DNA of 64,000 nucleotides, taken from contig JACCWM010000036.1 in assembly GCA_013697635.1 (NCBI GenBank), positions 1 through 64,000 on the forward strand, given 5' to 3'. The notes under the pieces were generated by a model. It made no database searches. It was not told the origin of the DNA and saw only the letters and a program-made list of their open reading frames with translations. The DNA is from Lujinxingiaceae bacterium. Lineage in GTDB: Bacteria > Myxococcota_A > Bradymonadia > Bradymonadales > Bradymonadaceae. Positions 1 to 64,000 of this stretch are shown here, in pieces. Position 1 is the stretch's first letter. Each line of letters begins with the position of its first letter. Both the position numbers and the translations under genes were made by a program.

Positions 1-111
1 ATGCTGCTGGGGCGGCGGTGCCCCAAAGCCCTGCTGCTGGGGCGGCGGTGCCCCAAAGCCCTGCTGCTGGGGCGGTGCCCCAAAGCCCTGCTGCTGGGGC
101 GGTGCCCCAAA
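1..111 (-). repeat. In-frame tandem repeat coding GFGAPP(P)QQQ
   Basis: Two 30-base copies are followed by two 27-base copies, the shorter ones lacking one Pro codon. The unit reads ctgctgctggggcgg(cgg)tgccccaaagcc on the plus strand. All unit lengths are multiples of three, so gain or loss of copies keeps the FHA gene open. The array may continue beyond the left edge. Confidence 0.9.
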
Positions 112-543
112 ATTCATCGGCCCAGGCGTACCACCAAAGGAGGGTGCCGGGGCCGAGCCACCCGCAAAGCCGCCGCTCGAGTGGCTGCCTGCAGGCGTAC
201 CACCCATGTTGTAGCCGCCCTGTGGAGCCGCCGGACGACGCGGTGCGTACTCTGATCGAAAGCGAAACCACAATTTGCCCAGATGCAAAACCGCGCCGTC
301 GTACAGCGCAATCTCACTTTGAACCGGTGTGCCTTCCAGCGCGGTCAAACCACCGCGTGAGAGCGCAACCAGGCGAAAACTGCCTTGGCCATCATTCATT
401 ATCAGCGCATGCTGGCGCGAAATCGTCGGATGGTCCAACACGAAGTCTGAACCCTTGTCCCGACCGATCGAAATCGACTGGGCGTCGAATGGAAACTTCT
501 GAAGGTTGCCATTCTGCTCATACTCAAGCCAGAACGAAGCCAT
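1..543 (-). CDS. FHA-domain protein, partial (C-terminus beyond left edge)
   Basis: This gene starts with ATG at 543 and stays open to the window edge, giving 181 codons. Residues 1 to about 100 form a forkhead-associated domain with the core GRDKGSDFVLDHPTISRQHA, whose Arg and SRQH residues bind phosphothreonine in this family. After it comes a Gly/Pro/Ser-rich tail that turns into tandem GFGAPP(P)QQQ repeats and runs off the edge. It is the last visible gene of the Tad pilus operon and lies about 100 bases after tadC. The neighbouring CpaF also carries an FHA domain, so phospho-dependent control or assembly of the pilus is a reasonable inference. The C-terminal part is not visible and may hold further domains. 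Confidence 0.85.
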   Translation of the reverse strand, partial: MASFWLEYEQNGNLQKFPFDAQSISIGRDKGSDFVLDHPTISRQHALIMNDGQGSFRLVALSRGGLTALEGTPVQSEIALYDGAVLHLGKLWFRFRSEYAPRRPAAPQGGYNMGGTPAGSHSSGGFAGGSAPAPSFGGTPGPMNFGAPPQQQGFGAPPQQQGFGAPPPQQQGFGAPPPQQH

Positions 544-649
544 GATTCATTTGCCTTGGGAGAATTTGACGCACGTTGGAAAAAACACCAATGGTCGCCT
601 GACCTAATCACTAACAATGCCCCGCAACGGGCAATGTATTTCGTCGGAC

Positions 650-1585
650 TCAGTTACCCTCGGCCATGATCTTCAAGATCATCGCGCCAAGGACCACGAG
701 AACAACCGCACCAAAGATGAACATCAGCGGGAACAGAATCTTGACGGCTGCCTGACTGGCTGCCTTCTCGATTTTCGCCGTGCGCTTGTTGCGAATCGTA
801 TCGACCTGGATCTCCAACACGTTGGCCAGCGGCGTACCACGCTTCTCGGATTGCAAAATCGCGCCGACCATCGAGTTGAGATACTCCGATTTGACGCGCT
901 CACACAAATTAATGAGCGCATCGGAGCGCGCCGTACCCACGCGCATCTCCTGGAGCACCACGCCGAGCTCCTGAACCATCGGATCGTCAGGGTTCTGGAT
1001 TTGACCGCGCGTGACCACACGATCGAGCGCCGTCATGAAGTCGAGACCTGCGCGCATCGAGAGCACGAGCAGATCGACCGTGTAGGGAAGGCGGCGATCG
1101 ATGTCGATGAGCCGCTGCTGCATCGCGCTGTTTAGACTCATAAACGGCAACGAAAACCCCACACCGGCGCCGATAAAGGCGACCGGAATCTGGGGCGTGT
1201 TGGTCATCAGAAACGAAAAGACCAGACCAACCACGAACAAACACATGGCCGCCACACAACACATGCCCAAGAACTCGTTGGCTGTGAACGCCCCCATGAA
1301 GCCCGAGCGCATCAACTTATCGCGTAGCACCGAGCGCGTCTCACTGATCTTCCAGGCCGCCGTGTCCGGCAGCCGGCGAAAGTAGTGGGCGAACACCTTG
1401 ACCAGCGGCAAAACCATCGCGTAGCTGGCGTCTTCCTCGATCAAGCGCTTGCGCTTGGTCAGCCGGTAGCCATAGATCTCGTCCTCTTCAACGTCGTCGG
1501 GAACAAATCCCCAGACGAAAAACGCAAAGGCCACAAAGATCGCAATGATCGAGCCAAACAACAAAAATTTAGGATCGACGCCCAT
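650..1585 (-). CDS. tadC: Tad pilus inner-membrane platform protein TadC
   Basis: The 311-residue protein is a type II secretion F-family (GspF/TadC) platform subunit. It has a membrane segment at about residues 8-28, a pair of segments near 100-150, a cytoplasmic four-helix T2SSF region around 150-275 with the typical RLPYTVDLLVLSMRAGLDF stretch, and a final segment at about 285-305. With TadB it forms the inner-membrane base on which the CpaF ATPase drives Flp pilin assembly. It lies 57 bases downstream of tadB on the same strand, as in Tad loci generally. The ATG start is preceded only by a weak GGAT Shine-Dalgarno-like stretch. Confidence 0.9.
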   Translation of the reverse strand: MGVDPKFLLFGSIIAIFVAFAFFVWGFVPDDVEEDEIYGYRLTKRKRLIEEDASYAMVLPLVKVFAHYFRRLPDTAAWKISETRSVLRDKLMRSGFMGAFTANEFLGMCCVAAMCLFVVGLVFSFLMTNTPQIPVAFIGAGVGFSLPFMSLNSAMQQRLIDIDRRLPYTVDLLVLSMRAGLDFMTALDRVVTRGQIQNPDDPMVQELGVVLQEMRVGTARSDALINLCERVKSEYLNSMVGAILQSEKRGTPLANVLEIQVDTIRNKRTAKIEKAASQAAVKILFPLMFIFGAVVLVVLGAMILKIMAEGN

Positions 1586-1642
1586 ATCCGGTCATCCGTT
1601 TAGCGGTGTCAAAAAGCTGGTTTGATCAGACGATCTGGCGAA

Positions 1643-2497
1643 TCAAACTTCGATGCTGACAATCTTGAGAATCATACTGACGCCGATGATGTTCAAGGTC
1701 GCCGCACCACTCAAAATCAAATAGCCGGGCAAAGTCTCGAACAATGGCGTTATCAACTCTGGATCCAAAAGATAGAACGCGCCCAAGACGACGCCGGGCA
1801 TCATTCCCATGACCCATGCCTGCATCTTGCCCTGCGCGGTCTGCGTATCGATGACACGCTCGAGGCGGAAACTCTCACGAATCGTGTTGCTGATGTCACT
1901 CAAAATCTGGGGAATATTGCCACCCACCGTTCGACCGATGACCAGAGCCGAAATCGCCAGCTCGAGATTGCGCGAAGGCATGCGACGCTGACAGTTGACC
2001 AATGCCTGATCCAGCGGCGTGCCCAACTTGTATTCCTTGAGCAACACGCTCAACTCCTGGCTGAGCGGCGCGCCCATGGAGTTGATCACGTCCTGGATGG
2101 CTTCCGGCAGCGAGGGATTGGCCTTGAAGCTGTTGGACATGTAGACCATGGCCTCCTCAACTTGCTCGTCTACACCGCGAATACGTGCAACCCAGGCCCG
2201 ACGCAGATAAATGCGCGGTCCCCAGGCGCCCGCCGCGCCACCAACGATCGCACCGATGATCGGATTGCCGAGCAACAAAATACCCATGCCGATGCCACCG
2301 GCGAAGGCAAACAAGTGGAGCAGTACGAACTCTTGCGGCGTGATCGCCAGGAACAGACGATGCAACTCTTTGCCGACGATACGCTCGTAAATGCCCCGCT
2401 CAGCGCCCAAACGATTGGCGACGTACTCGCCTCCACCCCAGATGGCCAAAAATGAAGCCAAGAAAACAAGTGATAACGCAATATAAAGGTAGAGCAC
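1643..2497 (-). CDS. tadB: Tad pilus inner-membrane platform protein TadB
   Basis: This 284-residue protein is the partner of TadC in the pilus platform. It has an N-terminal membrane helix (residues 3-22), a pair of hydrophobic segments near 60-90, a T2SSF domain around 120-245 with conserved LPEAIQDVINSMGAPLSQEL and a GRTVGGNIPQIL stretch, and a C-terminal helix pair. The start codon is GTG at 2497, with AAGGGA about 9 bases upstream. It sits between cpaF and tadC, the usual Tad order. The family assignment is from overall architecture; TadB and TadC are told apart by gene order. Confidence 0.88.
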   Translation of the reverse strand: MLYLYIALSLVFLASFLAIWGGGEYVANRLGAERGIYERIVGKELHRLFLAITPQEFVLLHLFAFAGGIGMGILLLGNPIIGAIVGGAAGAWGPRIYLRRAWVARIRGVDEQVEEAMVYMSNSFKANPSLPEAIQDVINSMGAPLSQELSVLLKEYKLGTPLDQALVNCQRRMPSRNLELAISALVIGRTVGGNIPQILSDISNTIRESFRLERVIDTQTAQGKMQAWVMGMMPGVVLGAFYLLDPELITPLFETLPGYLILSGAATLNIIGVSMILKIVSIEV

Positions 2498-2657
2498 GTG
2501 GGCATCCCTTCGTCAGTATGGACCATGTCCTTGGCAATTCATCGTCATCAGATCGTGTGCCAGTTCGATGACAGTCTAAACATGCAAAATCCGGCTTGCA
2601 ACACTGACATCAGCGCTTTCAATGCGGAAGACCATCGATAAACTAGCGCCTTGAGTC

Positions 2658-4514
2658 TTAAAAGAAATCTGTCGGACTTGCCAGCCCCTTGATCAGAAAC
2701 TCGTTCAAGAAGCCAGGCAAATAGCCCGTCGCCAGGTGATAACCCTCGACTTTACCCTTCTCGTTGACGCCTGTTTGCTTGTAGCGATAGATGTCTTCGA
2801 TTCGAATGTAGCCGTCGTCGTCGATTCCAACGACCTCGGAGATGTATGTAACACGTCGGCTACCATCGCTAAAGCGGCTCTGCTGAACGATCAGATCGAC
2901 CGAATTTGCGATCTGCTCGCGAATCGCGCGCGAGGGCAACTCCATGCCGCTCATCAAAACCAGCGTCTCCAAACGACTGATCGCCTCGATCGGGCTATTG
3001 GAGTGAACCGTGGTCATCGAACCGTCATGGCCCGTGTTCATGGCCTGGAGCATGTCGAGCGCCTCGCCGCCACGGCACTCTCCGACGACGATCCGATCCG
3101 GTCGCATACGAAGCGCATTCTTGACCAGGTCGCGAATACTGATCTCGCCGCTGCCCTCGAGATTGGGCGGCTTGGTTTCCAGGCTGATCACGTGCTCTTG
3201 ATGAATCTGAAGCTCGGCGGCGTCCTCGATCGTGACCACGCGCTCGGTCTGTCCGATGAAGCTCGACAAGACGTTGAGCAGCGTCGTCTTTCCTGAACCC
3301 GTACCGCCGGAGATGATGATATTCTTTCGCGCACGAACACTGCGCGCCAGAAACTTCGCCATCTCTGGAATGAAGCTGCCGAACTTGACCAGATCATAGG
3401 CCGAGAGCCGGTCTTCAGGAAACTTTCGAATCGTCAGGCAGGGGTCTTTGAGCGCCAGCGGCGGAATGACCGCGTTGACACGCGAGCCGTCGGCCAGACG
3501 GGTGTCGACCAGCGGATTGGACTCGTCAATTCGACGGCCACGCGGAATGACGATGCGCTCGATGACGGTCATCATCGCCTTCTCGTCATTGAAGAACCGG
3601 TCGGTCAGCACGATCTTGCCGCCCAACTCGGCATAGATGTGTTCGCGGTCGACGACCATGATCTCGGTCACCTTGCGATGCTTGACCAAATCTTCAATCG
3701 GACCAAGCCCGCACACCTCATCCATCAGCTCCTTGAAGACCTCATCCTTGGTAAACGGCGGAGGAATGTCGTAGGCGCGCTGTTGAAGCAGCTCCTTGAG
3801 CTTCTCGGAGACCTGGCGCACAACGCGCGGTGAGCTGTAATCCGTGATCTGAAAGCTGTGCAGGTCGAGACGCTCTTTGAGCTCGTCGTGCAACGCGGCC
3901 TTGAAAGCCACCAGACCCATGCGCTTGCTGCGATCAAGGATCTGCACGACCTCGCCGGAAGTATTGACCCGCGGCTCCACGTAATTTTCATTGGGCTCGA
4001 GATCGCCCAAAAAACGCTCGGGCGTAACCGGAGCACTTGGCTTCCAGCTGCGAGCTGGAGCCGCCTGGGCAACCGGCGTAGCCGCCGGCGCACGCCCATG
4101 CACATCGCCCGGCGCGACGGTGCGGCGCATCTCGTCGGCGGTGGACATCGCCCGCGGAGCCGGTGAAGTGGCCGCCGCCCTCGCCTGACTGGGCTGGGCG
4201 CCGGTGCTGCGTGCGCCGTTGCTGGCCATCTCCACACAGAATCGATAAGGCTCGATCGCTGCAAACTCGCCCAGGCGCATCTCGCGCACCCGATCGATGC
4301 GCTCGCCATTGACGAACACACCGTTGGCCGACTGATTGACCAGCAGAATGCGATCGCCCATGACCTTCAAGATGGCATGACGGCGACTCACCGTCTTGCT
4401 GCTCAAGACGATGTCGTTGTTCTGGCTTCGACCAATCGTCACCTCGGCCACCGGTTGATCGATCGGATAGAGGTGTTCATGGCCCAAGTTATCGAGGACC
4501 CGGATCTGTTTCAT
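2658..4514 (-). CDS. cpaF: FHA-CpaF/TadA pilus assembly ATPase
   Basis: The 618-residue protein joins an N-terminal FHA domain (about residues 1-95, core [21 protein letters not shown]) through an Ala/Pro-rich linker to a full CpaF-type secretion ATPase. The ATPase part has Walker [10 protein letters not shown] near residue 401, the Asp-box stretch [20 protein letters not shown] and the His-box region [16 protein letters not shown]. It powers Flp/Tad pilus extrusion from the cytoplasm. Many Tad loci have a CpaE/TadZ gene between cpaC and cpaF. None is present here, and cpaF starts 24 bases after cpaC. The FHA fusion suggests that threonine phosphorylation of a partner places or controls the ATPase, which is inference. 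Confidence 0.93.
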
Positions 4515-4538
4515 AGCTTCACGCGTGTTGTCTCACGA

Positions 4539-5900
4539 TCACTTGCGAGCGTTGGAAAGCTCCGGCAGATCGTCAGGTTGAGCGCCCCGATCGAGCAGGC
4601 CTTGGAAGACGCCTTGAATCAGTGCCTTGTGCGTATCACCGCCGGGCTCATAGACACGTGGCGTCACGAACATCGCGTTGTTCATCTGCTCACCAGAAAA
4701 GGAGCGGTTCTTGAACAGCCAGCCCAAAATCGGAATACTGCCCAGAACCCACAGACCCTGCTCGTTCGATGTGCTTTTGTTGTTGTGCTGGCCGGTCACG
4801 AGCACCGACTGACCCTCGCGCATATTGACCGTAGCCTTGATATCGTTGTTACGAATACCGGGCAGGTTGCCAACACCAGCGCCAAAGTCCAACTCGGAGT
4901 AGCTCATGTCGATGTTGAGCTTGACGCGGTTCTCAAAGTCCAGAATCGGCTGCACTTTGACCTTCAGGCCAAACTCCTTCTCGGCGATGCCGGTGGTGTT
5001 GGCCGTGGCGACCGGAATCAGCAACGTGCCACCGGTATGGTAGGTCGCGTCGGTGCCGGCCTCGGTGACGATCGTGGCATGCTGGACGGTCTTGATCAAA
5101 CCGTTGACCACCAGAAAGTCCAGAGCCATGTTCAAGTTGCCGACCAACGACCAGTAGGAGTTCAAGCCGGCGCCGCCCGTCAACGCCGCCGGACGTGGCA
5201 GCGATGTCCCACCGCCCTGACCAACGCCCACACCAGGAGCAAGCTCGCCGGTGTTGTAGTAGAGCGGTACGTCACCGCTGCCGAAGGTGAAGTTGGAGCC
5301 AAAGAATTGACCCCACTTCACACCGAGGTTGTCACGACCGGTGTTGGCGATCTGAATGAAATAGACGTCGAGCGCAACCATGCGAGCGCCTTCGACGAAG
5401 GCCTCGCGATAGTTGGCGAAGTTGAGCACCTGGTTGGGGTAGAGCTGCGTGAGACGATCGATCTTACGCTTGTACAGCTCGCTTGCAACTTCGCCCTCGA
5501 GCAACACGCGGCCCTTGACGACGCGAACGTCGACGCCGGAGCGCTCCCCGAGAACCTCGCGAACTTCTTCGGCAAGCGACATCGGATTGACGCCGACCAC
5601 GCGCACCAACAAGGTCTTTTGTCCTTCACCCGAAAAGATGTTGATCGTGGTCACGCCCGGCGCCTTGGCCGTCATGATCAAGAGGCGCCCGTCACTGCTC
5701 GTCTGAGCATCGGCCACTTCGGGAAGACCAATGGTCACGCGGGTCAAACCGCGTGCATTGAAGGTCATCGTCTCGCCGATGGCCATGGTAAATTCTTGGT
5801 CCGGCGCCTGAGCGTGAGCCGCTTGAGGGAACATCACCACAACAGGACCGACGACGGCGAACGCAAACAACAAAAGCCCACAACCTACTACACTTCTCAT
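4539..5900 (-). CDS. cpaC: Tad pilus outer-membrane secretin CpaC/RcpA
   Basis: This 453-residue secretin forms the outer-membrane pore of the Tad pilus. It has a signal peptide ending AAHAQA at about residue 32, then a pilus-type N-terminal domain (FTMAIGETMTFNARGLTRVTIG), a BON-like middle region (VREVLGERSGVDVRVVKGRVLLEGEV), and the secretin C-domain with VKVQPILDFENRVKLNIDMSYSELD and the late VTGQHNNKST and LGSIPILGWLF motifs. The ATG start has AAGGAG 6-7 bases upstream. It is followed closely by cpaF. Length is normal for the family. Confidence 0.93.
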   Translation of the reverse strand: MRSVVGCGLLLFAFAVVGPVVVMFPQAAHAQAPDQEFTMAIGETMTFNARGLTRVTIGLPEVADAQTSSDGRLLIMTAKAPGVTTINIFSGEGQKTLLVRVVGVNPMSLAEEVREVLGERSGVDVRVVKGRVLLEGEVASELYKRKIDRLTQLYPNQVLNFANYREAFVEGARMVALDVYFIQIANTGRDNLGVKWGQFFGSNFTFGSGDVPLYYNTGELAPGVGVGQGGGTSLPRPAALTGGAGLNSYWSLVGNLNMALDFLVVNGLIKTVQHATIVTEAGTDATYHTGGTLLIPVATANTTGIAEKEFGLKVKVQPILDFENRVKLNIDMSYSELDFGAGVGNLPGIRNNDIKATVNMREGQSVLVTGQHNNKSTSNEQGLWVLGSIPILGWLFKNRSFSGEQMNNAMFVTPRVYEPGGDTHKALIQGVFQGLLDRGAQPDDLPELSNARK

Positions 5901-6059
5901 GACTCTCCTTCACTTCATTCGTGCGGCACGCACCGGCCGTGAAAGCCCAACTATCCAAAAAAACTAACAACTTCGTTAAATGCAGTTTCCACCGATCGCT
6001 TTGAAAACGCAACTGGGATTTTGGCGTGTTTGCAACGTTTGGACCATTCAAGAAACAGC

Positions 6060-6100
6060 GCGGCCCCATCTAGGCCGAGAAACGACGGTAATGGGGCCGC
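6060..6100 (-). terminator. Hairpin between cpaB and cpaC (attenuator or processing site)
   Basis: Perfect 10-base arms GCGGCCCCAT and ATGGGGCCGC flank a 21-base loop. On the minus strand, the operon's direction, the stem is followed by a short TTTCTT stretch rather than a clean T-run. It may reduce read-through from cpaB into cpaC or mark RNA processing. Function is inferred from position only. Confidence 0.4.
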
Positions 6101-6124
6101 GCAGCGAACGGAGGTAATTCGGAC

Positions 6125-7015
6125 CTATTTCTTGGAACCGCGGAAGATCTCGAGTTCGGGCTCGCACTCGCCACCGGCGCCACGACGAAAGCCCTTGGCA
6201 CATGCTTTGGGGCCCTTGGGAGCGGCGGCGCGAACAACGCGCGCCGTGTTGAGCACGTCGAGCTGCTCGAGGACTTCACGAAGCGTGCGTCGCTTCACCG
6301 AGATCGTCTCCATGTCGTCGCGATGACGCAACAACAGCTGAAGCTTGCCACGCGTCTGTGCAATGGTCAGCAATTCCGACTCGTCGGGGGTCAAAGACAT
6401 GGTCACCGTCGAATAGGCTCCCCGCTGCTGGCGATTGTCGGCTGCGATATCGGAGATCTCCTGGCCAACGGCGAGCAAGGTGACGTTTTGAAGCAGGTTC
6501 ATCGTGACGTAGCCGACGCTGTCGTTGCCGCCAACCTCAGGAATCACGTCATCTTTGCTGCCCACCGGAAAGGTTCCCAGAAGATCGACGCGGTCACCGG
6601 GGCGAAGCAAGCCCGAGATACCGCTGATCGCGTCAACCGGGATCGACATCGCGCGCTCACCTTGAGGAATACGCCCCGAGAGGGTGCGTGCCTCGATCGC
6701 GACGGCAAAATCACTCGTCAAGATCATCGAGCCTTCCTTGATGTTCTCGGCAACAGGCATCTCAAGATAGATTTCGATGTCCTGGCGAAGCAGCGGGTTG
6801 GCCGGCAAGAATTTTTGCGGAACCAACTCGGTGGTGATGCGATCGCGCGTCAGCGGCGATCCCGCCGGAATATCACGCGCGGCCTTGACGACCTCTTGCT
6901 GGTTGGCGAGAAGAGCCTGCTTTTCATCGTCGAGTTGTGACGCATACAGATACAAAAGGAGTGCTGCAAATGCACCCACCAATACCGCGGCAATCAACAG
7001 TTTTTTCTTCGCCAT
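6125..7015 (-). CDS. cpaB: Tad pilus assembly protein CpaB/RcpC
   Basis: The 296-residue protein starts at ATG 7015, preceded by GAGGAG at good spacing; an upstream in-frame start would add 17 residues but lacks a comparable ribosome site. It has an N-terminal membrane anchor (residues 5-24), a SAF domain beginning at VVKAARDIPAGSPLTRDRITTE, and the RcpC/CpaB region with GLLRPGDRVDLLGTF and the GERAMSIPVD motif. The periplasmic CpaB protein works with the CpaC secretin. The C-terminal tail has two Cys residues (ACAKG, GECEPE) that could form a disulfide. This is the first gene of the leftward pilus operon. No Flp pilin or prepilin peptidase is found nearby. Confidence 0.92.
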   Translation of the reverse strand: MAKKKLLIAAVLVGAFAALLLYLYASQLDDEKQALLANQQEVVKAARDIPAGSPLTRDRITTELVPQKFLPANPLLRQDIEIYLEMPVAENIKEGSMILTSDFAVAIEARTLSGRIPQGERAMSIPVDAISGISGLLRPGDRVDLLGTFPVGSKDDVIPEVGGNDSVGYVTMNLLQNVTLLAVGQEISDIAADNRQQRGAYSTVTMSLTPDESELLTIAQTRGKLQLLLRHRDDMETISVKRRTLREVLEQLDVLNTARVVRAAAPKGPKACAKGFRRGAGGECEPELEIFRGSKK

Positions 7016-7204
7016 TTCTTGATTCTCCTCGCCGTGATGAATGCATTCGTCTGGGGCTTGAACCACCAGATGCTTCGCGCTTCGAAATAGGGTACAACTG
7101 CAATTATGCCACCCAAACTATGGCCGGTAGCATTACATAGTGACTTAGCAGGGCAAAACATATCAGACCCAGATTGATGGGTCCAGAACGAATCGCGCTC
7201 GTTC

Positions 7205-8197
7205 TCAGGTGTTGAGATAGCCGAAACGCGAAAACCAGGCCAATGAGTCCTCGATCGTCGCCGAGAGCGCGCGACTGGAATGCCCCAGCTCCCCTTCGGC
7301 GCGAGCGCAATCTAAGTGTCCGCCGTGGATGGCGACATCGATATCGACAAGACGCGCGGGCAAGCGTCCGCCGAGGTGTTGGCCAAGCATCTCGAGTCCG
7401 CGCGCTCCACCGCGAACCACGGCATTGGGCAGCCGAATCTTGGGCGCCGCCACCGCTGCCTGCTCACATACCATGTTGGCAAAGGTCTCGGCGTCTGTGT
7501 TGACTCCGCCAAGGATGTAGCGGCGCCCGCTGCGCCCGCGCTCGAGCGCGGCCACCAGTGAGCTGGCCACGTCACGCACATCCACCACGTTGATGCGCTC
7601 ACCGACGAGCAACGGCACATGGCCGCGAACAAGGCGCACGATGAACTGCCCGCTGCCCGGCTTGACGTCGCCGGGACCGTAGATCTGGGATGGCAAAGCG
7701 ATCACGATCTCGAAGTCTTGGCTGATGTAGCGGTACAACTCGCTCTCTATGGAGTACTTGGCCTCAAAGAGAGCATCATCGACCTCGCCCGGTGCATAGA
7801 AGTCGGTCTCATCGCGCAGATCATTTTGCTGAGCGCTTCCCAGCGTCACCGCGCTCGAGACGAAGACGACACGGCGCACGCCTTGGCCGGCACAGGCATC
7901 GAGCACATGGCGCATCTGGCGCACGCCAGTGCTTCGCGCCTGGGCGATCGCGAGCCCATCGGTGGGATGAAAGCCGGCCGCATGAATCACCCCGGCGCAT
8001 CCTTTGAACGCGCCGACGAGTGAATCGCTCTGATCGAGATCGAGCTCGACCCACTCGACATCGAGTGACTCGACGTGCCACATCGGGCTGGTTGCTCGCC
8101 TTGTGGCGCGCACACCGTAGCCGCGCTCGAGCAAGCGGCGAATCGTCTCGGCGCCCACAAAACCTGTCCCGCCAAGAACGAGAATCTTTGGTTTCAT
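7205..8197 (-). CDS. NAD(P)-binding extended-SDR family protein (epimerase/dihydroflavonol reductase-like)
   Basis: The 330-residue protein has an N-terminal Rossmann motif GGTGFVG (residues 9-15), the D-L-D-Q nucleotide-specificity region near 55, and the VIHAAG strand typical of extended SDRs. The canonical catalytic YxxxK is not seen. At that place it reads ALFEAKYSIESELYRY, keeping a Lys but with Leu where the Tyr should be. A paralogue at 14939-15877 shares the same signature. It stands alone, upstream of and divergent from the HD-domain gene. Substrate is unknown; a sugar or terpenoid/lipid-type substrate is possible but unsupported. Confidence 0.8.
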   Translation of the reverse strand: MKPKILVLGGTGFVGAETIRRLLERGYGVRATRRATSPMWHVESLDVEWVELDLDQSDSLVGAFKGCAGVIHAAGFHPTDGLAIAQARSTGVRQMRHVLDACAGQGVRRVVFVSSAVTLGSAQQNDLRDETDFYAPGEVDDALFEAKYSIESELYRYISQDFEIVIALPSQIYGPGDVKPGSGQFIVRLVRGHVPLLVGERINVVDVRDVASSLVAALERGRSGRRYILGGVNTDAETFANMVCEQAAVAAPKIRLPNAVVRGGARGLEMLGQHLGGRLPARLVDIDVAIHGGHLDCARAEGELGHSSRALSATIEDSLAWFSRFGYLNT

Positions 8198-8303
8198 GGT
8201 GGTTTCAAACTCGGTGTATATGTAGTTGAAGTTGGAGCCGACGCATTTTCGAGCACAACAAACGACGTCTTATCATCCCTGACCCACAAACAAGATGTGA
8301 ATC

Positions 8304-8933
8304 ATGACTGAGCATGATGACGACAGCACTCTAGCCGCGCCCGATGAGCTGAGCAAGCAGGCCAAACACCTGCTTCGCCTGGTCTCGCGAGCCGAGCGTC
8401 TGGAAGCCTTGCCACGCACCGGTTGGATCGTTTGCGGCGTGCAAAACCCCGAATCGGTTGCCGCACACAGTTACATGGTGGCGATCATCGCCATGTGGAT
8501 CGCCGACCAACTCGCCGAACCGATCGACATGGCTTTTTTGCTGCGCATCGCCCTGCTTCACGACATTGGTGAGGCCGTCCTCACGGATCTGCCGTGGCCA
8601 GTCAAGCGCTTTGTCGGCAGCGAGGTGTTGGCTGAAGCCGAACAACGTGCCGTCGACCTGGTGCTCGAAGACAGTCCGGCGAGCTGGCGCCAGGCGTTTG
8701 GTGCCTACGTTGAGCGCGGATCGATCGAGGCGCGCATCGTCAAAGCTGCCGACCAGATTCAGATGTTGGCCAAGGCCTGCCAGTATGCTTCCCAACATCG
8801 CGGTGACACCGAGCGCTTCTGGCATGTTGCGCGCAACTTCGACGACCACGGCATTGCCCTGGTCGCATCCGTCTTTGAAGAGCTCAGCCGCCACCACAAA
8901 GACGGAAGTTGGTTCTTGGCGAACTTTGACTGA
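8304..8933 (+). CDS. HD-domain hydrolase, YfbR-like 5'-deoxynucleotidase
   Basis: The 209-residue protein matches the HD_3/YfbR-like family: residues 10-35 form the KQAKHLLRLVSRAERLEALPRTGW entry helix, ESVAAHSYMVA supplies the first metal-binding His, LLHDIGEAVLTDLPWPVK is the HD motif with the following Asp, and AADQIQML supplies the late Asp. In characterised members the activity is removal of phosphate from deoxynucleoside monophosphates, which affects dNTP pools. It is a monocistronic plus-strand gene divergent from the SDR gene. Family is clear; exact substrate is inferred. Confidence 0.85.
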   Translation: MTEHDDDSTLAAPDELSKQAKHLLRLVSRAERLEALPRTGWIVCGVQNPESVAAHSYMVAIIAMWIADQLAEPIDMAFLLRIALLHDIGEAVLTDLPWPVKRFVGSEVLAEAEQRAVDLVLEDSPASWRQAFGAYVERGSIEARIVKAADQIQMLAKACQYASQHRGDTERFWHVARNFDDHGIALVASVFEELSRHHKDGSWFLANFD

Positions 8934-9098
8934 GCTTCAAAACCGTCGTTTTGGGCGAACAAACAAAATGATTCACAGTGAAGCCCCTTTGACAGCATCA
9001 GAAAATTTCGCTACTTCCTGTCGCGTTGAACGCAATCAACAACCAAACCGACAAAAAGGTTGATGTTTTTCGACTCTTTTGCACAACGGGAGACGCTC

Positions 9099-10238
9099 AT
9101 GTCGCACATCAAGAACCTTGGCATCACGGGATACGACGGACTTCGTTTCGTGACTCTCGACCTTGTTCGCAGCCGTACGTTCTACCTCGACAAGCTCGAC
9201 TTCAAGCTTGCGGCTCGCTCGTCGGCAGCGCTCGAGGCCAAGACCGGCGATCGCAGCGAAGTCTACGAAGCCGGGGACGTGCGCGTCGAAGTAGTGCAGT
9301 CGCTTCGCCCGGATTCCTGGGCCGCCTACCATCGCAAGTTCCACTCGGCGGGCATCGGCACGGTCAATTTTCGTGTCGAGGACATCGAGCATGCCTTTCG
9401 CACCCTCGAGGCGCGCGGCGCCTCGATCATCGACGAAATCCTCACCAGTGAAGCAGACGGCTGCACCTACCGCTCCTTTGAGATCGCAAGCCCGCTGGGC
9501 AACACCACCTACGGGTTCGTCGAAAAAGTCGGCTATGCAGGTTATGCGCCAGGCTTTGAGACACTCTCCGAGGGCGGAAGCAACCGCTTCGACTTGACCT
9601 ACATCGACCACCTGACCTCAAACGTGCGTACGCTCAAGCCGCTTGTCGACTGGTTTCGCGACGTGCTTGGTATGGAGCAGTTCTGGGATATCCAATTCCA
9701 CACAAGCGATCTCGACCCCACGCGCACATCGGGATCGGGGCTCAAATCGATCGTGATGTGGGATCCGGAAAGCGGCATCAAATTCGCCAATAACGAGCCG
9801 CTTCGCCCATTCTTCAACGCCTCCCAGATCCAGAAGTACCTCGAGGACTTCGGTGGTGGCGGCGTTCAGCACGCCGCGCTCGGCGTAAGCGACATCATCA
9901 CCTGCGTGGAGAGCCTTCGCGAGCGCGGCGTGGAATTCTTGAACACTCCTCAAAATTATTACGACAACTCACCGGCGCGCCTCGCCGCTCAGGGTGTCGA
10001 CAGCATCGATGAGGACTACGCCGTGCTCGCGCGCACAGGAATTCTTATCGATGGCGCCGATGAGAAGTACCTGCTTCAAATCTTCATGAAGGAGGCTGCC
10101 TTGTTGTACGATCAGGCGGCCGCTGGCCCATTCTTCATCGAGATCATCCAACGCAAGGGCGATCAAGGCTTCGGTGGGGGTAATTTCCGCGCACTCTTCG
10201 AGGCGATCGAGCGCGATCAACAAACCAAGAACGCCTGA
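9099..10238 (+). CDS. hppD: 4-hydroxyphenylpyruvate dioxygenase
   Basis: The enzyme converts 4-hydroxyphenylpyruvate to homogentisate in tyrosine breakdown. The 379-residue protein has two vicinal-oxygen-chelate halves. The iron ligands are seen as His in YIDHLTSNV (about residue 169), His in VQHAALGVSD (about 255) and Glu in the family signature FFIEIIQRKG (about 346). I chose ATG 9099 because GGAGA lies 6 bases upstream and the length then fits the family; an earlier TTG at 9060 adds 13 residues. A strong terminator follows. No homogentisate dioxygenase gene is nearby, so the product may feed pigment or quinone formation or a pathway encoded elsewhere. Confidence 0.95.
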   Translation: MSHIKNLGITGYDGLRFVTLDLVRSRTFYLDKLDFKLAARSSAALEAKTGDRSEVYEAGDVRVEVVQSLRPDSWAAYHRKFHSAGIGTVNFRVEDIEHAFRTLEARGASIIDEILTSEADGCTYRSFEIASPLGNTTYGFVEKVGYAGYAPGFETLSEGGSNRFDLTYIDHLTSNVRTLKPLVDWFRDVLGMEQFWDIQFHTSDLDPTRTSGSGLKSIVMWDPESGIKFANNEPLRPFFNASQIQKYLEDFGGGGVQHAALGVSDIITCVESLRERGVEFLNTPQNYYDNSPARLAAQGVDSIDEDYAVLARTGILIDGADEKYLLQIFMKEAALLYDQAAAGPFFIEIIQRKGDQGFGGGNFRALFEAIERDQQTKNA

Positions 10239-10245
10239 GTCATCC

Positions 10246-10325
10246 GCCCTCACCATAATCTGCCCAAGCGTTGAGCGAAATTCAGGCTCAAGTCTTTGGG
10301 GTGATTGACTTGGTGAGGGCTTTTT
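10246..10325 (+). terminator. Rho-independent-type terminator after hppD
   Basis: The arms GCCCTCACC (10246-10254) and GGTGAGGGC (10312-10320) pair perfectly and are followed by TTTTT. The loop is long (57 bases) but can fold internally. It starts 8 bases after the HPPD stop codon. Confidence 0.75.
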
Positions 10326-10349
10326 ATGGCCTGTTATGGCGCCGGTGAA

Positions 10350-10402
10350 ATTGAAATCAATTTTCAATATCCCCTTGACTACTCCCTGCGATCGACTATC
10401 AA
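10350..10402 (+). promoter_or_regulatory. Candidate promoter and operator for the phosphonate-type importer
   Basis: A sigma-70-like pair TTGACT (10375-10380) and TATCAA (10397-10402) has a 16-base spacer and lies 28 bases before the phnD start codon. Just upstream is an inverted repeat, ATTGAAA / TTTCAAT (10350-10356 and 10362-10368), which could be a regulator site. Only sequence similarity supports this. Confidence 0.35.
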
Positions 10403-10429
10403 TGAGTCGGCTTTCGTATGGAGGAAATC

Positions 10430-11386
10430 ATGCACCAAGGTGCGACGTTTCGCGGCAAAGAAAGAGAATTTGGGCGGGCCATCCTGCTGGCCTTGTTGTT
10501 GACCATGCTGGCCTGCACGGGTGCAGCTTGCGATCGCGGCGCTTCGACTTCCAACCCGGCAACGGGCGAGACGCCGGCAGCCGAGGTCAAGCTGATCTTC
10601 GCGTTCCAGCCCCAGGAAAACCCCGAAGGCCTCGAGCTCGACGCCAAGCGCTTCGCTGCCTTCATCGCTGAGAAAACCGGCTACAAGACCGAGATTTTTT
10701 TGCCGACGAGCTATGCGGCCGTGGTCGAAGCACTTCGATCCGGCAATGCCGACGTCGCCTATTTCAGCGGCTGGCCCTATCTCGTCGCCCACGAAAAGGC
10801 CAATGCCGAGCTGCTTGTCGTTGAGGAGCGCCAAGGCCAACCCTTTTACTACTCCCAGTGGTTTGCATTGGCGGACAGCTCCATCCACACCCTGGCCGAT
10901 CTCAAGGGCCGAAACGTCGCCTTTACATCTCCCACCTCGACCTCGGGCTATCTCTTTCCGCTGGCCAAGGTCATCGACGAGGGGCATCTGCCCGTGGGCG
11001 GCGATTCACGCCAGTTCTTCGCCGAGGTGCTCTATGCTGGCGGCTATCAGCAGGCGTTGCTTGCCCTGGTCAATGGCAAGGTCGAAGCAGCCGCCGCCTC
11101 GGATTACGCGTTCAAGCAGTATTTGACCGAAGAACAGCAGGCCTTAATCCGCGTGGTCAGCACCCAGGGCCCGGTGCCCACGCATGGCCTGGCGATCCGC
11201 GGCGACTTGCCCGCCGAGATCAAGTCCAAGGTGCGCGCGGCATTGCTCGAGCTCAACGAGCCCGAGCACAAAGCGCTCCTGAAAAGCGTCTACGGCGCCG
11301 AAAAGCTCGTTGAGCGCACCCACGACGAACATGTCGGCGCGCTGGACAAGGCCCGAAAGTCTGTGGGCGTCGATTACCCACTCTAA
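10430..11386 (+). CDS. phnD: Phosphate/phosphonate ABC transporter substrate-binding lipoprotein (PhnD family)
   Basis: The 318-residue protein starts at ATG 10430 with GGAGG 5 bases upstream, preferred over ATG 10418 which overlaps that site. The N-terminus is a signal with hydrophobic LALLLTMLACTGAAC, so lipid attachment at one of two nearby Cys residues is likely. The mature part matches PhnD-type binding proteins: FAFQPQENPEGLELDAKRFAAFIAEKTGY, then SGNADVAYFSGWPY, LKGRNVAFTSPTSTSGYLFP and YAGGYQQALLALVNGKVEAAAASDYAF. It should capture phosphonate, phosphite or phosphate for the fused ATPase-permease 12 bases downstream. No C-P lyase genes are present, so the ligand is open. Confidence 0.9.
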   Translation: MHQGATFRGKEREFGRAILLALLLTMLACTGAACDRGASTSNPATGETPAAEVKLIFAFQPQENPEGLELDAKRFAAFIAEKTGYKTEIFLPTSYAAVVEALRSGNADVAYFSGWPYLVAHEKANAELLVVEERQGQPFYYSQWFALADSSIHTLADLKGRNVAFTSPTSTSGYLFPLAKVIDEGHLPVGGDSRQFFAEVLYAGGYQQALLALVNGKVEAAAASDYAFKQYLTEEQQALIRVVSTQGPVPTHGLAIRGDLPAEIKSKVRAALLELNEPEHKALLKSVYGAEKLVERTHDEHVGALDKARKSVGVDYPL

Positions 11387-11397
11387 ACTCCTCGAAC

Positions 11398-13020
11398 TTG
11401 CCAAAAGTTGTCGTGACGAGCGCAATCTCCGTAAAAAATCTTCGGGTCGAGTATCTCAGCAGAGATGGACTCGTGCGCGCGCTCGACGATGTCAGCTTCG
11501 AGGTGCCCGAGGGTCAAACGGTTGCGATCATCGGGCGAAGTGGCGGCGGCAAAAGCAGCCTTCTGCGTGCGCTCGGCGGCTTGCTCAAACCGGTGCAAGG
11601 CGTCGTCAGCGTGGCCGGCCATCGCCTCGACCACGGCCGGGGCCCGAGCCGCGCCTTTTGCCGCGATGTCGGCGTGGTCTTTCAAGACTATGGGCTCGTG
11701 CCCCAACTCGACGCTATGCACAATGTGCTCTGTGGGCGGCTGTTCGACTACAACCCTCAGGCTGGTCTGGTTCAGTTTCGGCGCGAGGATTGCGATCGCG
11801 CCCGCGCGTTGCTGGTCGACCTGGGGCTGCAAGGGCGCCTCACGACCCGCTGTTCACGCTTGAGCGGCGGCGAGCAACAGCGCGTCGGAATCGCCCGCCT
11901 GCTGCTCCAGGATCCGAACATCTTGTTGCTCGACGAGCCGATCTCGAGCCTCGACGTCCACTGGGCCGAGCACACCATTCAACGTCTCAAGCAGGCCCGT
12001 GCCGGTCGCGCCACGGTGCTGGTCGTCTTGCACGATCTGGCCATGGTGCGCCGCTATGCCGATCGCGTGCTGCTCGTCCATGGGGGCAAGATCGTCTTCG
12101 ACGGCGATCCCGGCGAGGGCTGTCGCCAACTCGAAATGCTCGGCATCGAGCCCCACCAGGCGGCCCACACCGATTTTGACCACGCCCGCGCAGCGACCAC
12201 ACCGACAGCGCCCGCGGCCAAGCTCGCCGCAGCACGCGAGCGCGAACCCGGCGCCGGCTTACTGGGCCGCGCCAGCTATTACGTGTTGCTCATTGGCGCG
12301 GTCATCGCCGCCTACGTCTGGGCAGCGCTTGGCGTCAACTTCAGCGCAACCAAGGTTTTTGGCAATCTGGGTAACGCCGTCGATTTCTTGCGACGTATGT
12401 TGCCACCGGACTTCTCGGTTACAACAACTGTCGCTCAGTCGTTGCTCGAGACCATCCAGATGGCGCTGATTGGCACCACGCTTGCGGCCCTGGGCTCATT
12501 GCCGATCGCCATGTGCGCCGCGCGCAACATCGCCCCCTGGCCCTTTCAGTTCGCCGCGCGCCTCGTGCTCAACTTGCTGCGCACCATTCCCAGCATCATC
12601 TGGGGTCTGTTTTTCGTGGTGATCGTCGGTTTGGGACCGTTTCCAGGCATCCTGGCCCTGACCTTCTATGCATCCGGCTATCTGGGTAAGTTCTACTACG
12701 AGGGCATCGAGGCGATCGACCCCAAGCCATTGCTCGCCTTGAAGACGGTGGGAGCCAGCCCCATACAGCGTTTTCGCTACGGGGTCTTTCCTCAGGTGCT
12801 TCCGCTGCTGCTCGGCTACACGCTCTACATGTTCGAGTACAACGTTCGCGCAGCGAGCATTCTGGGCGTCGTCGGTGCCGGCGGCGTCGGCTTCTACATC
12901 TACACCTACATCAACAACTTCCAGTACGACAAAGCCGCGACGGCATTGCTGCTCCTGCTCGTGCTGGTGACGATCATCGACGCGGCGAGCTCTCGTTTGC
13001 GCGCCCGATTGATGGACTGA
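11398..13020 (+). CDS. Fused PhnC ATPase-PhnE permease, phosphonate-type importer
   Basis: One 540-residue chain holds both the ATP-binding and membrane parts of an import ABC transporter. The N-terminal ATPase has Walker A GRSGGGKSS (residues 46-54), signature LSGGEQQRVGIAR (near 155) and Walker B NILLLDEPISSLD (near 175). After a linker of about 35 residues the PhnE-like permease runs from about 290 to 540, with several hydrophobic segments and the coupling-loop stretch LLALKTVGASPIQRFRYGVFPQVLP. The start is TTG 11398 or GTG 11413; neither has a clear ribosome site. It follows phnD by 11 bases. In most importers these are separate subunits, so two copies of this chain could form the whole transporter. 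Confidence 0.92.
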   Translation: MPKVVVTSAISVKNLRVEYLSRDGLVRALDDVSFEVPEGQTVAIIGRSGGGKSSLLRALGGLLKPVQGVVSVAGHRLDHGRGPSRAFCRDVGVVFQDYGLVPQLDAMHNVLCGRLFDYNPQAGLVQFRREDCDRARALLVDLGLQGRLTTRCSRLSGGEQQRVGIARLLLQDPNILLLDEPISSLDVHWAEHTIQRLKQARAGRATVLVVLHDLAMVRRYADRVLLVHGGKIVFDGDPGEGCRQLEMLGIEPHQAAHTDFDHARAATTPTAPAAKLAAAREREPGAGLLGRASYYVLLIGAVIAAYVWAALGVNFSATKVFGNLGNAVDFLRRMLPPDFSVTTTVAQSLLETIQMALIGTTLAALGSLPIAMCAARNIAPWPFQFAARLVLNLLRTIPSIIWGLFFVVIVGLGPFPGILALTFYASGYLGKFYYEGIEAIDPKPLLALKTVGASPIQRFRYGVFPQVLPLLLGYTLYMFEYNVRAASILGVVGAGGVGFYIYTYINNFQYDKAATALLLLLVLVTIIDAASSRLRARLMD

Positions 13021-13215
13021 TCGCCACAAACCTGCCTGTCTTTCCTCCAAGACGTGCTGGAATAATCGCATCCGCTGCCTACCTTGTCCCTTATGCTTGT
13101 AAAAAGGGGGATGGATTGACGCCGACCCTAGTGCTCACGTCATTCAAGCAGCCAATTGCGACCTCCCACACGCTCGTTTTCATCCGGTGCGATGAACTCG
13201 GACGACGGAAGACAG

Positions 13216-14970
13216 ATGAAATCAATCCTTTTCGTACTCGACGATCCCGAGCTTCAAAACCTCTACGGCCGCCTGCTCGAGCAGCACGGCCATCGGGTTG
13301 TGCATGTTCATCGCGGCGCTCAGGCCTTGCCCGTTTTGGCGGATCAGACGATCGACCTGCTCGTCATCGACGACGGACTGGTCGACGAGGAAGTGCGAGC
13401 CTTTGTCACCGCGATCCGCCACAGCGACCGCGACGTGCCAATCGTCTTGCTGGCAGCGCCCGTTGACGACAGCGTCGTTGGGCATGCCTCCCGAAATTTC
13501 GACGATTTGCCCGTCGATCTGATCGCGCGCAAGCCACTCTCCCCGGTCGAGCTCGCCCATCATCTCGACAAATTTCTCGGCGTTTGGACGAGCGAAGCCG
13601 AGCACCAACCCGGACCCGGTGGCTTGCCAGAGATCAGGCTCGGCCGTGACATTGTGCGCGTGAGCTCGCCACAGCTCAACGCGGCGGAGTCGCCCGGCTC
13701 CTACGCGGCGACCATCCTCGTCATCGACGCCGACGAGCGCTTTCTCAACACGATGGTCCAAAGTGGTGAGCAGCTGCTCGTGCGCGTTCTGACGGCCACT
13801 GGTCTCGATCGAGCAAAGCAGATTCTGGAGTCGGTCGAACTCGATGGGATCTTTGTAACCGTAGCCGACGAGGCAATCTCCTCGGTCTCGCAGACCGTTC
13901 AAGCGCTTGTGGCAGCCTGCGCAAGCGTTCCGCCGCTGGCCCTGGTCTACGAGAAGGAGGGATTACTCGATCGCGTCCAGGGGCTCTATGCCGGCGCCGC
14001 CCTGATCTTGCAAAAACCCTTGGACCGCGCAGCCTTCTCGCAGGCCGTACATCACTTGAGCGCCCTTCGCCGGCGCGAGCAGACAAGCGTGTTGCTCATC
14101 GATCACGACCTCGATTTTGCGCGCACTTTGGAGGCTGCGGTGCGCGCCGAAGCCATGGCCGTGCATCATCTCGAGCATCCCGCCCATGTGCTCGATGAGC
14201 TCGAACGCACCAATCCCGATGCGTTGATGATCAACGTCGTCGCCCAGACGATGAGCGGCATTGAGATCTGTCGCATTTTGCGCACGATCCCAAGATGGCA
14301 AGATCTGCCGATCCTCTTCGTCACCAACAAACTCTGCGCCCGAGAGCGACTCGCCGGCTTCGAAGCCGGCGGTGACGACTATCTCGTCAAGCCGATCTCG
14401 GCCGAGGAACTGCGCGCCCGGTTGCTGGTCCGCATCCAGCGCACGCGACTGCTGCGCGACCGTGCCGATCGCGACATGCTCACGGGCCTGCTCACCCGAC
14501 GCGCTTTCGTCGAACAGTTCGCCGGCCGATTGGCCGAGGTCTCACGTCACGGACGTCCGCTGGCCTTTTGCCTGCTCGATCTCGACCACTTCAAATACGT
14601 CAACGATGTCCACGGCCATCTCGCAGGCGATCGGGTTCTCGTTGCCCTGGGCCAACTGCTCTCGAGTCGGTTTCGCATCGAAGACATTCGTGCGCGATGG
14701 GGCGGCGAAGAATTTGCCGTCGTGCTTGTCAACGAGGATGCCAATACGGCGCGGCGCGCTCTGCAACGCGTCGCCAATGAATTCTCCAGCCTGCGCTTTG
14801 AAAGGGAAGGCGGCGACAGCTTCAATGTCACCTTCAGCGCCGGAATCGCGCAATTTCCGCGCGACGGCCAAGAGCCCGAAGAGCTGCTTCAGGCGGCCGA
14901 CCAGCGCCTCTTGCACGCCAAACAGACCGGGCGAAACCTCATTCTCCCGGCCGTGGGTGTTGATCGCTAG
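13216..14970 (+). CDS. Triple-REC diguanylate cyclase
   Basis: The 584-residue protein has three receiver-fold domains (about 1-125, 160-285 and 290-410) and a GGDEF domain (about 415-584). The cyclase active site is GGEEF (about residue 496) and is intact; the upstream RIED five residues before it fits the RxxD inhibitory site, so product feedback by c-di-GMP is likely. REC1 keeps an Asp-rich LLVIDDG site, but REC2 has TVADE and REC3 has MINVVAQ (Asn) where the phosphorylated Asp is normally found. REC3 keeps the DDYLVKPIS Lys. ATG 13216 begins exactly at the first REC strand (MKSILFVLDD). The 3' end overlaps the convergent SDR gene by 32 bases. Confidence 0.93.
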   Translation: MKSILFVLDDPELQNLYGRLLEQHGHRVVHVHRGAQALPVLADQTIDLLVIDDGLVDEEVRAFVTAIRHSDRDVPIVLLAAPVDDSVVGHASRNFDDLPVDLIARKPLSPVELAHHLDKFLGVWTSEAEHQPGPGGLPEIRLGRDIVRVSSPQLNAAESPGSYAATILVIDADERFLNTMVQSGEQLLVRVLTATGLDRAKQILESVELDGIFVTVADEAISSVSQTVQALVAACASVPPLALVYEKEGLLDRVQGLYAGAALILQKPLDRAAFSQAVHHLSALRRREQTSVLLIDHDLDFARTLEAAVRAEAMAVHHLEHPAHVLDELERTNPDALMINVVAQTMSGIEICRILRTIPRWQDLPILFVTNKLCARERLAGFEAGGDDYLVKPISAEELRARLLVRIQRTRLLRDRADRDMLTGLLTRRAFVEQFAGRLAEVSRHGRPLAFCLLDLDHFKYVNDVHGHLAGDRVLVALGQLLSSRFRIEDIRARWGGEEFAVVLVNEDANTARRALQRVANEFSSLRFEREGGDSFNVTFSAGIAQFPRDGQEPEELLQAADQRLLHAKQTGRNLILPAVGVDR

Positions 14971-15877
14971 GATCGAGCATGGGCGCGCGAGCACGCCAAC
15001 CGAGCTCACGCTCGGCGCGTGTGGTGTCGTACCACTGACCACAGCGCACCAGATAGGATTCCCTGGGTTCATCGCCTCGGGCGCGTGCCGGCCAACGGCG
15101 CAGCAAGCGTCGCCGCTTGGGCTGCGCCTCACTCAGCGCCTGCCAATCTCCAATCAGATCGCCCAGGCGTGCGTTGGCGCCACCGAGCACATAGCGCCGG
15201 GCGATCTGTCCGGCCCCGAGCGCGTCGACGTGCGCGGCCGCGACGTCGCGCACGTCGACGAAATTGATCGGCGCCTCGGACGCGACCCCAAGCTGCAGAT
15301 AAGCCCTGAGGTCAACGCCAGGCCCTATACACAGCGTGGGGTTGAGAATGACCAGCTGCGCGCCGTCGGCCGCATAGCGATAGCACTCTTGTTCCACCTG
15401 ATATTTGGCTTCGACAAATGGGTCGGTGCTCGTTCCAGGCAGGTAGATGTCCTCTTCGCTGGCCAGAGAGGCGCCCGACGTGCGCGCGATCGTCGCCGCA
15501 CTGCTCGTGACGACGAGCCGATCGACGACGACCTCGCGCGAGGCCTCGATGACCGCGCGAATTGCTTTGACGCTTTGGGATAAGACCGCGCGCGGTGCAA
15601 GCGCCGTGGAGGGTGCCGCAGCATAGAAGACATAGCTACAGCCACTCATGGCGTCGACCAGCGAGTGATAGTCCAGCGCGTCGCCGACGACGAGCTCGAC
15701 GCCCAGGCCGTGCAGCCGGCTCACATCGCTGTCCCATCGGCGCAGGCCGCGAACGGCCATGCCGCGGGCGAGCAACTCGGCCACGATGTGGCTGCCGACC
15801 AATCCGGTTGCACCGATCACCAGACTGCGTCGAGAGTTTGCGTCAGGCTGGCTGGGAGCGCTTCGTATCGTGGGCAA
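14939..15877 (-). CDS. NAD(P)-binding extended-SDR family protein, second copy
   Basis: I place the start at TTG 15877 because AAGGAGG lies 6 bases upstream; this gives 312 residues and puts the Rossmann motif IGATGLVG at residues 18-25. It then overlaps the upstream REC-PATAN gene by 35 bases, so the two are probably translated together. At the YxxxK position the protein reads DPFVEAKYQVEQECYRY, with Phe instead of the catalytic Tyr. This is the same unusual signature as the SDR at 7205-8197, and the two are clearly paralogues. Its C-terminal end is Arg-rich. Substrate is unknown. Confidence 0.78.
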   Translation of the reverse strand: MPTIRSAPSQPDANSRRSLVIGATGLVGSHIVAELLARGMAVRGLRRWDSDVSRLHGLGVELVVGDALDYHSLVDAMSGCSYVFYAAAPSTALAPRAVLSQSVKAIRAVIEASREVVVDRLVVTSSAATIARTSGASLASEEDIYLPGTSTDPFVEAKYQVEQECYRYAADGAQLVILNPTLCIGPGVDLRAYLQLGVASEAPINFVDVRDVAAAHVDALGAGQIARRYVLGGANARLGDLIGDWQALSEAQPKRRRLLRRWPARARGDEPRESYLVRCGQWYDTTRAERELGWRARAPMLDPSDQHPRPGE

Positions 15878-16904
15878 CGAGCACCTCCTTCTTGAACAAC
15901 TCGTGCAGCTCGGTGACGGATTCGAGGTCGGTGCGCGGACAAGCGTCAATCAGCGCATTGATGCTCATCGCTTTGGCGCCTTCGAGCAGCGGCAAAACCA
16001 CGATCGGCGCGCTGGCCGCCTTGAGCTTGGTCGAGGCCGACAGGCCGACCAGACCATCGGGTAACAAACCGCGCGTCAGGGGAAACTCGTCGGACTCTTG
16101 CATCGCCGAGAGCACCAGGTTGGTCGGGCTGGTCAACTCCGATTGAGGTACATCGTCGGTGTGCTCGCGCGGCACGAAGGTGAACAGCCCGGTGGCATTG
16201 CGAATGCCACGAAAGACGGCCTTTCGCCCGGCGATGCCACCGGGCCCCTGGGCGCTGACGAACTCGCCCGCGGAGAAGACGAAGCGGTAGTCGCCATCGG
16301 CGTCGCTCACCCCAAGCTCCCCGGTGCGCTGGTTTTGATGCAGATTGATGATCAGATCGGGCAGCTCCAAAAACTCGAGTTTGCCCGTAAAACCCACGTC
16401 CTCTCCGACGTGGAGCATGTTACGCATGCGGTGGCGCACGGCCTTGCGGATGCGCGCATGAAATTCCTCGATCGCGAAGGGCTTGCTGATGAAGTCCTCC
16501 ATGCCGGCATCGAGACTGCGCGCGACGCGCTCGGCATTGCACTGATCGCTGAGCAAAATAAAGGGAATGCCCGCCCAACGCGCCGTGCGCTTGAGATCGC
16601 CAAAGAGCTGCTCGCCATTGAAGACACCGTCGACCTCGTCACAGACGATCACCATCGGGTCGACCAGCTCGAGGCCGTCCTCGATCGCGTCATCGGCATG
16701 CACGGAGGTGACCATAAAGCCCGCCTCGGTGAGCACGTCGCCCAGCAGATGCAGCATGTTGGCCTCGCAGCCCACGACGAGCAAGCTGATCACATCATTG
16801 TTTGGTGTGCGTGTATTCAAAATTGTCCCATCAAAGCTAGGGTTGGTTCCGGGCGTGAAGCGTGTGACAAATCCATCGGGTCGTTTGACTGTATTTTGAT
16901 ACAA
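15843..16904 (-). CDS. Response regulator with receiver and PATAN (DUF4388) domains
   Basis: The protein is up to 353 residues. Residues about 38-160 form a receiver domain (LLVVGCEANMLHLLGDVLTEAGF, phosphoacceptor region VIVCDEVDG, conserved Lys in DFISKPFAIEEF). Residues about 175-265 match the PATAN/DUF4388 domain (GFTGKLEFLELPDLIINLHQ, then GELGVSDADGDYRFVFSAGEFVSAQ). Such proteins in delta-proteobacteria act in phospho-signalling, often linked to motility or development. Ends with a Glu/Lys-rich tail. The start is uncertain: TTG at 16904 is the longest, with GTG near 16790 also possible. It is coupled to the downstream SDR gene by overlap. Confidence 0.85.
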   Translation of the reverse strand: MYQNTVKRPDGFVTRFTPGTNPSFDGTILNTRTPNNDVISLLVVGCEANMLHLLGDVLTEAGFMVTSVHADDAIEDGLELVDPMVIVCDEVDGVFNGEQLFGDLKRTARWAGIPFILLSDQCNAERVARSLDAGMEDFISKPFAIEEFHARIRKAVRHRMRNMLHVGEDVGFTGKLEFLELPDLIINLHQNQRTGELGVSDADGDYRFVFSAGEFVSAQGPGGIAGRKAVFRGIRNATGLFTFVPREHTDDVPQSELTSPTNLVLSAMQESDEFPLTRGLLPDGLVGLSASTKLKAASAPIVVLPLLEGAKAMSINALIDACPRTDLESVTELHELFKKEVLVAHDTKRSQPA

Positions 16905-17288
16905 GGAAGTGTAAGCACCGCCCCAGCGCTTCGCAAAGGTCTTTTTGAGCTTCGCGGTGGGCGATTATGCCCCTCAACGTGCCGCTCTTCAACCATCAAG
17001 CGCATTCAACGAATTTCATCAAACCGTGGTCATAAAAGGCCCGCACCCGACTGAATCTTAATTCATTACTTGATTTAGACCCGGAAATGCGAGAGCATTC
17101 CCAAGCGTTGTATGAATGTGATTTGGGCCGTCAAATGCAACATTTCTGGTGACTCTCCATCCCTCGTTAGATGGCATTCCCACTGTGGTCCATCGGGTTG
17201 TCAATCACACTTCAATTTTAAGAGATCACAAACGGCGGGCGCGCGGCCAGCGCGCCGTCACTTTCGGCTCGGCAGTCAGGAGGTTCAA
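16905..17288. other. Divergent intergenic region (384 bases)
   Basis: This stretch separates the leftward REC-PATAN gene from the rightward small gene at 17289 and should hold both promoters. It is richer in A+T than its surroundings. I find no convincing -35/-10 pair, tRNA or small ORF; TTGTCA at 17198 lacks a good -10 partner. Confidence 0.6.
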
Positions 17289-17720
17289 TTGGATACACTC
17301 GAAATTCTCACCAAGGCAGAAGAACTCGGCGGACAAGATCGGCGCAAGGCCATGATGAAGGCCATCATCAAGGCGCGACAGCTTGGCTGTGACGCCACCC
17401 CCGGCGGCGGTAAGGTCGGCGGCTTCAACATCCGCTACGGTTCGCTCAAGTACGCCGTGATGGACCTCAACACCCGGGGCGAAGTGTTCTTGCATCTCAA
17501 GGCACATCCCAACAAAGACCTCTCCGAGGACATGCGCGATCGTGGCAACGAGTTCGTCAATCAGATCGAGGGTATCACGATCAAGAACTCACCGATCAAC
17601 CACTATGGCCAGATCGAGGGCTCAATCGAGGAGTTGCCCGATGACGCCATCGATCGCTTTCTCGAGTACGCCGTCGAAGTGATTCGTGAGAACTACTACC
17701 GCCCGCATCTCGAGGGCTGA
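17289..17720 (+). CDS. Conserved-looking hypothetical protein, 143 residues
   Basis: I place the start at TTG 17289, where AGGAGG lies 5 bases upstream; the longer frame from 17112 would add 59 residues of unlikely composition. The protein is soluble and acidic with no signal or membrane segment. It begins with a helical TLEILTKAEELGGQDRRKAMMKAIIKARQLG, followed by a Gly-rich turn (TPGGGKVGGFNIRYG), a strand region (YAVMDLNTRGEVFLHLKAHPNK) and a helical C-terminus (DDAIDRFLEYAVEVIRENYY). I do not recognise the family. It is a single gene ended by a strong two-way terminator. Confidence 0.75.
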   Translation: MDTLEILTKAEELGGQDRRKAMMKAIIKARQLGCDATPGGGKVGGFNIRYGSLKYAVMDLNTRGEVFLHLKAHPNKDLSEDMRDRGNEFVNQIEGITIKNSPINHYGQIEGSIEELPDDAIDRFLEYAVEVIRENYYRPHLEG

Positions 17721-17748
17721 TCGAGCGGCACCAGGCGCCAAGAAGAAA

Positions 17749-17783
17749 AAAAGAGCACGAGGCCCAGGCCCTCGTGCTCTTTT
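17749..17783. terminator. Bidirectional intrinsic terminator
   Basis: Perfect 14-base arms AAAAGAGCACGAGG and CCTCGTGCTCTTTT flank a 7-base loop. The A-run and T-run make it work in both directions. It sits exactly between the convergent genes ending at 17720 and 17811. Confidence 0.92.
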
Positions 17784-17810
17784 CGTTTCTTGCTTGGATC
17801 GCACGTCTGC

Positions 17811-19379
17811 TCAGGGATTGGGGTTGACCAGGCGAGCGACGAGCATGCTGTGGTAGGTGGCCGGGTGCAGATTGGAGGCCGCGAGATAGTCGAGTTCGAA
17901 GCCCAACTCCCTGAGATCGGCAATATCGCGGGCTGCCGCTACCGGTGACGGGCCCAGATAGACGAGCCGACGAATGCCCAACGAGGGTAAATAGGCCAGC
18001 GCGCGACGCCCGAGCGGCTCGCGCATCGGGTTGATCGTCGCCGTGGTAAAGCGCTCCGAGGCGCTCAATAGACGCCGAAGGCCAGCCTCCCAACTGCCTG
18101 CGACAAAGCGCACGTTGGAGCAGCCGTTGCCTGCGGCGTTGATCTCGGCGGTCGCGATCGAGTGGCGGTTGATGTCGACGCCGACCGCCGCCTCGACCAG
18201 CGCGGAAGCCAACAAGGAGATCGTCCCGATTCCGCAGCCCAGATCGAGCAATCGGTCCCTGGGCCCGAGCTCCAGCAATCCCATCAAAGCCTCGTAGGTC
18301 ACCTCCGCTGGCGGAAGATTGGCGTGGAACCAGTCGTCGTAGCCCACCTCGAGGCGGCGGTTGGCGATCGGCAAAATAATGCGCGCCGGCGCCTTGAGCG
18401 AGCGACGATGGGCGCCGCACACCATGGCGAGACCGACCTGCTCCGGCAGCCGCGCACAAAGAACCTCGACCAAACTCTTGAGCGGACCATTCTCCAGCGC
18501 AGCAGCAAATTGCTCAGCCTCCTCGCAGGCAGCAAGCTGAAGCTCGATAAAGCCGTGGCCGTGCATTGGCGCCGCAATGCGAACCAGCGCCAGTCCGGGC
18601 GCCGTGGCCAGTTCGGGGAGCTGGTCGGCGACCCCGCGAGCCATCGCCTCGTCCCAGGGCAACGTGTCAAGCGCTTCGAGAGCCTTATGAACCATGCCAG
18701 CCAGGCGCTGAGCGGGCCCCGTCAAAGCCGGGCAGTCGTGCATGGTGATCAACGGCCCGTGACCCGGGCTGACCAAACCGAGCTCAAACGCGCCGTCGGC
18801 GCGCCGATAGGTGAGCGTGGTGCGAATTCGAAAAGCGTCGCCGCGACCGATGGGCTGAGGTGTAATGATTTGCACCTCGGGCTGATCTGCGCGCGCTATG
18901 CCGCCATATTTCTCGACAACCTCGGCCACGGCATTGGCTTTGAAGGTCAACTCTTCGTTGACCGTCATGTGGCGAAGCTGGCAACCGCGACATACCGCGG
19001 CACGGCTGCAAAGCGGATCGCGCCGGCCCGCGCTGGGCTCGAGCACCGCGCTGACGCGCGCAAAGATTCGACGCGCGCCTTCGCGCTGGCCCGGTTGAAC
19101 CACGACACGCACCAGCTCGCCCGGCAGGGCACCCGGCACGGAGAGCCAGCCGTCCTCGAGGCGCACGAAACCCTCGCCGGTATAGCCGTAACCCTCGATA
19201 CGAATTTCGATTTCGCCGGCCTCACGAACCTGTTGGCGCGTCCAAACTATTGTCATTCTCGTCCTGATGTCGGCGAGCCGACGGTGAAGTTCGTCCAAGC
19301 GATACCACAGTTGCCGGGGCGGTGACATCCATCGCACTTCAAAGACTTCCAAAGAGGACGTCGCCTCGCTTGTCGACAT
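17811..19379 (-). CDS. TrmA/RlmD-family RNA methyltransferase homologue lacking catalytic residues
   Basis: The 522-residue protein has a TRAM domain (about 55-110, GEIEIRIEGYGYTGEGFV), the iron-sulfur Cys set of the family (CSRAAVCRGC near 120-130 and a later HDCPAL) and a C-terminal SAM-binding domain (LLDLGCGIGTISLLAS near 360). In active members the nucleophile lies in a YVSCNP motif and the base in a PHTxHxE motif. Here these read VYLGPSP and HPATYHSM, and the DPPR motif reads INPMRE, so Cys, Glu and Asp are all gone. It may bind RNA or SAM without making 5-methyluridine, or use other chemistry. Start could instead be ATG 19256. It is divergent from the pseudokinase gene. Confidence 0.85.
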   Translation of the reverse strand: MSTSEATSSLEVFEVRWMSPPRQLWYRLDELHRRLADIRTRMTIVWTRQQVREAGEIEIRIEGYGYTGEGFVRLEDGWLSVPGALPGELVRVVVQPGQREGARRIFARVSAVLEPSAGRRDPLCSRAAVCRGCQLRHMTVNEELTFKANAVAEVVEKYGGIARADQPEVQIITPQPIGRGDAFRIRTTLTYRRADGAFELGLVSPGHGPLITMHDCPALTGPAQRLAGMVHKALEALDTLPWDEAMARGVADQLPELATAPGLALVRIAAPMHGHGFIELQLAACEEAEQFAAALENGPLKSLVEVLCARLPEQVGLAMVCGAHRRSLKAPARIILPIANRRLEVGYDDWFHANLPPAEVTYEALMGLLELGPRDRLLDLGCGIGTISLLASALVEAAVGVDINRHSIATAEINAAGNGCSNVRFVAGSWEAGLRRLLSASERFTTATINPMREPLGRRALAYLPSLGIRRLVYLGPSPVAAARDIADLRELGFELDYLAASNLHPATYHSMLVARLVNPNP

Positions 19380-19457
19380 GGCACCGACTTGCTAATCTGG
19401 CGTCTATACCCCCGTGGTAAGCTCACAATTCAATCGTTCGACGCGCGCGAGCCACAC

Positions 19458-20975
19458 ATGAGCAGCCAGACCATGTCTTCCCCCTTGCCATCGGCAGGCA
19501 CCGTCCTTGGAGGGCGCTACCGCCTTATCTCCGATGTCGAGGCCGACCTGGGGTTGAAGCCGGCCCTGGCGATCGATGCACAAACCAACACTTCGGTTGG
19601 CATCACCTTTTTGCCCAGCCCCAACGGCCAGGAGTCTGCGGACCAAACGGCCAAGCATTTTCAAAGTTTTCAGCGCGAGATCCGACGGCTGCTCAAGCTT
19701 AGCGCTCCTCAGGCGCTGGCAATTCATGGCCACGGACAACTCGAGGGTAGCGGGCGCTATCTCGTCTTCGAGTGGGTCGAGGCAGCCAGCACAGCTCAAA
19801 TCATCGCCGAACAAGCACCGATCGAGATCGGGCGCGTGGTGGACATCTGGCGCCAGGCACTGGCCGGACTCGAACATGCTCACGCAGCCAACATCATCCA
19901 CGGCGAACTCGAGCCGGCCGACGTCTTGGTCATCGACGACGGCGACGAGGTCAAGGTCAAGCTCAAGCACTTTCAGCTCAGCGCGCTCGTTGGCTCGGCG
20001 CTGAGCACATCGGGGCGCGATCGGCGCTATTGCTCACCAGAGCAACAAAGTGGTGAGCGGGCCTCGCCACAGAGCGATCTCTATAGTTTGGGGCTTGTCG
20101 TCGTCGGCATGCTTGCCGGCGAGCAAAGCGGTGACCAAGCCCCTGGCGCCCGTGTTGCCGGGCTGGACATCGAACCCGGGCTTCGAGCGCTTCTTGCGGC
20201 CTGCTTGAGCCCGGATCCGAGCCGGCGTCCCTCAACGGCCGCGGAGGCGCTGCGCCTGCTCGAACAGGTTGCCCTTCCCTCGTCTCCTCCAAAGCCGGCT
20301 GGCGCAGTTTCCCAAGAAGGCGACGACTTTGGATCGTCGTCCGATCGCTTAGAGCTCTCCGGGCCTCTGGACTTCGAAGAAGATGCCTTTGGCAGCGCCG
20401 ACGCCCTCGCCGACGACGAGCCGATGCAACTCGAGGGTGCGCTCGACTTCGCAGCAGACGAGTCCATCGACAAACCTGAAGGTCAACCCAGGCCCTCCCC
20501 CTACGCCTCGGTACAGACCGAGCCCAAGGCCTCGCCAACGGTTGAACAAAGTGAGGCGCCGGGGCCGCCCGCGGCAACGCCCGCAGCAAAGCCCGGCAGC
20601 CAGGTTCAAGGCCTTCCCAAGATCACGATCATTTTGGGCGCGCTGGTGGTCATTCTCTCGCTGGTGGCGATCCTCAGCGTCGTCAAGTCCCGCATGGACA
20701 ATCGCGTAGCCTCGGAGAACCTGGAGGCGGCACTCGAGGCCGTCATCCCGCTGCCCGAACTGGTCAACGTCACGATTCGCACCAGGCCGCCCGCGCTTCG
20801 CGTCTGGATCAACGATCGAAGCATCGGCTTGAGCCCGGTCAAGCTTGAGCTGCGGGTCGATGAGTTTCCGGCAAAGGTGCGCGCACGCCTGGACTCCAAC
20901 ATCGAACTCACGCTCGACGTGGCCGAGCCGCTCGAGGAAATCATGCTCGATTTCTCCGAGCACATGAAGAACTAG
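19458..20975 (+). CDS. Membrane-anchored pseudokinase with PEGA-like domain
   Basis: The 505-residue protein begins with a Ser/Thr-kinase fold (about residues 15-270): LGGRYRLI start, AHAANIIHGELEPADVLV in place of the HRDLKPxN loop, LKHFQLS in place of DFG, YCSPEQQ as the APE motif, and QSDLYSLGLVVVGML. The catalytic HRD Asp is Glu, and the Lys, Asn and DFG Asp are absent, so it should not phosphorylate. An acidic linker leads to a membrane helix (about 390-412, ITIILGALVVILSLVAILSVV) and a C-terminal PEGA-like periplasmic domain (TIRTRPPALRVWINDRSIGLSPVKLELR). The start is ATG 19458 by fit; 19470 is also possible. It probably works as a scaffold or sensor. Confidence 0.85.
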   Translation: MSSQTMSSPLPSAGTVLGGRYRLISDVEADLGLKPALAIDAQTNTSVGITFLPSPNGQESADQTAKHFQSFQREIRRLLKLSAPQALAIHGHGQLEGSGRYLVFEWVEAASTAQIIAEQAPIEIGRVVDIWRQALAGLEHAHAANIIHGELEPADVLVIDDGDEVKVKLKHFQLSALVGSALSTSGRDRRYCSPEQQSGERASPQSDLYSLGLVVVGMLAGEQSGDQAPGARVAGLDIEPGLRALLAACLSPDPSRRPSTAAEALRLLEQVALPSSPPKPAGAVSQEGDDFGSSSDRLELSGPLDFEEDAFGSADALADDEPMQLEGALDFAADESIDKPEGQPRPSPYASVQTEPKASPTVEQSEAPGPPAATPAAKPGSQVQGLPKITIILGALVVILSLVAILSVVKSRMDNRVASENLEAALEAVIPLPELVNVTIRTRPPALRVWINDRSIGLSPVKLELRVDEFPAKVRARLDSNIELTLDVAEPLEEIMLDFSEHMKN

Positions 20976-21445
20976 AGCGCGACCATCTGGGCCGCCAGAG
21001 CCTGAGTTTGCGTGTCAGCCTCGAGCTTGGCGCATGTGCCCAGGCCCCCTTTGGCCTCACGCGTGCACAGCATGCTCGCCGCAGCGCCTCGAAGCACGAC
21101 GCGCTCAAAGCCTGTGGCATCGGCCGATTTGCCCAATTTCTCGCGAGTCGCAGCCTCCACCGACGCGATCGCCAGCGTCTTGCATGCGATCACGAGCACT
21201 TCGCCTCGGGCACCAGCGGCGCCAAGCGCACAGCCCAGATCGACATAGCCCTCGTGCACACCCATTTGCCATGCGCGCTCATCCTGGGTCTTGACCGACT
21301 GGCTCAGACGGCTTTCAACGCCGTACATCAGCGCCAAAAACAGCGCACTGACCAGCAGAAACACCGACAAAGGGTCGTCTCGCCAGGGTCTGGAGCTTGT
21401 TGGCGCCGCGTCCTGATCGTTGACGGGGGCGGAATCGGTGTTCAT
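20972..21445 (-). CDS. Hypothetical single-pass membrane protein
   Basis: The 157-residue protein has a short Asn/Asp/Pro-rich cytoplasmic N-terminus, one membrane segment at about 27-43 (PLSVFLLVSALFLALMYGV) and an Ala-rich, mostly helical outer part with four Cys residues (DLGCALG, VIACKTL, MLCTREA, GTCAKLE) that could form disulfides. Its stop overlaps the stop of the convergent pseudokinase gene by 4 bases, and it lies 16 bases after the glycosyltransferase-like gene in the same direction. I do not recognise the family. Confidence 0.7.
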   Translation of the reverse strand: MNTDSAPVNDQDAAPTSSRPWRDDPLSVFLLVSALFLALMYGVESRLSQSVKTQDERAWQMGVHEGYVDLGCALGAAGARGEVLVIACKTLAIASVEAATREKLGKSADATGFERVVLRGAAASMLCTREAKGGLGTCAKLEADTQTQALAAQMVAL

Positions 21446-21461
21446 CGATGACTTCTCGTTG

Positions 21462-22070
21462 CTAGCGCATCTGGGATGAGAGCAGGCCGTCGTAGAGGCC
21501 CAAGATCTGTTCTACGGCGTCATCGCCGTCGACCAACTCGAGTTTGTCAGTTTCCACGATCCCAAGGCCGCGAGCAAGCTCGAGATCCTGGGCGTTGGTG
21601 ACGATGTAACGATCGACGAGCCGCCCGAGCAGGCCATAAACCTGGGCGAGCAGCCCTTCGATCGCCGCCAGGTCGGTGAGCGCGAGCATGCTGTGACGAT
21701 CGACGGTGGCAACGACGGCGGCGGCGTCCGCCTGGCGAGCGGCAAAGGCCGCCGGCCAGGCCAGCGGCTGATCGAAGACATGAACCAAGACCGGGCGCTT
21801 CTCCAAAAAGTAGGCCTGCATGATGAAATAGGCGCCGAGCAGGCCAGCCACGTTGGCCCGAAGCGCAACCGGAAGGGGCCGGCCGACGATGCCGTAGCGC
21901 TCGAGCTCCTCAAAGCCTCCGTCGTCGGCCGCGAGCACGTGCACGTCGAAGCCCTCGTTTTGCAGCCGCTTCAGCAACAAGCCGTGACGCGAGGCCACGC
22001 GCCGGGAGCTCTGGGCGACGTACATCAGCGGGTAGACCAGCCGCTGAGAAAACATGCTCTCTTGGGTCAT
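21462..22070 (-). CDS. Glycosyltransferase N-domain-like protein, stand-alone
   Basis: The 202-residue protein starts at ATG 22070; upstream in-frame residues look like non-coding sequence. It resembles the N-terminal half of GT4-type glycosyltransferases: SSRRVASRHGLLLKRLQNEGFDVHVLAADDGGFEELERYGI followed by LGAYFIMQAYFLEKRPVLVHVFDQPLAWPAAFAARQ and a VATVDRH strand. The C-terminal nucleotide-sugar domain with its E-x7-E motif is absent, and the protein ends after a short acidic helix. It may be an accessory domain or a non-catalytic remnant. It is followed closely by the membrane protein gene at 21445. Confidence 0.6.
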   Translation of the reverse strand: MTQESMFSQRLVYPLMYVAQSSRRVASRHGLLLKRLQNEGFDVHVLAADDGGFEELERYGIVGRPLPVALRANVAGLLGAYFIMQAYFLEKRPVLVHVFDQPLAWPAAFAARQADAAAVVATVDRHSMLALTDLAAIEGLLAQVYGLLGRLVDRYIVTNAQDLELARGLGIVETDKLELVDGDDAVEQILGLYDGLLSSQMR

Positions 22071-22286
22071 GACGAGGTCGTTGGAAATAGGACACGAGAC
22101 GGTGTCGCGATACACCCAATACGAGGAGCATCGACGCCTCATGTGCTACTAGCGAGTTGGCAGGGCTCATGTAAAGCAAAACAACCATGAGCAAGAACTT
22201 ACTTGCATCTTGAAAATCGGTGCTTTGCATACAGGTGCTCAATCGTGGTGAACTGGGTAAACCGTGTCAGCGAAGTGGAGTAGCAG

Positions 22287-23180
22287 ATGAACGAGATTGT
22301 CGTAGGCGTTGATTTCTCCGAATCGGCCGCCGATGCCGCGCGCTTTGCGCATGCCTTTGGCCGACGCCTTGGCCTGGACAAGGTGCTGGCCGTTCACGTG
22401 ATCAATCACGAGGAGCTCGTGCTTCGCCGGGTGGTTTCGGGCCTCGATGACCACGCTGAGCTCGAACGCCTGCGCGTCGAAGTCGCCTCCTGGCTCGAGG
22501 CGGCTACGGGCTCGAACGTCTTTGAAGTGCACATCGGCCAGGGCAACGCCAGTCAGGTGCTCAGCGGCGTTGCCAGCGAGCGCAGCGCCTCGCTGCTCGT
22601 GGTTGCTCAAACCGGCAAGGGCGCCTTTGGCAAGGCCGTCTTGGGCTCGACGGCAAGCCGACTGGCCCATCGGCCGCCCTGCCCGATGATCATCAAACAC
22701 CCGGGCAGCTTTGATGCCCTCGATGCGCCGCACATGATGGCCGCGCTCGACTTCTCGAACCCGAGCCGTCAGGCCGCGCGCCAGGCGGCCGCCCTCTCGC
22801 GCACACTGGGCGGCAGGCTTCACCTGCTCCATGTCATCAACCTGCCCTCGCTGGTGCCCACCGGCGGCGACGCCCAACTGATTCCACAGACGATGGCCGA
22901 ACACATCGGCCAAGCCACGGACTGGGCACGCGAGCAGCTCGAGGAGCTGGTCGTCTCCGAGATCGAGAGCCACGGAAAGCTCGACGTTCAGCTCGAAATC
23001 TCGACGGGCTACCCCACCCAAGAGATCGTGCACGTCGCCCGCGAGGAGATGGTCGATCTGCTCGTCGTCGGCTGCAGCGGCCGCTCGGCCATGGCCGACT
23101 TTCTGATGGGAAGTGTCGCCATGGGCGTCGTCAAACACATGCCGTGCACGCTTTTATTGACGCCCGAGAGCAAAGAGTAA
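22287..23180 (+). CDS. Tandem universal stress protein
   Basis: The 297-residue protein has two Usp domains (about 1-140 and 148-297). The first begins NEIVVGVDFSESAADAARFAHAFG and carries an ATP-binding loop TGKGAFGKAVLGSTASRLAHRPPCPMII; the second begins HMMAALDFSNPSRQAARQAAAL and carries GCSGRSAMADFLMGSVAMGVVKHMPCTLLL. Both loops fit the Gly-x2-Gly-x9-Gly-Ser pattern of ATP-binding members. ATG 22287 has GGAG 6 bases upstream. It stands alone, 100 bases ahead of the nuclease-helicase operon. Role in stress is inferred from the family. Confidence 0.92.
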   Translation: MNEIVVGVDFSESAADAARFAHAFGRRLGLDKVLAVHVINHEELVLRRVVSGLDDHAELERLRVEVASWLEAATGSNVFEVHIGQGNASQVLSGVASERSASLLVVAQTGKGAFGKAVLGSTASRLAHRPPCPMIIKHPGSFDALDAPHMMAALDFSNPSRQAARQAAALSRTLGGRLHLLHVINLPSLVPTGGDAQLIPQTMAEHIGQATDWAREQLEELVVSEIESHGKLDVQLEISTGYPTQEIVHVAREEMVDLLVVGCSGRSAMADFLMGSVAMGVVKHMPCTLLLTPESKE

Positions 23181-23282
23181 GCCGGGCATGTGCCCGAAGC
23201 TCCTTGATATGAGCACAGGGGCCAAGCTACATTGAGCGGGCTTTGAGATGTCTCAAATTGCCACTTGCCTTGGGCCCGCTCC

Positions 23283-26200
23283 ATGTCTTTTGTTTTCGCG
23301 CCGCCGGCCGAGATCGCGTCGCTCGAGCCCAGTTTTTTGCCGCCCTCGGGCCCCGTGTGGATTCTCGACCCCGGCCAACAGAGCGGCGGCGCCTCGGCCT
23401 CGCGCCCGATTTTGCTTCGCCGCTATGAGGGCTTGACGAGCGTGTTGGCGCTCTCGGCCGTGCTGCGGCGCGCGGCCGGCGCCCATCAATCGCGCCTGTT
23501 TGCTCCGTGCGCGTGGGGCACGAGCGAGGGCGTCTTTTGGACGGCGACTCCCGTGCCCGGCGGAAAGCCATTGATGAGCACGGACTTGTCGCGCTTGCCC
23601 TGGCAGCAGGCCGTAAGCCTGTGGCGCCCGCTGGCCGAGGCCGTGCGCGCAGCCCACGGCCGCGGCGTCGTTCACGGCCTGCTCAGCCCTTGGAACGTCT
23701 GGTACGACGACACGATTGAAAAGCTAACCGGCGTCGATCTCGGCTGCTGGCCTGGCGAGCGTTTGGGCCAGGACGTCCATTGGCCAGCCGAGATGCAGGG
23801 CCTGGCCTCGGCGCGCCAGCCCACACCGGCGACCGATGTCTACGGGCTCGCTCGCTTGCTGATCTGGCTTGCCCTTCCTGCAGAGGCGATGCGCGCGACC
23901 CCCAACTTCTCGGGCATTCCAGCCTTTGCGATTCCGACCCTCGAGCGTGCGATCTGCCAGGATCCTGGCCGGCGTCCGCAGCGTGTCGACGAGCTGATCG
24001 ATGCCACGAGCTTTGCGTCCTCGATCCGAGAGGGTTCCGACCATGCGGGCGACGAGCCGAGCGACGAGCGCCGCGCCGACGTGCTTTTTCGTCGCGTGCA
24101 CGGCCGCGAGACAATCGAGAACAAGCGCTTTGGCCCCGGCCTGCGCTTCCATCTGGGCCCGGCCAACGAAGCCCCGGCCAACGAAGCCGAAAGTACTGGT
24201 GTCTTCTTCTACGAGGGCGTCGATCGCGATGTTTACCACAGCGTTCGCTGGGCCTGGGAGGGCGCGCTGATCAACCTTTTTGACGCCGGCGTGGTCGAGG
24301 ACTCGACCAAACGACGGTTCTTGACCAGCCACGCGCGCTGTTTGCCTGTCGTCGAGCCGTATTGGCCGGTCAGCGTCACCGACGTGCTCACCGCCGAGCA
24401 CTGCACGAGCCGCGTGCTCGTCGACCAACGCGAAGCCGGCGCGCCGGGCCGCGCCCTCGTCTTCGGATCGCTCGTGCACGGCCTGCTCGAAGATCTGAGC
24501 TCGGCCAGCCCGCCCACGCTCGACGAAGCGCTCGAGGCGCGGCTGCCCTTGCTTCGCATCGATATGCTCGCCAGCGGCCTGGGCGACGACGACCTGCCCG
24601 CGCTCGTGCTCGATGCGCACAAACACTTTGAGAACTTGGTGAAGTTTAGCGCCGCCGGCGGTCGCAACGACGCGCTCAGCCGTGTGGGCTGGAGCGGGCG
24701 CCACGCCGAGGCGACACGCTACTCGGCGATGTTCGGCCTGGAGGGACGCATCGATCTGGTGACCGAAGACGAACACGACGGCCTGCAGATCATCGAGCTC
24801 AAGACCGGAAAGCCCTGGGACGGACACTTGAGCCAGGTGCGCTGCTATACGCTGCTCTGGGGTGGGCTGGCCCGCCAAAGCGGCGTCGCCATGAGCGGTC
24901 ATGTGCTTTATTCGGCCAATGGGCGCATGGAGACCATCGCGCTCGAGGACACCGCACGGGAGCGGCGCATCTTGCGCGCTCGAAACGAGCTCGTCGCCTG
25001 TCATCGAAGCCACGTCGACCCGAGCATCGGCTACAAAGCCCCCCACTTCATGGAGCACCCCAGACAATGCAACGCTGCGCCGTGCCGGTGGCGAAAAGAT
25101 CGCTGTCAGGAGCAAACGGCGATGCTCGGGCTCAACCCGAGTGCACGCGCCGATCAGAGCACCGGCCCGGGCAGTCCCTGGCAAGGCTGGGAGCCCTCGC
25201 TTGTGAGCCGTGCCTGGGCCTACCACGCCCACTTCAATCGCCTGATCGGCATGGAACGCTGGGCGGAGAACGCCGCGCTTGGCCTGATCCTGCAAAGCCA
25301 ACGGCTCGCGGAGCGCGTGGCCAATCGCAGCGCGCTCGCTGATTTGCGCGTCGTTGAGGTCGACAGCGAGGCCGGCCGGCTCAGCTTGAGCGGGCGCGCC
25401 ACGCGGCTGTTCTCACCAGGCGACTTCGTGCTCGCACACCGCGGCGATATCGACACCGGCCACGTCGTCAAAGGCGTTGTCGTCTCGACCACTGGCGAGG
25501 GCATCGTCGTACGCAGTCAAAGCGCGGCGATCGCCGCCACGCTGCCCCAGGATGGCTGGATTCTCGACGCGCTGCCCGCGCGCATGGGCCATCGCAGCGC
25601 GCTGCAGGCGCTGTATGGCGCGATCAAGCACCGCGATCGAGCGCGCGCCCAGGTCTTGCTCGATCCTCAATCGCTCGCTGCGCGCGAGGCCATGGCCTTT
25701 GAGCCCACGCAGCCCTTTGCGCTGCTCGAAGACTCCGAGCGCGCGCTCAATACCACGCAACGCCTGGCCGTAGCGCGTGCCCTTGGCGCGCCCGTTGGCA
25801 CGCTGATCCAGGGACCGCCGGGCACCGGAAAGACCACGGTCATCGCCCATCTCGTGCGCGAGCTCGTCGCCCGCGGCCAGCGCGTGGTGCTGTGCGCGCT
25901 CACAAACACGGCCGTCGACACGATGCTCGCCAAGCTGCTCGATGCCGGACACCGCGACTTCGTGCGCGTGGGCTCCAGCGGGCGCTGTCGCGAGTTGAGT
26001 GACAAGTTGCGCGCCCAGGGACTCGCGCCGCGCGACTTCTTCAGCGACGATCTGGCCCAGGCCAACAGCTCGCTTGGCAGTCTGAGCCAGGCCTTGCTCG
26101 ACACCATGGTCATCGGCTGCACGGCCCACGGATCGGTGGGCGCCTCGGTGATCAAGTTTCTCTGCCACAAGCGCGGCGCCCAGCCCTTTGACGTGGCCAT

Positions 26201-27119
26201 CGTCGACGAAGCCGGCCAGCTCACCGAGCCCATGACGCTGGGACCGCTCAACCTGGCGCGTCGCTTCGTGCTGGTGGGCGACCATCGCCAGCTTCCCCCG
26301 ATCGTCGAAAACGAGCAGGCACAGTCGGTGTTCATCGAAGGCTTTGCCAGCCTTGACGCGCCCGAGGACGATCTCGCGCTGGTTGATGAGCCCGGACAAC
26401 TCTCACTGTTGGCCCAGCAATCCGCCTCCCAAGTTTCAGCGGTGCTCGACGGCGCGGGCGTTGGCGGCCTCGATCGCAGCCTCTTTGAGCGGCTAGTCGA
26501 GCGGCTTCCCTTTGTCATGCTCGAGGAGCAGTACCGCATGAACGAGGCGATCATGGCTTTCTCCAATGCTGCCTTCTACGGCGACCGGCTGCGCGCCCAT
26601 GAATCGGTGGCCACACAAGCGCTCGATATCGCCGCGACGAAGCTGGGAGCGATCACCGCGCCCGAGCACGCCGTGGTCTTTGTCAACGTCGACGCAAGCG
26701 ACGATGGACGCACCAACCTGGCCGAGGCTCAGGCGCTCGTCGAAACACTAATATGTCTTGGCCAGGCCGCACCGGCGGCGACGATCGGGGTGGTCTCGCC
26801 ATTTCGGGCGCAGGCCCACTTGCTGCGCGAGCTGTTGCACACGGCGCTGGGCGAGTCGGCTTTAAAGATCGATGTGGACACGGTTGAGCGTTTTCAGGGA
26901 AGCGAACGCGATGTCATCCTTGTTAGTCTAGTCAAGACCGGGCGCGCCGGTGACTTTCTCAGCGACGAGCGCCGCCTCAATGTGACGTTGACGCGGGCGC
27001 GCAAGAAGTTGATCGTCTTTGGCCATCGGCCCTGCCTCGAGCTTAGCCCGCTTTATCGCCGACTCATCGAGCAGCCCCAAACCTTTATTGTCGACTGGCA
27101 ATCCTCGGCCCATGATTAA
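23283..27119 (+). CDS. Dna2-like nuclease-helicase with N-terminal kinase-fold domain
   Basis: The 1278-residue protein has three parts. Residues about 25-250 look like a kinase-fold lobe: AHGRGVVHGLLSPWNVWYD replaces the HRDLKPxN loop (Asp is Leu), followed by VDLGCW, PATDVYGLARLLIWL and DPGRRPQRVDEL. Residues about 365-615 are a RecB/Dna2-type PD-(D/E)xK nuclease: GSLVHGLLED His motif, IDLVTEDEHDGLQIIELKTGK near 500, and Cys in AEHC (about 373) plus C-x4-C-x6-C (about 596-608), fitting an iron-sulfur nuclease. Residues about 820-1270 are an SF1B helicase: QGPPGTGKTT (about 844), DEAGQ, LEEQYRMNE, ERFQGSERDVI and NVTLTRARKK. ATG 23283 is chosen; TTG 23265 is possible. It overlaps the next gene. 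Confidence 0.9.
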   Translation: MSFVFAPPAEIASLEPSFLPPSGPVWILDPGQQSGGASASRPILLRRYEGLTSVLALSAVLRRAAGAHQSRLFAPCAWGTSEGVFWTATPVPGGKPLMSTDLSRLPWQQAVSLWRPLAEAVRAAHGRGVVHGLLSPWNVWYDDTIEKLTGVDLGCWPGERLGQDVHWPAEMQGLASARQPTPATDVYGLARLLIWLALPAEAMRATPNFSGIPAFAIPTLERAICQDPGRRPQRVDELIDATSFASSIREGSDHAGDEPSDERRADVLFRRVHGRETIENKRFGPGLRFHLGPANEAPANEAESTGVFFYEGVDRDVYHSVRWAWEGALINLFDAGVVEDSTKRRFLTSHARCLPVVEPYWPVSVTDVLTAEHCTSRVLVDQREAGAPGRALVFGSLVHGLLEDLSSASPPTLDEALEARLPLLRIDMLASGLGDDDLPALVLDAHKHFENLVKFSAAGGRNDALSRVGWSGRHAEATRYSAMFGLEGRIDLVTEDEHDGLQIIELKTGKPWDGHLSQVRCYTLLWGGLARQSGVAMSGHVLYSANGRMETIALEDTARERRILRARNELVACHRSHVDPSIGYKAPHFMEHPRQCNAAPCRWRKDRCQEQTAMLGLNPSARADQSTGPGSPWQGWEPSLVSRAWAYHAHFNRLIGMERWAENAALGLILQSQRLAERVANRSALADLRVVEVDSEAGRLSLSGRATRLFSPGDFVLAHRGDIDTGHVVKGVVVSTTGEGIVVRSQSAAIAATLPQDGWILDALPARMGHRSALQALYGAIKHRDRARAQVLLDPQSLAAREAMAFEPTQPFALLEDSERALNTTQRLAVARALGAPVGTLIQGPPGTGKTTVIAHLVRELVARGQRVVLCALTNTAVDTMLAKLLDAGHRDFVRVGSSGRCRELSDKLRAQGLAPRDFFSDDLAQANSSLGSLSQALLDTMVIGCTAHGSVGASVIKFLCHKRGAQPFDVAIVDEAGQLTEPMTLGPLNLARRFVLVGDHRQLPPIVENEQAQSVFIEGFASLDAPEDDLALVDEPGQLSLLAQQSASQVSAVLDGAGVGGLDRSLFERLVERLPFVMLEEQYRMNEAIMAFSNAAFYGDRLRAHESVATQALDIAATKLGAITAPEHAVVFVNVDASDDGRTNLAEAQALVETLICLGQAAPAATIGVVSPFRAQAHLLRELLHTALGESALKIDVDTVERFQGSERDVILVSLVKTGRAGDFLSDERRLNVTLTRARKKLIVFGHRPCLELSPLYRRLIEQPQTFIVDWQSSAHD

Positions 27120-28380
27120 ACGCATCTCCCATAGCCGCCCGGTTTCGCGCCGCTTGCAGCGCTTCTTGCAGGCCGGCGCGCTCTTCGGCGTGCTCTCCGG
27201 CGCCTGGGCTTGCGACAGCGATCGCCGCGACAAACCCGCACCCGCTGCCGCCCTGTCGGTGGCCACGGTCATTGAGGCCAAGAGCTGGTCGGCGCCGGTG
27301 GCGATCGACTTGAAGGAGCCCGCAGCCTTTGAACAGCGCATCTTGGATCTGAGCGATTCCCAGGTTCATCCACGCTGCCACGAGGTGTTCGAGCCCGATG
27401 GCGACGTCATCGCGTGGCCCTGGACCGTGGATGCAGGCGCCGAGGCGCAGACGCTCTTTGGCTGTCGCCCGGAGGCCTTCGAGAAGCTGGGCGACGGCCG
27501 ACGCTACGTGGCCTATGGCGTGCCCAGCCCCAAGCACTCACGCGGCTCCGATCTTCGCCTGGTCGCCTACAACGCCAACCGAGAGGTGCGCTTTCACCAT
27601 CGCCTCGACCGCTCCGGCCAGGCCTTGAACTTCGACGCCAACTACCGCGGCGCGTTCATCGCCAGGCCCTCCGAGCGCCTCGCCTGCGCAGGCACGATGT
27701 GGGAGGGCGGCACACAGCTCGCCTGCATCGACGAGACCAGCGGCGAAGAGGCCTGGAGCGGCATGATGCCCTTTTGGTCGGGCATCGAGATCAAGGGCGC
27801 CAACAACAGCCTTTACGGCGCCGACATCAACGGACTGACCCGGCGCTACCCGTTCAGCGGCGTGGAGATGCGCCATCGGCCCTTTGAGGGCCTGGGCGGG
27901 CGCGGCGCCTACTACGGCGCGGACTCGCGCAACATCTACTTTGCGCCCGCAATCGACAAACCCCGGCTCAGCGCCTACGATTTTGACCAGATGAGCCTGC
28001 GCTGGCGCCTCGAGCTACCCGGGCGTCCCACCACCTCCTATCGCTTTATCGACGAGGCCCGAAACCTGCTCGTCTTGCGCATCGAGACCACGCTCTATGG
28101 CATCGACACTGAGCTTGCCACGGTGCGTTGGGCGCTCGAGGTCGGCGTCGATCACCCGCCCATGGCCGCCGGCGACGAGCAACTCTACCTGCTGTTGCGC
28201 CGCGAAGACCGCGCGAATCTGCTCTACGGCATCGATCCCGACAGCGGCAAGGTCAACTGGGTGGCCCCCACACCGACGGGCACGCTCGACCTGGGCTGGC
28301 AGGAGAACACCCTGATGTTGCGAAGCGTGCGTGCCGTGCGCACCGTGCGCTCGAGTCCGGCCAAGGCTGCCTCCAAATGA
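27112..28380 (+). CDS. Lipoprotein with PQQ/WD-like beta-propeller repeats
   Basis: The start is ATG 27112, inside the end of the helicase gene (8-base overlap), giving 422 residues. The N-terminus is a signal with Arg-rich start, hydrophobic stretch and a Cys at LSGAWAC (about residue 24), so lipid attachment is likely. The rest is built of beta-propeller-like repeats with GxxxxxYGxD and LxWxxxL themes, such as IDETSGEEAWSGMMP, SLYGADINGLTRRYPF, LLVLRIETTLYGIDTELATVRWALEV and LLYGIDPDSGKVNWVAPT, which resemble PQQ-type blades. It probably binds a partner at the envelope. Its link to a DNA-acting helicase is unexplained. Confidence 0.8.
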   Translation: MIKRISHSRPVSRRLQRFLQAGALFGVLSGAWACDSDRRDKPAPAAALSVATVIEAKSWSAPVAIDLKEPAAFEQRILDLSDSQVHPRCHEVFEPDGDVIAWPWTVDAGAEAQTLFGCRPEAFEKLGDGRRYVAYGVPSPKHSRGSDLRLVAYNANREVRFHHRLDRSGQALNFDANYRGAFIARPSERLACAGTMWEGGTQLACIDETSGEEAWSGMMPFWSGIEIKGANNSLYGADINGLTRRYPFSGVEMRHRPFEGLGGRGAYYGADSRNIYFAPAIDKPRLSAYDFDQMSLRWRLELPGRPTTSYRFIDEARNLLVLRIETTLYGIDTELATVRWALEVGVDHPPMAAGDEQLYLLLRREDRANLLYGIDPDSGKVNWVAPTPTGTLDLGWQENTLMLRSVRAVRTVRSSPAKAASK

Positions 28381-29573
28381 GCATCGCCCAGGCTCGCCAG
28401 CAAGCCGAGCATCTGTTCAAGGAGGCCGCGGCGATCTACGTCGCTGCCTTCTCGCTGGTCCTGTTGGCCGCGCTGAGCGCGCTCGTGGTGGGTTTTGTCG
28501 CACAGAACCTCTACGCGATCGTGGCCGCCGTCTTTATCGCCCTGCCCCACCTGTGGCTGGCTCGAAAACAGCTCGACCCCAAGACCTTTGGCCTGACCCT
28601 CGACTCCTGGGGGCGCGGCGCGCTCTGGGGCGTTGCGCTCACCCTGCTGACCGTGCCCTTCTTTGGCGCCGGCTACTATCTGTGGGAGACGCGCGTGCTC
28701 GAGCGCAGCTTCGAGCCCGAGATCGACAACCTTCGCAAATGGCCGGCCGATCTCGAAGGCCGCCCGTCGAATTGGGGGCGCGCGCCCGGCGTCTGGATCT
28801 GGTCGAACAACCGCGCGCTGCACATCGCCATCTCCAACGACGCCCCCAACGACGAATACCTCACGGTTGAGGCCGACGCGCCCTTTTACTGGCACACGGT
28901 CGCATCGGCGCGCGCCCATCCGCTCCACGACGACCAGGGCGTGCGCGCCGGCCACCCGTCCGACTTCAAAGTGCGCTCCCGCATGGTGCAAAGTGACGCC
29001 TGGATCGTTGGCCCCGGCGACTCCGGCCTGGCCGCCGAGCTGGTCATCAGCCCCGAGAGCCATGCCGATGAACACGCCGCCTTTCCCGCATCGGTCGTGC
29101 TCGAGGTGAGCGCAAAGGGCACAGCATCGAGTTGGCCGATCTACCTTGGTCCGAGCGCCACGAGCGTCTCCGAGAGCTCGACCACCGTGAAGCGAAGCTA
29201 CATGTGGATCCTGCTCTGGGGGCTCACCCACCTGCTGTTCATCGCCTTACCCGAAGAGTTTTTCTACCGCGGCTATTTGCAAACACGCATCAGCCAGGCG
29301 CTCGAGTTTCGCCGCCTGGCGCGCGGCCAAAGCGCTTTGCCAGGGCGCTTCTTGGGCATCAGCGCGGCCAACATCATCACCAGCTTGCTCTTCGCCATTG
29401 GCCACGTGCTCATACCGGTGGGCGGCGCGCTGATCTTGAGCCGCGCTGCCGTCTTCTTTCCCTCATTGCTCTTTGGCTGGCTGCGCGAGCGCACCGGCAC
29501 GATTGTTGCGCCCGTGATCTTCCACGCAAGCTGCAACATGCTCGTGCTCCTGGCAGCACCCCACTTCTTCTAA
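28377..29573 (+). CDS. CPBP-family intramembrane metalloprotease
   Basis: The 398-residue protein begins at ATG 28377, overlapping the lipoprotein stop by ATGA. It has three N-terminal membrane segments (about 15-105), a soluble beta-rich insert of roughly 180 residues, and a C-terminal CPBP (Abi/CAAX protease-like) domain from about 275. The catalytic motifs are EEFFYRG (about residue 291), FAIGHVL and a late HASCN. This family cuts proteins or peptides inside the membrane; targets include prenylated or sorted proteins. The large insert between the membrane blocks is unusual. Co-translation with the lipoprotein suggests the pair acts together. Confidence 0.87.
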   Translation: MSIAQARQQAEHLFKEAAAIYVAAFSLVLLAALSALVVGFVAQNLYAIVAAVFIALPHLWLARKQLDPKTFGLTLDSWGRGALWGVALTLLTVPFFGAGYYLWETRVLERSFEPEIDNLRKWPADLEGRPSNWGRAPGVWIWSNNRALHIAISNDAPNDEYLTVEADAPFYWHTVASARAHPLHDDQGVRAGHPSDFKVRSRMVQSDAWIVGPGDSGLAAELVISPESHADEHAAFPASVVLEVSAKGTASSWPIYLGPSATSVSESSTTVKRSYMWILLWGLTHLLFIALPEEFFYRGYLQTRISQALEFRRLARGQSALPGRFLGISAANIITSLLFAIGHVLIPVGGALILSRAAVFFPSLLFGWLRERTGTIVAPVIFHASCNMLVLLAAPHFF

Positions 29574-29694
29574 AGTTGGGTCGCGCTTGCGCCCGAAGCC
29601 GCAACAGTGGCACACTTCGCCCTCGGTTCTGCTTGATTGAAAGCCTTTGAACACGACCATTTTGGGAGGGTTGGCTCTTGAGCCGGCCAGAGTT

Positions 29695-31376
<1,682 letters not shown>

Positions 31377-31380
<4 letters not shown>

Positions 31381-31820
31381 CGCCACTGACCGACCAAGGT
31401 CTTGGCCGCCTCTTCTTTGTGTTTGGTCTCGTCGGCGATCATCTCCTGGAGCACCCCGGCCAGGCCATAGTCGCCAAAGGCCTCGGCCTGCTTCATGCGC
31501 TTGACGTAGCGCAAGATCGTCTCGCTCTCGGCCTCGACGACGTTCTCGAGCATCTTTCGGGCGTCGCTCTCGACTTTGACCGACGCAGGACGCGTCGTGG
31601 GCGTGCCGCCCAGCGCGGTGATCTTGTCGGCCAGATACTGTGCATGGCGCAGCTCGTCGAGCACTTCACCTTGAAACAACTGCTTGAGCTCGGCGCGGTG
31701 AATACCGGCCACGAGCGAGGCATAGGTATTGTACATGATCACGGCCTGGTACTCGTGGGCCAAATCCTCGTTGAGCCCCTCAATGAGCGACGCTTTGTCG
31801 ACCTTCATCTCCGATGACAT
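31377..31820 (-). CDS. Ferritin-like/bacterioferritin-family protein
   Basis: The 147-residue protein is a single four-helix bundle of the ferritin-like superfamily. Metal ligand positions are visible as Glu in NEDLAHEYQAVIMY (helix 1), Glu-x2-His in DELRHAQYLAD (helix 2), Glu in VEAESETILRYVKRM (helix 3) and Glu-x2-His in IADETKHKEEAAKTL (helix 4), giving a di-iron site. It may store iron or protect against peroxide; some family members are Dps-like. AGGAGG stands about 10 bases before ATG 31820. It is monocistronic. Confidence 0.9.
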
Positions 31821-31922
31821 CTGGAAACCTCCTGCTGGTACGCGTAAAAAAGGGTACGAAAACCGCTTTACCCGTCCTAACTTAGGGACCAGCCCCGCTC
31901 AGTCAAAGCTCTCGCTGGCCTG

Positions 31923-33998
31923 TCACTTGCCAGCATCGGGCAGAAACGGCGGCAGCGGGCAGTCGAGCACGTCGCAAATCGCGCGCAAGAGCTCGGCTTC
32001 CTCGCGGCTGACCTTGCCATCGCCGAGCACGCAATGGGCCGCCGCGTCAATCACGAACTGCTTGATCACCGGCGAGGCCAGCCCCAACCGGTCGAGCGCC
32101 ACGTCGAGCAAATCCAGACCGCATTGATCCGGCGCCAACAAGCCGAGCTCGCCGGGCGATAGCCCAGGCAGGCGCTGCATGGCGAGGCCGTGGGCGTGCA
32201 CCGCCTCGGCCCTGACCTCTTGGCCGACATGCGCCAGCGCCGAGATCAGCACGTTGCAGTCGTGGCGAAGCGGCGTAAATGCATGGAAGTTGACCATGCG
32301 CGCGTCGGCGCGGCCAAAACTTGCGTCGAGGCGGTGGCGCAACACCTTTTGAATCACAAACTCAAAGAGGGTGACCTTGCCATCGGCATAGATCAGCCGC
32401 GTCATCACACGGGCAAAGTGCTGGTATTGGTCGGGTGCCATCTTGCGAAGCGCCGGGATCGAAAGATCGATCAGCGGCACGCGCGCATTGGGATCGAGCA
32501 CGGCAACGAACTTCCACAACCGCTGGGTCTCACGCAGCTGCGCCTGGTCGACGAGCTCGCTGAGAATCTGACCCTGGCCCTGGCGAGCGCTCAAATCCGC
32601 ATCGAGCACCAGGGTGTACATCAGCGCCACGGCGCCGAAGGGGTCGTGCATGGCGCTTCGCACCTCGTCAGGAAGCCCGCGCAAAAGCGCGCTCGAATAG
32701 GCCAGATGCGCGGCAGTGGCGTGGCCAATCTGGTCGACGACCTGCTCGGGGCGAAAGGAGTACTCCTGCTGTGCGGCCTGCGGCGCAGCCTGGGGCGCAC
32801 CTTGGGGCGCACCTTGGGGCGCTTGGGCTGGCGCGAATTTCGAGGGCGCTGGCGCGAAATTCGAGGGGGTGGACGAGGGCGCGGTCGCAGCGACCGCCAT
32901 GGCCATCGCCGCCATCGGCTGTACAAGGTTGTGGCCTGGCGCCGCGGAGGCGCTCGACGCAAGCTGCGCTCCGGCCTCGATCAGGCCGAACTCGCCGCGA
33001 AAGCTCGGGTCGACCCGTCGAATGCGGTCTTGCAGAGGCGGATGGGTCGCGGTCAGGCCGCCAAAGAAGCTCGTCGTGCTCGTGGAGGACTCAAAGAACA
33101 TGTGGCTCATCTGCTCGGCCTCGGCCGCCTCGACGCTGCCGCCGTAGACGTAGCCACCGATCTTTTGCAGTGCGCCGGAGAGCCCCAACGGGTTGCGCGT
33201 AAACTGCACGGCCGAGGCGTCGGCCAGATACTCGCGCTGGCGCGAGACGGCGCTCTTGATCAACCGACCAAAGACCACGCCCAACCAGCCGACCATCAAA
33301 AGCGCGAGGCCAAGCGCGCCAATGGCCAGCACCGCGCCTCCACCATTGCGGCTGCCTCGCCCGCTCGAGCTGACGACACGCAACACGATGCGCCCGCCCA
33401 TATAGATCATCAAAATGCCGTACAACACGCCGATCAGTCGGATGTTGAGGCGCATATCGCCATTGAGGATGTGGCTGAACTCGTGGGCGATGACGCCCTG
33501 CAGCTCATCGCGCGTCAAGATCTTCAGACAGCCACGCGTGACACCGACAGCGGCGTCGTTGATCGTGTAGCCGGCAGCAAAGGCGTTGATGCCCTCTTCC
33601 CGGTCGAGCACGTAGACCAGCGGCATGGGCATGCCGGCGGCAAGCGCCATCTCCTCGACCACGTTCATCAGGCGGCGCTCTTCGGGATCGGTGGTCGTCG
33701 GCTCGACGAGCCGGCCGCCGACCGACTCGGCCACGACGCTGCCTCCCTTGGAGAGCATGGCGATCTTGATCAGGCTGCCCATCGTGATCACGCACAGCGT
33801 AACGCCGACCGTGACAATGAACAGTTGAGCATCGAACAGCGGTGGACTTGGGCCAAGGCCGTCGTGGGGCCACCAGAAGAAAGCAAACAGGCAAACGAAG
33901 TAGATGGTCAAGGCGATCGCGGCCACGGCCGCCACAAACAGGGCGACCAGACGCGTCGTGTTCTTGCGTGCGACCGCCTGGCTTTCAAAAAAATTCAT
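31923..33998 (-). CDS. HtpX-like M48 membrane metalloprotease with TerB-like C-terminus
   Basis: The 691-residue protein has two N-terminal membrane segments, then the M48 zinc site HEFSHILNGD (about residue 171), further hydrophobic segments (about 190-240) and the third-ligand region REYLADASAVQFTRNP. After residue about 330 comes an Ala/Pro/Gln-rich linker (APQGAPQGAPQAAPQAAQ), then a helical domain ending DAAAHCVLGDGKVSREEAELLRAICDVLDCPLPPF, which resembles TerB/DnaJ-type acid-helix domains. Standard HtpX is about 290 residues, so the C-terminal half is extra. It is 15 bases downstream of lemA, a known pairing in membrane quality control. Confidence 0.9.
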   Translation of the reverse strand: MNFFESQAVARKNTTRLVALFVAAVAAIALTIYFVCLFAFFWWPHDGLGPSPPLFDAQLFIVTVGVTLCVITMGSLIKIAMLSKGGSVVAESVGGRLVEPTTTDPEERRLMNVVEEMALAAGMPMPLVYVLDREEGINAFAAGYTINDAAVGVTRGCLKILTRDELQGVIAHEFSHILNGDMRLNIRLIGVLYGILMIYMGGRIVLRVVSSSGRGSRNGGGAVLAIGALGLALLMVGWLGVVFGRLIKSAVSRQREYLADASAVQFTRNPLGLSGALQKIGGYVYGGSVEAAEAEQMSHMFFESSTSTTSFFGGLTATHPPLQDRIRRVDPSFRGEFGLIEAGAQLASSASAAPGHNLVQPMAAMAMAVAATAPSSTPSNFAPAPSKFAPAQAPQGAPQGAPQAAPQAAQQEYSFRPEQVVDQIGHATAAHLAYSSALLRGLPDEVRSAMHDPFGAVALMYTLVLDADLSARQGQGQILSELVDQAQLRETQRLWKFVAVLDPNARVPLIDLSIPALRKMAPDQYQHFARVMTRLIYADGKVTLFEFVIQKVLRHRLDASFGRADARMVNFHAFTPLRHDCNVLISALAHVGQEVRAEAVHAHGLAMQRLPGLSPGELGLLAPDQCGLDLLDVALDRLGLASPVIKQFVIDAAAHCVLGDGKVSREEAELLRAICDVLDCPLPPFLPDAGK

Positions 33999-34013
33999 GG
34001 CGCCCCATTCCTA

Positions 34014-34616
34014 TCAGGCAAAAGATACCTTGACCGCCTCACGCTCCTGGGGCGCCTGAATCTCGAAGAGCATGGCGGCCTGAAAGCCAAACATGCCGGC
34101 AAAGACCACGGCCGGAAAGACCTCGCGCGCCGTGTTGTAACCGGTGACCGAGTCGTTGAACGCCTGGCGGGCAAAGGCCACACGGTTCTCCGTCGAGGTG
34201 AGTTCCTCCATCAGGCTGCTCATCGTCTTGTCGCCCTTGAGATCGGGATAGGCCTCGGAGAGCGCGAAGAACTTGCCAAGGCTGCCGGTCAGCGCCGCCT
34301 CGGCGCCCATCAAGCTCCCCATCGCCTGGGCGTTGCCGGGATTCCTGGCGGCATTTTGGCTGGCCGCCGAAGCGGCATTTCGGGCCGCGATCACGGCCTC
34401 GAGGGTCTCTTTTTCGTGCTTGAGGTAGCCGCGCGCCGTCTCCACAAGGTTGGGAATCAGGTCATAGCGGCGCTTGAGCTGCACATCGATCTGGGCAAAG
34501 GCGTTTTGGAAGCGATTTCGCAGCGCCACCAGCCGGTTGTAGATGCCGATCACCATGAAAACCGCCACGGCGGCGACGCCGACAAATAAAACAACCACGA
34601 TCAAAGCCATGGACAT
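34014..34616 (-). CDS. lemA: LemA family protein
   Basis: The 200-residue protein has an N-terminal membrane helix (about 4-24), then the LemA helical body: YNRLVALRNRFQNAFAQIDVQLKRRYDLIPNLVETARGYLKHEKETLEAVIAARN, followed by ENRVAFARQAFNDSVTGYNTAREVFPAVVFAG. LemA proteins are membrane helical-bundle proteins of unclear biochemical role that often pair with M48 proteases, as here. It is the first gene of the lemA-htpX operon and has a candidate promoter upstream. Confidence 0.95.
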   Translation of the reverse strand: MSMALIVVVLFVGVAAVAVFMVIGIYNRLVALRNRFQNAFAQIDVQLKRRYDLIPNLVETARGYLKHEKETLEAVIAARNAASAASQNAARNPGNAQAMGSLMGAEAALTGSLGKFFALSEAYPDLKGDKTMSSLMEELTSTENRVAFARQAFNDSVTGYNTAREVFPAVVFAGMFGFQAAMLFEIQAPQEREAVKVSFA

Positions 34617-34709
34617 GGTAGAACCTCGGTAAGGGTCAATTCAGACCGACTGGCCGCCGATAGGCGGACAAATACGCTTTAGAAATCCCAAAAAATCCAA
34701 CACGCACAG

Positions 34710-34739
34710 AAAATAGACTTTAGGTGAGTTCGGTGTCAA
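34710..34739 (-). promoter_or_regulatory. Candidate sigma-70-type promoter of lemA operon
   Basis: On the minus strand a perfect TTGACA (34739-34734) is followed after 18 bases by TATTTT (34715-34710). It lies about 95 bases before the lemA start, in an A+T-rich intergenic stretch. Sequence match only. Confidence 0.5.
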
Positions 34740-34794
34740 TCACACCATGTTCCGGCTTGCTCACAATGCCCTTCACTTTGCCCATGGACTGCTC

Positions 34795-35580
34795 ATGCCC
34801 CTTTTATCACGAACGAATCTCTTCCTGACCATGATCGCCCTGCTCGTTGGCCTTGGCGGCTGCAGCGACGACAGCGCCGCAAGCGGCGACGCCCGCGTCG
34901 AGCAGTACATCCGCGCCCAGCCCTTCCCCAGACTCGTGCTCGAGATCGAATCGGTGGCCGGATCTGAGCCCTATGGCGGCACCGAGGCGCGCCTGATCGG
35001 CCGGCTCGCCCAGATCCTCGACAAGCCCGGTGGCATCGAGGCCATTCGCGACGAGACCATCGCCTCACGAGGTGCCCATCACGCCTGGAGCTTTGACGAG
35101 CTCGACGCGCTGGCCGCGCAGCGCTTCAATCTCGAGGTCGACTCCGACACGATCAAGATGCTGGTCATGTTCGTCGACGGCCACTATGCCGAGGACAGCG
35201 CCTCGAGCAAGGTGCTGGGCATCGCCTGGCGCCAGAAGTACCTGGTGATCTTCAAGCAAACCATCGAGTCCAGTTGCCGAAAGGGCGCTCTTATCCCGAG
35301 CTTGCAAGACAAGTTTTGCCAGGAGGCCGAGCTCACCATCTGGACCCACGAGATTGGCCATCTCTTGGGCCTGGTCGACAACGGCCTGCCCATGCAAAAC
35401 GGCCACCGCGACCATGAACACGGTCGCCACTGCACCCGCAAGGAATGCGTGATGTACTGGGCCTACACCGGCAACGATCTCTTCGACGTACTCCAGACGC
35501 GCTTTCTCGCCGGAAACGAGCAGAGCCCGGGCTTTGGACCCGACTGCCTGGCAGATCTCAAAGCCGTGCGCGAGAAATAG
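34795..35580 (+). CDS. Metzincin-like zinc metalloprotease lipoprotein
   Basis: The chosen ATG 34795 gives 261 residues with a typical lipoprotein signal ending LLVGLGGC (Cys at about 23); the frame is open upstream to 34747. The mature part contains HEIGHLLGLVD (about residues 185-195), fitting the HExxHxxGxxD metzincin pattern in which two His and Asp bind zinc. Snapalysin-type enzymes use the same ligand set. A Cys-rich C-terminal part (SSCRKG, KFCQEA, RHCTRKECVMYW) probably forms disulfides; the Met in CVMYW could be the Met-turn. It is divergent from lemA. Substrate unknown. Confidence 0.8.
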   Translation: MPLLSRTNLFLTMIALLVGLGGCSDDSAASGDARVEQYIRAQPFPRLVLEIESVAGSEPYGGTEARLIGRLAQILDKPGGIEAIRDETIASRGAHHAWSFDELDALAAQRFNLEVDSDTIKMLVMFVDGHYAEDSASSKVLGIAWRQKYLVIFKQTIESSCRKGALIPSLQDKFCQEAELTIWTHEIGHLLGLVDNGLPMQNGHRDHEHGRHCTRKECVMYWAYTGNDLFDVLQTRFLAGNEQSPGFGPDCLADLKAVREK

Positions 35581-35724
35581 TGTCCCCAGTCGCGCTGAAC
35601 CTGCTCGCCGGGCAGCCCGGGCGTGTTCTTCGGCGATCTATTGCCTGAAACCTCACGACCGGGCATGAAACAATGCGCCGATTCGACGCGACGTGGGACG
35701 CCTCGCTGTTGTAGTCTTTTGCCC

Positions 35725-36744
35725 ATGAATGATTCTGCCCAACAGCGCTCGCCACGCTTTCGCATCTGGTGCGAGCACCTGGCCTACGAGGACGCACGTA
35801 AGGCCGAGGTGCTCGACCTCTTGTGCACCGGCCCGATTCACCCGATCTTCGCCGTACTCCATGAGGCCGACCTCGACGAGCTGGCAGCTCTGCTGCGCGC
35901 CGTGCAAGCGCGCGGTCTGGGCGCGGGCATCTGGCCGCTCTTACCGGAAGCGCTCGGCTACTGGCCCTCGGAGCGAAACGCCGCGGCCTATTTTGAGCGC
36001 ATCCAGGAGCTCTTGAGCCAACTCGAGGCCAGAGAGTGTGCGCCCCAGTGGATCGCCGTCGACCTCGAGCCGCCGATCGATCAGGTCAGCTTGCTGCTGC
36101 GCTCGAGCTTTGGGCTGCCCGCAGCCGTCGTCCAACTCTTTTTGGCCAACATGGATCCGGCGCGCTTTGCCGACTCGAGCGCGATCTTTTGTCGCGAGAT
36201 CGGCGCGCTCAACGCGCGCGGCTTCGAGACGCTGGGCGTCACCTTGCCGCTCGCGGCCCACGACCTGCGCGACGGTGGCACGCTCTGGCAGGACCTGCTC
36301 GAGGCGCCCTGGGCCGCGGTGCCCTGGAATCATGCGGGGATCATGGCTTATGGATCGATGATCGCCGGCTACTCGCGCGGCATGCTCAGCGTCGAGGACG
36401 CGCGCGCCATTCACTTTCGCCTCTTTGAGCATCTCGTGGCCGCCTTCGGCGAGCGTGCCCACGCCTCGCTGGGCGTGACGGGCACGGGCAAGCTCGGAGA
36501 CGAGCCTGTCTACACCAGCGCCGAAGAGCTCGCCCAAGACGTCGCCGCGGCCCGCGCGGCGGGCATCAGCGACATCGCGATCTTTTGTTTGGAGGGATTG
36601 ATCGGCCGACCGGACGCCGGCCGCTGGATCGAGCTTGCCATGGGCGCCGAGCCCAAGGCTGCGCCTCAGACCCGACGCTACGGCGTCGTGCGCCAGGGCG
36701 GCTCGTTTCTGCGCCGGGCCCTGCTCGCGCTTGCCAAATCCTAA
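35725..36744 (+). CDS. Hypothetical protein, possible TIM-barrel fold
   Basis: ATG 35725 gives 339 residues, with no signal or membrane segment. The pattern of alternating strands and helices (FRIWCEHLAYED, IHPIFAVLHEADLDELAALLRAVQARGLGAGIWPLLP, PQWIAVDLEPPIDQ, GFETLGVTLPLAA, HAGIMAYGSMIAGYSRG, ASLGVTGTGKLGDEPVYTS, ISDIAIFCLEGLIG) suggests a TIM barrel of glycoside-hydrolase or sugar-phosphate type, with acidic residues at strand ends (DLEPP, CLEGL). I cannot name a family. It is convergent with the PAP2 gene, overlapping by 4 bases. Confidence 0.7.
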   Translation: MNDSAQQRSPRFRIWCEHLAYEDARKAEVLDLLCTGPIHPIFAVLHEADLDELAALLRAVQARGLGAGIWPLLPEALGYWPSERNAAAYFERIQELLSQLEARECAPQWIAVDLEPPIDQVSLLLRSSFGLPAAVVQLFLANMDPARFADSSAIFCREIGALNARGFETLGVTLPLAAHDLRDGGTLWQDLLEAPWAAVPWNHAGIMAYGSMIAGYSRGMLSVEDARAIHFRLFEHLVAAFGERAHASLGVTGTGKLGDEPVYTSAEELAQDVAAARAAGISDIAIFCLEGLIGRPDAGRWIELAMGAEPKAAPQTRRYGVVRQGGSFLRRALLALAKS

Positions 36745-37703
36745 AGCCCGCGCACCTGGGCCAGCACCGGATCGGCCTGCAGGAAACGATTGCGCAAGAG
36801 CTTTTGCACGGCGCAGGGGATGCGTCGAAGCGGCGTCGAGCGAAACAAAAAGTAGACGCTCACCGCAAGCGTCGTGCCGGCCATCACATCGAGCAAGTAG
36901 TGATGGTTCAGATACACGGCGAAAAAGCCCATCACACCGGCATAGAACCAGCCCGCCATGCGAAAGCCCGTGCCTCGCATGTGCAGGGCAAACCACACCG
37001 CGTAGGCCGTGTGACCCGAGGGCATTGCGCCGTAGACGTAGGCGCTCTTGCTGTAGACTGTGGCGAAGTACTCGATGCCCAAAAACTGATCCAGGCGCGC
37101 CAAAGCGGCCGGGTTGCCAATCACGTCGACGCTCGCTGGCATGTAGCCATATTCGGTGATGTACCAGGGCGGCGCGACGGGAAAGAGCAAGTTGATCGTG
37201 AACATGCCGATGTTCAGCACCAAAAAGCCCCACAAAAAGCGGTGCAGCATCACACCCGATGGCTCGTCTTCACTGCCTTTTCGCTGATGACGCCACCACA
37301 GATAGACGCCGAGCAAAATGATCACGCCCACGTGCGAGGCATACCAGAGCCCGCCGATCACATCGATCACCTGATGGTGCGCAGTCGCAAAGATCTCATT
37401 GAGCGTCAGGCGCGTGCCATCGTTGAAGGTCCAGCCAAACAACAGCAGCTCCAGCTGGTGAACACCGGCGACGGTGGCCTTGGCGGCCGCCGTGTCGGCG
37501 AAGATACGCAACAGATCGTACATCCAAACGAACAAACAGAAGGGCACGAACGAGAGCACGAAATGGCGCGTCATCCGCGACATGAACCAAAAACCCGTCG
37601 CAGCACCCAACATCGCCAGATGCTCGGTTCTCAGCGGATTGACCAGACTATACAGAACCAACGCGCCAATGAGCGCGGTCGGTGCAATCAGCCCTTTCCT
37701 CAT
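36741..37703 (-). CDS. PAP2/AUR1-like membrane phosphotransferase (inositol-lipid type), copy 1
   Basis: I start at ATG 37703, preceded by GAGG at 5 bases; 37733 would add 10 residues. The 320-residue protein has about six membrane segments and the PAP2_3/AUR1 active-site motifs YVYGAMPSGHTAYAVWFAL (about 205-225) and YLNHHYLLDVMAG (about 250). In fungi and protists this family moves phosphoinositol from phosphatidylinositol onto ceramide; other PAP2 members are lipid phosphatases. It is paralogous to the gene at 38363-39319, sharing NPLRxEHL, WMYDLLRIF and LFPVAPPWY. Its place beside PgpA, a CDP-alcohol transferase and inositol-phosphate synthase supports an inositol-lipid role, which is inference. 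Confidence 0.88.
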   Translation of the reverse strand: MRKGLIAPTALIGALVLYSLVNPLRTEHLAMLGAATGFWFMSRMTRHFVLSFVPFCLFVWMYDLLRIFADTAAAKATVAGVHQLELLLFGWTFNDGTRLTLNEIFATAHHQVIDVIGGLWYASHVGVIILLGVYLWWRHQRKGSEDEPSGVMLHRFLWGFLVLNIGMFTINLLFPVAPPWYITEYGYMPASVDVIGNPAALARLDQFLGIEYFATVYSKSAYVYGAMPSGHTAYAVWFALHMRGTGFRMAGWFYAGVMGFFAVYLNHHYLLDVMAGTTLAVSVYFLFRSTPLRRIPCAVQKLLRNRFLQADPVLAQVRGL

Positions 37704-37862
37704 ACCAACCTCAACTTCAACTATCTTCGCCATGCAGACTAAGCCCTTGAACTTAAAAGGCTTCCTGCTCTAGTTTTGCCGAGGATATAATAGGTTGGCA
37801 AGACGCAATTGTTCCAGCTAAACCGGAAAAATCCGTTAAAAGTGAACAACTTGCGCCGTAAA

Positions 37863-38366
37863 TCAGAGCAGGATCGCGACCAGCCAGACGAGCGGCAGCG
37901 CCCACAGGCCTGCGACGACATCGTCGAGCACGACGCCAAGGCCGCTTTGGACCTCGCGGTCGAACCAGTGCGCGGGGGGAGGTTTGAGCATATCGAGGAT
38001 GCGAAAGGCGACAAAGCCGGCGAGCAGCATCGGCCAGGTCAGCTCATCGAAGAACACCAGGGCGACCCAGACGCCGACGACCTCGTCGATCACGATCTGA
38101 GAGCTGTCGTGCTCGCCCAGCGCGCGCCCGGCCCGATCACTGCAGACGACCGAGAGCACCAGGGTGACGGCCAGCGCCAACAAGCGCATGCTCAGCGGCA
38201 GATCCTTCATCCACCAGATCGGCGCAAGCATCAGCGCCGCGGCGTAGGTGCCCGGGCCGCCGGGCAGATGCCCCACACCGCCGACGGTGGCAAACGCCAT
38301 CGAGACCGGCGCCTTGGACCAGGCGCTACGCCAATTGGCTGGTCGCCGGTGACCGCCAAGGCTCAT
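37863..38366 (-). CDS. pgpA: PgpA-family phosphatidylglycerophosphatase / lipid phosphatase
   Basis: The 167-residue membrane protein has the PgpA family motifs: GVGHLPGGPGTYAA (about 30-43), SSQIVIDEVVGVWVALVFF (about 88-106), FRILDMLKPPPAHWFD (about 120-135) and GLGVVLDDVVAGLWALP (about 141-157). PgpA removes the terminal phosphate from phosphatidylglycerophosphate; in inositol-lipid clusters a PgpA-like enzyme is a natural candidate for phosphatidylinositol phosphate. Its ATG overlaps the stop of the upstream PAP2 gene (ATGA), so it is translated with it. Given the neighbours, a phosphatidylinositol-phosphate phosphatase role is plausible but unproven. Confidence 0.92.
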   Translation of the reverse strand: MSLGGHRRPANWRSAWSKAPVSMAFATVGGVGHLPGGPGTYAAALMLAPIWWMKDLPLSMRLLALAVTLVLSVVCSDRAGRALGEHDSSQIVIDEVVGVWVALVFFDELTWPMLLAGFVAFRILDMLKPPPAHWFDREVQSGLGVVLDDVVAGLWALPLVWLVAILL

Positions 38367-39319
38367 GCGGCCACCTCGATCGCTTGCGCTGGCTGCTCGG
38401 ACTCGAGAAATTGCGCCCGAAGCATGCCATGGATCCGAACCGGAACCTGAGCCAGGGCCGTGCGGGTCAAGAGCACGTAGGCGCCCAGCGAAAACGCCGC
38501 GCCAGCCACAAGATCAAGCACATAGTGGTGGGTGAAATAGACGGCAAAAAACGCCATGCCCGAGGCGTAAAACCACGCCGCGGAGCGCCCGGCAAGACTT
38601 CGCGCGTTGAGCGCAATCCACACCGGATAGGCCACGTGCAAGGAGGGCATCGCGCCAAAAACGTAGGCGGCCTTGCCATAGATCCCGGCAAAGTAGCCAA
38701 ATCCGATCAACTGGTCGACGCGCGCCAGGCCGCCCGGATCGCCGAGCATTGCGCCCTCGGGCACAGCATAACCAAATTGTTCGACATACCAGGGCGGCGC
38801 CACCGGAAAGAACACCTGGACTAAAAAGCCAATCAGGTTGACGAACAAAAAGCCCCACATGAAGCGGTGCAGCCGCACCGAGTGCGCCACAACACCGGCG
38901 CGCCGCTGAGTCCACCACAAAAACAGCCCGAAGCCGATGATCGTGGCCATGTGCGAGGAGTACCAGGCCGCGCCGATCAGATCGAGCACGGGATGGTGAC
39001 GGTCGATGAAGAATTCTACCGGCCCGATGCGCGCGCCATCGGCGCTCCAACCGAAGATCGCCAGCTCAGCCTCGCGCACCTCCGAGAGCGAGACGGCCCG
39101 CTCGGCGCGCGCCGAGAAGATGCGCAACAGGTCGTAGATCCAGACAAAGGCGACGATCGGCGAAAAGACCAACACGAACTCGCGCGTCACGCGCGAGACA
39201 AACCACAGCGTGGCCAGCGCCGCGAGCATCAAGAGGTGCTCGAGGCGAAGCGGATTGAGCAGGCTGTAGGCGATCAACACCAGGGCCAGGCCCGCAGCTA
39301 TGATTTGATTACGCGTCAT
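38363..39319 (-). CDS. PAP2/AUR1-like membrane phosphotransferase (inositol-lipid type), copy 2
   Basis: The 318-residue protein has about six membrane segments and the motifs YVFGAMPSLHVAYPVWIAL (about 210-230) and YFTHHYVLDLVAG (about 257-270). The PSLHxAY form is closer to AUR1-type inositolphosphoceramide synthases than the PSGH of copy 1. Shared blocks with copy 1 (FPVAPPWY, WMYDLLRIF/WIYDLLRIF, LHRFMWGFL) show a duplication. It overlaps the MMPL gene upstream and pgpA downstream by ATGA on each side, so the three genes form a tightly coupled unit. The two copies may act on different acceptors. Confidence 0.88.
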   Translation of the reverse strand: MTRNQIIAAGLALVLIAYSLLNPLRLEHLLMLAALATLWFVSRVTREFVLVFSPIVAFVWIYDLLRIFSARAERAVSLSEVREAELAIFGWSADGARIGPVEFFIDRHHPVLDLIGAAWYSSHMATIIGFGLFLWWTQRRAGVVAHSVRLHRFMWGFLFVNLIGFLVQVFFPVAPPWYVEQFGYAVPEGAMLGDPGGLARVDQLIGFGYFAGIYGKAAYVFGAMPSLHVAYPVWIALNARSLAGRSAAWFYASGMAFFAVYFTHHYVLDLVAGAAFSLGAYVLLTRTALAQVPVRIHGMLRAQFLESEQPAQAIEVAA

Positions 39320-41805
39320 GGTTTCGAGGGTTGGGCCTGTTCGGCTTCGACTTCGGTCACATCGTCGAGCTGGCCGTGTCGCACCAGTTGAGCGCGCAAG
39401 ACCATGAGCATCTGAAGCAAGAGGTTGACAAGCAAGATAGTCCCCAGCCCGATCACTGCAATGCGCCCAAGCGAGAGCAGCCCTTCGTGGTGGGCCACGA
39501 GCAAGGAGCCAAAGCCAATCATGCTCGTCACAAAGGCCGCGGACACCGAGCCGCCCACGCTCAAATGAGGCTGCACGCGCTCGGGCTCATCGCGAAGGCG
39601 CAGGTACATATGAAACGAGGCGTCGACGGTCAGGCCAAGCCACACCGGCAAGATGATCAGGTTGAGAAAATTGAAGTCGACGCCAAAGACCCCGGCAAAG
39701 CCCGCCGCACAAAACAAGGAGAGCGCCAGCGAGCCGAGCAGCCACCAGAACTGGCGGCTGAAGCCAAAGGCCAAGAGCGCCACCAGAAACACTCCGAAGG
39801 CGGTGGTCAGCACGATCCACAGCGTATCTTGAGTCACGAAGTGCAAGATGTCGGCCAGAAGCAGCGCGTCGCTGACCCCGTCGATCGCCGCCGGCGCGCC
39901 CTCGGCGCCCGGGAGGTTGCGCATCACGCTGGCAAAATCCTCGATCACGCGCGCCTGTTCCATGGGAAGCGAGGCAAAGACGAGCACCACCGAGGCCTGG
40001 GGATCGTCGAGGCGCGAGAAGGGAATGCGCACCGCTTCGGGCAGCATCGCCTCGCCAACCGGCGCGGCGGCGAGCACGCGATCGATCTCGTCGAGAAACG
40101 CCTCGAGCTGCTCGGAGCGCTGGCCCTGGGGCAGCGCGGCCAGCTCCTCGCCCAGCTCTTCGAGCAGCGCGAGCTTCTCAGCCTGGCGCTGGGGCAAGAG
40201 GTCATCGGGGGCGAGCACCTGTTCGATCGTATAGCCACCCGGCGCGCTCTGCTGGCGCCGGCGCAGCTCCTCGGCCACCCGGCGCGCGTGCTCGCGCGAC
40301 TCCACGAGCACCACGGCCGGCGTCTGCGACTGATTCAAGATATCATTGACCATCTCATCGAGGCGCCAGGTGGGCGTGTCGGTCATCTGCACGGCGCGAA
40401 AGTCGCGCTCGAGCTCGACGTGGGCCACTCCGGCGCCGGCCAAGACGACCACTGCCGCCAGGACGCTGGCGAGCAGCGTAAATCCGCCGCGCATGCGCCG
40501 CACCTGCGCCGGCGTCGGCGTGCGCCCCAGGGAAAACAGGGGCGTAAGCCTTTGCGCGAACAACACCGACAAGGGCACACGCTGGCTGCTCGGGCCGCGG
40601 CTCGAGCCGGCCAGACTGGCCTGGGCGATGATCAGCGCCGGAAACACCGTCGCGTAGGCCAGCAGAATCAAGGCCAGCCCGCCGAGCGCGATGATCCCAA
40701 ACTCGAAGAAGGCCCGAAAGCTCGACAGCGACAGACTTCCCAGGGCCACCATCGTCGTCAGCCCGGCAAAGACGCTGGCCCGCCCCGCCGTGGCCAGCGT
40801 GATCGTCAAAGCCTCGCCGACCGTGCCCTCCTCGGCGCGCACCTCGTAGAAGCGCGAGACCAGATGGATGCCATAGTCGACACCCAGACCGAGCAAAATC
40901 GCGCCTAAAAAGGCCGTCAACACGTTGAGCGAGCCAAAGATCAGCGCCGCCCAGGCAAAGGCCCAGATCGTGCCCACGATCAACGGCACGAGCACCATCA
41001 AGGTGGCGTGCAGGCTGCGCAAATACAAAACGAGAAAGACCAGCAGGCCGAGCAGCGCCACCAGCGTCGCGCTCTGAAGATCGCTGGTGAGGATGTGCTG
41101 CTGCTCGACGCGCTTCATGTAGCGCCCGGTAAAGGCCATCGTCACGCCGGGAAACTCCTGGCTCAGGCGCGCCGCGGCGATCTGGGCCACCTGCTCGACC
41201 AGCGCGCTCGAGCGGGCCAGATCGGCGGCGGAGAAGCTCGGATGGATGAAGAACACCAGCGTGTGGCCGTCCTCGCTCTCAAAAAACTCGCCCTCGCCGA
41301 TGGCCTCGTAGCGCTGCTCGATGTCGCTCAGATCGAGCTCGGGCGGGCGCGCCGGCCCCAGGTCAGCAAACAACGGGTTGGCCCGTGCGCGCTCCCAGCG
41401 GATGCGCCGGCGGATACGCTCGTCGGCCTCGACCAGGTCCTCGTAGTCGACATAGATCAGGCGAAAATCGGTGAAAAAATCGGTCGGACGCCTCAGCTCG
41501 ATGCGCTCGACGCTCGCCAGAGGCTCAAGCTCCTGGCTGATGCGCTCGGCCGCGGCGCGGTTGGTGGCGTGATCGGGGCCTTGCAAGACCACCGTCAGCC
41601 GACCGACGTTGTCGCCATAGGCGCGCTCGAGCTCTGCCAGACCGATCACGCTCGACGCGGTCTCGGGGAGCAGCTGTGAGAGGTCGGCATCGAGGCTGAG
41701 CGTGCGCGCCAAGAACACGGCTCCGACCGTCACGGCGACCAGCACCAACAAGACGAGCACATAGCCTCGTTGGTACAACCCCACGACGGAAGTGAACAGT
41801 TTCAT
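39316..41805 (-). CDS. MMPL/RND-superfamily lipid exporter (HpnN-like)
   Basis: The 829-residue protein has the two-fold RND/MMPL layout: one membrane helix (about 15-35), a large periplasmic loop (about 40-240), five helices (about 245-400), a helix near 450, a second periplasmic loop (about 470-670) and five final helices. Motifs include GLGVDYGIHLVSRFYE in the first half and LTVDASFHMYLRLRDE in the second, each with the family's charged residues inside the membrane. HpnN-type members move hopanoids, and MMPL proteins move complex lipids. Coupled to the PAP2 and pgpA genes, so export of the lipid made by this cluster is the likely job. Confidence 0.9.
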   Translation of the reverse strand: MKLFTSVVGLYQRGYVLVLLVLVAVTVGAVFLARTLSLDADLSQLLPETASSVIGLAELERAYGDNVGRLTVVLQGPDHATNRAAAERISQELEPLASVERIELRRPTDFFTDFRLIYVDYEDLVEADERIRRRIRWERARANPLFADLGPARPPELDLSDIEQRYEAIGEGEFFESEDGHTLVFFIHPSFSAADLARSSALVEQVAQIAAARLSQEFPGVTMAFTGRYMKRVEQQHILTSDLQSATLVALLGLLVFLVLYLRSLHATLMVLVPLIVGTIWAFAWAALIFGSLNVLTAFLGAILLGLGVDYGIHLVSRFYEVRAEEGTVGEALTITLATAGRASVFAGLTTMVALGSLSLSSFRAFFEFGIIALGGLALILLAYATVFPALIIAQASLAGSSRGPSSQRVPLSVLFAQRLTPLFSLGRTPTPAQVRRMRGGFTLLASVLAAVVVLAGAGVAHVELERDFRAVQMTDTPTWRLDEMVNDILNQSQTPAVVLVESREHARRVAEELRRRQQSAPGGYTIEQVLAPDDLLPQRQAEKLALLEELGEELAALPQGQRSEQLEAFLDEIDRVLAAAPVGEAMLPEAVRIPFSRLDDPQASVVLVFASLPMEQARVIEDFASVMRNLPGAEGAPAAIDGVSDALLLADILHFVTQDTLWIVLTTAFGVFLVALLAFGFSRQFWWLLGSLALSLFCAAGFAGVFGVDFNFLNLIILPVWLGLTVDASFHMYLRLRDEPERVQPHLSVGGSVSAAFVTSMIGFGSLLVAHHEGLLSLGRIAVIGLGTILLVNLLLQMLMVLRAQLVRHGQLDDVTEVEAEQAQPSKP

Positions 41806-41870
41806 GGAGCTCTCAGGGACTCAGTCAGATGCACGCTGATGACCAGCCTGGCTCGCGTTGCCCGCTACCC

Positions 41871-41952
41871 CTCCCCATGTGTGGGGAGGGCGCTAGGGCG
41901 CCCTCCCCACACATGGGGAGGGCGTCGCTACACCTCCCCACGTGTGGGGAGG
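41871..41952. repeat. Cluster of palindromic CTCCCC...GGGGAG repeats
   Basis: Two 23-base arms (41871-41893 and 41898-41920) form a perfect inverted repeat around a 4-base loop TAGG. Each arm itself is a near-palindrome, CTCCCCATGTGTGGGGAG. A third near-palindrome, CCTCCCCACGTGTGGGGAGG, lies at 41933-41952. They lie in the 232-base gap between gtrA and the MMPL gene. There is no T-run on either side, so they are not simple terminators; they look like REP-type intergenic repeats. Confidence 0.9.
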
Positions 41953-42037
41953 ATCAAGGAGGGGGCCCTTCACGCCGTTGCATGCCTCGTGCTGTGATAA
42001 ACGTCTCCGCCAAAACGTGGTCTCGCCATCGCCCGGG

Positions 42038-42460
42038 TCAATTCATTTCTTCGCCCAACGGCCCAAAGACCACAAAACGGCTGACCGGATAGGTCCAGAT
42101 CACGAAGATCGCCACCTTGGAGAACAGCCACGCCGCCGATACCCCGGCGTACAGGGCCATGGCATGGGTGGTGAGACCGTGGGCGAGCGCGGCCCCACCG
42201 CTCATCAGCCCGTAGGCCGCCAGCGCGCTCATCAACGGCTTGTCATAGCGCTGAAAAACCCAGAAGCGACAGAGCAGGAAGTGGGTCAGTCCACCGACCA
42301 TCGCCGCGAGTGCGGCCACCGCGCCGACATGATAGACGCCCCAGGGCGGCGTCCAGCTCAGCAGATGCGCAAAGAGGATACCATCGACCGCTGTTGCCAA
42401 AAAACTCGCAACAGCCGTGGTCGACAAGTCGAGAAGATGGCGCTTGGGCTTGAACATCAT
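42038..42460 (-). CDS. GtrA-family membrane protein
   Basis: I start at ATG 42460, giving a usual GtrA length of 140 residues; a TTG at 42532 overlapping the previous stop would add 24 residues. The protein has four membrane segments: LSTTAVASFLATAVDGILFAHLL, VGAVAALAAMVGGLTHFLLCRFWVF, ALAAYGLMSGGAALAHGLTTHAM and AWLFSKVAIFVIWTYPVSRFVVF. The RFWVF and RFVVF ends are typical of GtrA, which helps move polyprenyl-linked sugars or lipids across the membrane. Its place inside a lipid cluster suggests flipping of a lipid-linked intermediate. Confidence 0.85.
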   Translation of the reverse strand: MMFKPKRHLLDLSTTAVASFLATAVDGILFAHLLSWTPPWGVYHVGAVAALAAMVGGLTHFLLCRFWVFQRYDKPLMSALAAYGLMSGGAALAHGLTTHAMALYAGVSAAWLFSKVAIFVIWTYPVSRFVVFGPLGEEMN

Positions 42461-42528
42461 GCAGAAGCCATCCAAGGGTTGGGCAAGTTTGATAGAGTCG
42501 GCCAATGAGGCCGCAGCTCGCACAATCT

Positions 42529-43368
42529 TCAAACTCGTCCGGATTCAAAATGCGTTGAGAGGGGTTGATCACCGACCTCGATCTCCGCCGGCATTGACGC
42601 CTCGCTCTCGCGCAGCGCGTTGAAGATCCAACGTGCCCGTGAGACGGCAGTAAACAACGCGGCAGCGGCGATAAATCCCGTACCGACGATTGCCAGATGG
42701 TAGGTGGGTATCCCCCGCCCCGGCTCTAAATATAGGGCCAGATAAGGAGATCCCAAGGTCGTCACAAAGAGCACGACCATGCGCTCGGGCCGCTGCATCA
42801 GGCCACCCTTGCACTCCACGCCCAGCGCTTCGCCGCGCGCACGCGCATAGCTGACCGCATAGGAGGCGATGATCGCGGCGACCGCCGTCCAGGTCAGCCA
42901 GCCACCCTGGCCATAGTAGGCAAGCCCCAAATAGACGCCGCCCTCGCCAAGCCGGTCGATAAACGAGTCAAAGAAGGCGCCCGAGCGCGAGGCCTGTGCG
43001 GTGAGCCGCGCGAGCAGGCCGTCGAGCCCGTCACAGGCCGCGGCCAGCGCGAAGATCCAGGCGCCCCAGATGAACTGGCCGACGCCAAAGCTTATCGCCG
43101 CCACAGTGGCCAATACCAGCGAGAAAGCGGTGATATGGTTGGGCGTCACACCCCGGCGCGCCAGAGCGTGAACCAGCGGGCCGAGCGCCCAGTAGAAGAA
43201 GCCAACGAGCATCGGCGGCACCAGCGCCGAGCCGGCGTAGCGGCGAAACGCCTGGCGGTCGCGGCGAGGGTGCACGGCCAGGCCGTAGTAGCCAAGGGCC
43301 AACAGTCCCCCGATCAAGATAGCCAGACCTGGCAAGGCTCCGGTCACAAGCGACGACATGCGCATCAT
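42529..43368 (-). CDS. CDP-alcohol phosphatidyltransferase (candidate phosphatidylinositol-phosphate synthase)
   Basis: I start at ATG 43368, with GAGG about 8 bases upstream, giving 279 residues; earlier starts lack one. The family motif D-x2-D-G-x2-A-R-x8-G-x3-D-x3-D is complete in CDGLDGLLARLTAQASRSG followed by AFFDSFIDR (about residues 110-135), with all four metal/catalytic Asp present. About six membrane segments are visible. The enzyme joins a CDP-linked alcohol to a second alcohol; beside inositol-1-phosphate synthase the likely acceptor is inositol phosphate and the donor CDP-diacylglycerol, or a CDP-cyclitol donor given the cytidylyltransferase-like domain at 45224. Both are inferences. 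Confidence 0.9.
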   Translation of the reverse strand: MMRMSSLVTGALPGLAILIGGLLALGYYGLAVHPRRDRQAFRRYAGSALVPPMLVGFFYWALGPLVHALARRGVTPNHITAFSLVLATVAAISFGVGQFIWGAWIFALAAACDGLDGLLARLTAQASRSGAFFDSFIDRLGEGGVYLGLAYYGQGGWLTWTAVAAIIASYAVSYARARGEALGVECKGGLMQRPERMVVLFVTTLGSPYLALYLEPGRGIPTYHLAIVGTGFIAAAALFTAVSRARWIFNALRESEASMPAEIEVGDQPLSTHFESGRV

Positions 43369-43435
43369 AAAGGTTCCCTCGATGCTGCGACGGCGGGGCT
43401 GAGAGGAGATGGAGAGTTGGGCGACTTTTGACGGT

Positions 43436-43481
43436 CCCAAAGGGGGCTGGCTGCACGCGGCCGTGGCCGGCTCCCTTTGGG
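43436..43481 (-). terminator. Hairpin between ino1 and the CDP-alcohol transferase gene
   Basis: Arms CCCAAAGGGGGCTGGC (43436-43451) and GCCGGCTCCCTTTGGG (43466-43481) pair with two mismatches. No T-run follows on the minus strand, so it is more likely a partial terminator or RNA-stability element inside the operon. Confidence 0.4.
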
Positions 43482-43495
43482 GTGGGGGGCTTTAG

Positions 43496-44824
43496 CTAGG
43501 CGTTGAGGCTTCGCACGTGGGCCAGCGGGCGAGCCACTGACATGCCGGCGATCTCGCGCAGCGTCTGCTCGAGCATGCGCTGCTGGATGAAGAGGTTGTG
43601 CTCGATCGACTCGGCCCCGTTTTGCTGGGGGCTCTTGAAATAGAACGACAGCCAGTCCTGCACCCCACAACGTCCGCTGCGCTGGGCCAGGTCCATGAAC
43701 AGGGCCAGATCGAGCACCAGCGGCGCGGCCAGAATCGAGTCGCGGCACAAGAAGTTGATCTTGATCTGCATCGGATAGCCCATCCAGCCGAAGATATCGA
43801 TGTTGTCCCAGCCCTCCTTGTTGTCGCCACGCGGCGGATAATAATCGATGCGCACCTTGTGCGTCATCGAGGCGTAGAGCTCGGGGTTTTTGGTCTTGTC
43901 CAAGATCGAGTCGAGCACGGAGAGCTTGCTCTCCTCTTTGGTGCGAAACGAGCCCGGGTCGTCGAGCACGGCCCCGTCGCGATTGCCCAAGATGTTGGTC
44001 GAGTACCAGCCGTGCACGCCCAAAAGCCGGGCGGCAAAGCCCGGCGCCAGGATCGTCTTCATCAGCGTCTGGCCGGTCTTGAAGTCCTTGCCCGCGATCG
44101 CCACACCCTCACGCTCGGCGAGCGCGACGATCGCCGGACAGTCCACCGAGCGGTTCGGTGCGCCGTTGGCAAAGGGCACGCCCGAGCGCAACAGGGCGTA
44201 GGCGTAGATCATGCTCGGGCTGATCTTCGGGTGGCTCGTGCGCAGGCCCTTCTCAAAGGATTCGATGCTCTGATGAACCGCCTCGAGCTCGACAAAGCTC
44301 TCGGTCGAGCCGCACCAAATAGCCACCGCTCGGCTGCAGCCGTTGTCGGCCATAAAGTTTGCGACATCGGCCATCAGCGCCTCGGCCAAATCCATCTTCG
44401 TCTCGCCGCGCTTGACGTTGCTGCCGCTCAGGTTGCGCACATAGTTTTGATCGAAGACGGCGGCCATCGGCTTGATCGCCGCCAGGCAGTCGCGCGCCGC
44501 CTCGAGGTGCTCGCGGCTCAAGACATCGGCCTGACAGGCCGCCTCAAAGCAGTTCTCCTCGTAGATGTCCCAGCCACCAAAGACAAGATCGTCGAGGCTC
44601 GCCAAGGATACGGCCTCGCCTATCGCCACGGGCTCTTGCGATGTGCCCTCCTCGCCTGGCAGCATGCCCAACTGCGTTAAGCTGCCCACCGGCACCGAGG
44701 CGCCCCTTCGCACCGCCTCGACCCCGGCGATAAACGTCGTCGCGACTGCTCCCATACCGGGCAACAACACCGCGAGTTTGCCTTGTGCGGGGTCAAGATG
44801 GTTTCCACCTGGCGTTCGATACAT
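43496..44824 (-). CDS. ino1: myo-inositol-1-phosphate synthase
   Basis: The 442-residue protein converts glucose-6-phosphate to inositol-1-phosphate using NAD as an internal cofactor. Visible family features are the N-terminal Rossmann stretch AVLLPGMGAVATTFIAGVEAVRRG, the DLVFGGWDIYEEN region, GVPFANGAPNRSVDCPAI, the catalytic Lys region AGKDFKTGQTLMKTILAPGFAARLLGV, and YSTNILGNRDGAVLDDPGSFRTKEESKLS. ATG 44824 has GGAG at about 9 bases. It is the first gene of the leftward lipid arm and diverges from the cytidylyltransferase-DHQS gene. It supplies inositol phosphate for the cluster, which is the key link to inositol lipids. Confidence 0.96.
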   Translation of the reverse strand: MYRTPGGNHLDPAQGKLAVLLPGMGAVATTFIAGVEAVRRGASVPVGSLTQLGMLPGEEGTSQEPVAIGEAVSLASLDDLVFGGWDIYEENCFEAACQADVLSREHLEAARDCLAAIKPMAAVFDQNYVRNLSGSNVKRGETKMDLAEALMADVANFMADNGCSRAVAIWCGSTESFVELEAVHQSIESFEKGLRTSHPKISPSMIYAYALLRSGVPFANGAPNRSVDCPAIVALAEREGVAIAGKDFKTGQTLMKTILAPGFAARLLGVHGWYSTNILGNRDGAVLDDPGSFRTKEESKLSVLDSILDKTKNPELYASMTHKVRIDYYPPRGDNKEGWDNIDIFGWMGYPMQIKINFLCRDSILAAPLVLDLALFMDLAQRSGRCGVQDWLSFYFKSPQQNGAESIEHNLFIQQRMLEQTLREIAGMSVARPLAHVRSLNA

Positions 44825-45223
44825 GAATTCATCTCCGTATTATGTCTGATGGCTTCGAGAGACAGCCATCACAGCCACGACGACACTGCTCTTCAAGCGA
44901 AGCGCCCAAAAAATGACTCCCGGCTCGCTCGAGACTACAACTCAACCGAACGTCCGGTTAAATGCCTCCTGTTATGCAAACTTTAATCAAATATCAATCG
45001 AGGGCAAGCCCCACAACCATTTGAGATCATGCCTTGACATTGGCCTCAAGCGCCTTTTTCGACCCAGCCCAGCCGCGCGTTTTCCACGCGCGGGTCAACA
45101 TGCTATTGATTGCGCTCCTGAATTCGGAGTAACCTGCGCCCGTTGTGGTGGGTCAGCGCCGGTGGTTTTGCGCCGCGCTTTAACGTGACTCACGCTTTTG
45201 TGCCGGTTGGTGTCAGGAAACCC
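44825..45223. other. Divergent intergenic region between the two cyclitol arms (399 bases)
   Basis: Both ino1 (leftward) and the cytidylyltransferase-DHQS fusion (rightward) must be transcribed from here, so a shared control region is likely. A TTGACA hexamer is present at 45034 but no fitting -10 follows. The middle part (44990-45030) is A+T-rich. No small ORF or structured RNA is evident. Confidence 0.6.
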
Positions 45224-47101
45224 ATGCCCTCCAAGTCGTCCTCGCTCTCGCTCGCCCTTATTCCCGCCGCTGGCCGCGGAGCGCGCCTCGATCGCCCGGC
45301 CACGCCCAAGCCCCTGGTCGACGTCGGCGGTCGCCCGATCATCGTCGACGTGCTCCTGCGCTTGCAAGAGGCCGGCATCGAGCGCGCCGTGGTCGTGGTC
45401 GGCTACGCCGGCGCCGAGATCGTGCGCGCGCTCACCAACCACCCCCTACTCAAAGTCGAGCTGACCTTTGTCGAGCATACCGGCTGGCAACAGGGCCTGG
45501 CCTCGAGCCTGCTCGCTGCGCGCGAGCACATCGATGAGCCCTTCGTGCTCGCCATGGCCGATCATCTCTTCGGCCCCGATCTGGTCGAGCGCATCGCGCA
45601 CGCAGAGCTTGGCGACGACGACGCCGTCATGCTCGTCGATCAAAACCTGGCCGGCATCTACGACCTCAAAGACGCGGTCAAGGTCGGCCTCGACGGCCTG
45701 CGCGTGCTCGATCTGGGCCGCAGCCTCGACCAAGTCGACGGCGTCGACGCCGGCCTCTTCGCGCTTCGAGCGAGCATCTTCGAGGTGCTCGAGCAGACCC
45801 TCTGCGAGATCGAGCCGGCCGACCTGACCGACGCGGTTCGCGCCCTGGCCAAGGCCGGCAAACTGCGCGCCGTCTTCACCGACGGCGCGCCCTGGCACGA
45901 CATCGACACCCCATCGGCGCTGATCCATGCCGAGATGCAACACCGCGCAACGCTTCGAAAGACCAAGGTCAGCCGCCCGATCTTCGACGGGGCGACCGAG
46001 CCCAAGAGCTACCGGTTCACCACCGGAAAGGCCGCCGAAACCCAGGTCGTCATTCAGCGAGGCTTCGTCAAAAACCCTGAGCGCCTCCAGCTCGTGCCCG
46101 ACCAGAGCGCCTCCTCACCGGTTTACGTCTTCACCGACACACGCGTCGACGCGCTCTACGGCGACGCCTTTGTCGGCGGCCTCGACCGCATGGGCTATGA
46201 CGTTCGACGCATCGTCATGGCCGAGGGCGAGGAGTCCAAGACGCTGGCCAACTACGCGAGCCTCGTCGAGCGCGTCCTGGCCGGCGGCATCGACGAGCGC
46301 TCGGTGCTCATCTCGCTTGGCGGCGGCGCCGTATGCAACGTGTGCGGCTTTATCGCCTCGACGCTCTATCGCGGCATCGGTCTGGTTCATGTGCCCACCA
46401 CCTTGATGGCCCAGTGCGACGCCGCGATCAGCCATAAACAGGGCGTCAACGGCGATCGCGGCAAGAACCTCGTCGGCTCTTACTATGCGCCCATCGCCAT
46501 CGCCGTCGACGTCGAGGTGCTCTCCACGCTCGAAGACTGGCTGATCCCCGACGGCTTGAGCGAGGTGATCAAGCACGCCCTGGGCCAGGACCCGGCCTAC
46601 CTGAAGTTTTTGCTCGACTACGACGGCTCGATGTTCGATCGCGACTTTCTCGAGCACGTCGTGCAAAAAAACATCGAGCTCAAGTGTGCGCTGATGGCGA
46701 TCGATGCCAAGGAACACCGCGAGGGCATGGTGCTTCAATACGGCCACTCGGTGGGCCACCCGGTCGAATACCTCTCCGGCTACGATCTCAACCACGGCCA
46801 GTCGGTGGCGATCGGCATGATGGTCGCCGCGCGAGTCGCGCGCCAACTCGGCGCCTGTGGCGACGACATGATCGAGCTTCACCGCCGTGTGATCGAAAAA
46901 TTCGAGCTGCCAACGCGCATTCCCAAGAACATCGAGGTGGCCGACATCCTGGCCACGATGCGCTACAACAAGCGCTACCTTACCGAGGGCACGCGCATGG
47001 CGCTGATCGATGCCCCCGGCCACCTCTGGTCGGTCGACGACGACTACGCCATCCCCGTCTCCGATGGCGTACTCATCGAAGCAATCCTCGCCAGCTATTG
47101 A
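45224..47101 (+). CDS. Fusion of inositol-phosphate cytidylyltransferase-like and DHQ-synthase-like cyclase domains
   Basis: ATG 45224 has AGGAA about 6 bases upstream, giving 625 residues. The N-terminal half (about 1-245) is a nucleotidyltransferase: LIPAAGRGARLDRPATPKPLVDV, LAMADHLFGPDLVERI, DAVKVGLDGLRVLDLGRSL, DAGLFALRASIFEVLE and PWHDIDTPSAL closely follow the CTP:inositol-1-phosphate cytidylyltransferase pattern. The C-terminal half (about 260-625) is a 3-dehydroquinate-synthase-fold cyclase: LISLGGGAVCNVCGFIASTLYRG, HVPTTLMAQCDAA, LSEVIKHALGQD and the metal region YGHSVGHPVEYL plus HGQSVAIGMM. Such cyclases also make valiolones and deoxy-inososes. HGQ replaces the common HGE. It heads a three-gene operon with an SDR and a PfkB kinase. 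Confidence 0.88.
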   Translation: MPSKSSSLSLALIPAAGRGARLDRPATPKPLVDVGGRPIIVDVLLRLQEAGIERAVVVVGYAGAEIVRALTNHPLLKVELTFVEHTGWQQGLASSLLAAREHIDEPFVLAMADHLFGPDLVERIAHAELGDDDAVMLVDQNLAGIYDLKDAVKVGLDGLRVLDLGRSLDQVDGVDAGLFALRASIFEVLEQTLCEIEPADLTDAVRALAKAGKLRAVFTDGAPWHDIDTPSALIHAEMQHRATLRKTKVSRPIFDGATEPKSYRFTTGKAAETQVVIQRGFVKNPERLQLVPDQSASSPVYVFTDTRVDALYGDAFVGGLDRMGYDVRRIVMAEGEESKTLANYASLVERVLAGGIDERSVLISLGGGAVCNVCGFIASTLYRGIGLVHVPTTLMAQCDAAISHKQGVNGDRGKNLVGSYYAPIAIAVDVEVLSTLEDWLIPDGLSEVIKHALGQDPAYLKFLLDYDGSMFDRDFLEHVVQKNIELKCALMAIDAKEHREGMVLQYGHSVGHPVEYLSGYDLNHGQSVAIGMMVAARVARQLGACGDDMIELHRRVIEKFELPTRIPKNIEVADILATMRYNKRYLTEGTRMALIDAPGHLWSVDDDYAIPVSDGVLIEAILASY

Positions 47102-47117
47102 AAAAAGGAGTCCGAGC

Positions 47118-47855
47118 ATGAGACGCACCGTCCTTGTCACCGGCGGCTCGAGCGGCATTGGCCTCGAGACGGCGCGCGCCTTTGTCGCCTGCGGCGAGCG
47201 CGTGATCATCTGCAGCCGCGACAACGAAAAGCTCGCCCGCGCAGCCCTCGAGCTAGGCGTCGAGTCCCACGTGCTCGACGTCACGGATCAAAAGGCCGTC
47301 GAGGATCTCTTCGAAGCCATCGGCCCGCTCGATGCGCTCGTCGCCAACGCCGGCATCTGCCAGCAGGCGCGCCTCGACGACACCCAGAGCGACGACGTCT
47401 GGCGGCGCACCCTCGACATCAACCTCAACGGCGTCTACCACTGCCTCAAGGCCGCCCAGCGCACGATGCCCGAGGGATCAGCGATCGTGACCGTCTCCTC
47501 GGGGCTTGGAAAAAACGCCCGCGCCGGCTACGAGGCCTACACCGCCAGCAAACACGCCGTTCTCGGGCTGACCAAGTGCGTTGCCCTCGAGCTTGCACCG
47601 CGCAACATCCGCGTCAACGCCGTCTGCCCGGGCTGGGTCGACACGCCGATGTCCCAGGCCGACGCCGCCGAAGGCGCGCGCCGCGCCGGCCTGGCAGAAG
47701 ACGACTTTCGCCGCCAGGCGGTCGAGGCCATCCCGCTTGGCCGCATGGTTGACCCGGCCGAGGTCGCCTCCCTGATCTTTTTCCTCTGCTCGAGCGCTGC
47801 CCGCGCGATCACCGGCCAGAGCTACAACGTTTCCTGCGGCGAGTTCACCAACTAA
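47118..47855 (+). CDS. Classical short-chain dehydrogenase/reductase
   Basis: ATG 47118 has AAGGAG 8 bases upstream and lies 16 bases after the fusion gene. The 245-residue protein has all classical SDR motifs: TGGSSGIG cofactor loop (about 8-15), the adenine-pocket Asp (VLDVTD), NAGI, catalytic Ser in VSSGLG (about 125), YTASK (about 140-144) and PGWVDTPM. It should oxidise or reduce an alcohol with NAD(P). Given its neighbours, a cyclitol ketone from the DHQ-synthase-like domain is the likely substrate, which is inference. Confidence 0.93.
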   Translation: MRRTVLVTGGSSGIGLETARAFVACGERVIICSRDNEKLARAALELGVESHVLDVTDQKAVEDLFEAIGPLDALVANAGICQQARLDDTQSDDVWRRTLDINLNGVYHCLKAAQRTMPEGSAIVTVSSGLGKNARAGYEAYTASKHAVLGLTKCVALELAPRNIRVNAVCPGWVDTPMSQADAAEGARRAGLAEDDFRRQAVEAIPLGRMVDPAEVASLIFFLCSSAARAITGQSYNVSCGEFTN

Positions 47856-47858
47856 GCC

Positions 47859-48749
47859 ATGAAAACCCTCGTCGTTGGCCACGTTACCCACGATCACTAC
47901 GAAGAAGGCTTCGTCGCCGGCGGCAGCGCCTTCTACGGCGCCCAGGTCCACGCCCGCCAGCCCGGCCTCAGCCACCTGCTCACCGTGGTCGGCGACGACT
48001 TCGTCTGCAACGACGCCATCGCCCAGCTCGACGCCACCGTTTGCCGCCAGGGCAAGACCACCGTCTTCGCCAACTACTACCCGCCCGGCCAGCCGCGCAT
48101 CCAACTGCTCGAGGCCAGCGCACCGATGGTGGATCCAAGCCTTACTCCGGCGGCCTGGGCCGATGCCGATCTGATACATTTGGCACCGGTCATCGGCGAG
48201 CTCGACCTCGCGGCCTGGAAGGGCGTCAAGCGCCGTGGCCTGCTCGCGATCAACGTTCAGGGCTGGATCAAGGCTGCCGGTCCCGAGATCGACCCCAGCG
48301 CCCTCGAGCAGGCCCAGCGACGCGGCGTCGGCGCAACCGCGCACCGCGTCGTCCAAAAGCCCTGGAACGTCACCACAGACGAGCTCACCGGCATCGACAT
48401 CGCTTGTCTGAGCGAAGAAGACATCATCGGCCAGGGCGACCTGCTTGATCGGCTCGTTTTGGCCGTGCCCATCGTCGCCCTGACCCTGAGCGCGCGCGGC
48501 AGCCGCATCTTCGTCGCCGGCAAGGCCATCGAGATCGGCATTTATCCCACCAACGTCGTCGACCCAACCGGCGCCGGCGACGTCTTCGCCGCAACCTTTG
48601 TCCACCACATCATGGCCGGCCTTGCCCCGGCCGACGCCGCACGCTTTGCGGCGGCCGCGGCATCGATCGTCATCGAAGACGTCGGCGCCCGCGCGCTCGA
48701 GCGCCTGGGCGAGTGCGAAGCGCGCGCCGCCCGGGTGCCCGTGGGCTAA
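47859..48749 (+). CDS. PfkB-family sugar/cyclitol kinase
   Basis: The 296-residue protein begins 3 bases after the SDR stop, so the genes are coupled. It has the PfkB anion hole and catalytic base in NVVDPTGAGDVFAATFVHHIMAG (about 230-252), a Gly-rich N-terminal substrate region (FVAGGSAFYGAQVHARQ) and the LTLSARGSRIFVAGK region typical of the ribokinase fold. The N-terminus is short compared with ribokinases. In cyclitol pathways such kinases phosphorylate valiolone- or inositol-like compounds, so it probably prepares a phosphate for the cytidylyltransferase-like domain of the same operon. Confidence 0.9.
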   Translation: MKTLVVGHVTHDHYEEGFVAGGSAFYGAQVHARQPGLSHLLTVVGDDFVCNDAIAQLDATVCRQGKTTVFANYYPPGQPRIQLLEASAPMVDPSLTPAAWADADLIHLAPVIGELDLAAWKGVKRRGLLAINVQGWIKAAGPEIDPSALEQAQRRGVGATAHRVVQKPWNVTTDELTGIDIACLSEEDIIGQGDLLDRLVLAVPIVALTLSARGSRIFVAGKAIEIGIYPTNVVDPTGAGDVFAATFVHHIMAGLAPADAARFAAAAASIVIEDVGARALERLGECEARAARVPVG

Positions 48750-48872
48750 AAACCAACTGCGCCAGACTCCCTTCGACTGGACGTTGACCCCCTCGTGCGG
48801 GTAAGAACGAGTCTGTCGCAGACTTTCGTAAGTTTTCAATCAGCCATGCGCCAAGCGTTCAAGGATCTACTC

Positions 48873-50711
48873 ATGCATATTCTGGTCATCAACTGTGGAA
48901 GCTCGAGCATCAAGGCCGACGTTCGCGATCACCTGGGGCAAAGCTATCCCAGCCGCATGGTCGTCGAGCGCGTCGGCAGCGCCGAGGCCTTCGTCAAGCT
49001 CAACGGCCAGGAGAGCATCGCCTGCCCGAACATGGATCACCAACAAGCCCTCGAATTTGCCCTGCCCCTGCTGCTCGCTAGCCTCGCGGCGGACACCACG
49101 ATTCGCGGCGTCGGCCACCGCGTCGTGCACGGCGGCGACGTGTTCGATCAGCCCGTGCGCATCGACCAGAGCGTCGAGGACACCATCGCCGAGCTCGCAA
49201 GCCTTGCGCCGCTGCACAATCCGGTCAACCTGGCCGGAATCCGCGCCGCGCGCACCGTCTTGCCCGACGTTCCCCACGTGGCCGTCTTCGATACCGGCTT
49301 TCACGCCACCTTGCCCAAGCGCGCGCGCACCTACGCGCTGCCCTTTGAGATCGCCGAAGATCCGCGCATCCGCCGCTTTGGCTTTCACGGCATCAGCCAC
49401 GGCTTTGTCGCCAGCCGCGCCGCTGATTTCATGGAGACCGACGTGCGCGATCTGCGCCTGATCACCTGCCACCTGGGCAACGGCGCCAGCATCGCCGCCG
49501 TCGAGTATGGCCGCTCGATCGAGACCAGCATGGGCATGACCCCGCTCGAGGGTTTGGTCATGGGTACGCGCAGCGGCGATGTCGATCCCGGCATCATCAT
49601 TCATTTGATGCGCAGCAAGAATCTCAACGTCGACCAGATCGACGATCTGCTCAACCGCCACTCCGGCCTGGCCGGCCTCTCCGGCGTGGGCAACGACATG
49701 CGCGACATCGAGCGACGCGCCTCCGACGGCGACGATCACTGTCGCCTGGCCATCCAGGTCTTCACCCACCGCCTGCGCAAGTACATCGGCGCCTATGCCG
49801 CCGTCATGGGCGGCGTCGACGCGATCGTCTTCACCGCCGGCATCGGTGAGAACAGCGTCATGGTGCGCCACCGCATCGCCCAGAGGCTGGACTTTCTGGG
49901 CGCGCGCATCGACGAAGACCGCAACCGCGAGGTGCGCCTGAGCGACGAAGCACCGGTCGCCGACATCTCCAAGCGCCACAGCCGCGTTCGCCTACTGGTC
50001 GTGGCCACCGACGAGAGCCAGGCGATCGCCGAGGAGACCGTTCAGCTCGTGCTCGAGCACGACCTCACCCAGGGCCAGCGCACAATCCCGGTGGCGATCT
50101 CCGCTCGCCACGTGCACCTGACCCAGGAGACGATCGAGAAACTCTTTGGCCCGGGCCACCAGCTCACCATTCGAAACGAGCTCTCCCAGCCCGGCCAGTA
50201 CGCCGCCGAGGAGACGGTCAACGTGATCGGCCCGCGCAACACTCTGCAAAACGTGCGCATCCTGGGGCCACCGCGAAACCTCGACCAGGTCGAAGTCTCG
50301 CGCACCGACGAGTTCTTTTTGGGAATCGATGCTCCGGTGCGCGCCTCGGGCGACATCGAAGCCAGCCCCGGCATCATCTTGGAAGGTCCGGACGGCCAGA
50401 TCGAGCTCGCCAAGGGCGTCATCTGCGCCTGGCGCCACATCCACATGACCCCGGACGACGCCATGCACTTTGGCGTGCGCGACCGCGACGTCGTCGAGGT
50501 CGCCCTGGGCGGCGGGGATCGCGATCTCGTCTTTGGCGACGTCCTCGTGCGTGTCTCGCCGAGCTTTCGCCTGGAAATGCACATCGATACCGACGAAGGC
50601 AATGCAGCAAACCTCGGCCGCGATGCCACCGGCATGCTGATCAGCACCACGGCCCTGGCAAGCCTGACGCGCCGCCAAACGCGCTACGACCGCCTCGAAG
50701 CCGCCGAGTGA
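48873..50711 (+). CDS. Fused acetate kinase-PduL phosphotransacylase
   Basis: ATG 48873 begins exactly at the AckA N-terminus, giving 612 residues. Residues about 1-395 are acetate kinase: VINCGSSSIKADV, VGHRVVHGGDVF, RRFGFHGISHGFV, ITCHLGNGASIAAVE, GLVMGTRSGDVDPGI and FTAGIGENS, with the catalytic Arg, His and Asp kept. Residues about 402-612 are a PduL-type phosphate acyltransferase: IPVAISARHVHLT (zinc His pair), PGQYAAEETV, GIDAPVRASGDIE, CAWRHIHMTPDDAM and VRVSPSFRLEMHIDTDEGNAA. Together they turn acetyl-CoA plus phosphate into acetyl-phosphate and then acetate plus ATP. No microcompartment targeting peptide is seen at the PduL part. It follows the kinase gene by 123 bases. Confidence 0.95.
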   Translation: MHILVINCGSSSIKADVRDHLGQSYPSRMVVERVGSAEAFVKLNGQESIACPNMDHQQALEFALPLLLASLAADTTIRGVGHRVVHGGDVFDQPVRIDQSVEDTIAELASLAPLHNPVNLAGIRAARTVLPDVPHVAVFDTGFHATLPKRARTYALPFEIAEDPRIRRFGFHGISHGFVASRAADFMETDVRDLRLITCHLGNGASIAAVEYGRSIETSMGMTPLEGLVMGTRSGDVDPGIIIHLMRSKNLNVDQIDDLLNRHSGLAGLSGVGNDMRDIERRASDGDDHCRLAIQVFTHRLRKYIGAYAAVMGGVDAIVFTAGIGENSVMVRHRIAQRLDFLGARIDEDRNREVRLSDEAPVADISKRHSRVRLLVVATDESQAIAEETVQLVLEHDLTQGQRTIPVAISARHVHLTQETIEKLFGPGHQLTIRNELSQPGQYAAEETVNVIGPRNTLQNVRILGPPRNLDQVEVSRTDEFFLGIDAPVRASGDIEASPGIILEGPDGQIELAKGVICAWRHIHMTPDDAMHFGVRDRDVVEVALGGGDRDLVFGDVLVRVSPSFRLEMHIDTDEGNAANLGRDATGMLISTTALASLTRRQTRYDRLEAAE

Positions 50712-50720
50712 ACTCAGACG

Positions 50721-51302
50721 CTAGGCTTTTGCCCGACCGCGTGCCTCGATCACGAACTCGATCGTGTCTTTGTTTTTGAGCGTGCCAAGCGGCGCGCTAA
50801 ACGCACTGAAGCCAAAGTCTGCGTGCGTCACCGAAAACCGCCCACGCGCCAAAAGCTCGGTACCCTCGAGCACGACGTCCATCGCAACCTCGAGCGCCTT
50901 GGACACCCCGCGAACACTCAGCGTGCCACAAACGAGCAGGCTCGAGCCCGACCCCGGACGACACGACGTCGACACAAAGCTTATCGTCGGGTGACGCTCG
51001 CCAAAGAGCTGGCTCTTCTTGAGCATGTTCTCCTCGGTCTTTTGGCGATCCGAGGCCGAAACCTCGCCCGTCAACCCGACCCTTTGGCGGCTCGCCGCCT
51101 CGTCCGCGCGAAGGCCCTTGACCGGCACCTCGAAGCTCACCCTGCTCGCTGCCACGTCGCTCGCCACATAATCCACCGCACCGTGCCAACCCGTGGCCCG
51201 AATCACGTGGTCGTGGCCCATGCGCGACAACAGCGTCGACGCATCGTTCTCCACCAACACGCAGAGCAGGCTGCCCTCTTCGTCGAACTCGTATCTGGCC
51301 AT
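50721..51302 (-). CDS. YceI-like domain protein, cytoplasmic
   Basis: The 193-residue protein matches the YceI beta-barrel family: DASTLLSRMGHDHVIRATGWHGAVDY, VSFEVPVKGLRADEAAS, LTGEVSASDRQKTEENMLKKSQLFGERHPTISFVSTSC, GTLSVRGVSKALEVAMDVVLEG and RGRFSVTHADFGFSAFSAPLGTLKNKDTIEFVIEARG. YceI proteins bind isoprenoid lipids, but this one has no signal peptide, so it should act in the cytoplasm. It lies 16 bases after the TPR lipoprotein gene in the same direction. Confidence 0.9.
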   Translation of the reverse strand: MARYEFDEEGSLLCVLVENDASTLLSRMGHDHVIRATGWHGAVDYVASDVAASRVSFEVPVKGLRADEAASRQRVGLTGEVSASDRQKTEENMLKKSQLFGERHPTISFVSTSCRPGSGSSLLVCGTLSVRGVSKALEVAMDVVLEGTELLARGRFSVTHADFGFSAFSAPLGTLKNKDTIEFVIEARGRAKA

Positions 51303-51318
51303 GGCCGTCCCCTGTTGG

Positions 51319-52086
51319 CTATCGAAGCCGCAAATACTCCCGGCACCGCTCGGCTACCGTCGAATTTGGCTGCAGCTCCACGCAGCGTTGAAAGTGCAAA
51401 CGTGCTCGCTCATCGCCCTGCTCTTGCAGGATTTTCCCAAGATTGAGGTGGGGCTCCTGGTAGTTGATCGGGCATTTATTGATCGCGCGCCGGTAGGCCG
51501 AGACTGCTTCGCTGCGATTGTTCATCGCCTCAAAGGTCAGGCCAAGATTGTTGTCAGCCAGACACATCTCGGGCTTGAGAAACGACGCCATGCGAAAGTG
51601 CTCCAGCGCCTCGCTGTAGCGGCGCATGTTGTAATAGGCCCATCCCACGTTGTTGTGAGCCAGCTCGAGCGTCGTATACAGCGGCTCGTCGAGCAGCTCG
51701 AGGTAGACCTCCTCAGCCTCCTGCCAGCGCCCCATCGCCAGAAAGACCGCGCCCAGATTGTTCTTGGCAAAGTGGTACTTGGGATTGACGCGCAACACGT
51801 CTCGAAAGTGCACGACGGCCTTGGTGTAGTTGCGACGGCCCATGTAGATAAAGCCCAGCAAATAGTTCGCCTGCTCGTGATCAGGGTTGTTTTCCAGGCA
51901 AAAGGTCAGCTCGCGAATCGCCAGCGGCACCTCGTTGGACTCAAAATAGCCGGCGGCCATCTCGTAGTGCCACTGCGCCGTCTTGAGACTCTCTTCTTGC
52001 TTCTTGTCGACGCCGGCACAGCCCAGGGCGATCAATACTATCGCACACGCGATCAGCCAAAATGCCCAGCTTTTTTGAAGAATCAT
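51319..52086 (-). CDS. tgl: Tgl/PilF-like TPR lipoprotein (type IV pilus pilotin)
   Basis: The 255-residue protein has a lipoprotein signal (membrane stretch 9-22, Cys in IALGC at about 23) and about six TPR units: AQWHYEMAAGYFESNEVPLAIRELTFCLENNP, AKNNLGAVFLAMGRWQEAEEVYLELLD, HNNVGWAYYNMRRYSEALEHFRMASFL and NNLGLTFEAMNNRSEAVSAYRRAI. Size, lipidation and repeats fit Tgl of Myxococcus, which lets the PilQ secretin assemble, and PilF/PilW of other bacteria. No type IV pilus genes adjoin it. The name is by similarity of architecture. Confidence 0.78.
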   Translation of the reverse strand: MILQKSWAFWLIACAIVLIALGCAGVDKKQEESLKTAQWHYEMAAGYFESNEVPLAIRELTFCLENNPDHEQANYLLGFIYMGRRNYTKAVVHFRDVLRVNPKYHFAKNNLGAVFLAMGRWQEAEEVYLELLDEPLYTTLELAHNNVGWAYYNMRRYSEALEHFRMASFLKPEMCLADNNLGLTFEAMNNRSEAVSAYRRAINKCPINYQEPHLNLGKILQEQGDERARLHFQRCVELQPNSTVAERCREYLRLR

Positions 52087-52208
52087 GGTAACTACAACCT
52101 GTTTGAACGGTTCGATGTTGGTCTTGCGCGTGCGCCCGCTACACTAACATGGTTGAAGCCTTCGTAAAATCCACAGTGCACACAGTCATACACATCAGGA
52201 AATCGACC

Positions 52209-53729
52209 ATGAGCCTTAGTCGCGCCGAAATCGAGCTGATCGTCGAGGAGATTAAGCCCACGCTCGAGCGCGCAACGATCCAGCGCGTGCTCGAGGTCGA
52301 TGAGCGCACCTTTGTGCTGCGCTATCGCCAGCCGGGCCAGAACCTGTTGCTGCTGATCTCGACCCAGCCGCAAATGGCCCGGCTGCACTTCGTCACCGAG
52401 CGCACTCGCCAGCCTGAGCAGCCCACGGCCTTCACCATGTTGCTTCGCAAGTGGCTCGATGGCGCCTTCATCGAGGCCATCAAGCAGCGCCAGGGCGATC
52501 GCATCGTCGAGCTCACCGTGCGCAGCGTCGACCCGCAATGGATACCGGCCGAGGACTTCCAAGGCCCCGCGCCGCGCGTCGTCGCCTACCTCGTCATCGA
52601 GCTCACCGGCGCGGTCGCCAACGTCTTCTTGCTCGACGCAAAGCGCATCGTGCGCGGCCACCAGCCCGGCGAGGCGTCGGGCACACGCACCCTGCGCGTT
52701 GGCGCACCCTATGAGGCGCCGGCTCTGCCGCCTGCCGGCACAAAAGCCGATTTCGTGCGCTGGCAGCTCGACAGCCTCGATCCTTCGACCTTTCAACGCT
52801 CGGCCTGCCTCAGCCACGCCTTCGAGCATCTGGGATGCGAAGGCCGCCAGGACGAACTCACCCGCCATCTGCGAAGCCAGCTTCGCCAGCGCCAGCGCGC
52901 ACTAAAAAAGCGCGTTGCCAACATCGAGCGTGACCTGCAAAAGGTCGGAAACGCCGAACAATTCCGCCGCTGGGGCGAGCTGTTGCAGGCGGCCCACGGC
53001 CAGATCAAGCGCGGCGCGGCCTCGGCCAGCGTGCCCGACTACTACCAGGAGGGCATGCCCACCGTCGAGGTGCCCCTCGACCCGGCGCGCTCGCTCCCAG
53101 ACAACATCGCCCGCTACTTCCACCAGTATCGCCGATACAAGGACGCTACCAGCCGCGTTGAGGAGCGTCTGCTCGCCAGCATGGAGGAGCTCGAGCTGAC
53201 CAACGCGGCCGTCGCCCGCCTCGAGGCCAGCGACGAGCTCACAGCCCTCGAAGCACTCTACGACGAGCTTGTGGAGAAACGCCTGATCTCCAAGCGCGGC
53301 GCCGTTCCACGCGCGCGCGCCAAAACGGCCGCCCAGCGCCTGCCCTACCGCGAGTTTCTCGCGCACAGCGGCGCCACCATCCTCGTCGGCCGCGGCGCCC
53401 GCCACAACGACGCCTTGACCACCAACCTCGCTCGCGGCCGAGACATCTGGCTGCACGCGCGCGATTGGGCTGGCGCCCACGTCGTGCTGCGCATCGACCG
53501 CGACCAGCAGCCCAAGAGCGAAGACCTGCTCGACGCCGCCACCCTGGCGGCCTACTTCTCGCGCGGCAAAAATGACACGCTCGTCGACGTCACCTACACC
53601 CAGGCAAAGCACGTGCGAAAGCCCAAGGGATTTGGCCCGGGCATGGTCACCATCGCCGGCGGCTCGACGCTCGGCATCAGCATCGAACCCGAGCGCCTCG
53701 GGCGCCTGCTCGAGACCGAGATCTCTTGA
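52209..53729 (+). CDS. rqcH: RqcH/NFACT-family ribosome quality-control protein
   Basis: ATG 52209 has AGGAAA 8 bases upstream, giving 506 residues. It has an NFACT-N/FbpA domain (about 1-200: MSLSRAEIELIVEEIKPTLERA, LLLLISTQPQMARLHFV, AFTMLLRKWLDGAFIEAIKQ), a helical coiled-coil middle with HhH-type region (about 215-370), and an NFACT-R domain at the end (YREFLAHSGATILVGRGARHND, RGRDIWLHARDWAGAHVVLR). RqcH binds stalled 50S subunits and adds alanine tails in bacteria. The DIWLHA/R motif is kept. It is divergent from the Tgl-like gene and ends in a strong two-way terminator. Confidence 0.9.
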   Translation: MSLSRAEIELIVEEIKPTLERATIQRVLEVDERTFVLRYRQPGQNLLLLISTQPQMARLHFVTERTRQPEQPTAFTMLLRKWLDGAFIEAIKQRQGDRIVELTVRSVDPQWIPAEDFQGPAPRVVAYLVIELTGAVANVFLLDAKRIVRGHQPGEASGTRTLRVGAPYEAPALPPAGTKADFVRWQLDSLDPSTFQRSACLSHAFEHLGCEGRQDELTRHLRSQLRQRQRALKKRVANIERDLQKVGNAEQFRRWGELLQAAHGQIKRGAASASVPDYYQEGMPTVEVPLDPARSLPDNIARYFHQYRRYKDATSRVEERLLASMEELELTNAAVARLEASDELTALEALYDELVEKRLISKRGAVPRARAKTAAQRLPYREFLAHSGATILVGRGARHNDALTTNLARGRDIWLHARDWAGAHVVLRIDRDQQPKSEDLLDAATLAAYFSRGKNDTLVDVTYTQAKHVRKPKGFGPGMVTIAGGSTLGISIEPERLGRLLETEIS

Positions 53730-53750
53730 GAGACCGCCTCTCCAAGAACG

Positions 53751-53780
53751 AAAAGAGGCGCCCCAAAGGGCGCCTCTTTT
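53751..53780. terminator. Bidirectional intrinsic terminator
   Basis: Perfect 13-base arms AAAAGAGGCGCCC and GGGCGCCTCTTTT surround a 4-base loop CAAA. A- and T-runs at the two ends let it end transcription both from rqcH (rightward) and from the gltJ operon (leftward). Confidence 0.93.
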
Positions 53781-53808
53781 CACAAATGGCGTTGGTCAGG
53801 CCAGCGCC

Positions 53809-55788
53809 TTAGCGAACAATGAACGGGTAGTTGATCGTCAAATCGCTCTGCGTGGCCGGGAACTTCATATTCTTGACCGCTCCCTCGATGCAGCCACCGA
53901 CGTCGGTTCCCCTAAACTCACCGGCGAGCACGTCCGCAGCCGAAACACTGCCATTGGGCTCGACCGTAAAGCGCACGTTAACCGTACCACTGAGATTTCC
54001 AGAGTTCGCCGTCTGATGACAGCGCATGATCTGGGCGTTGTACTGGCGCACCGTGCTTTGAACCATCGGACGCGAAAGCCGCGGTGGCAAATCGGCCGCG
54101 GGCGCAGCCGCTGTCTTGGCGGTCGGCTCGCTCGTTGAACCCTTCTTGTCGATCTGGCCGATGATATCATCGATTCCGCCGCCACCCTTGGCAGTCTTGG
54201 TGGTGGTCTTGGGTTCGGTCTTGGTCGGCGCCGAATCGCTGCGCGTCGTCGTCGTCGTCGTTTTGGTGGCTGCGGCCGTCTTGCGGTCAGCCGCGGCGAC
54301 GGTCTTGGAATCTTCGCGCGGATCCTCCTTCTCCTCGACCGGGGCCACACCATCGGCCACGGCAAGGGCAGCCTTGGCAGCCTCGGCAGCCTCGGCAGCC
54401 GCCTTGGGATCGACCTCGACCGCAACCACGGGCGCGGCCTCGGCAACGGTCGACTCGATGATGGTCTGGGTCTTGGGCTCCATCTTGAGCACGACCACCA
54501 CGCCGACCACCACGGCAATGAGCACAAAGGCGACACCGACGACCACAGCGATCATCAGGCCCTTGTTGCTCCGATGGCTGCCCATGGGCATCGGCATCAA
54601 CGCCGGCATGCTCATCGTCGACGGCCCAAAGCTGTCCGGGGTGGCATCGAATTCGTTCTTTTTGCCCATGCCCTTCATCGACGAGTGAGCCGAGGCAAGC
54701 GCCTGGATGTCGATCAATCCAGACTTGTCGTTGGGCGCGCCCGGTCCAGGACTCGAACTGCCACCACCGCCGCCGCCACTTGTTTTGCTGACGGCCTGTA
54801 CCTGATCGAGGCTGCTCAGGCTGAAAAGCACCGAGTTTTCGTTTCGCGCGCCGACCATGTCGTTGGCCGAAAGACTGTCGTCGCCGCCCGAATCGTATCC
54901 CGCATCACTACTTCCGCCGCCAAAACCTCCACCGAAGCCGCCGCCGTAGTCGCTCTCCTCGGCGCTCGCCGAATCGAAGGCCGCGAACATGCCGCCGCCG
55001 CCATCGGAATCGTAGCTGTCATCGGGACTTCCGCTGGCTCCACCATATCCCGGCGCCACCGAAACCTGGTTGCTTCCATAGCCTTGCTGGCCGTTGCTGC
55101 TGGGCGCATCGTAGCCGCCATAGCCCGCGCTCGGTTGCTCCGCGCCGTAGCCGGCATCGTAGCCGCCGCCTCCCTCTTGAGCATAATCGGACTCGTAGCC
55201 GCCGTAGCCTGCGCTCGGTTGCTCCGCACCGTAACCGCCCGCCGGCTCCGATGTGGCCGGATAGGTCTCGTTAAATCCCAGGGTCGGGTCGTCGTAGGCT
55301 GGCTGAGCATTACTCTCGTACTGCTGAGCGTATTGGCCGGCCTGAATCACGGCCGTCGCATCCTCCGGTGGAGGCAGTTCCTGATGCTGAGGCGCGATCA
55401 TGGTATGTTCGTCAGGACCGGCCGTCTCATGGGTCAGATGAGCAAATTCACTCAACGCACTGATCATCGCCCAATTCTCCAGGCCCTCACGCCAGACGTA
55501 ACTCTCCGCGGAGAGCTGACCCACCGTAAAGTAGGCCTCGACCTCCTCGGGGGTGATCGGTCCGACCTGCTCGCCGTCGATGACGACGTACCACTCCGAG
55601 GCACCCTCAGAGCCGCCGTAGGCCGCGCCGAAGTCGCTCTCGGCTTCCTCGGAATCGGCGCCATCAGCGGTGCCCTTGACGACGATGACATCGCTGCACT
55701 TCTTGCAGCGAATCTTGAAGACCTTGCCCTGAACTTTCTCGTCAGCAATGGAGTACTTGGCCCCACAGCTTCCGCAGACGATTTTCAT
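53809..55788 (-). CDS. gltJ: Gliding-motility/envelope trafficking protein GltJ (AgmX-like)
   Basis: The 659-residue protein has an N-terminal zinc ribbon (Cys 5, 8, 28, 31), a GYF-like domain (about 65-115, EWYVVIDGEQVGPITPEE), a long Gly/Tyr/Ser-rich linker with repeats of EQPSAGYGGY, a membrane helix (about 410-435), a Pro/Lys/Thr-rich periplasmic spacer and a C-terminal AgmX/PglI-type TonB-like domain (LPPRLSRPMVQSTVRQYNAQIMRCHQ, TVNVRFTVEPNGSVSAADV). In Myxococcus GltJ links the cytosolic MglA motor control to envelope Glt proteins. It is the last gene of the leftward glt operon. Confidence 0.9.
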   Translation of the reverse strand: MKIVCGSCGAKYSIADEKVQGKVFKIRCKKCSDVIVVKGTADGADSEEAESDFGAAYGGSEGASEWYVVIDGEQVGPITPEEVEAYFTVGQLSAESYVWREGLENWAMISALSEFAHLTHETAGPDEHTMIAPQHQELPPPEDATAVIQAGQYAQQYESNAQPAYDDPTLGFNETYPATSEPAGGYGAEQPSAGYGGYESDYAQEGGGGYDAGYGAEQPSAGYGGYDAPSSNGQQGYGSNQVSVAPGYGGASGSPDDSYDSDGGGGMFAAFDSASAEESDYGGGFGGGFGGGSSDAGYDSGGDDSLSANDMVGARNENSVLFSLSSLDQVQAVSKTSGGGGGGSSSPGPGAPNDKSGLIDIQALASAHSSMKGMGKKNEFDATPDSFGPSTMSMPALMPMPMGSHRSNKGLMIAVVVGVAFVLIAVVVGVVVVLKMEPKTQTIIESTVAEAAPVVAVEVDPKAAAEAAEAAKAALAVADGVAPVEEKEDPREDSKTVAAADRKTAAATKTTTTTTRSDSAPTKTEPKTTTKTAKGGGGIDDIIGQIDKKGSTSEPTAKTAAAPAADLPPRLSRPMVQSTVRQYNAQIMRCHQTANSGNLSGTVNVRFTVEPNGSVSAADVLAGEFRGTDVGGCIEGAVKNMKFPATQSDLTINYPFIVR

Positions 55789-55850
55789 TGTGGAACGACT
55801 CCATTTTGGAAAGTGAGAGCGTGGATGTGTTTCCTACGAATGCACGCCGA

Positions 55851-56099
55851 TTATTGAAGCGCGTTCTCTTCGGTGCTCTCCTGGATCTTGGGAAGAAAGC
55901 TCTTCTTCAGATCGAGCAGACGCTGGAACTCAGCCTTCTCGCGAGCGCGATCCTTGAGCAGATCGGGCGCTTTGAACTCACCATCGATGAGCATATTGTC
56001 AAAGTCGTAGAATCGAGAGCGAACCTCGTCTTGGGCAAAGGCGGACGAAGCCGAAACCAACATGCCCACAGCCATTATCAAAGCCACCAGTCTACGCAT
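55851..56099 (-). CDS. Small secreted protein of the glt operon
   Basis: ATG 56099 has AAGGAG 8 bases upstream, giving 82 residues. It has a signal peptide (RRLVALIMAVGMLVSASSAFA, cleaved near 21) and a short, charged, helical mature part (YDFDNMLIDGEFKAPDLLKDRAREKAEFQRLLDLKKSFLPKIQE). It lies between the TPR lipoprotein and gltJ. A corresponding small gene may exist in other Glt clusters, but I cannot name it with confidence. Confidence 0.82.
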   Translation of the reverse strand: MRRLVALIMAVGMLVSASSAFAQDEVRSRFYDFDNMLIDGEFKAPDLLKDRAREKAEFQRLLDLKKSFLPKIQESTEENALQ

Positions 56100-56191
56100 T
56101 GTGTTCTCCTTCATGTTCAAATCCAACGTGCTTGCGGTCCAACGGTATCAAAGCACGCCGGGAAGCGTCAATGATCTGTCTGGTCTAATCC

Positions 56192-57403
56192 CTACTCCGG
56201 GGTTCCACCTTCTTCGGCGACCGGAGGCTTTTGCTGGGTGTTCGACTTCAACTGGCTCTCCAAAAAGCCAATCATTGCGCCGTATTCCTTCTGCTTGTCG
56301 GTGTTGGGATTCAGTTCGACGAGCTTTTTGTAATAGGCGATCGCCTCGCTGGGGTTGTCCAAAAACGACTCATTGAGCTTGGCCAGACGCTCGTAGCTCG
56401 ACAGATGCTTGGCATCACAGCGATCCACGTAATATTTGTAGTGATTCTCCGCCTTGCCGTGCTCGCCCGTGGCATAGGAGGTCGCGCCCTTGCCCAGATT
56501 AGCCACGCAGTGATGCGGGGCGATGCGGATCGCCTCGGTGAACTGCTCGTCGGCGCGCTCGTAATCGAGGTACTCGATGAGGATCGAGCCCAGGTTGAGC
56601 CGGCTCTCCAGATAATCGTCGTTGGCCGTGATCGCACGTCGAAACGCGTTAACCGCAGCCGGCACGTTCTCCTCTTTCATGTACACAAGGCCCAGGTTAT
56701 TCAGCACATCGGAGTTCTTCTCCTCGACGCGCAGAGCCTTCTCGAGCACGTACTTCGAAAGCGAGAGGTTGCCGCGCTTGAAGTAGATCAAGCCCAGCGT
56801 ATTGAGCGCGCCCACATTCTTGATGTCTTCGCGCAAGATCTCACGCACGAACTCCATGGCCCGCTCGTCGTCGTCGCGCTTGAGCGCGATGACGGCCATG
56901 TTGTTCTTGGCCGTGAGGTTTTGCTCGTCGCGGGCGAGCACTTCGCTAAAGAGCGTCTCGGCATCGGCAAACTGCTCGTTGACAGCCAAAGCCTGGGCAA
57001 GAGCGACCGTATAGTCGAAGACGTCCGGATCGAGCTCCCGGGCACGCTGAACATGGCGCACCGACTCGGTGCGACGCTCGGTCTGACCGTAGAGCAGGCC
57101 CAGATTATAGTGGGCCTCGGCAAAGTCCGGCTCGAGCTGAACTGCCTTCTCCAGATGACCGATGGCCGCCTCGACGTCGGACGGATCTTTTTCGATCTCG
57201 GCCAGCGCAAGCTGAAATGCCATCAGCGCTTCCTCTTGCAGTCCGGTCTCTTCGGCAGCCTGCTGTGCCTGAGTGCGCCGAATCTCTTCGGCGGCCTCGT
57301 CGCTCTTGGTTGCCTTACCACCGCAGGCCAGGAGCGTGGCGGCGCAGACAAAACACAGCAATGTGAAAAGCGATTGGCGCATGGCGCGCTTGCTTGATTT
57401 CAT
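56192..57403 (-). CDS. gltE: TPR lipoprotein of the glt operon (GltE/AglT-like)
   Basis: ATG 57403 has AGGA about 9 bases upstream; GTG 57433 is an alternative. The 403-residue protein has a lipoprotein signal (Cys in AATLLACGG at about 27) and about eight TPR units (for example AHYNLGLLYGQTERRTESVRHVQRARELDP, LNTLGLIYFKRGNLSLSKYVLEKALRVEE). Size and position between the GltD-like and GltJ-like genes fit AglT/GltE of Myxococcus, an outer-membrane-linked part of the gliding machinery. The exact name is by order and architecture. Confidence 0.82.
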   Translation of the reverse strand: MKSSKRAMRQSLFTLLCFVCAATLLACGGKATKSDEAAEEIRRTQAQQAAEETGLQEEALMAFQLALAEIEKDPSDVEAAIGHLEKAVQLEPDFAEAHYNLGLLYGQTERRTESVRHVQRARELDPDVFDYTVALAQALAVNEQFADAETLFSEVLARDEQNLTAKNNMAVIALKRDDDERAMEFVREILREDIKNVGALNTLGLIYFKRGNLSLSKYVLEKALRVEEKNSDVLNNLGLVYMKEENVPAAVNAFRRAITANDDYLESRLNLGSILIEYLDYERADEQFTEAIRIAPHHCVANLGKGATSYATGEHGKAENHYKYYVDRCDAKHLSSYERLAKLNESFLDNPSEAIAYYKKLVELNPNTDKQKEYGAMIGFLESQLKSNTQQKPPVAEEGGTPE

Positions 57404-57474
57404 GAGTTCGTATCCTGCTTTCCTGAGTGTCACCAGTCTCTCTCCTCTAACCCTGCCAGGCCCAAAAACCTTGT

Positions 57475-60400
57475 TCAGCTCTTGGAATCAGACGCCACCG
57501 GCTGCTCTTCCTCGAGCGCAGGCGCCTCTTTGGGGGCATTCCGCTCCTTGCGACTCTTGGCGCGCTTGATCACGACATCCATGCTCTTGACCGGTGACGG
57601 CTGGAAGTAGTTGACCCGGCCGTGCTCGGCAGCGACGCCGTCTTGTCCCGTGATCGGGAACTTCTCAGCCTCGAGCTTGCTGATCTCCTGAGCGGACAGG
57701 CTGCTCCACTCGTTGTAGGCCTGAAATTGCAGAGCCAACTTGAGCGCGGCTTGGAAAGCGGCAAGCGCTCTCTCCTGCAATGGGAAGGCAAAATCATCGA
57801 GCGTGCCACGGTACTCGTCCTCTTGATCTTCGGGCAAGCCCTCTGGAAGCGGCAGCGCGTAGAGCTCCTCGGCGAAGTTCTTGTAGCTGTGGCCGATGCG
57901 GTAGGCGCTCGCTGCGACCCAGCGCGGGCTGGCCATCGAGATGACCTCGCCATAGATGTTCTCGGCCTGCTGCTGAAGCTCGCCCTTCTCCTGCAGCGAG
58001 CGCGTCAGACGATTCATCGGAAAGGCAAGGTGGACCTTGGTGAAGCGCTCGTAGATCACCTCGCCCTGGCGAAAGCGTGCCTCGGCGGCGTAGTGGCGTG
58101 TCTTGGGCTTGTCTTCCTCGGGCAGCGCTCGCCATACCTCCACGGACTTGGCAAAGTGTGCATCCGAGGTCTTCTCCCAGTTCTTGGGCTTGAGACGCTC
58201 GGCGAGCAAACCAAGCTCGAGATTGATCTCGACTTGCTGCGGCTTGGTCGTCGACGTCTTCTTGAGGAAGTTCTCGAAACGCTTGACCGCATTGGGCCAG
58301 CTCTTGCGCTCCTTCTCCAGATAGGCCAACTGCAGCTCGACCTCGAGCACGTTCTCGCGATCCGGAAAGAGCTTCAAGTAGCTCTCATAGGTGCCAATCG
58401 CGTTGTCCCACTGCTGCAGGGCCTCACGCAGCACACCGGCGTTGTTGAGAGCGTCAGCGGTGCGCTCGCTCTCGCGATAATCCGGTGTCCCCAGACGCTC
58501 GAAATAGCTCGCGGCCCGGTCGAAGTCCGCGCGCGACTCGAAGATCGCGCCCATGACGAAGAGTGCCTCGGGGGCAAGCTTGTCCTTGGGGTAGCTCTTG
58601 ACCAGACGCTCGTAAATCTCGACGGCCTTGGGAACCTCGTCGCCGGCCTCGTAGATCGCTGCGGCATTGAAGAGAGCACCGGCGGCCAGATCGGATTTGG
58701 GGAACTCGTCGGCCAGGCGCAACAACTCTTTGGCAGCCTTGTCGAACTCCTTGCCATCCTTGAGGTTGATCGCGCGCTGATTGATCGCATACGCGATAGC
58801 CGAGGTCAGGCTGTCTCTGGGCGTAACGTCGAAGATCTTTTGATCGAGCAGATGGCGAGCCCACTTCTCGACCTCGTCCCAGCGCTGCAGACGGTAGTTC
58901 GCCTCGAGCAAGCTGTTGCCAGCAAAGCTCGCATAGCGGTGCTTGGGCGCATAGGTGATGATGTTCTCATAGCGCGGAACACACGAGTCGTAGTGACCGC
59001 GGCTCTTGTAGACCTCGGCTGCCACGAAATCGACCGTTGGCGTGATGTCTTCTTTGGGGAACATCGAGGCGTACTGATCACTGGCCGTAACAAAGCCCAG
59101 CTCGTACTTGAGCAGCGCCGTCTTGGGGATAGGCGGCTGCTCGGCCGACGGGCTGGCCTGCTGCACCTGCGTGCGACCCGGGCTCCTCTCCTCCATCTGC
59201 GACATCTTCACGAGAATGCTGTCCTCGTGGTGCTGCTTGACCAGCTCGTTGAAGGCGGTCACGACGGCAAACGCCGAGTCCTTGACGATCGCGTCGATCT
59301 CCTCTTGCTTGGCACCCTTGGGCACGCGGTCGTTCTTATACAGATCGACGACGAGCTGGTACTGGTTGGCGGCCTTCTCGAAGTCATTGAGGTTGTACAG
59401 ATAGATCTCTGCGAGGAAGAAGGTCATGTCAAACGACAGGGCACTCTCCGGGAAGCGATCGATGAACTGGTGGTAGTACTTGGCCGCTGTCTGGTAGTCA
59501 GCCTTGTTCTCCAGGCGCTGCGCCTGGCGATGGTAGTGGTTGGACAAAAACGCCAACGTGGCCTCGGTCAGCAGTCGCGCGTTGTTCGTCGGACCCTCGG
59601 CGTCCTTGTTGTGGGTCGCCCAGGTGCCTTTGGGGCCCAGATAAGCGACAAAGCGCGTCATCGTCTTCTCGAGGTCTGCAAAGTCCTCGAGCTTCTTCTT
59701 GGAGACGATGATGCTCTCCATCCAGTCCGGAATACGGCCATGGTTGGGCCGCTCGGTGATGAACCACTCGTAGATCTCGATCGCCTGTGGCTCTTTGCCC
59801 TGCGCCTCGAGCAAGCCCGCCATTGCTCCGAGCTTGTCGTAGGTGAACTCCTTGTCCTTGTGCTTGAAGAAGTAGTCACGCGCCTCCTGCCAGCCGTTGT
59901 CGATCTCGGCAAAGGCGACGACCAGATCGTTGATCGCCTGGCGCTGAAAGCCCAGGGTCTGGCTGGTACGCTCAACGACCGCCTTGAAGGTCTCGACGCT
60001 GTCACGAAAGTCGCCAAGGTTGTAGTGAACCCAGCCGAGCTTGTAGAGCGCGTAGTCGTAATCGGCAAAGTTCTTGTAGTTGAGCACCTTGACGTAGTTA
60101 TCCTTGGCGGCGCCGGTCATCTGCTGCTCAAAGAAGAACTCACCGAGCGCAAGATGCGTCTCGGGCAGATACTTCGAGTTGGGATAGTTGGTCACCAGGC
60201 GCTGCAGATAGCCAACGGCCTGCGCGCCCTTGCCGGCGTCGATCAGGCCACGGCCCAGACGATAGATCACCTCGTCGAGGCGGTTGTAGTCCGGATACTG
60301 GCGCAAGATCTCTTCGTAAATCGTCTGTGCTTCGGTGTAATCGGGCTCAGGCTCGACACAGCCCGCACCGGAGGTGCCGCGCTCGGAGGCGTCAAGACAC

Positions 60401-60852
60401 TGGTTATAGGCTGCACGTGTGCGCAGATACTCCATATTGCGAAGCTCGAAGAGCAGCTCGGCCTTTTGAAACAACCAGTTGGGCTTTTGGGCGTTGTAGG
60501 GATCGCTGGCGATGATCTGGTCGAGCTTGGCGATCATCCCGCGATTCTTGCCCTCGAGCTGGCGCTTGAGCTGGTCGATCTGCTCGGCGCTGAGCTTGCG
60601 GCTCTCGTCCTGGGCCTGCTCGAGCGTGAACTGCGACTCGGTGGGAAGGGTCTCACCGCTGTCTTTGCGCGTGTCCAGTCGCTTGGATTGACCTTCGACG
60701 CGCTTGGAGGCCTCTTCGAGCGCCTTGTCCGTCGTCGAGCGGGTTTGCTTGCCCTTGGAGACATCCTGGGCAAGCGCCGAAGAGCCAAAGCCCACGGTCA
60801 GCATGAGCAGACTCAGGCCCAACGTCATCTTGATGCTTTTGCGTGATATCAT
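57475..60852 (-). CDS. gltD: Large periplasmic TPR protein of the glt operon (GltD/AgmU-like)
   Basis: ATG 60852 overlaps the upstream stop (ATGA), giving 1125 residues. It has a signal peptide (LGLSLLMLTVGFGSSALAQ, cleaved near 29) and TPR repeats through nearly its whole length, for example YNQCLDASERG, LGRGLIDAGKGAQAVGYLQRLVTNYPNS, GWVHYNLGDFRDSVETFKAVVERTSQ and AAIYEAGDEVPKAVEIYERLVKSYPKDKL, ending in a Lys/Glu-rich tail. Length and context fit AgmU/GltD, a periplasmic/cytoplasmic-associated gliding protein. Only architecture and position support the name. Confidence 0.85.
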   Translation of the reverse strand: MISRKSIKMTLGLSLLMLTVGFGSSALAQDVSKGKQTRSTTDKALEEASKRVEGQSKRLDTRKDSGETLPTESQFTLEQAQDESRKLSAEQIDQLKRQLEGKNRGMIAKLDQIIASDPYNAQKPNWLFQKAELLFELRNMEYLRTRAAYNQCLDASERGTSGAGCVEPEPDYTEAQTIYEEILRQYPDYNRLDEVIYRLGRGLIDAGKGAQAVGYLQRLVTNYPNSKYLPETHLALGEFFFEQQMTGAAKDNYVKVLNYKNFADYDYALYKLGWVHYNLGDFRDSVETFKAVVERTSQTLGFQRQAINDLVVAFAEIDNGWQEARDYFFKHKDKEFTYDKLGAMAGLLEAQGKEPQAIEIYEWFITERPNHGRIPDWMESIIVSKKKLEDFADLEKTMTRFVAYLGPKGTWATHNKDAEGPTNNARLLTEATLAFLSNHYHRQAQRLENKADYQTAAKYYHQFIDRFPESALSFDMTFFLAEIYLYNLNDFEKAANQYQLVVDLYKNDRVPKGAKQEEIDAIVKDSAFAVVTAFNELVKQHHEDSILVKMSQMEERSPGRTQVQQASPSAEQPPIPKTALLKYELGFVTASDQYASMFPKEDITPTVDFVAAEVYKSRGHYDSCVPRYENIITYAPKHRYASFAGNSLLEANYRLQRWDEVEKWARHLLDQKIFDVTPRDSLTSAIAYAINQRAINLKDGKEFDKAAKELLRLADEFPKSDLAAGALFNAAAIYEAGDEVPKAVEIYERLVKSYPKDKLAPEALFVMGAIFESRADFDRAASYFERLGTPDYRESERTADALNNAGVLREALQQWDNAIGTYESYLKLFPDRENVLEVELQLAYLEKERKSWPNAVKRFENFLKKTSTTKPQQVEINLELGLLAERLKPKNWEKTSDAHFAKSVEVWRALPEEDKPKTRHYAAEARFRQGEVIYERFTKVHLAFPMNRLTRSLQEKGELQQQAENIYGEVISMASPRWVAASAYRIGHSYKNFAEELYALPLPEGLPEDQEDEYRGTLDDFAFPLQERALAAFQAALKLALQFQAYNEWSSLSAQEISKLEAEKFPITGQDGVAAEHGRVNYFQPSPVKSMDVVIKRAKSRKERNAPKEAPALEEEQPVASDSKS

Positions 60853-62819
60853 TGTTCCACACACTCCGTGCGCAATCTGCTACGGTAACTGGAAACTTCA
60901 TCGAGCCAATACTCGCCCTCGAAGGGCCATGGCTGCCAGTCGTCGGCGACGATGAGAAGCGTCGTGCCAGCCTCGACCACAGGAGGCTCGTAGTCCGGGT
61001 TAACGAGGCGCTCCTGAATCTGCTGGCGCTCCTCGCTGTCGATGTCGAACGAGATCTGCATGGCCTTGATCTCCCAATCTTGCAGCTCCTGGTCAACCGA
61101 CGACAGGCGCTGCTGAACCATGATACCACCCTCTTGAATCTTCGTCTCCAGCTGCTCGTTGACGCGGTCGAGAACCTCCTCACCGAATTCGCCAAGCGTC
61201 GAGATGTTAGACTCCAGCGCGCGCTTTTCGTTCCGCAACGCCTGCACGACATTGTAAATATTGTAAAACGACACGTTCTCCAAGACCGCATTGACGAACA
61301 GTGCCGGCAGCGGGCCGCCCTTCGCTGCGCCCTGCTTGCCCTGGGCGCGCGTGATCATGTTCCAGTAATCGGCAGGCTCAGAGGTCTGCTGCAAGTAATT
61401 TTGCAGCAGCGGGCGCTTGTCCAAATACTTTGCACGAAACTCCGTCATCGCCCGCTGGCTCTGAGGAAACTTGCACAAGTTGAGGTAGACCGTCGCCTCC
61501 AAAATGTAGAGATCGGGGAAATACCACTGCCCAAAATAGGGGCTATGCAGGGTATGAAAGACACCCAGCGCGCGTTTGTGATCGTTTTTGAGAAAATAGG
61601 TCCAGGCCTGCTCGAACTGCGCCGAAGCGCTTCTCGACGAGTTCGATGGGAGCTTCTGGTAGTAGAACAGCGCGACATCGTAAAGACCGACCTCGTAGAA
61701 AACGCGGGCAAGCGCGAGGTAGCCAAGCTGCAAGACCTCCTCGTTACCACTGCCTGGCGAGGCCTCAGCGGCCAAAATGGCGCGCTCGAAGTTGCGAAGC
61801 GCACCGCCGATGTCATTGACCGACGGATCGAGCTGAGCCACGCCCATCAAATACAGTGCGCTGGGATAGTCCTTGGCAGCCGGCTTGACCTCTTGGAGGT
61901 ACTGCAGCGCCAGATCCGTGCGGTTGTAGTCGAAGAAGAACTTGCCCATGTAATAATTGTACTGGTTTTGAAAGCCCTCACCCTTGTCGCCCACATAGGA
62001 GCGCGTCAGCTCCTCGAGGACCGGCGGTCGATAGCCGATCTTGCGCGTCAAGTCGCCGAGCATCTCAAAAGCCTCCTCGAAGTGAGGCTTGTCCGCTCCG
62101 GCCATCAAGGTCTCAAGCAGCGGCGTCGTCGCACCCGAGAGAATGCCCTGCTGGTAGAGCGCCTTGGACAGACCAAAGCGCGCCTCGTACCACTCCGGCG
62201 ACTCCGGGTCGGGATCGAGGGCGAGAAACTCCAGATAGGTGCGCGCGGCCTGCATGTTGTTGTTCGCGCGCAGCGCTGTAGCCGCACCCGGCAGCTTGCG
62301 CGCGACCACGCCGAGCTGGCTGTCACGTTGCTCGTCGGCGGCGCGCTGACGATTGAGCTCGTCGGCGGCGCGCGCGATCTCGGCTTGGCGCTCGCGCTCG
62401 AGGCGCTCGCGCTCTTCGCGTTCTTCCTCGCTCTCGCCTTCGCCTACGGCCGGCGCCGGAGCCGGCTCAAGGTTGATGTCATCGCCAGGTGCCGGTGTAC
62501 CGCCAGCTGCAGGCTTCGCTCCCTTGACGTGGCCGCTTCGCTTGAGGTGCTCGATCACACCGTCCTTGACGCCCTGGCTGCGAAGCTCCGCGAGATCTGC
62601 TTCGCTCAACATGAGTTCATCGCCGGCCGAGTCGATCGCACCGCGGATCGCCCGCTCATCCAGACCCAGCTTGCTCATCTGGATGATCTGGTTCTTATCG
62701 AGCGCAAAGGCCGACGTGGCCGGCGCGCTGATCAGAGCAAGGCACAAAACGCAGCCTGCCAGACGCCTGAGTCCGGGGCGTTGAAACCAACGTGTAGTCT
62801 TATTTGATCGCGTAAACAT
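60849..62819 (-). CDS. gltC: TPR protein of the glt operon (GltC-like)
   Basis: ATG 62819 has AGGA about 5 bases upstream, giving 656 residues; the longer frame adds 20 unlikely residues. A signal peptide ends about residue 40 (LISAPATSAFA). A short domain with IIQMSKLGLDERAIRGAIDSAG and ELRSQGVKDGVIEHLKR follows, then a Pro-rich linker and a Glu/Arg coiled coil (SEEEREERERLERERQAEIARAADELNRQ), then many TPR-like helical repeats and a coiled-coil C-terminus. Its length resembles GltC of Myxococcus. It lies between the barrel genes and gltD and is coupled to gltD. Confidence 0.78.
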   Translation of the reverse strand: MFTRSNKTTRWFQRPGLRRLAGCVLCLALISAPATSAFALDKNQIIQMSKLGLDERAIRGAIDSAGDELMLSEADLAELRSQGVKDGVIEHLKRSGHVKGAKPAAGGTPAPGDDINLEPAPAPAVGEGESEEEREERERLERERQAEIARAADELNRQRAADEQRDSQLGVVARKLPGAATALRANNNMQAARTYLEFLALDPDPESPEWYEARFGLSKALYQQGILSGATTPLLETLMAGADKPHFEEAFEMLGDLTRKIGYRPPVLEELTRSYVGDKGEGFQNQYNYYMGKFFFDYNRTDLALQYLQEVKPAAKDYPSALYLMGVAQLDPSVNDIGGALRNFERAILAAEASPGSGNEEVLQLGYLALARVFYEVGLYDVALFYYQKLPSNSSRSASAQFEQAWTYFLKNDHKRALGVFHTLHSPYFGQWYFPDLYILEATVYLNLCKFPQSQRAMTEFRAKYLDKRPLLQNYLQQTSEPADYWNMITRAQGKQGAAKGGPLPALFVNAVLENVSFYNIYNVVQALRNEKRALESNISTLGEFGEEVLDRVNEQLETKIQEGGIMVQQRLSSVDQELQDWEIKAMQISFDIDSEERQQIQERLVNPDYEPPVVEAGTTLLIVADDWQPWPFEGEYWLDEVSSYRSRLRTECVEQ

Positions 62820-62875
62820 CAAGTTCCTGCCGACGTAATGAGGAGTAAAATCACTTCGAGACCGCTCGCCCAAAC

Positions 62876-63634
62876 TCAAAACAGATAGTTGACCCCGAGT
62901 TGAAACTCGGTGGGCACATTGATCTGGCTGAAGAAGCTGTCTTTGTTAACCGGCGTCTTCGCCCCTTGATAGACGTAGGCACGCCCTTCGAGACGCAGCG
63001 TAATGGCCTGCGTCATGAAGAAGTGGATACCGCCACCAAGGACCAACTCGGGTGCGAGCGTGCTCGAGACGCTGTCGCGGTCGACCGACGGACGCTCCAC
63101 TCCGACCGCACCCAGGCCTGCGGCCAGGTTGAGATCGAAGTGAGAGAGCTTGCGCTGAAGAACGGCGAACTTGCCGTAAAACGGACTCCAGACGAACACG
63201 GCGTTGGCCCGCCACAAGAAGCGGTCTTCGGTATGGCGCGCTGAATCAAACGATGGGCTGCGCCGCTTGAAGAACTCGGTCAGCTCGGTGTCGTGGGTAA
63301 AGACCCCTTCGACATCGGTGAACTGGCCCGAGATCTCGATGCCGTATTGATCCCGAAAGTGGTAGGAGAGCCGACCACCGACCGGGATGTAATACAAAAA
63401 GGGCTCACTCGACATCATGCCCGTGAACAGCCCCACGCCGAAGCGGCCCTCGCGGGTGAACAGCTTGTCCTTGACCACGGGGAGCTTGCGATCGACGGCC
63501 CAGAACTCGCTGAGTTCGCCATCGATCGAGCCCTCATTTTGGGCCCAGGCCGACGTGGCATCGGCTGTCATCACCGTTGCCGCGAGCAGCAGCGCGATCA
63601 CCGTGGAAATTCGAAACCTTAAGACGTCCATCAT
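62876..63634 (-). CDS. Outer-membrane beta-barrel protein of the glt operon
   Basis: ATG 63634 (or 63631) gives about 252 residues. The signal peptide ends near residue 30 (DATSAWAQ). The mature part has alternating strands and aromatic girdles typical of small outer-membrane barrels: GRFGVGLFTGMMSSEPFLYYIPVGGRLSYHF, YGIEISGQF, FLWRANAVFVWSPFYGKFAVL, FDLNLAAGLGAVGV, ELVLGGGIHFFMTQAITLRLEGRAYVY, ending in NYLF with the C-terminal Phe common in barrels. It is related to the partial gene at the right edge (shared FYGKxA and FDxxxxAGxG). GltA/GltB are the Myxococcus counterparts by context. Confidence 0.85.
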   Translation of the reverse strand: MMDVLRFRISTVIALLLAATVMTADATSAWAQNEGSIDGELSEFWAVDRKLPVVKDKLFTREGRFGVGLFTGMMSSEPFLYYIPVGGRLSYHFRDQYGIEISGQFTDVEGVFTHDTELTEFFKRRSPSFDSARHTEDRFLWRANAVFVWSPFYGKFAVLQRKLSHFDLNLAAGLGAVGVERPSVDRDSVSSTLAPELVLGGGIHFFMTQAITLRLEGRAYVYQGAKTPVNKDSFFSQINVPTEFQLGVNYLF

Positions 63635-63720
63635 GTGCAACCTATGCTATCGCGTTTGGGCAACCCTGTCGGCGTTGAACACCGCACAAGGAATACATCA
63701 GATCCTTGTCCGAACCGGCG

Positions 63721-64000
63721 CTAGAAAAACCAGCTCGCCCCCACCGAAACCTCGGAGGGATTGGCCACACCACCGGCGACCTTCTCGAAGACGAACTGGC
63801 GAAAGTCCGCCCGCACGCCCAGGTGGCGCCCAAAATACAACGCCATACCGCCGCCAAGCACACCCTCGGGCTTGATCGCGGTGTCGAAGGCGGCATTGAA
63901 GTCCTTCTGGGTCTGAGTCAAGACGATACCGGCGCCGGCGACGAGAAAAACGTCGAAGTAAAACGGCCCGCGATCGTAGAAGGCGACCTTGCCATAAAAG
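63721..64000 (-). CDS. Outer-membrane beta-barrel protein, partial (N-terminus beyond right edge)
   Basis: The frame is open from the right edge to the stop at 63721, giving the last 92 codons. It shows barrel strands FYGKVAFYDRGPFYFDVFLVAGAGIV, GVLGGGMALYFGRHLGVRADFRQFVFEK and SEVSVGASWFF, with a terminal Phe. It resembles the barrel at 62876-63634 and is the most upstream visible gene of the glt operon. Start and signal peptide are not in the window. Confidence 0.85.
   Translation of the reverse strand, partial: FYGKVAFYDRGPFYFDVFLVAGAGIVLTQTQKDFNAAFDTAIKPEGVLGGGMALYFGRHLGVRADFRQFVFEKVAGGVANPSEVSVGASWFF

What the first reader, a model, noticed from the sequence alone, without database searches (positions are those of the whole stretch)
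23283..27119. Kinase-fold domain fused to a Dna2-like iron-sulfur nuclease-helicase
The first 250 residues look like a kinase C-lobe with HGLLSPWNV in place of HRDLKPxN, joined to a RecB/Dna2-type nuclease with four Cys and an SF1B helicase. I know of no described protein with this order. The kinase-like part may bind ATP or a phosphorylated partner and switch the nuclease on. The architecture would also suit a defence effector.
Basis: partly seen in the sequence, partly recalled or inferred. Interest (0 to 1): 0.82.

Follow-up and report, generated by a model that had tools for sequence, protein, structure and literature searches.

The report
Dna2-like nuclease-helicase with dead kinase
The gene encodes a bacterial relative of the DNA-repair enzyme Dna2 that carries a protein-kinase domain which has lost its catalytic residues; more distant relatives carry the same fusion with an intact-looking kinase, and the gene passes down with the chromosome like an ordinary cellular gene rather than a mobile anti-phage system.

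Summary
The 1278-aa protein (23283-27119, +) is an N-terminal protein-kinase fold (AlphaFold pLDDT 90; every listed Foldseek hit is a kinase), then a Dna2-type Fe-S PD-(D/E)XK nuclease and SF1B helicase collinear with mouse Dna2 (profile E 3e-107; model TM 0.71). It is not undescribed: NCBIfam NF040671 "PLuB_AAA" covers it end to end (1578 bits, cut-off 999), and the next two genes are the catalogued PLuB PQQ-repeat protein and myxosortase MrtP. It occurs in 19 of 21 genomes of the family, in fixed synteny and congruent with RpoB, with no plasmid, phage or viral relatives found. Defence effector is therefore the weaker reading. What is new here: the fusion extends beyond the catalogued family, and there the kinase looks intact. 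A related family of the class carries HRD[LM]KPHN and DFG; a family in the same order keeps beta3 Lys and DFG but has lost the catalytic Asp; the window's family has lost both Lys and Asp. So an active-looking kinase-Dna2 fusion probably decayed into a pseudokinase. Best reading: a genome-maintenance nuclease-helicase with a kinase-derived regulatory domain. Biochemistry is untested. RecC is present in the same genome, so it does not replace RecBCD.

The parts
23283..27119 (+). gene for the pseudokinase - Dna2-like Fe-S nuclease - SF1B helicase fusion (1278 aa), NCBIfam NF040671 PLuB_AAA
   Evidence: 1578 bits, cut-off 999, residues 8-1273
23283..24017 (+). residues 1-245: protein-kinase fold, predicted catalytically dead
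   Evidence: motif table
23673..23699 (+). HGLLSPWNV (residues 131-139), in place of HRDLKPxN; catalytic Asp position is Leu133
24066..24362 (+). residues 262-360: beta-rich linker before the nuclease
   Evidence: predicted strands; conserved in alignment
24375..25142 (+). residues 365-620: RecB/Dna2-type PD-(D/E)XK nuclease with four invariant Cys (C374, C596, C601, C608), active site D491, E505, K507
25740..27032 (+). residues 820-1250: SF1B (Upf1/Dna2-type) helicase; Walker A GPPGTGKT 844-851, DEAGQ 975-979
27112..28380 (+). PLuB PQQ-repeat protein (NF040673); its start overlaps the end of the fusion gene by 8 bases
28377..29573 (+). myxosortase MrtP (NF040674); its start overlaps the end of the previous gene by 4 bases
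22287..23180 (+). upstream universal-stress-protein gene, conserved neighbour in several genomes of the family

Best explanation
It is a chromosomal, lineage-conserved bacterial Dna2-type enzyme: a helicase that moves on single-stranded DNA and feeds it to an Fe-S-stabilised nuclease, used in genome maintenance (flap, overhang or stalled-fork processing). Its N-terminal domain descends from a PknA/PknB-like Ser/Thr kinase. The ancestral fusion was probably an active kinase; in the window's lineage catalysis is lost, and the domain most likely acts as a protein-binding or autoinhibitory module that gates the nuclease-helicase. Shown by sequence and model: the domains, their order, the loss of kinase residues, vertical inheritance. 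Inferred: enzymatic activity (about 0.85 likely), regulatory role of the pseudokinase (about 0.6), genome maintenance as the biological role (about 0.6).
For: Dna2 collinearity by profile and by fold, better than SMUBP2 or Upf1. Nuclease, Fe-S and helicase residues invariant in 21 relatives. Kinase origin: f3 relatives have a canonical kinase (PknA E 5.6e-32; HRDLKPHN or HRDMKPHN in every f3 locus checked). Intermediate state in f2: beta3 Lys and DFG kept, HRD Asp replaced by Gly. In f1 the catalytic Asp is gone in 15/15 and beta3 Lys in 15/15. The kinase-like domain is still under constraint: dN/dS 0.18 and 0.30 in two close pairs, and alpha-F Asp185 invariant. Vertical inheritance: Spearman rho 0.90 against RpoB over 17 genomes and 0.80 within f1, Mantel p 0.0005, with matching clades. 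Present in 19/21 family genomes. No mobile relatives found. Housekeeping neighbours in f3: PDH E2/E3, OmpA, SLT.
Against: No biochemical or genetic data. Genome G004 (93% complete, same family) lacks the gene, so it is dispensable there. RecC is found in 15 of 16 genomes tested, so the main double-strand-break machinery is present and the specific task is unknown. In f1 the gene is co-operonic with a PQQ-repeat protein and a protein-sorting protease, which is not what a repair gene usually sits with. Its closest named kinase-helicase analogue, MkoA, is a defence protein.
Confidence: 0.6

Rival explanations
1. It is an anti-phage defence effector, Mokosh-like: a kinase-fold sensor coupled to a helicase-nuclease that degrades invading nucleic acid.
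For: Top PADLOC hit is MkoA (1.1e-83, best stretch on the helicase). MkoA's N-terminal 33-280 is itself a kinase that matches the f3 kinase (1.9e-34), so kinase-SF1 helicase fusions do occur in defence. Mokosh type I is described as helicase, PLD nuclease and STK (PMC11672841).
Against: Near-universal in the family, fixed synteny, RpoB-congruent; no relative found on plasmids, phages or viral contigs; no PLD nuclease among the neighbours scanned; the nuclease fragment gives no MkoA match.
Confidence: 0.15
2. It works in the surface-protein sorting 'PLuB system' together with the PQQ-repeat protein and myxosortase MrtP, and its helicase-like part has some non-DNA role there.
For: Overlapping gene order AAA-PQQ-MrtP in the window and conserved order in most family genomes examined; NCBI names these PLuB or myxosortase.
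Against: In f2 and f3 the fusion gene is on a different contig from MrtP; the PQQ family was not found in 12 f2/f3/f4/f7 genomes (the tool warns that nothing rang in that call, but the same model scored in 20 of 21 f1 genomes); MrtP is widespread in genomes that lack the fusion; all nuclease and helicase residues are kept.
Confidence: 0.12
3. The kinase-like domain still binds a nucleotide by a non-canonical pocket (ULK4/DLHK style) and acts as an ATP-sensing switch.
For: Arg replaces beta3 Lys in 12 of 15 f1 sequences and DFG Asp is kept in most; arginine-rich ATP binding without the beta3 Lys is proposed for DLHK (PMC12599244).
Against: G-loop degenerate, alpha-C Glu lost, two sequences have Trp at the beta3 site and a shortened activation segment.
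Confidence: 0.13

Closest known systems
NCBIfam NF040671 PLuB_AAA (PLuB system helicase-like protein)
   Same: Full-length match far above the curated cut-off; same neighbouring families NF040673 and NF040674.
   Different: The NCBI name mentions neither kinase, nuclease nor Dna2. The f2 and f3 relatives, including those with an intact kinase, score below its cut-off (954 bits at most), so the wider family is not covered.
Eukaryotic Dna2 nuclease-helicase (PDB 5eaw/5ean/5eax)
   Same: Collinear nuclease, four cysteines, middle part and SF1B helicase over nearly the whole length; catalytic and helicase motifs kept.
   Different: Kinase-fold domain at the N-terminus; cysteine spacing C-x4-C-x6-C instead of C-x2-C-x5-C.
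Mokosh type I MkoA (anti-phage)
   Same: N-terminal Ser/Thr kinase joined to an SF1 COG1112-type helicase.
   Different: No Dna2-type nuclease matched; Mokosh has a separate PLD nuclease; here no PLD neighbour seen and vertical inheritance.
DLHK bacterial pseudokinases (PMC12599244)
   Same: Kinase-fold domains linked to DEAD-like helicase or DNA2 domains in bacteria, no beta3 Lys.
   Different: DLHK keeps the HRD Asp and degrades ATP/DFG motifs; here the HRD Asp is lost while DFG Asp is mostly kept.

Membership tests
NCBIfam NF040671 PLuB_AAA | score above curated cut-off 999 over the full model | tested here: met
   1578 bits, protein 8-1273, model 1-1256
Dna2-type nuclease-helicase | PD-(D/E)XK nuclease (D, ExK, QxxxY) followed by SF1B helicase, collinear with Dna2 | tested here: met
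Dna2-type nuclease-helicase | four cysteines for a 4Fe-4S cluster flanking the nuclease | tested here: met
   C374, C596, C601, C608 invariant in 21 sequences; the cluster itself not testable here
Dna2-type nuclease-helicase | flap/ssDNA nuclease and 5'-3' helicase activity | not testable with these tools
   needs purified protein
Protein kinase fold | bilobal kinase fold | tested here: met
Active Ser/Thr protein kinase | beta3 Lys, HRD Asp, DFG Asp, G-loop | tested here: not met
   window: Arg46, Leu133, degenerate G-loop; only the DFG Asp152 remains. Met in f3 relatives.
DLHK pseudokinase | retained HRD Asp with degraded ATP and DFG motifs | tested here: not met
   HRD Asp is Leu in the window and absent in all f1 and f2
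Mokosh type I (MkoA/MkoB) | MkoA full-length match and an adjacent PLD nuclease | tested here: not met
   the best MkoA stretch in the window protein covers only the C-terminal half (profile 533-1080 of 1112); no PLD among scanned neighbours
Defence island gene | patchy distribution, mobile context | tested here: not met

The most novel reading that the evidence does not exclude
In the related family f3 the protein is a self-contained DNA-damage kinase-nuclease: an active Ser/Thr kinase on the same chain as Dna2 is switched by DNA engagement and phosphorylates itself or repair partners, a bacterial counterpart of kinase control of Dna2. The window's lineage then converted that kinase into a non-catalytic regulator.
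Probability: 0.15. Interest if true: 0.75.

Novelty: new variant of a known kind. Interest (0 to 1): 0.47.

Why it matters
It gives one orthologous, vertically inherited protein in which the same kinase domain is intact in one family, half-decayed in a second and catalytically dead in a third, while the attached nuclease-helicase keeps all its motifs. That is a natural series for asking what a pseudokinase does for the enzyme it is fused to, and whether bacteria regulate a Dna2-type enzyme by a built-in kinase. It also puts a domain identity on NCBI's 'PLuB helicase-like' family and shows that the fusion is not tied to the PLuB gene set outside one family.

Tried and rejected
Pfam on residues 1-280 alone: no hit; the kinase needed profile and fold evidence. 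Defence island or mobile origin: tblastn in plasmids and phages and a viral-contig scan found nothing. Replacement of RecBCD: rejected, since RecC family PF04257 is present in 15 of 16 genomes including the window's. Obligate PLuB gene set: not supported outside f1. A first RpoB comparison gave no correlation because antisense ORFs had been picked for four genomes; corrected. G205 (L097): helicase part of a possible distant relative, cut by the contig end and on a long branch, so left undecided. The genome-contig scan used a single 10-residue nuclease pattern, so absence in other phyla is not proven. The Haft myxosortase paper that probably introduced MrtP is not in the library, and no held paper mentions 'PLuB system'. 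The f2+f3 grouping has weak support and differs; the order of catalytic losses follows the given taxonomy and the assumption that lost kinase residues are not regained.

Full report
Check of the observation. The ORF is real and uninterrupted, ATG at 23283, stop at 27119, 1278 residues. Pfam recognises the PD-(D/E)XK nuclease and the SF1 helicase and nothing in residues 1-280. Three tests show that residues 1-245 are a protein-kinase fold: AlphaFold with 20 sequences gives mean pLDDT 90.1 and pTM 0.87; every one of the 50 listed Foldseek hits in the PDB is a protein kinase, best E 1.3e-10; and a profile built only from the 15 sequences of the window's own family finds kinases, with PknG best at 3.5e-10.

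The rest of the protein is Dna2-like. A profile of residues 262-1278 matches mouse Dna2 over profile positions 82-972 at 3.2e-107, ahead of SMUBP-2 (1.9e-77) and Upf1 (2.5e-72). The model of this part (pLDDT 87.9, pTM 0.88) has Dna2 as its best fold at 5e-50, TM 0.71. Nuclease residues D491, E505 and K507, four cysteines (C374, C596, C601, C608) and Walker A are kept in all relatives aligned; in the printed alignment to mouse Dna2 the nuclease and helicase motifs coincide, while the cysteine spacing differs.

It is catalogued. NCBIfam NF040671 'PLuB_AAA, PLuB system helicase-like protein' matches residues 8-1273 with 1578 bits against a cut-off of 999. The next genes are NF040673 (PLuB PQQ-repeat protein, 622 bits) and NF040674 (myxosortase MrtP, 426 bits). 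The gene ends overlap by 8 and 4 bases, as in an operon. 'PLuB' probably stands for Persicimonas, Lujinxingia and Bradymonas; this is my inference. Genome G002 has exactly the published length of B. sediminis FA350 (5,045,683 bp), and G013 differs by 100 bp from the published length of P. caeni. No held paper explains the name. Here f1 is the window's family (apparently Bradymonadales), f2 another family of the same order, f3 a family of the same class.

Distribution. f1: 19 of 21 genomes at E <= 1e-20. f2: 3 of 5. f3: all 6. Families f4 to f7 of the class: only a helicase-only hit. A scan of a collection of 84,980 species found 17 loci, all in MAGs of the same broad group where named and many identical in contig length to those already found, but it rested on one short motif, so rarer occurrences elsewhere are not excluded. 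No plasmid, phage or viral relative was found. Protein distances follow RpoB distances (rho 0.90 over 17 genomes, 0.80 within f1, p 0.0005), with matching clades. In f1 the order Usp - fusion - PQQ - MrtP recurs; in f3 the gene lies beside pyruvate dehydrogenase E2/E3, OmpA and lytic transglycosylase genes, and in f2 near an XPB-type helicase. This is the behaviour of a resident chromosomal gene. Genome G004 lacks it, so it is not essential everywhere.

History of the kinase. In f3 the domain is a canonical kinase: GxGxxG, beta3 Lys, alpha-C Glu, HRDLKPHN (HRDMKPHN in one), DFG, APE; PknA is its best PDB match at 5.6e-32. In f2 the beta3 Lys and DFG remain but the catalytic Asp is Gly in 3 of 3. 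In f1 the catalytic Asp and the beta3 Lys are gone in 15 of 15, while the structural alpha-F Asp (185) is invariant and HRD His and alpha-I Arg are nearly so. The domain diverges faster than the nuclease and helicase (mean f1 identity 0.39 against 0.54) but dN/dS is 0.18 and 0.30 in the two pairs close enough to measure, so it is still under constraint. Loss from an active ancestor is the simplest reading, because regaining the full catalytic set is improbable; the weakly supported branch order of f1, f2 and f3 leaves open whether the Asp was lost once or twice.

Relation to known systems. Mokosh MkoA is also a kinase-SF1 helicase fusion: its profile positions 33-280 match the f3 kinase at 1.9e-34 and its C-terminal half matches the helicase. 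It gave no match to the nuclease part, and no PLD nuclease partner was seen among the neighbours scanned. DLHK pseudokinases are reported linked to DEAD-like helicase and DNA2 domains (PMC12599244), but keep the HRD Asp that is lost here. So kinase-helicase fusions are known; the Dna2-type nuclease between the two, and the graded loss of the kinase, are what differ.

How it probably works. By homology with Dna2, single-stranded DNA is threaded through the nuclease and pulled by the helicase; this is not tested here. Because the catalytic residues are gone but the fold is kept, I favour a gating or partner-binding role for the N-terminal domain. RecC is present in 15 of 16 genomes examined, so the protein is an accessory to, not a substitute for, RecBCD. 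The link to the myxosortase genes is limited to f1: MrtP matches 274 of 379 genomes at a loose threshold (59 over cut-off), including many without the fusion, and the PQQ family was found in 20 of 21 f1 genomes and none of 12 others.

Noticed in passing
window 19458-20975 (+): A second kinase-fold protein with a degenerate catalytic loop (HGELEPADV) lies upstream; Pfam Pkinase 6e-21. Homologues recur near the fusion locus in several family genomes.
   Followed up: partly
window 29695-31380 (+): Protein with long HDHD and NENVN-type low-complexity repeats; no confident family match.
   Followed up: no
L090 (G004): Genome of the same family keeps MrtP but lacks both the fusion gene and the PQQ-repeat gene.
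   Followed up: partly
L097 (G205), 3781-5310 minus strand: Truncated helicase from a distant family of the phylum that scores well above other helicases against the fusion family; its upstream part is off the contig.
   Followed up: partly
L064 and L065: In f2 an ERCC3/XPB-type helicase gene lies a few kilobases from the fusion gene.
   Followed up: no
G009:C35:60328-65370: Open frame of 2281 residues with several PDDEXK_1 matches, unrelated to the fusion locus.
   Followed up: no
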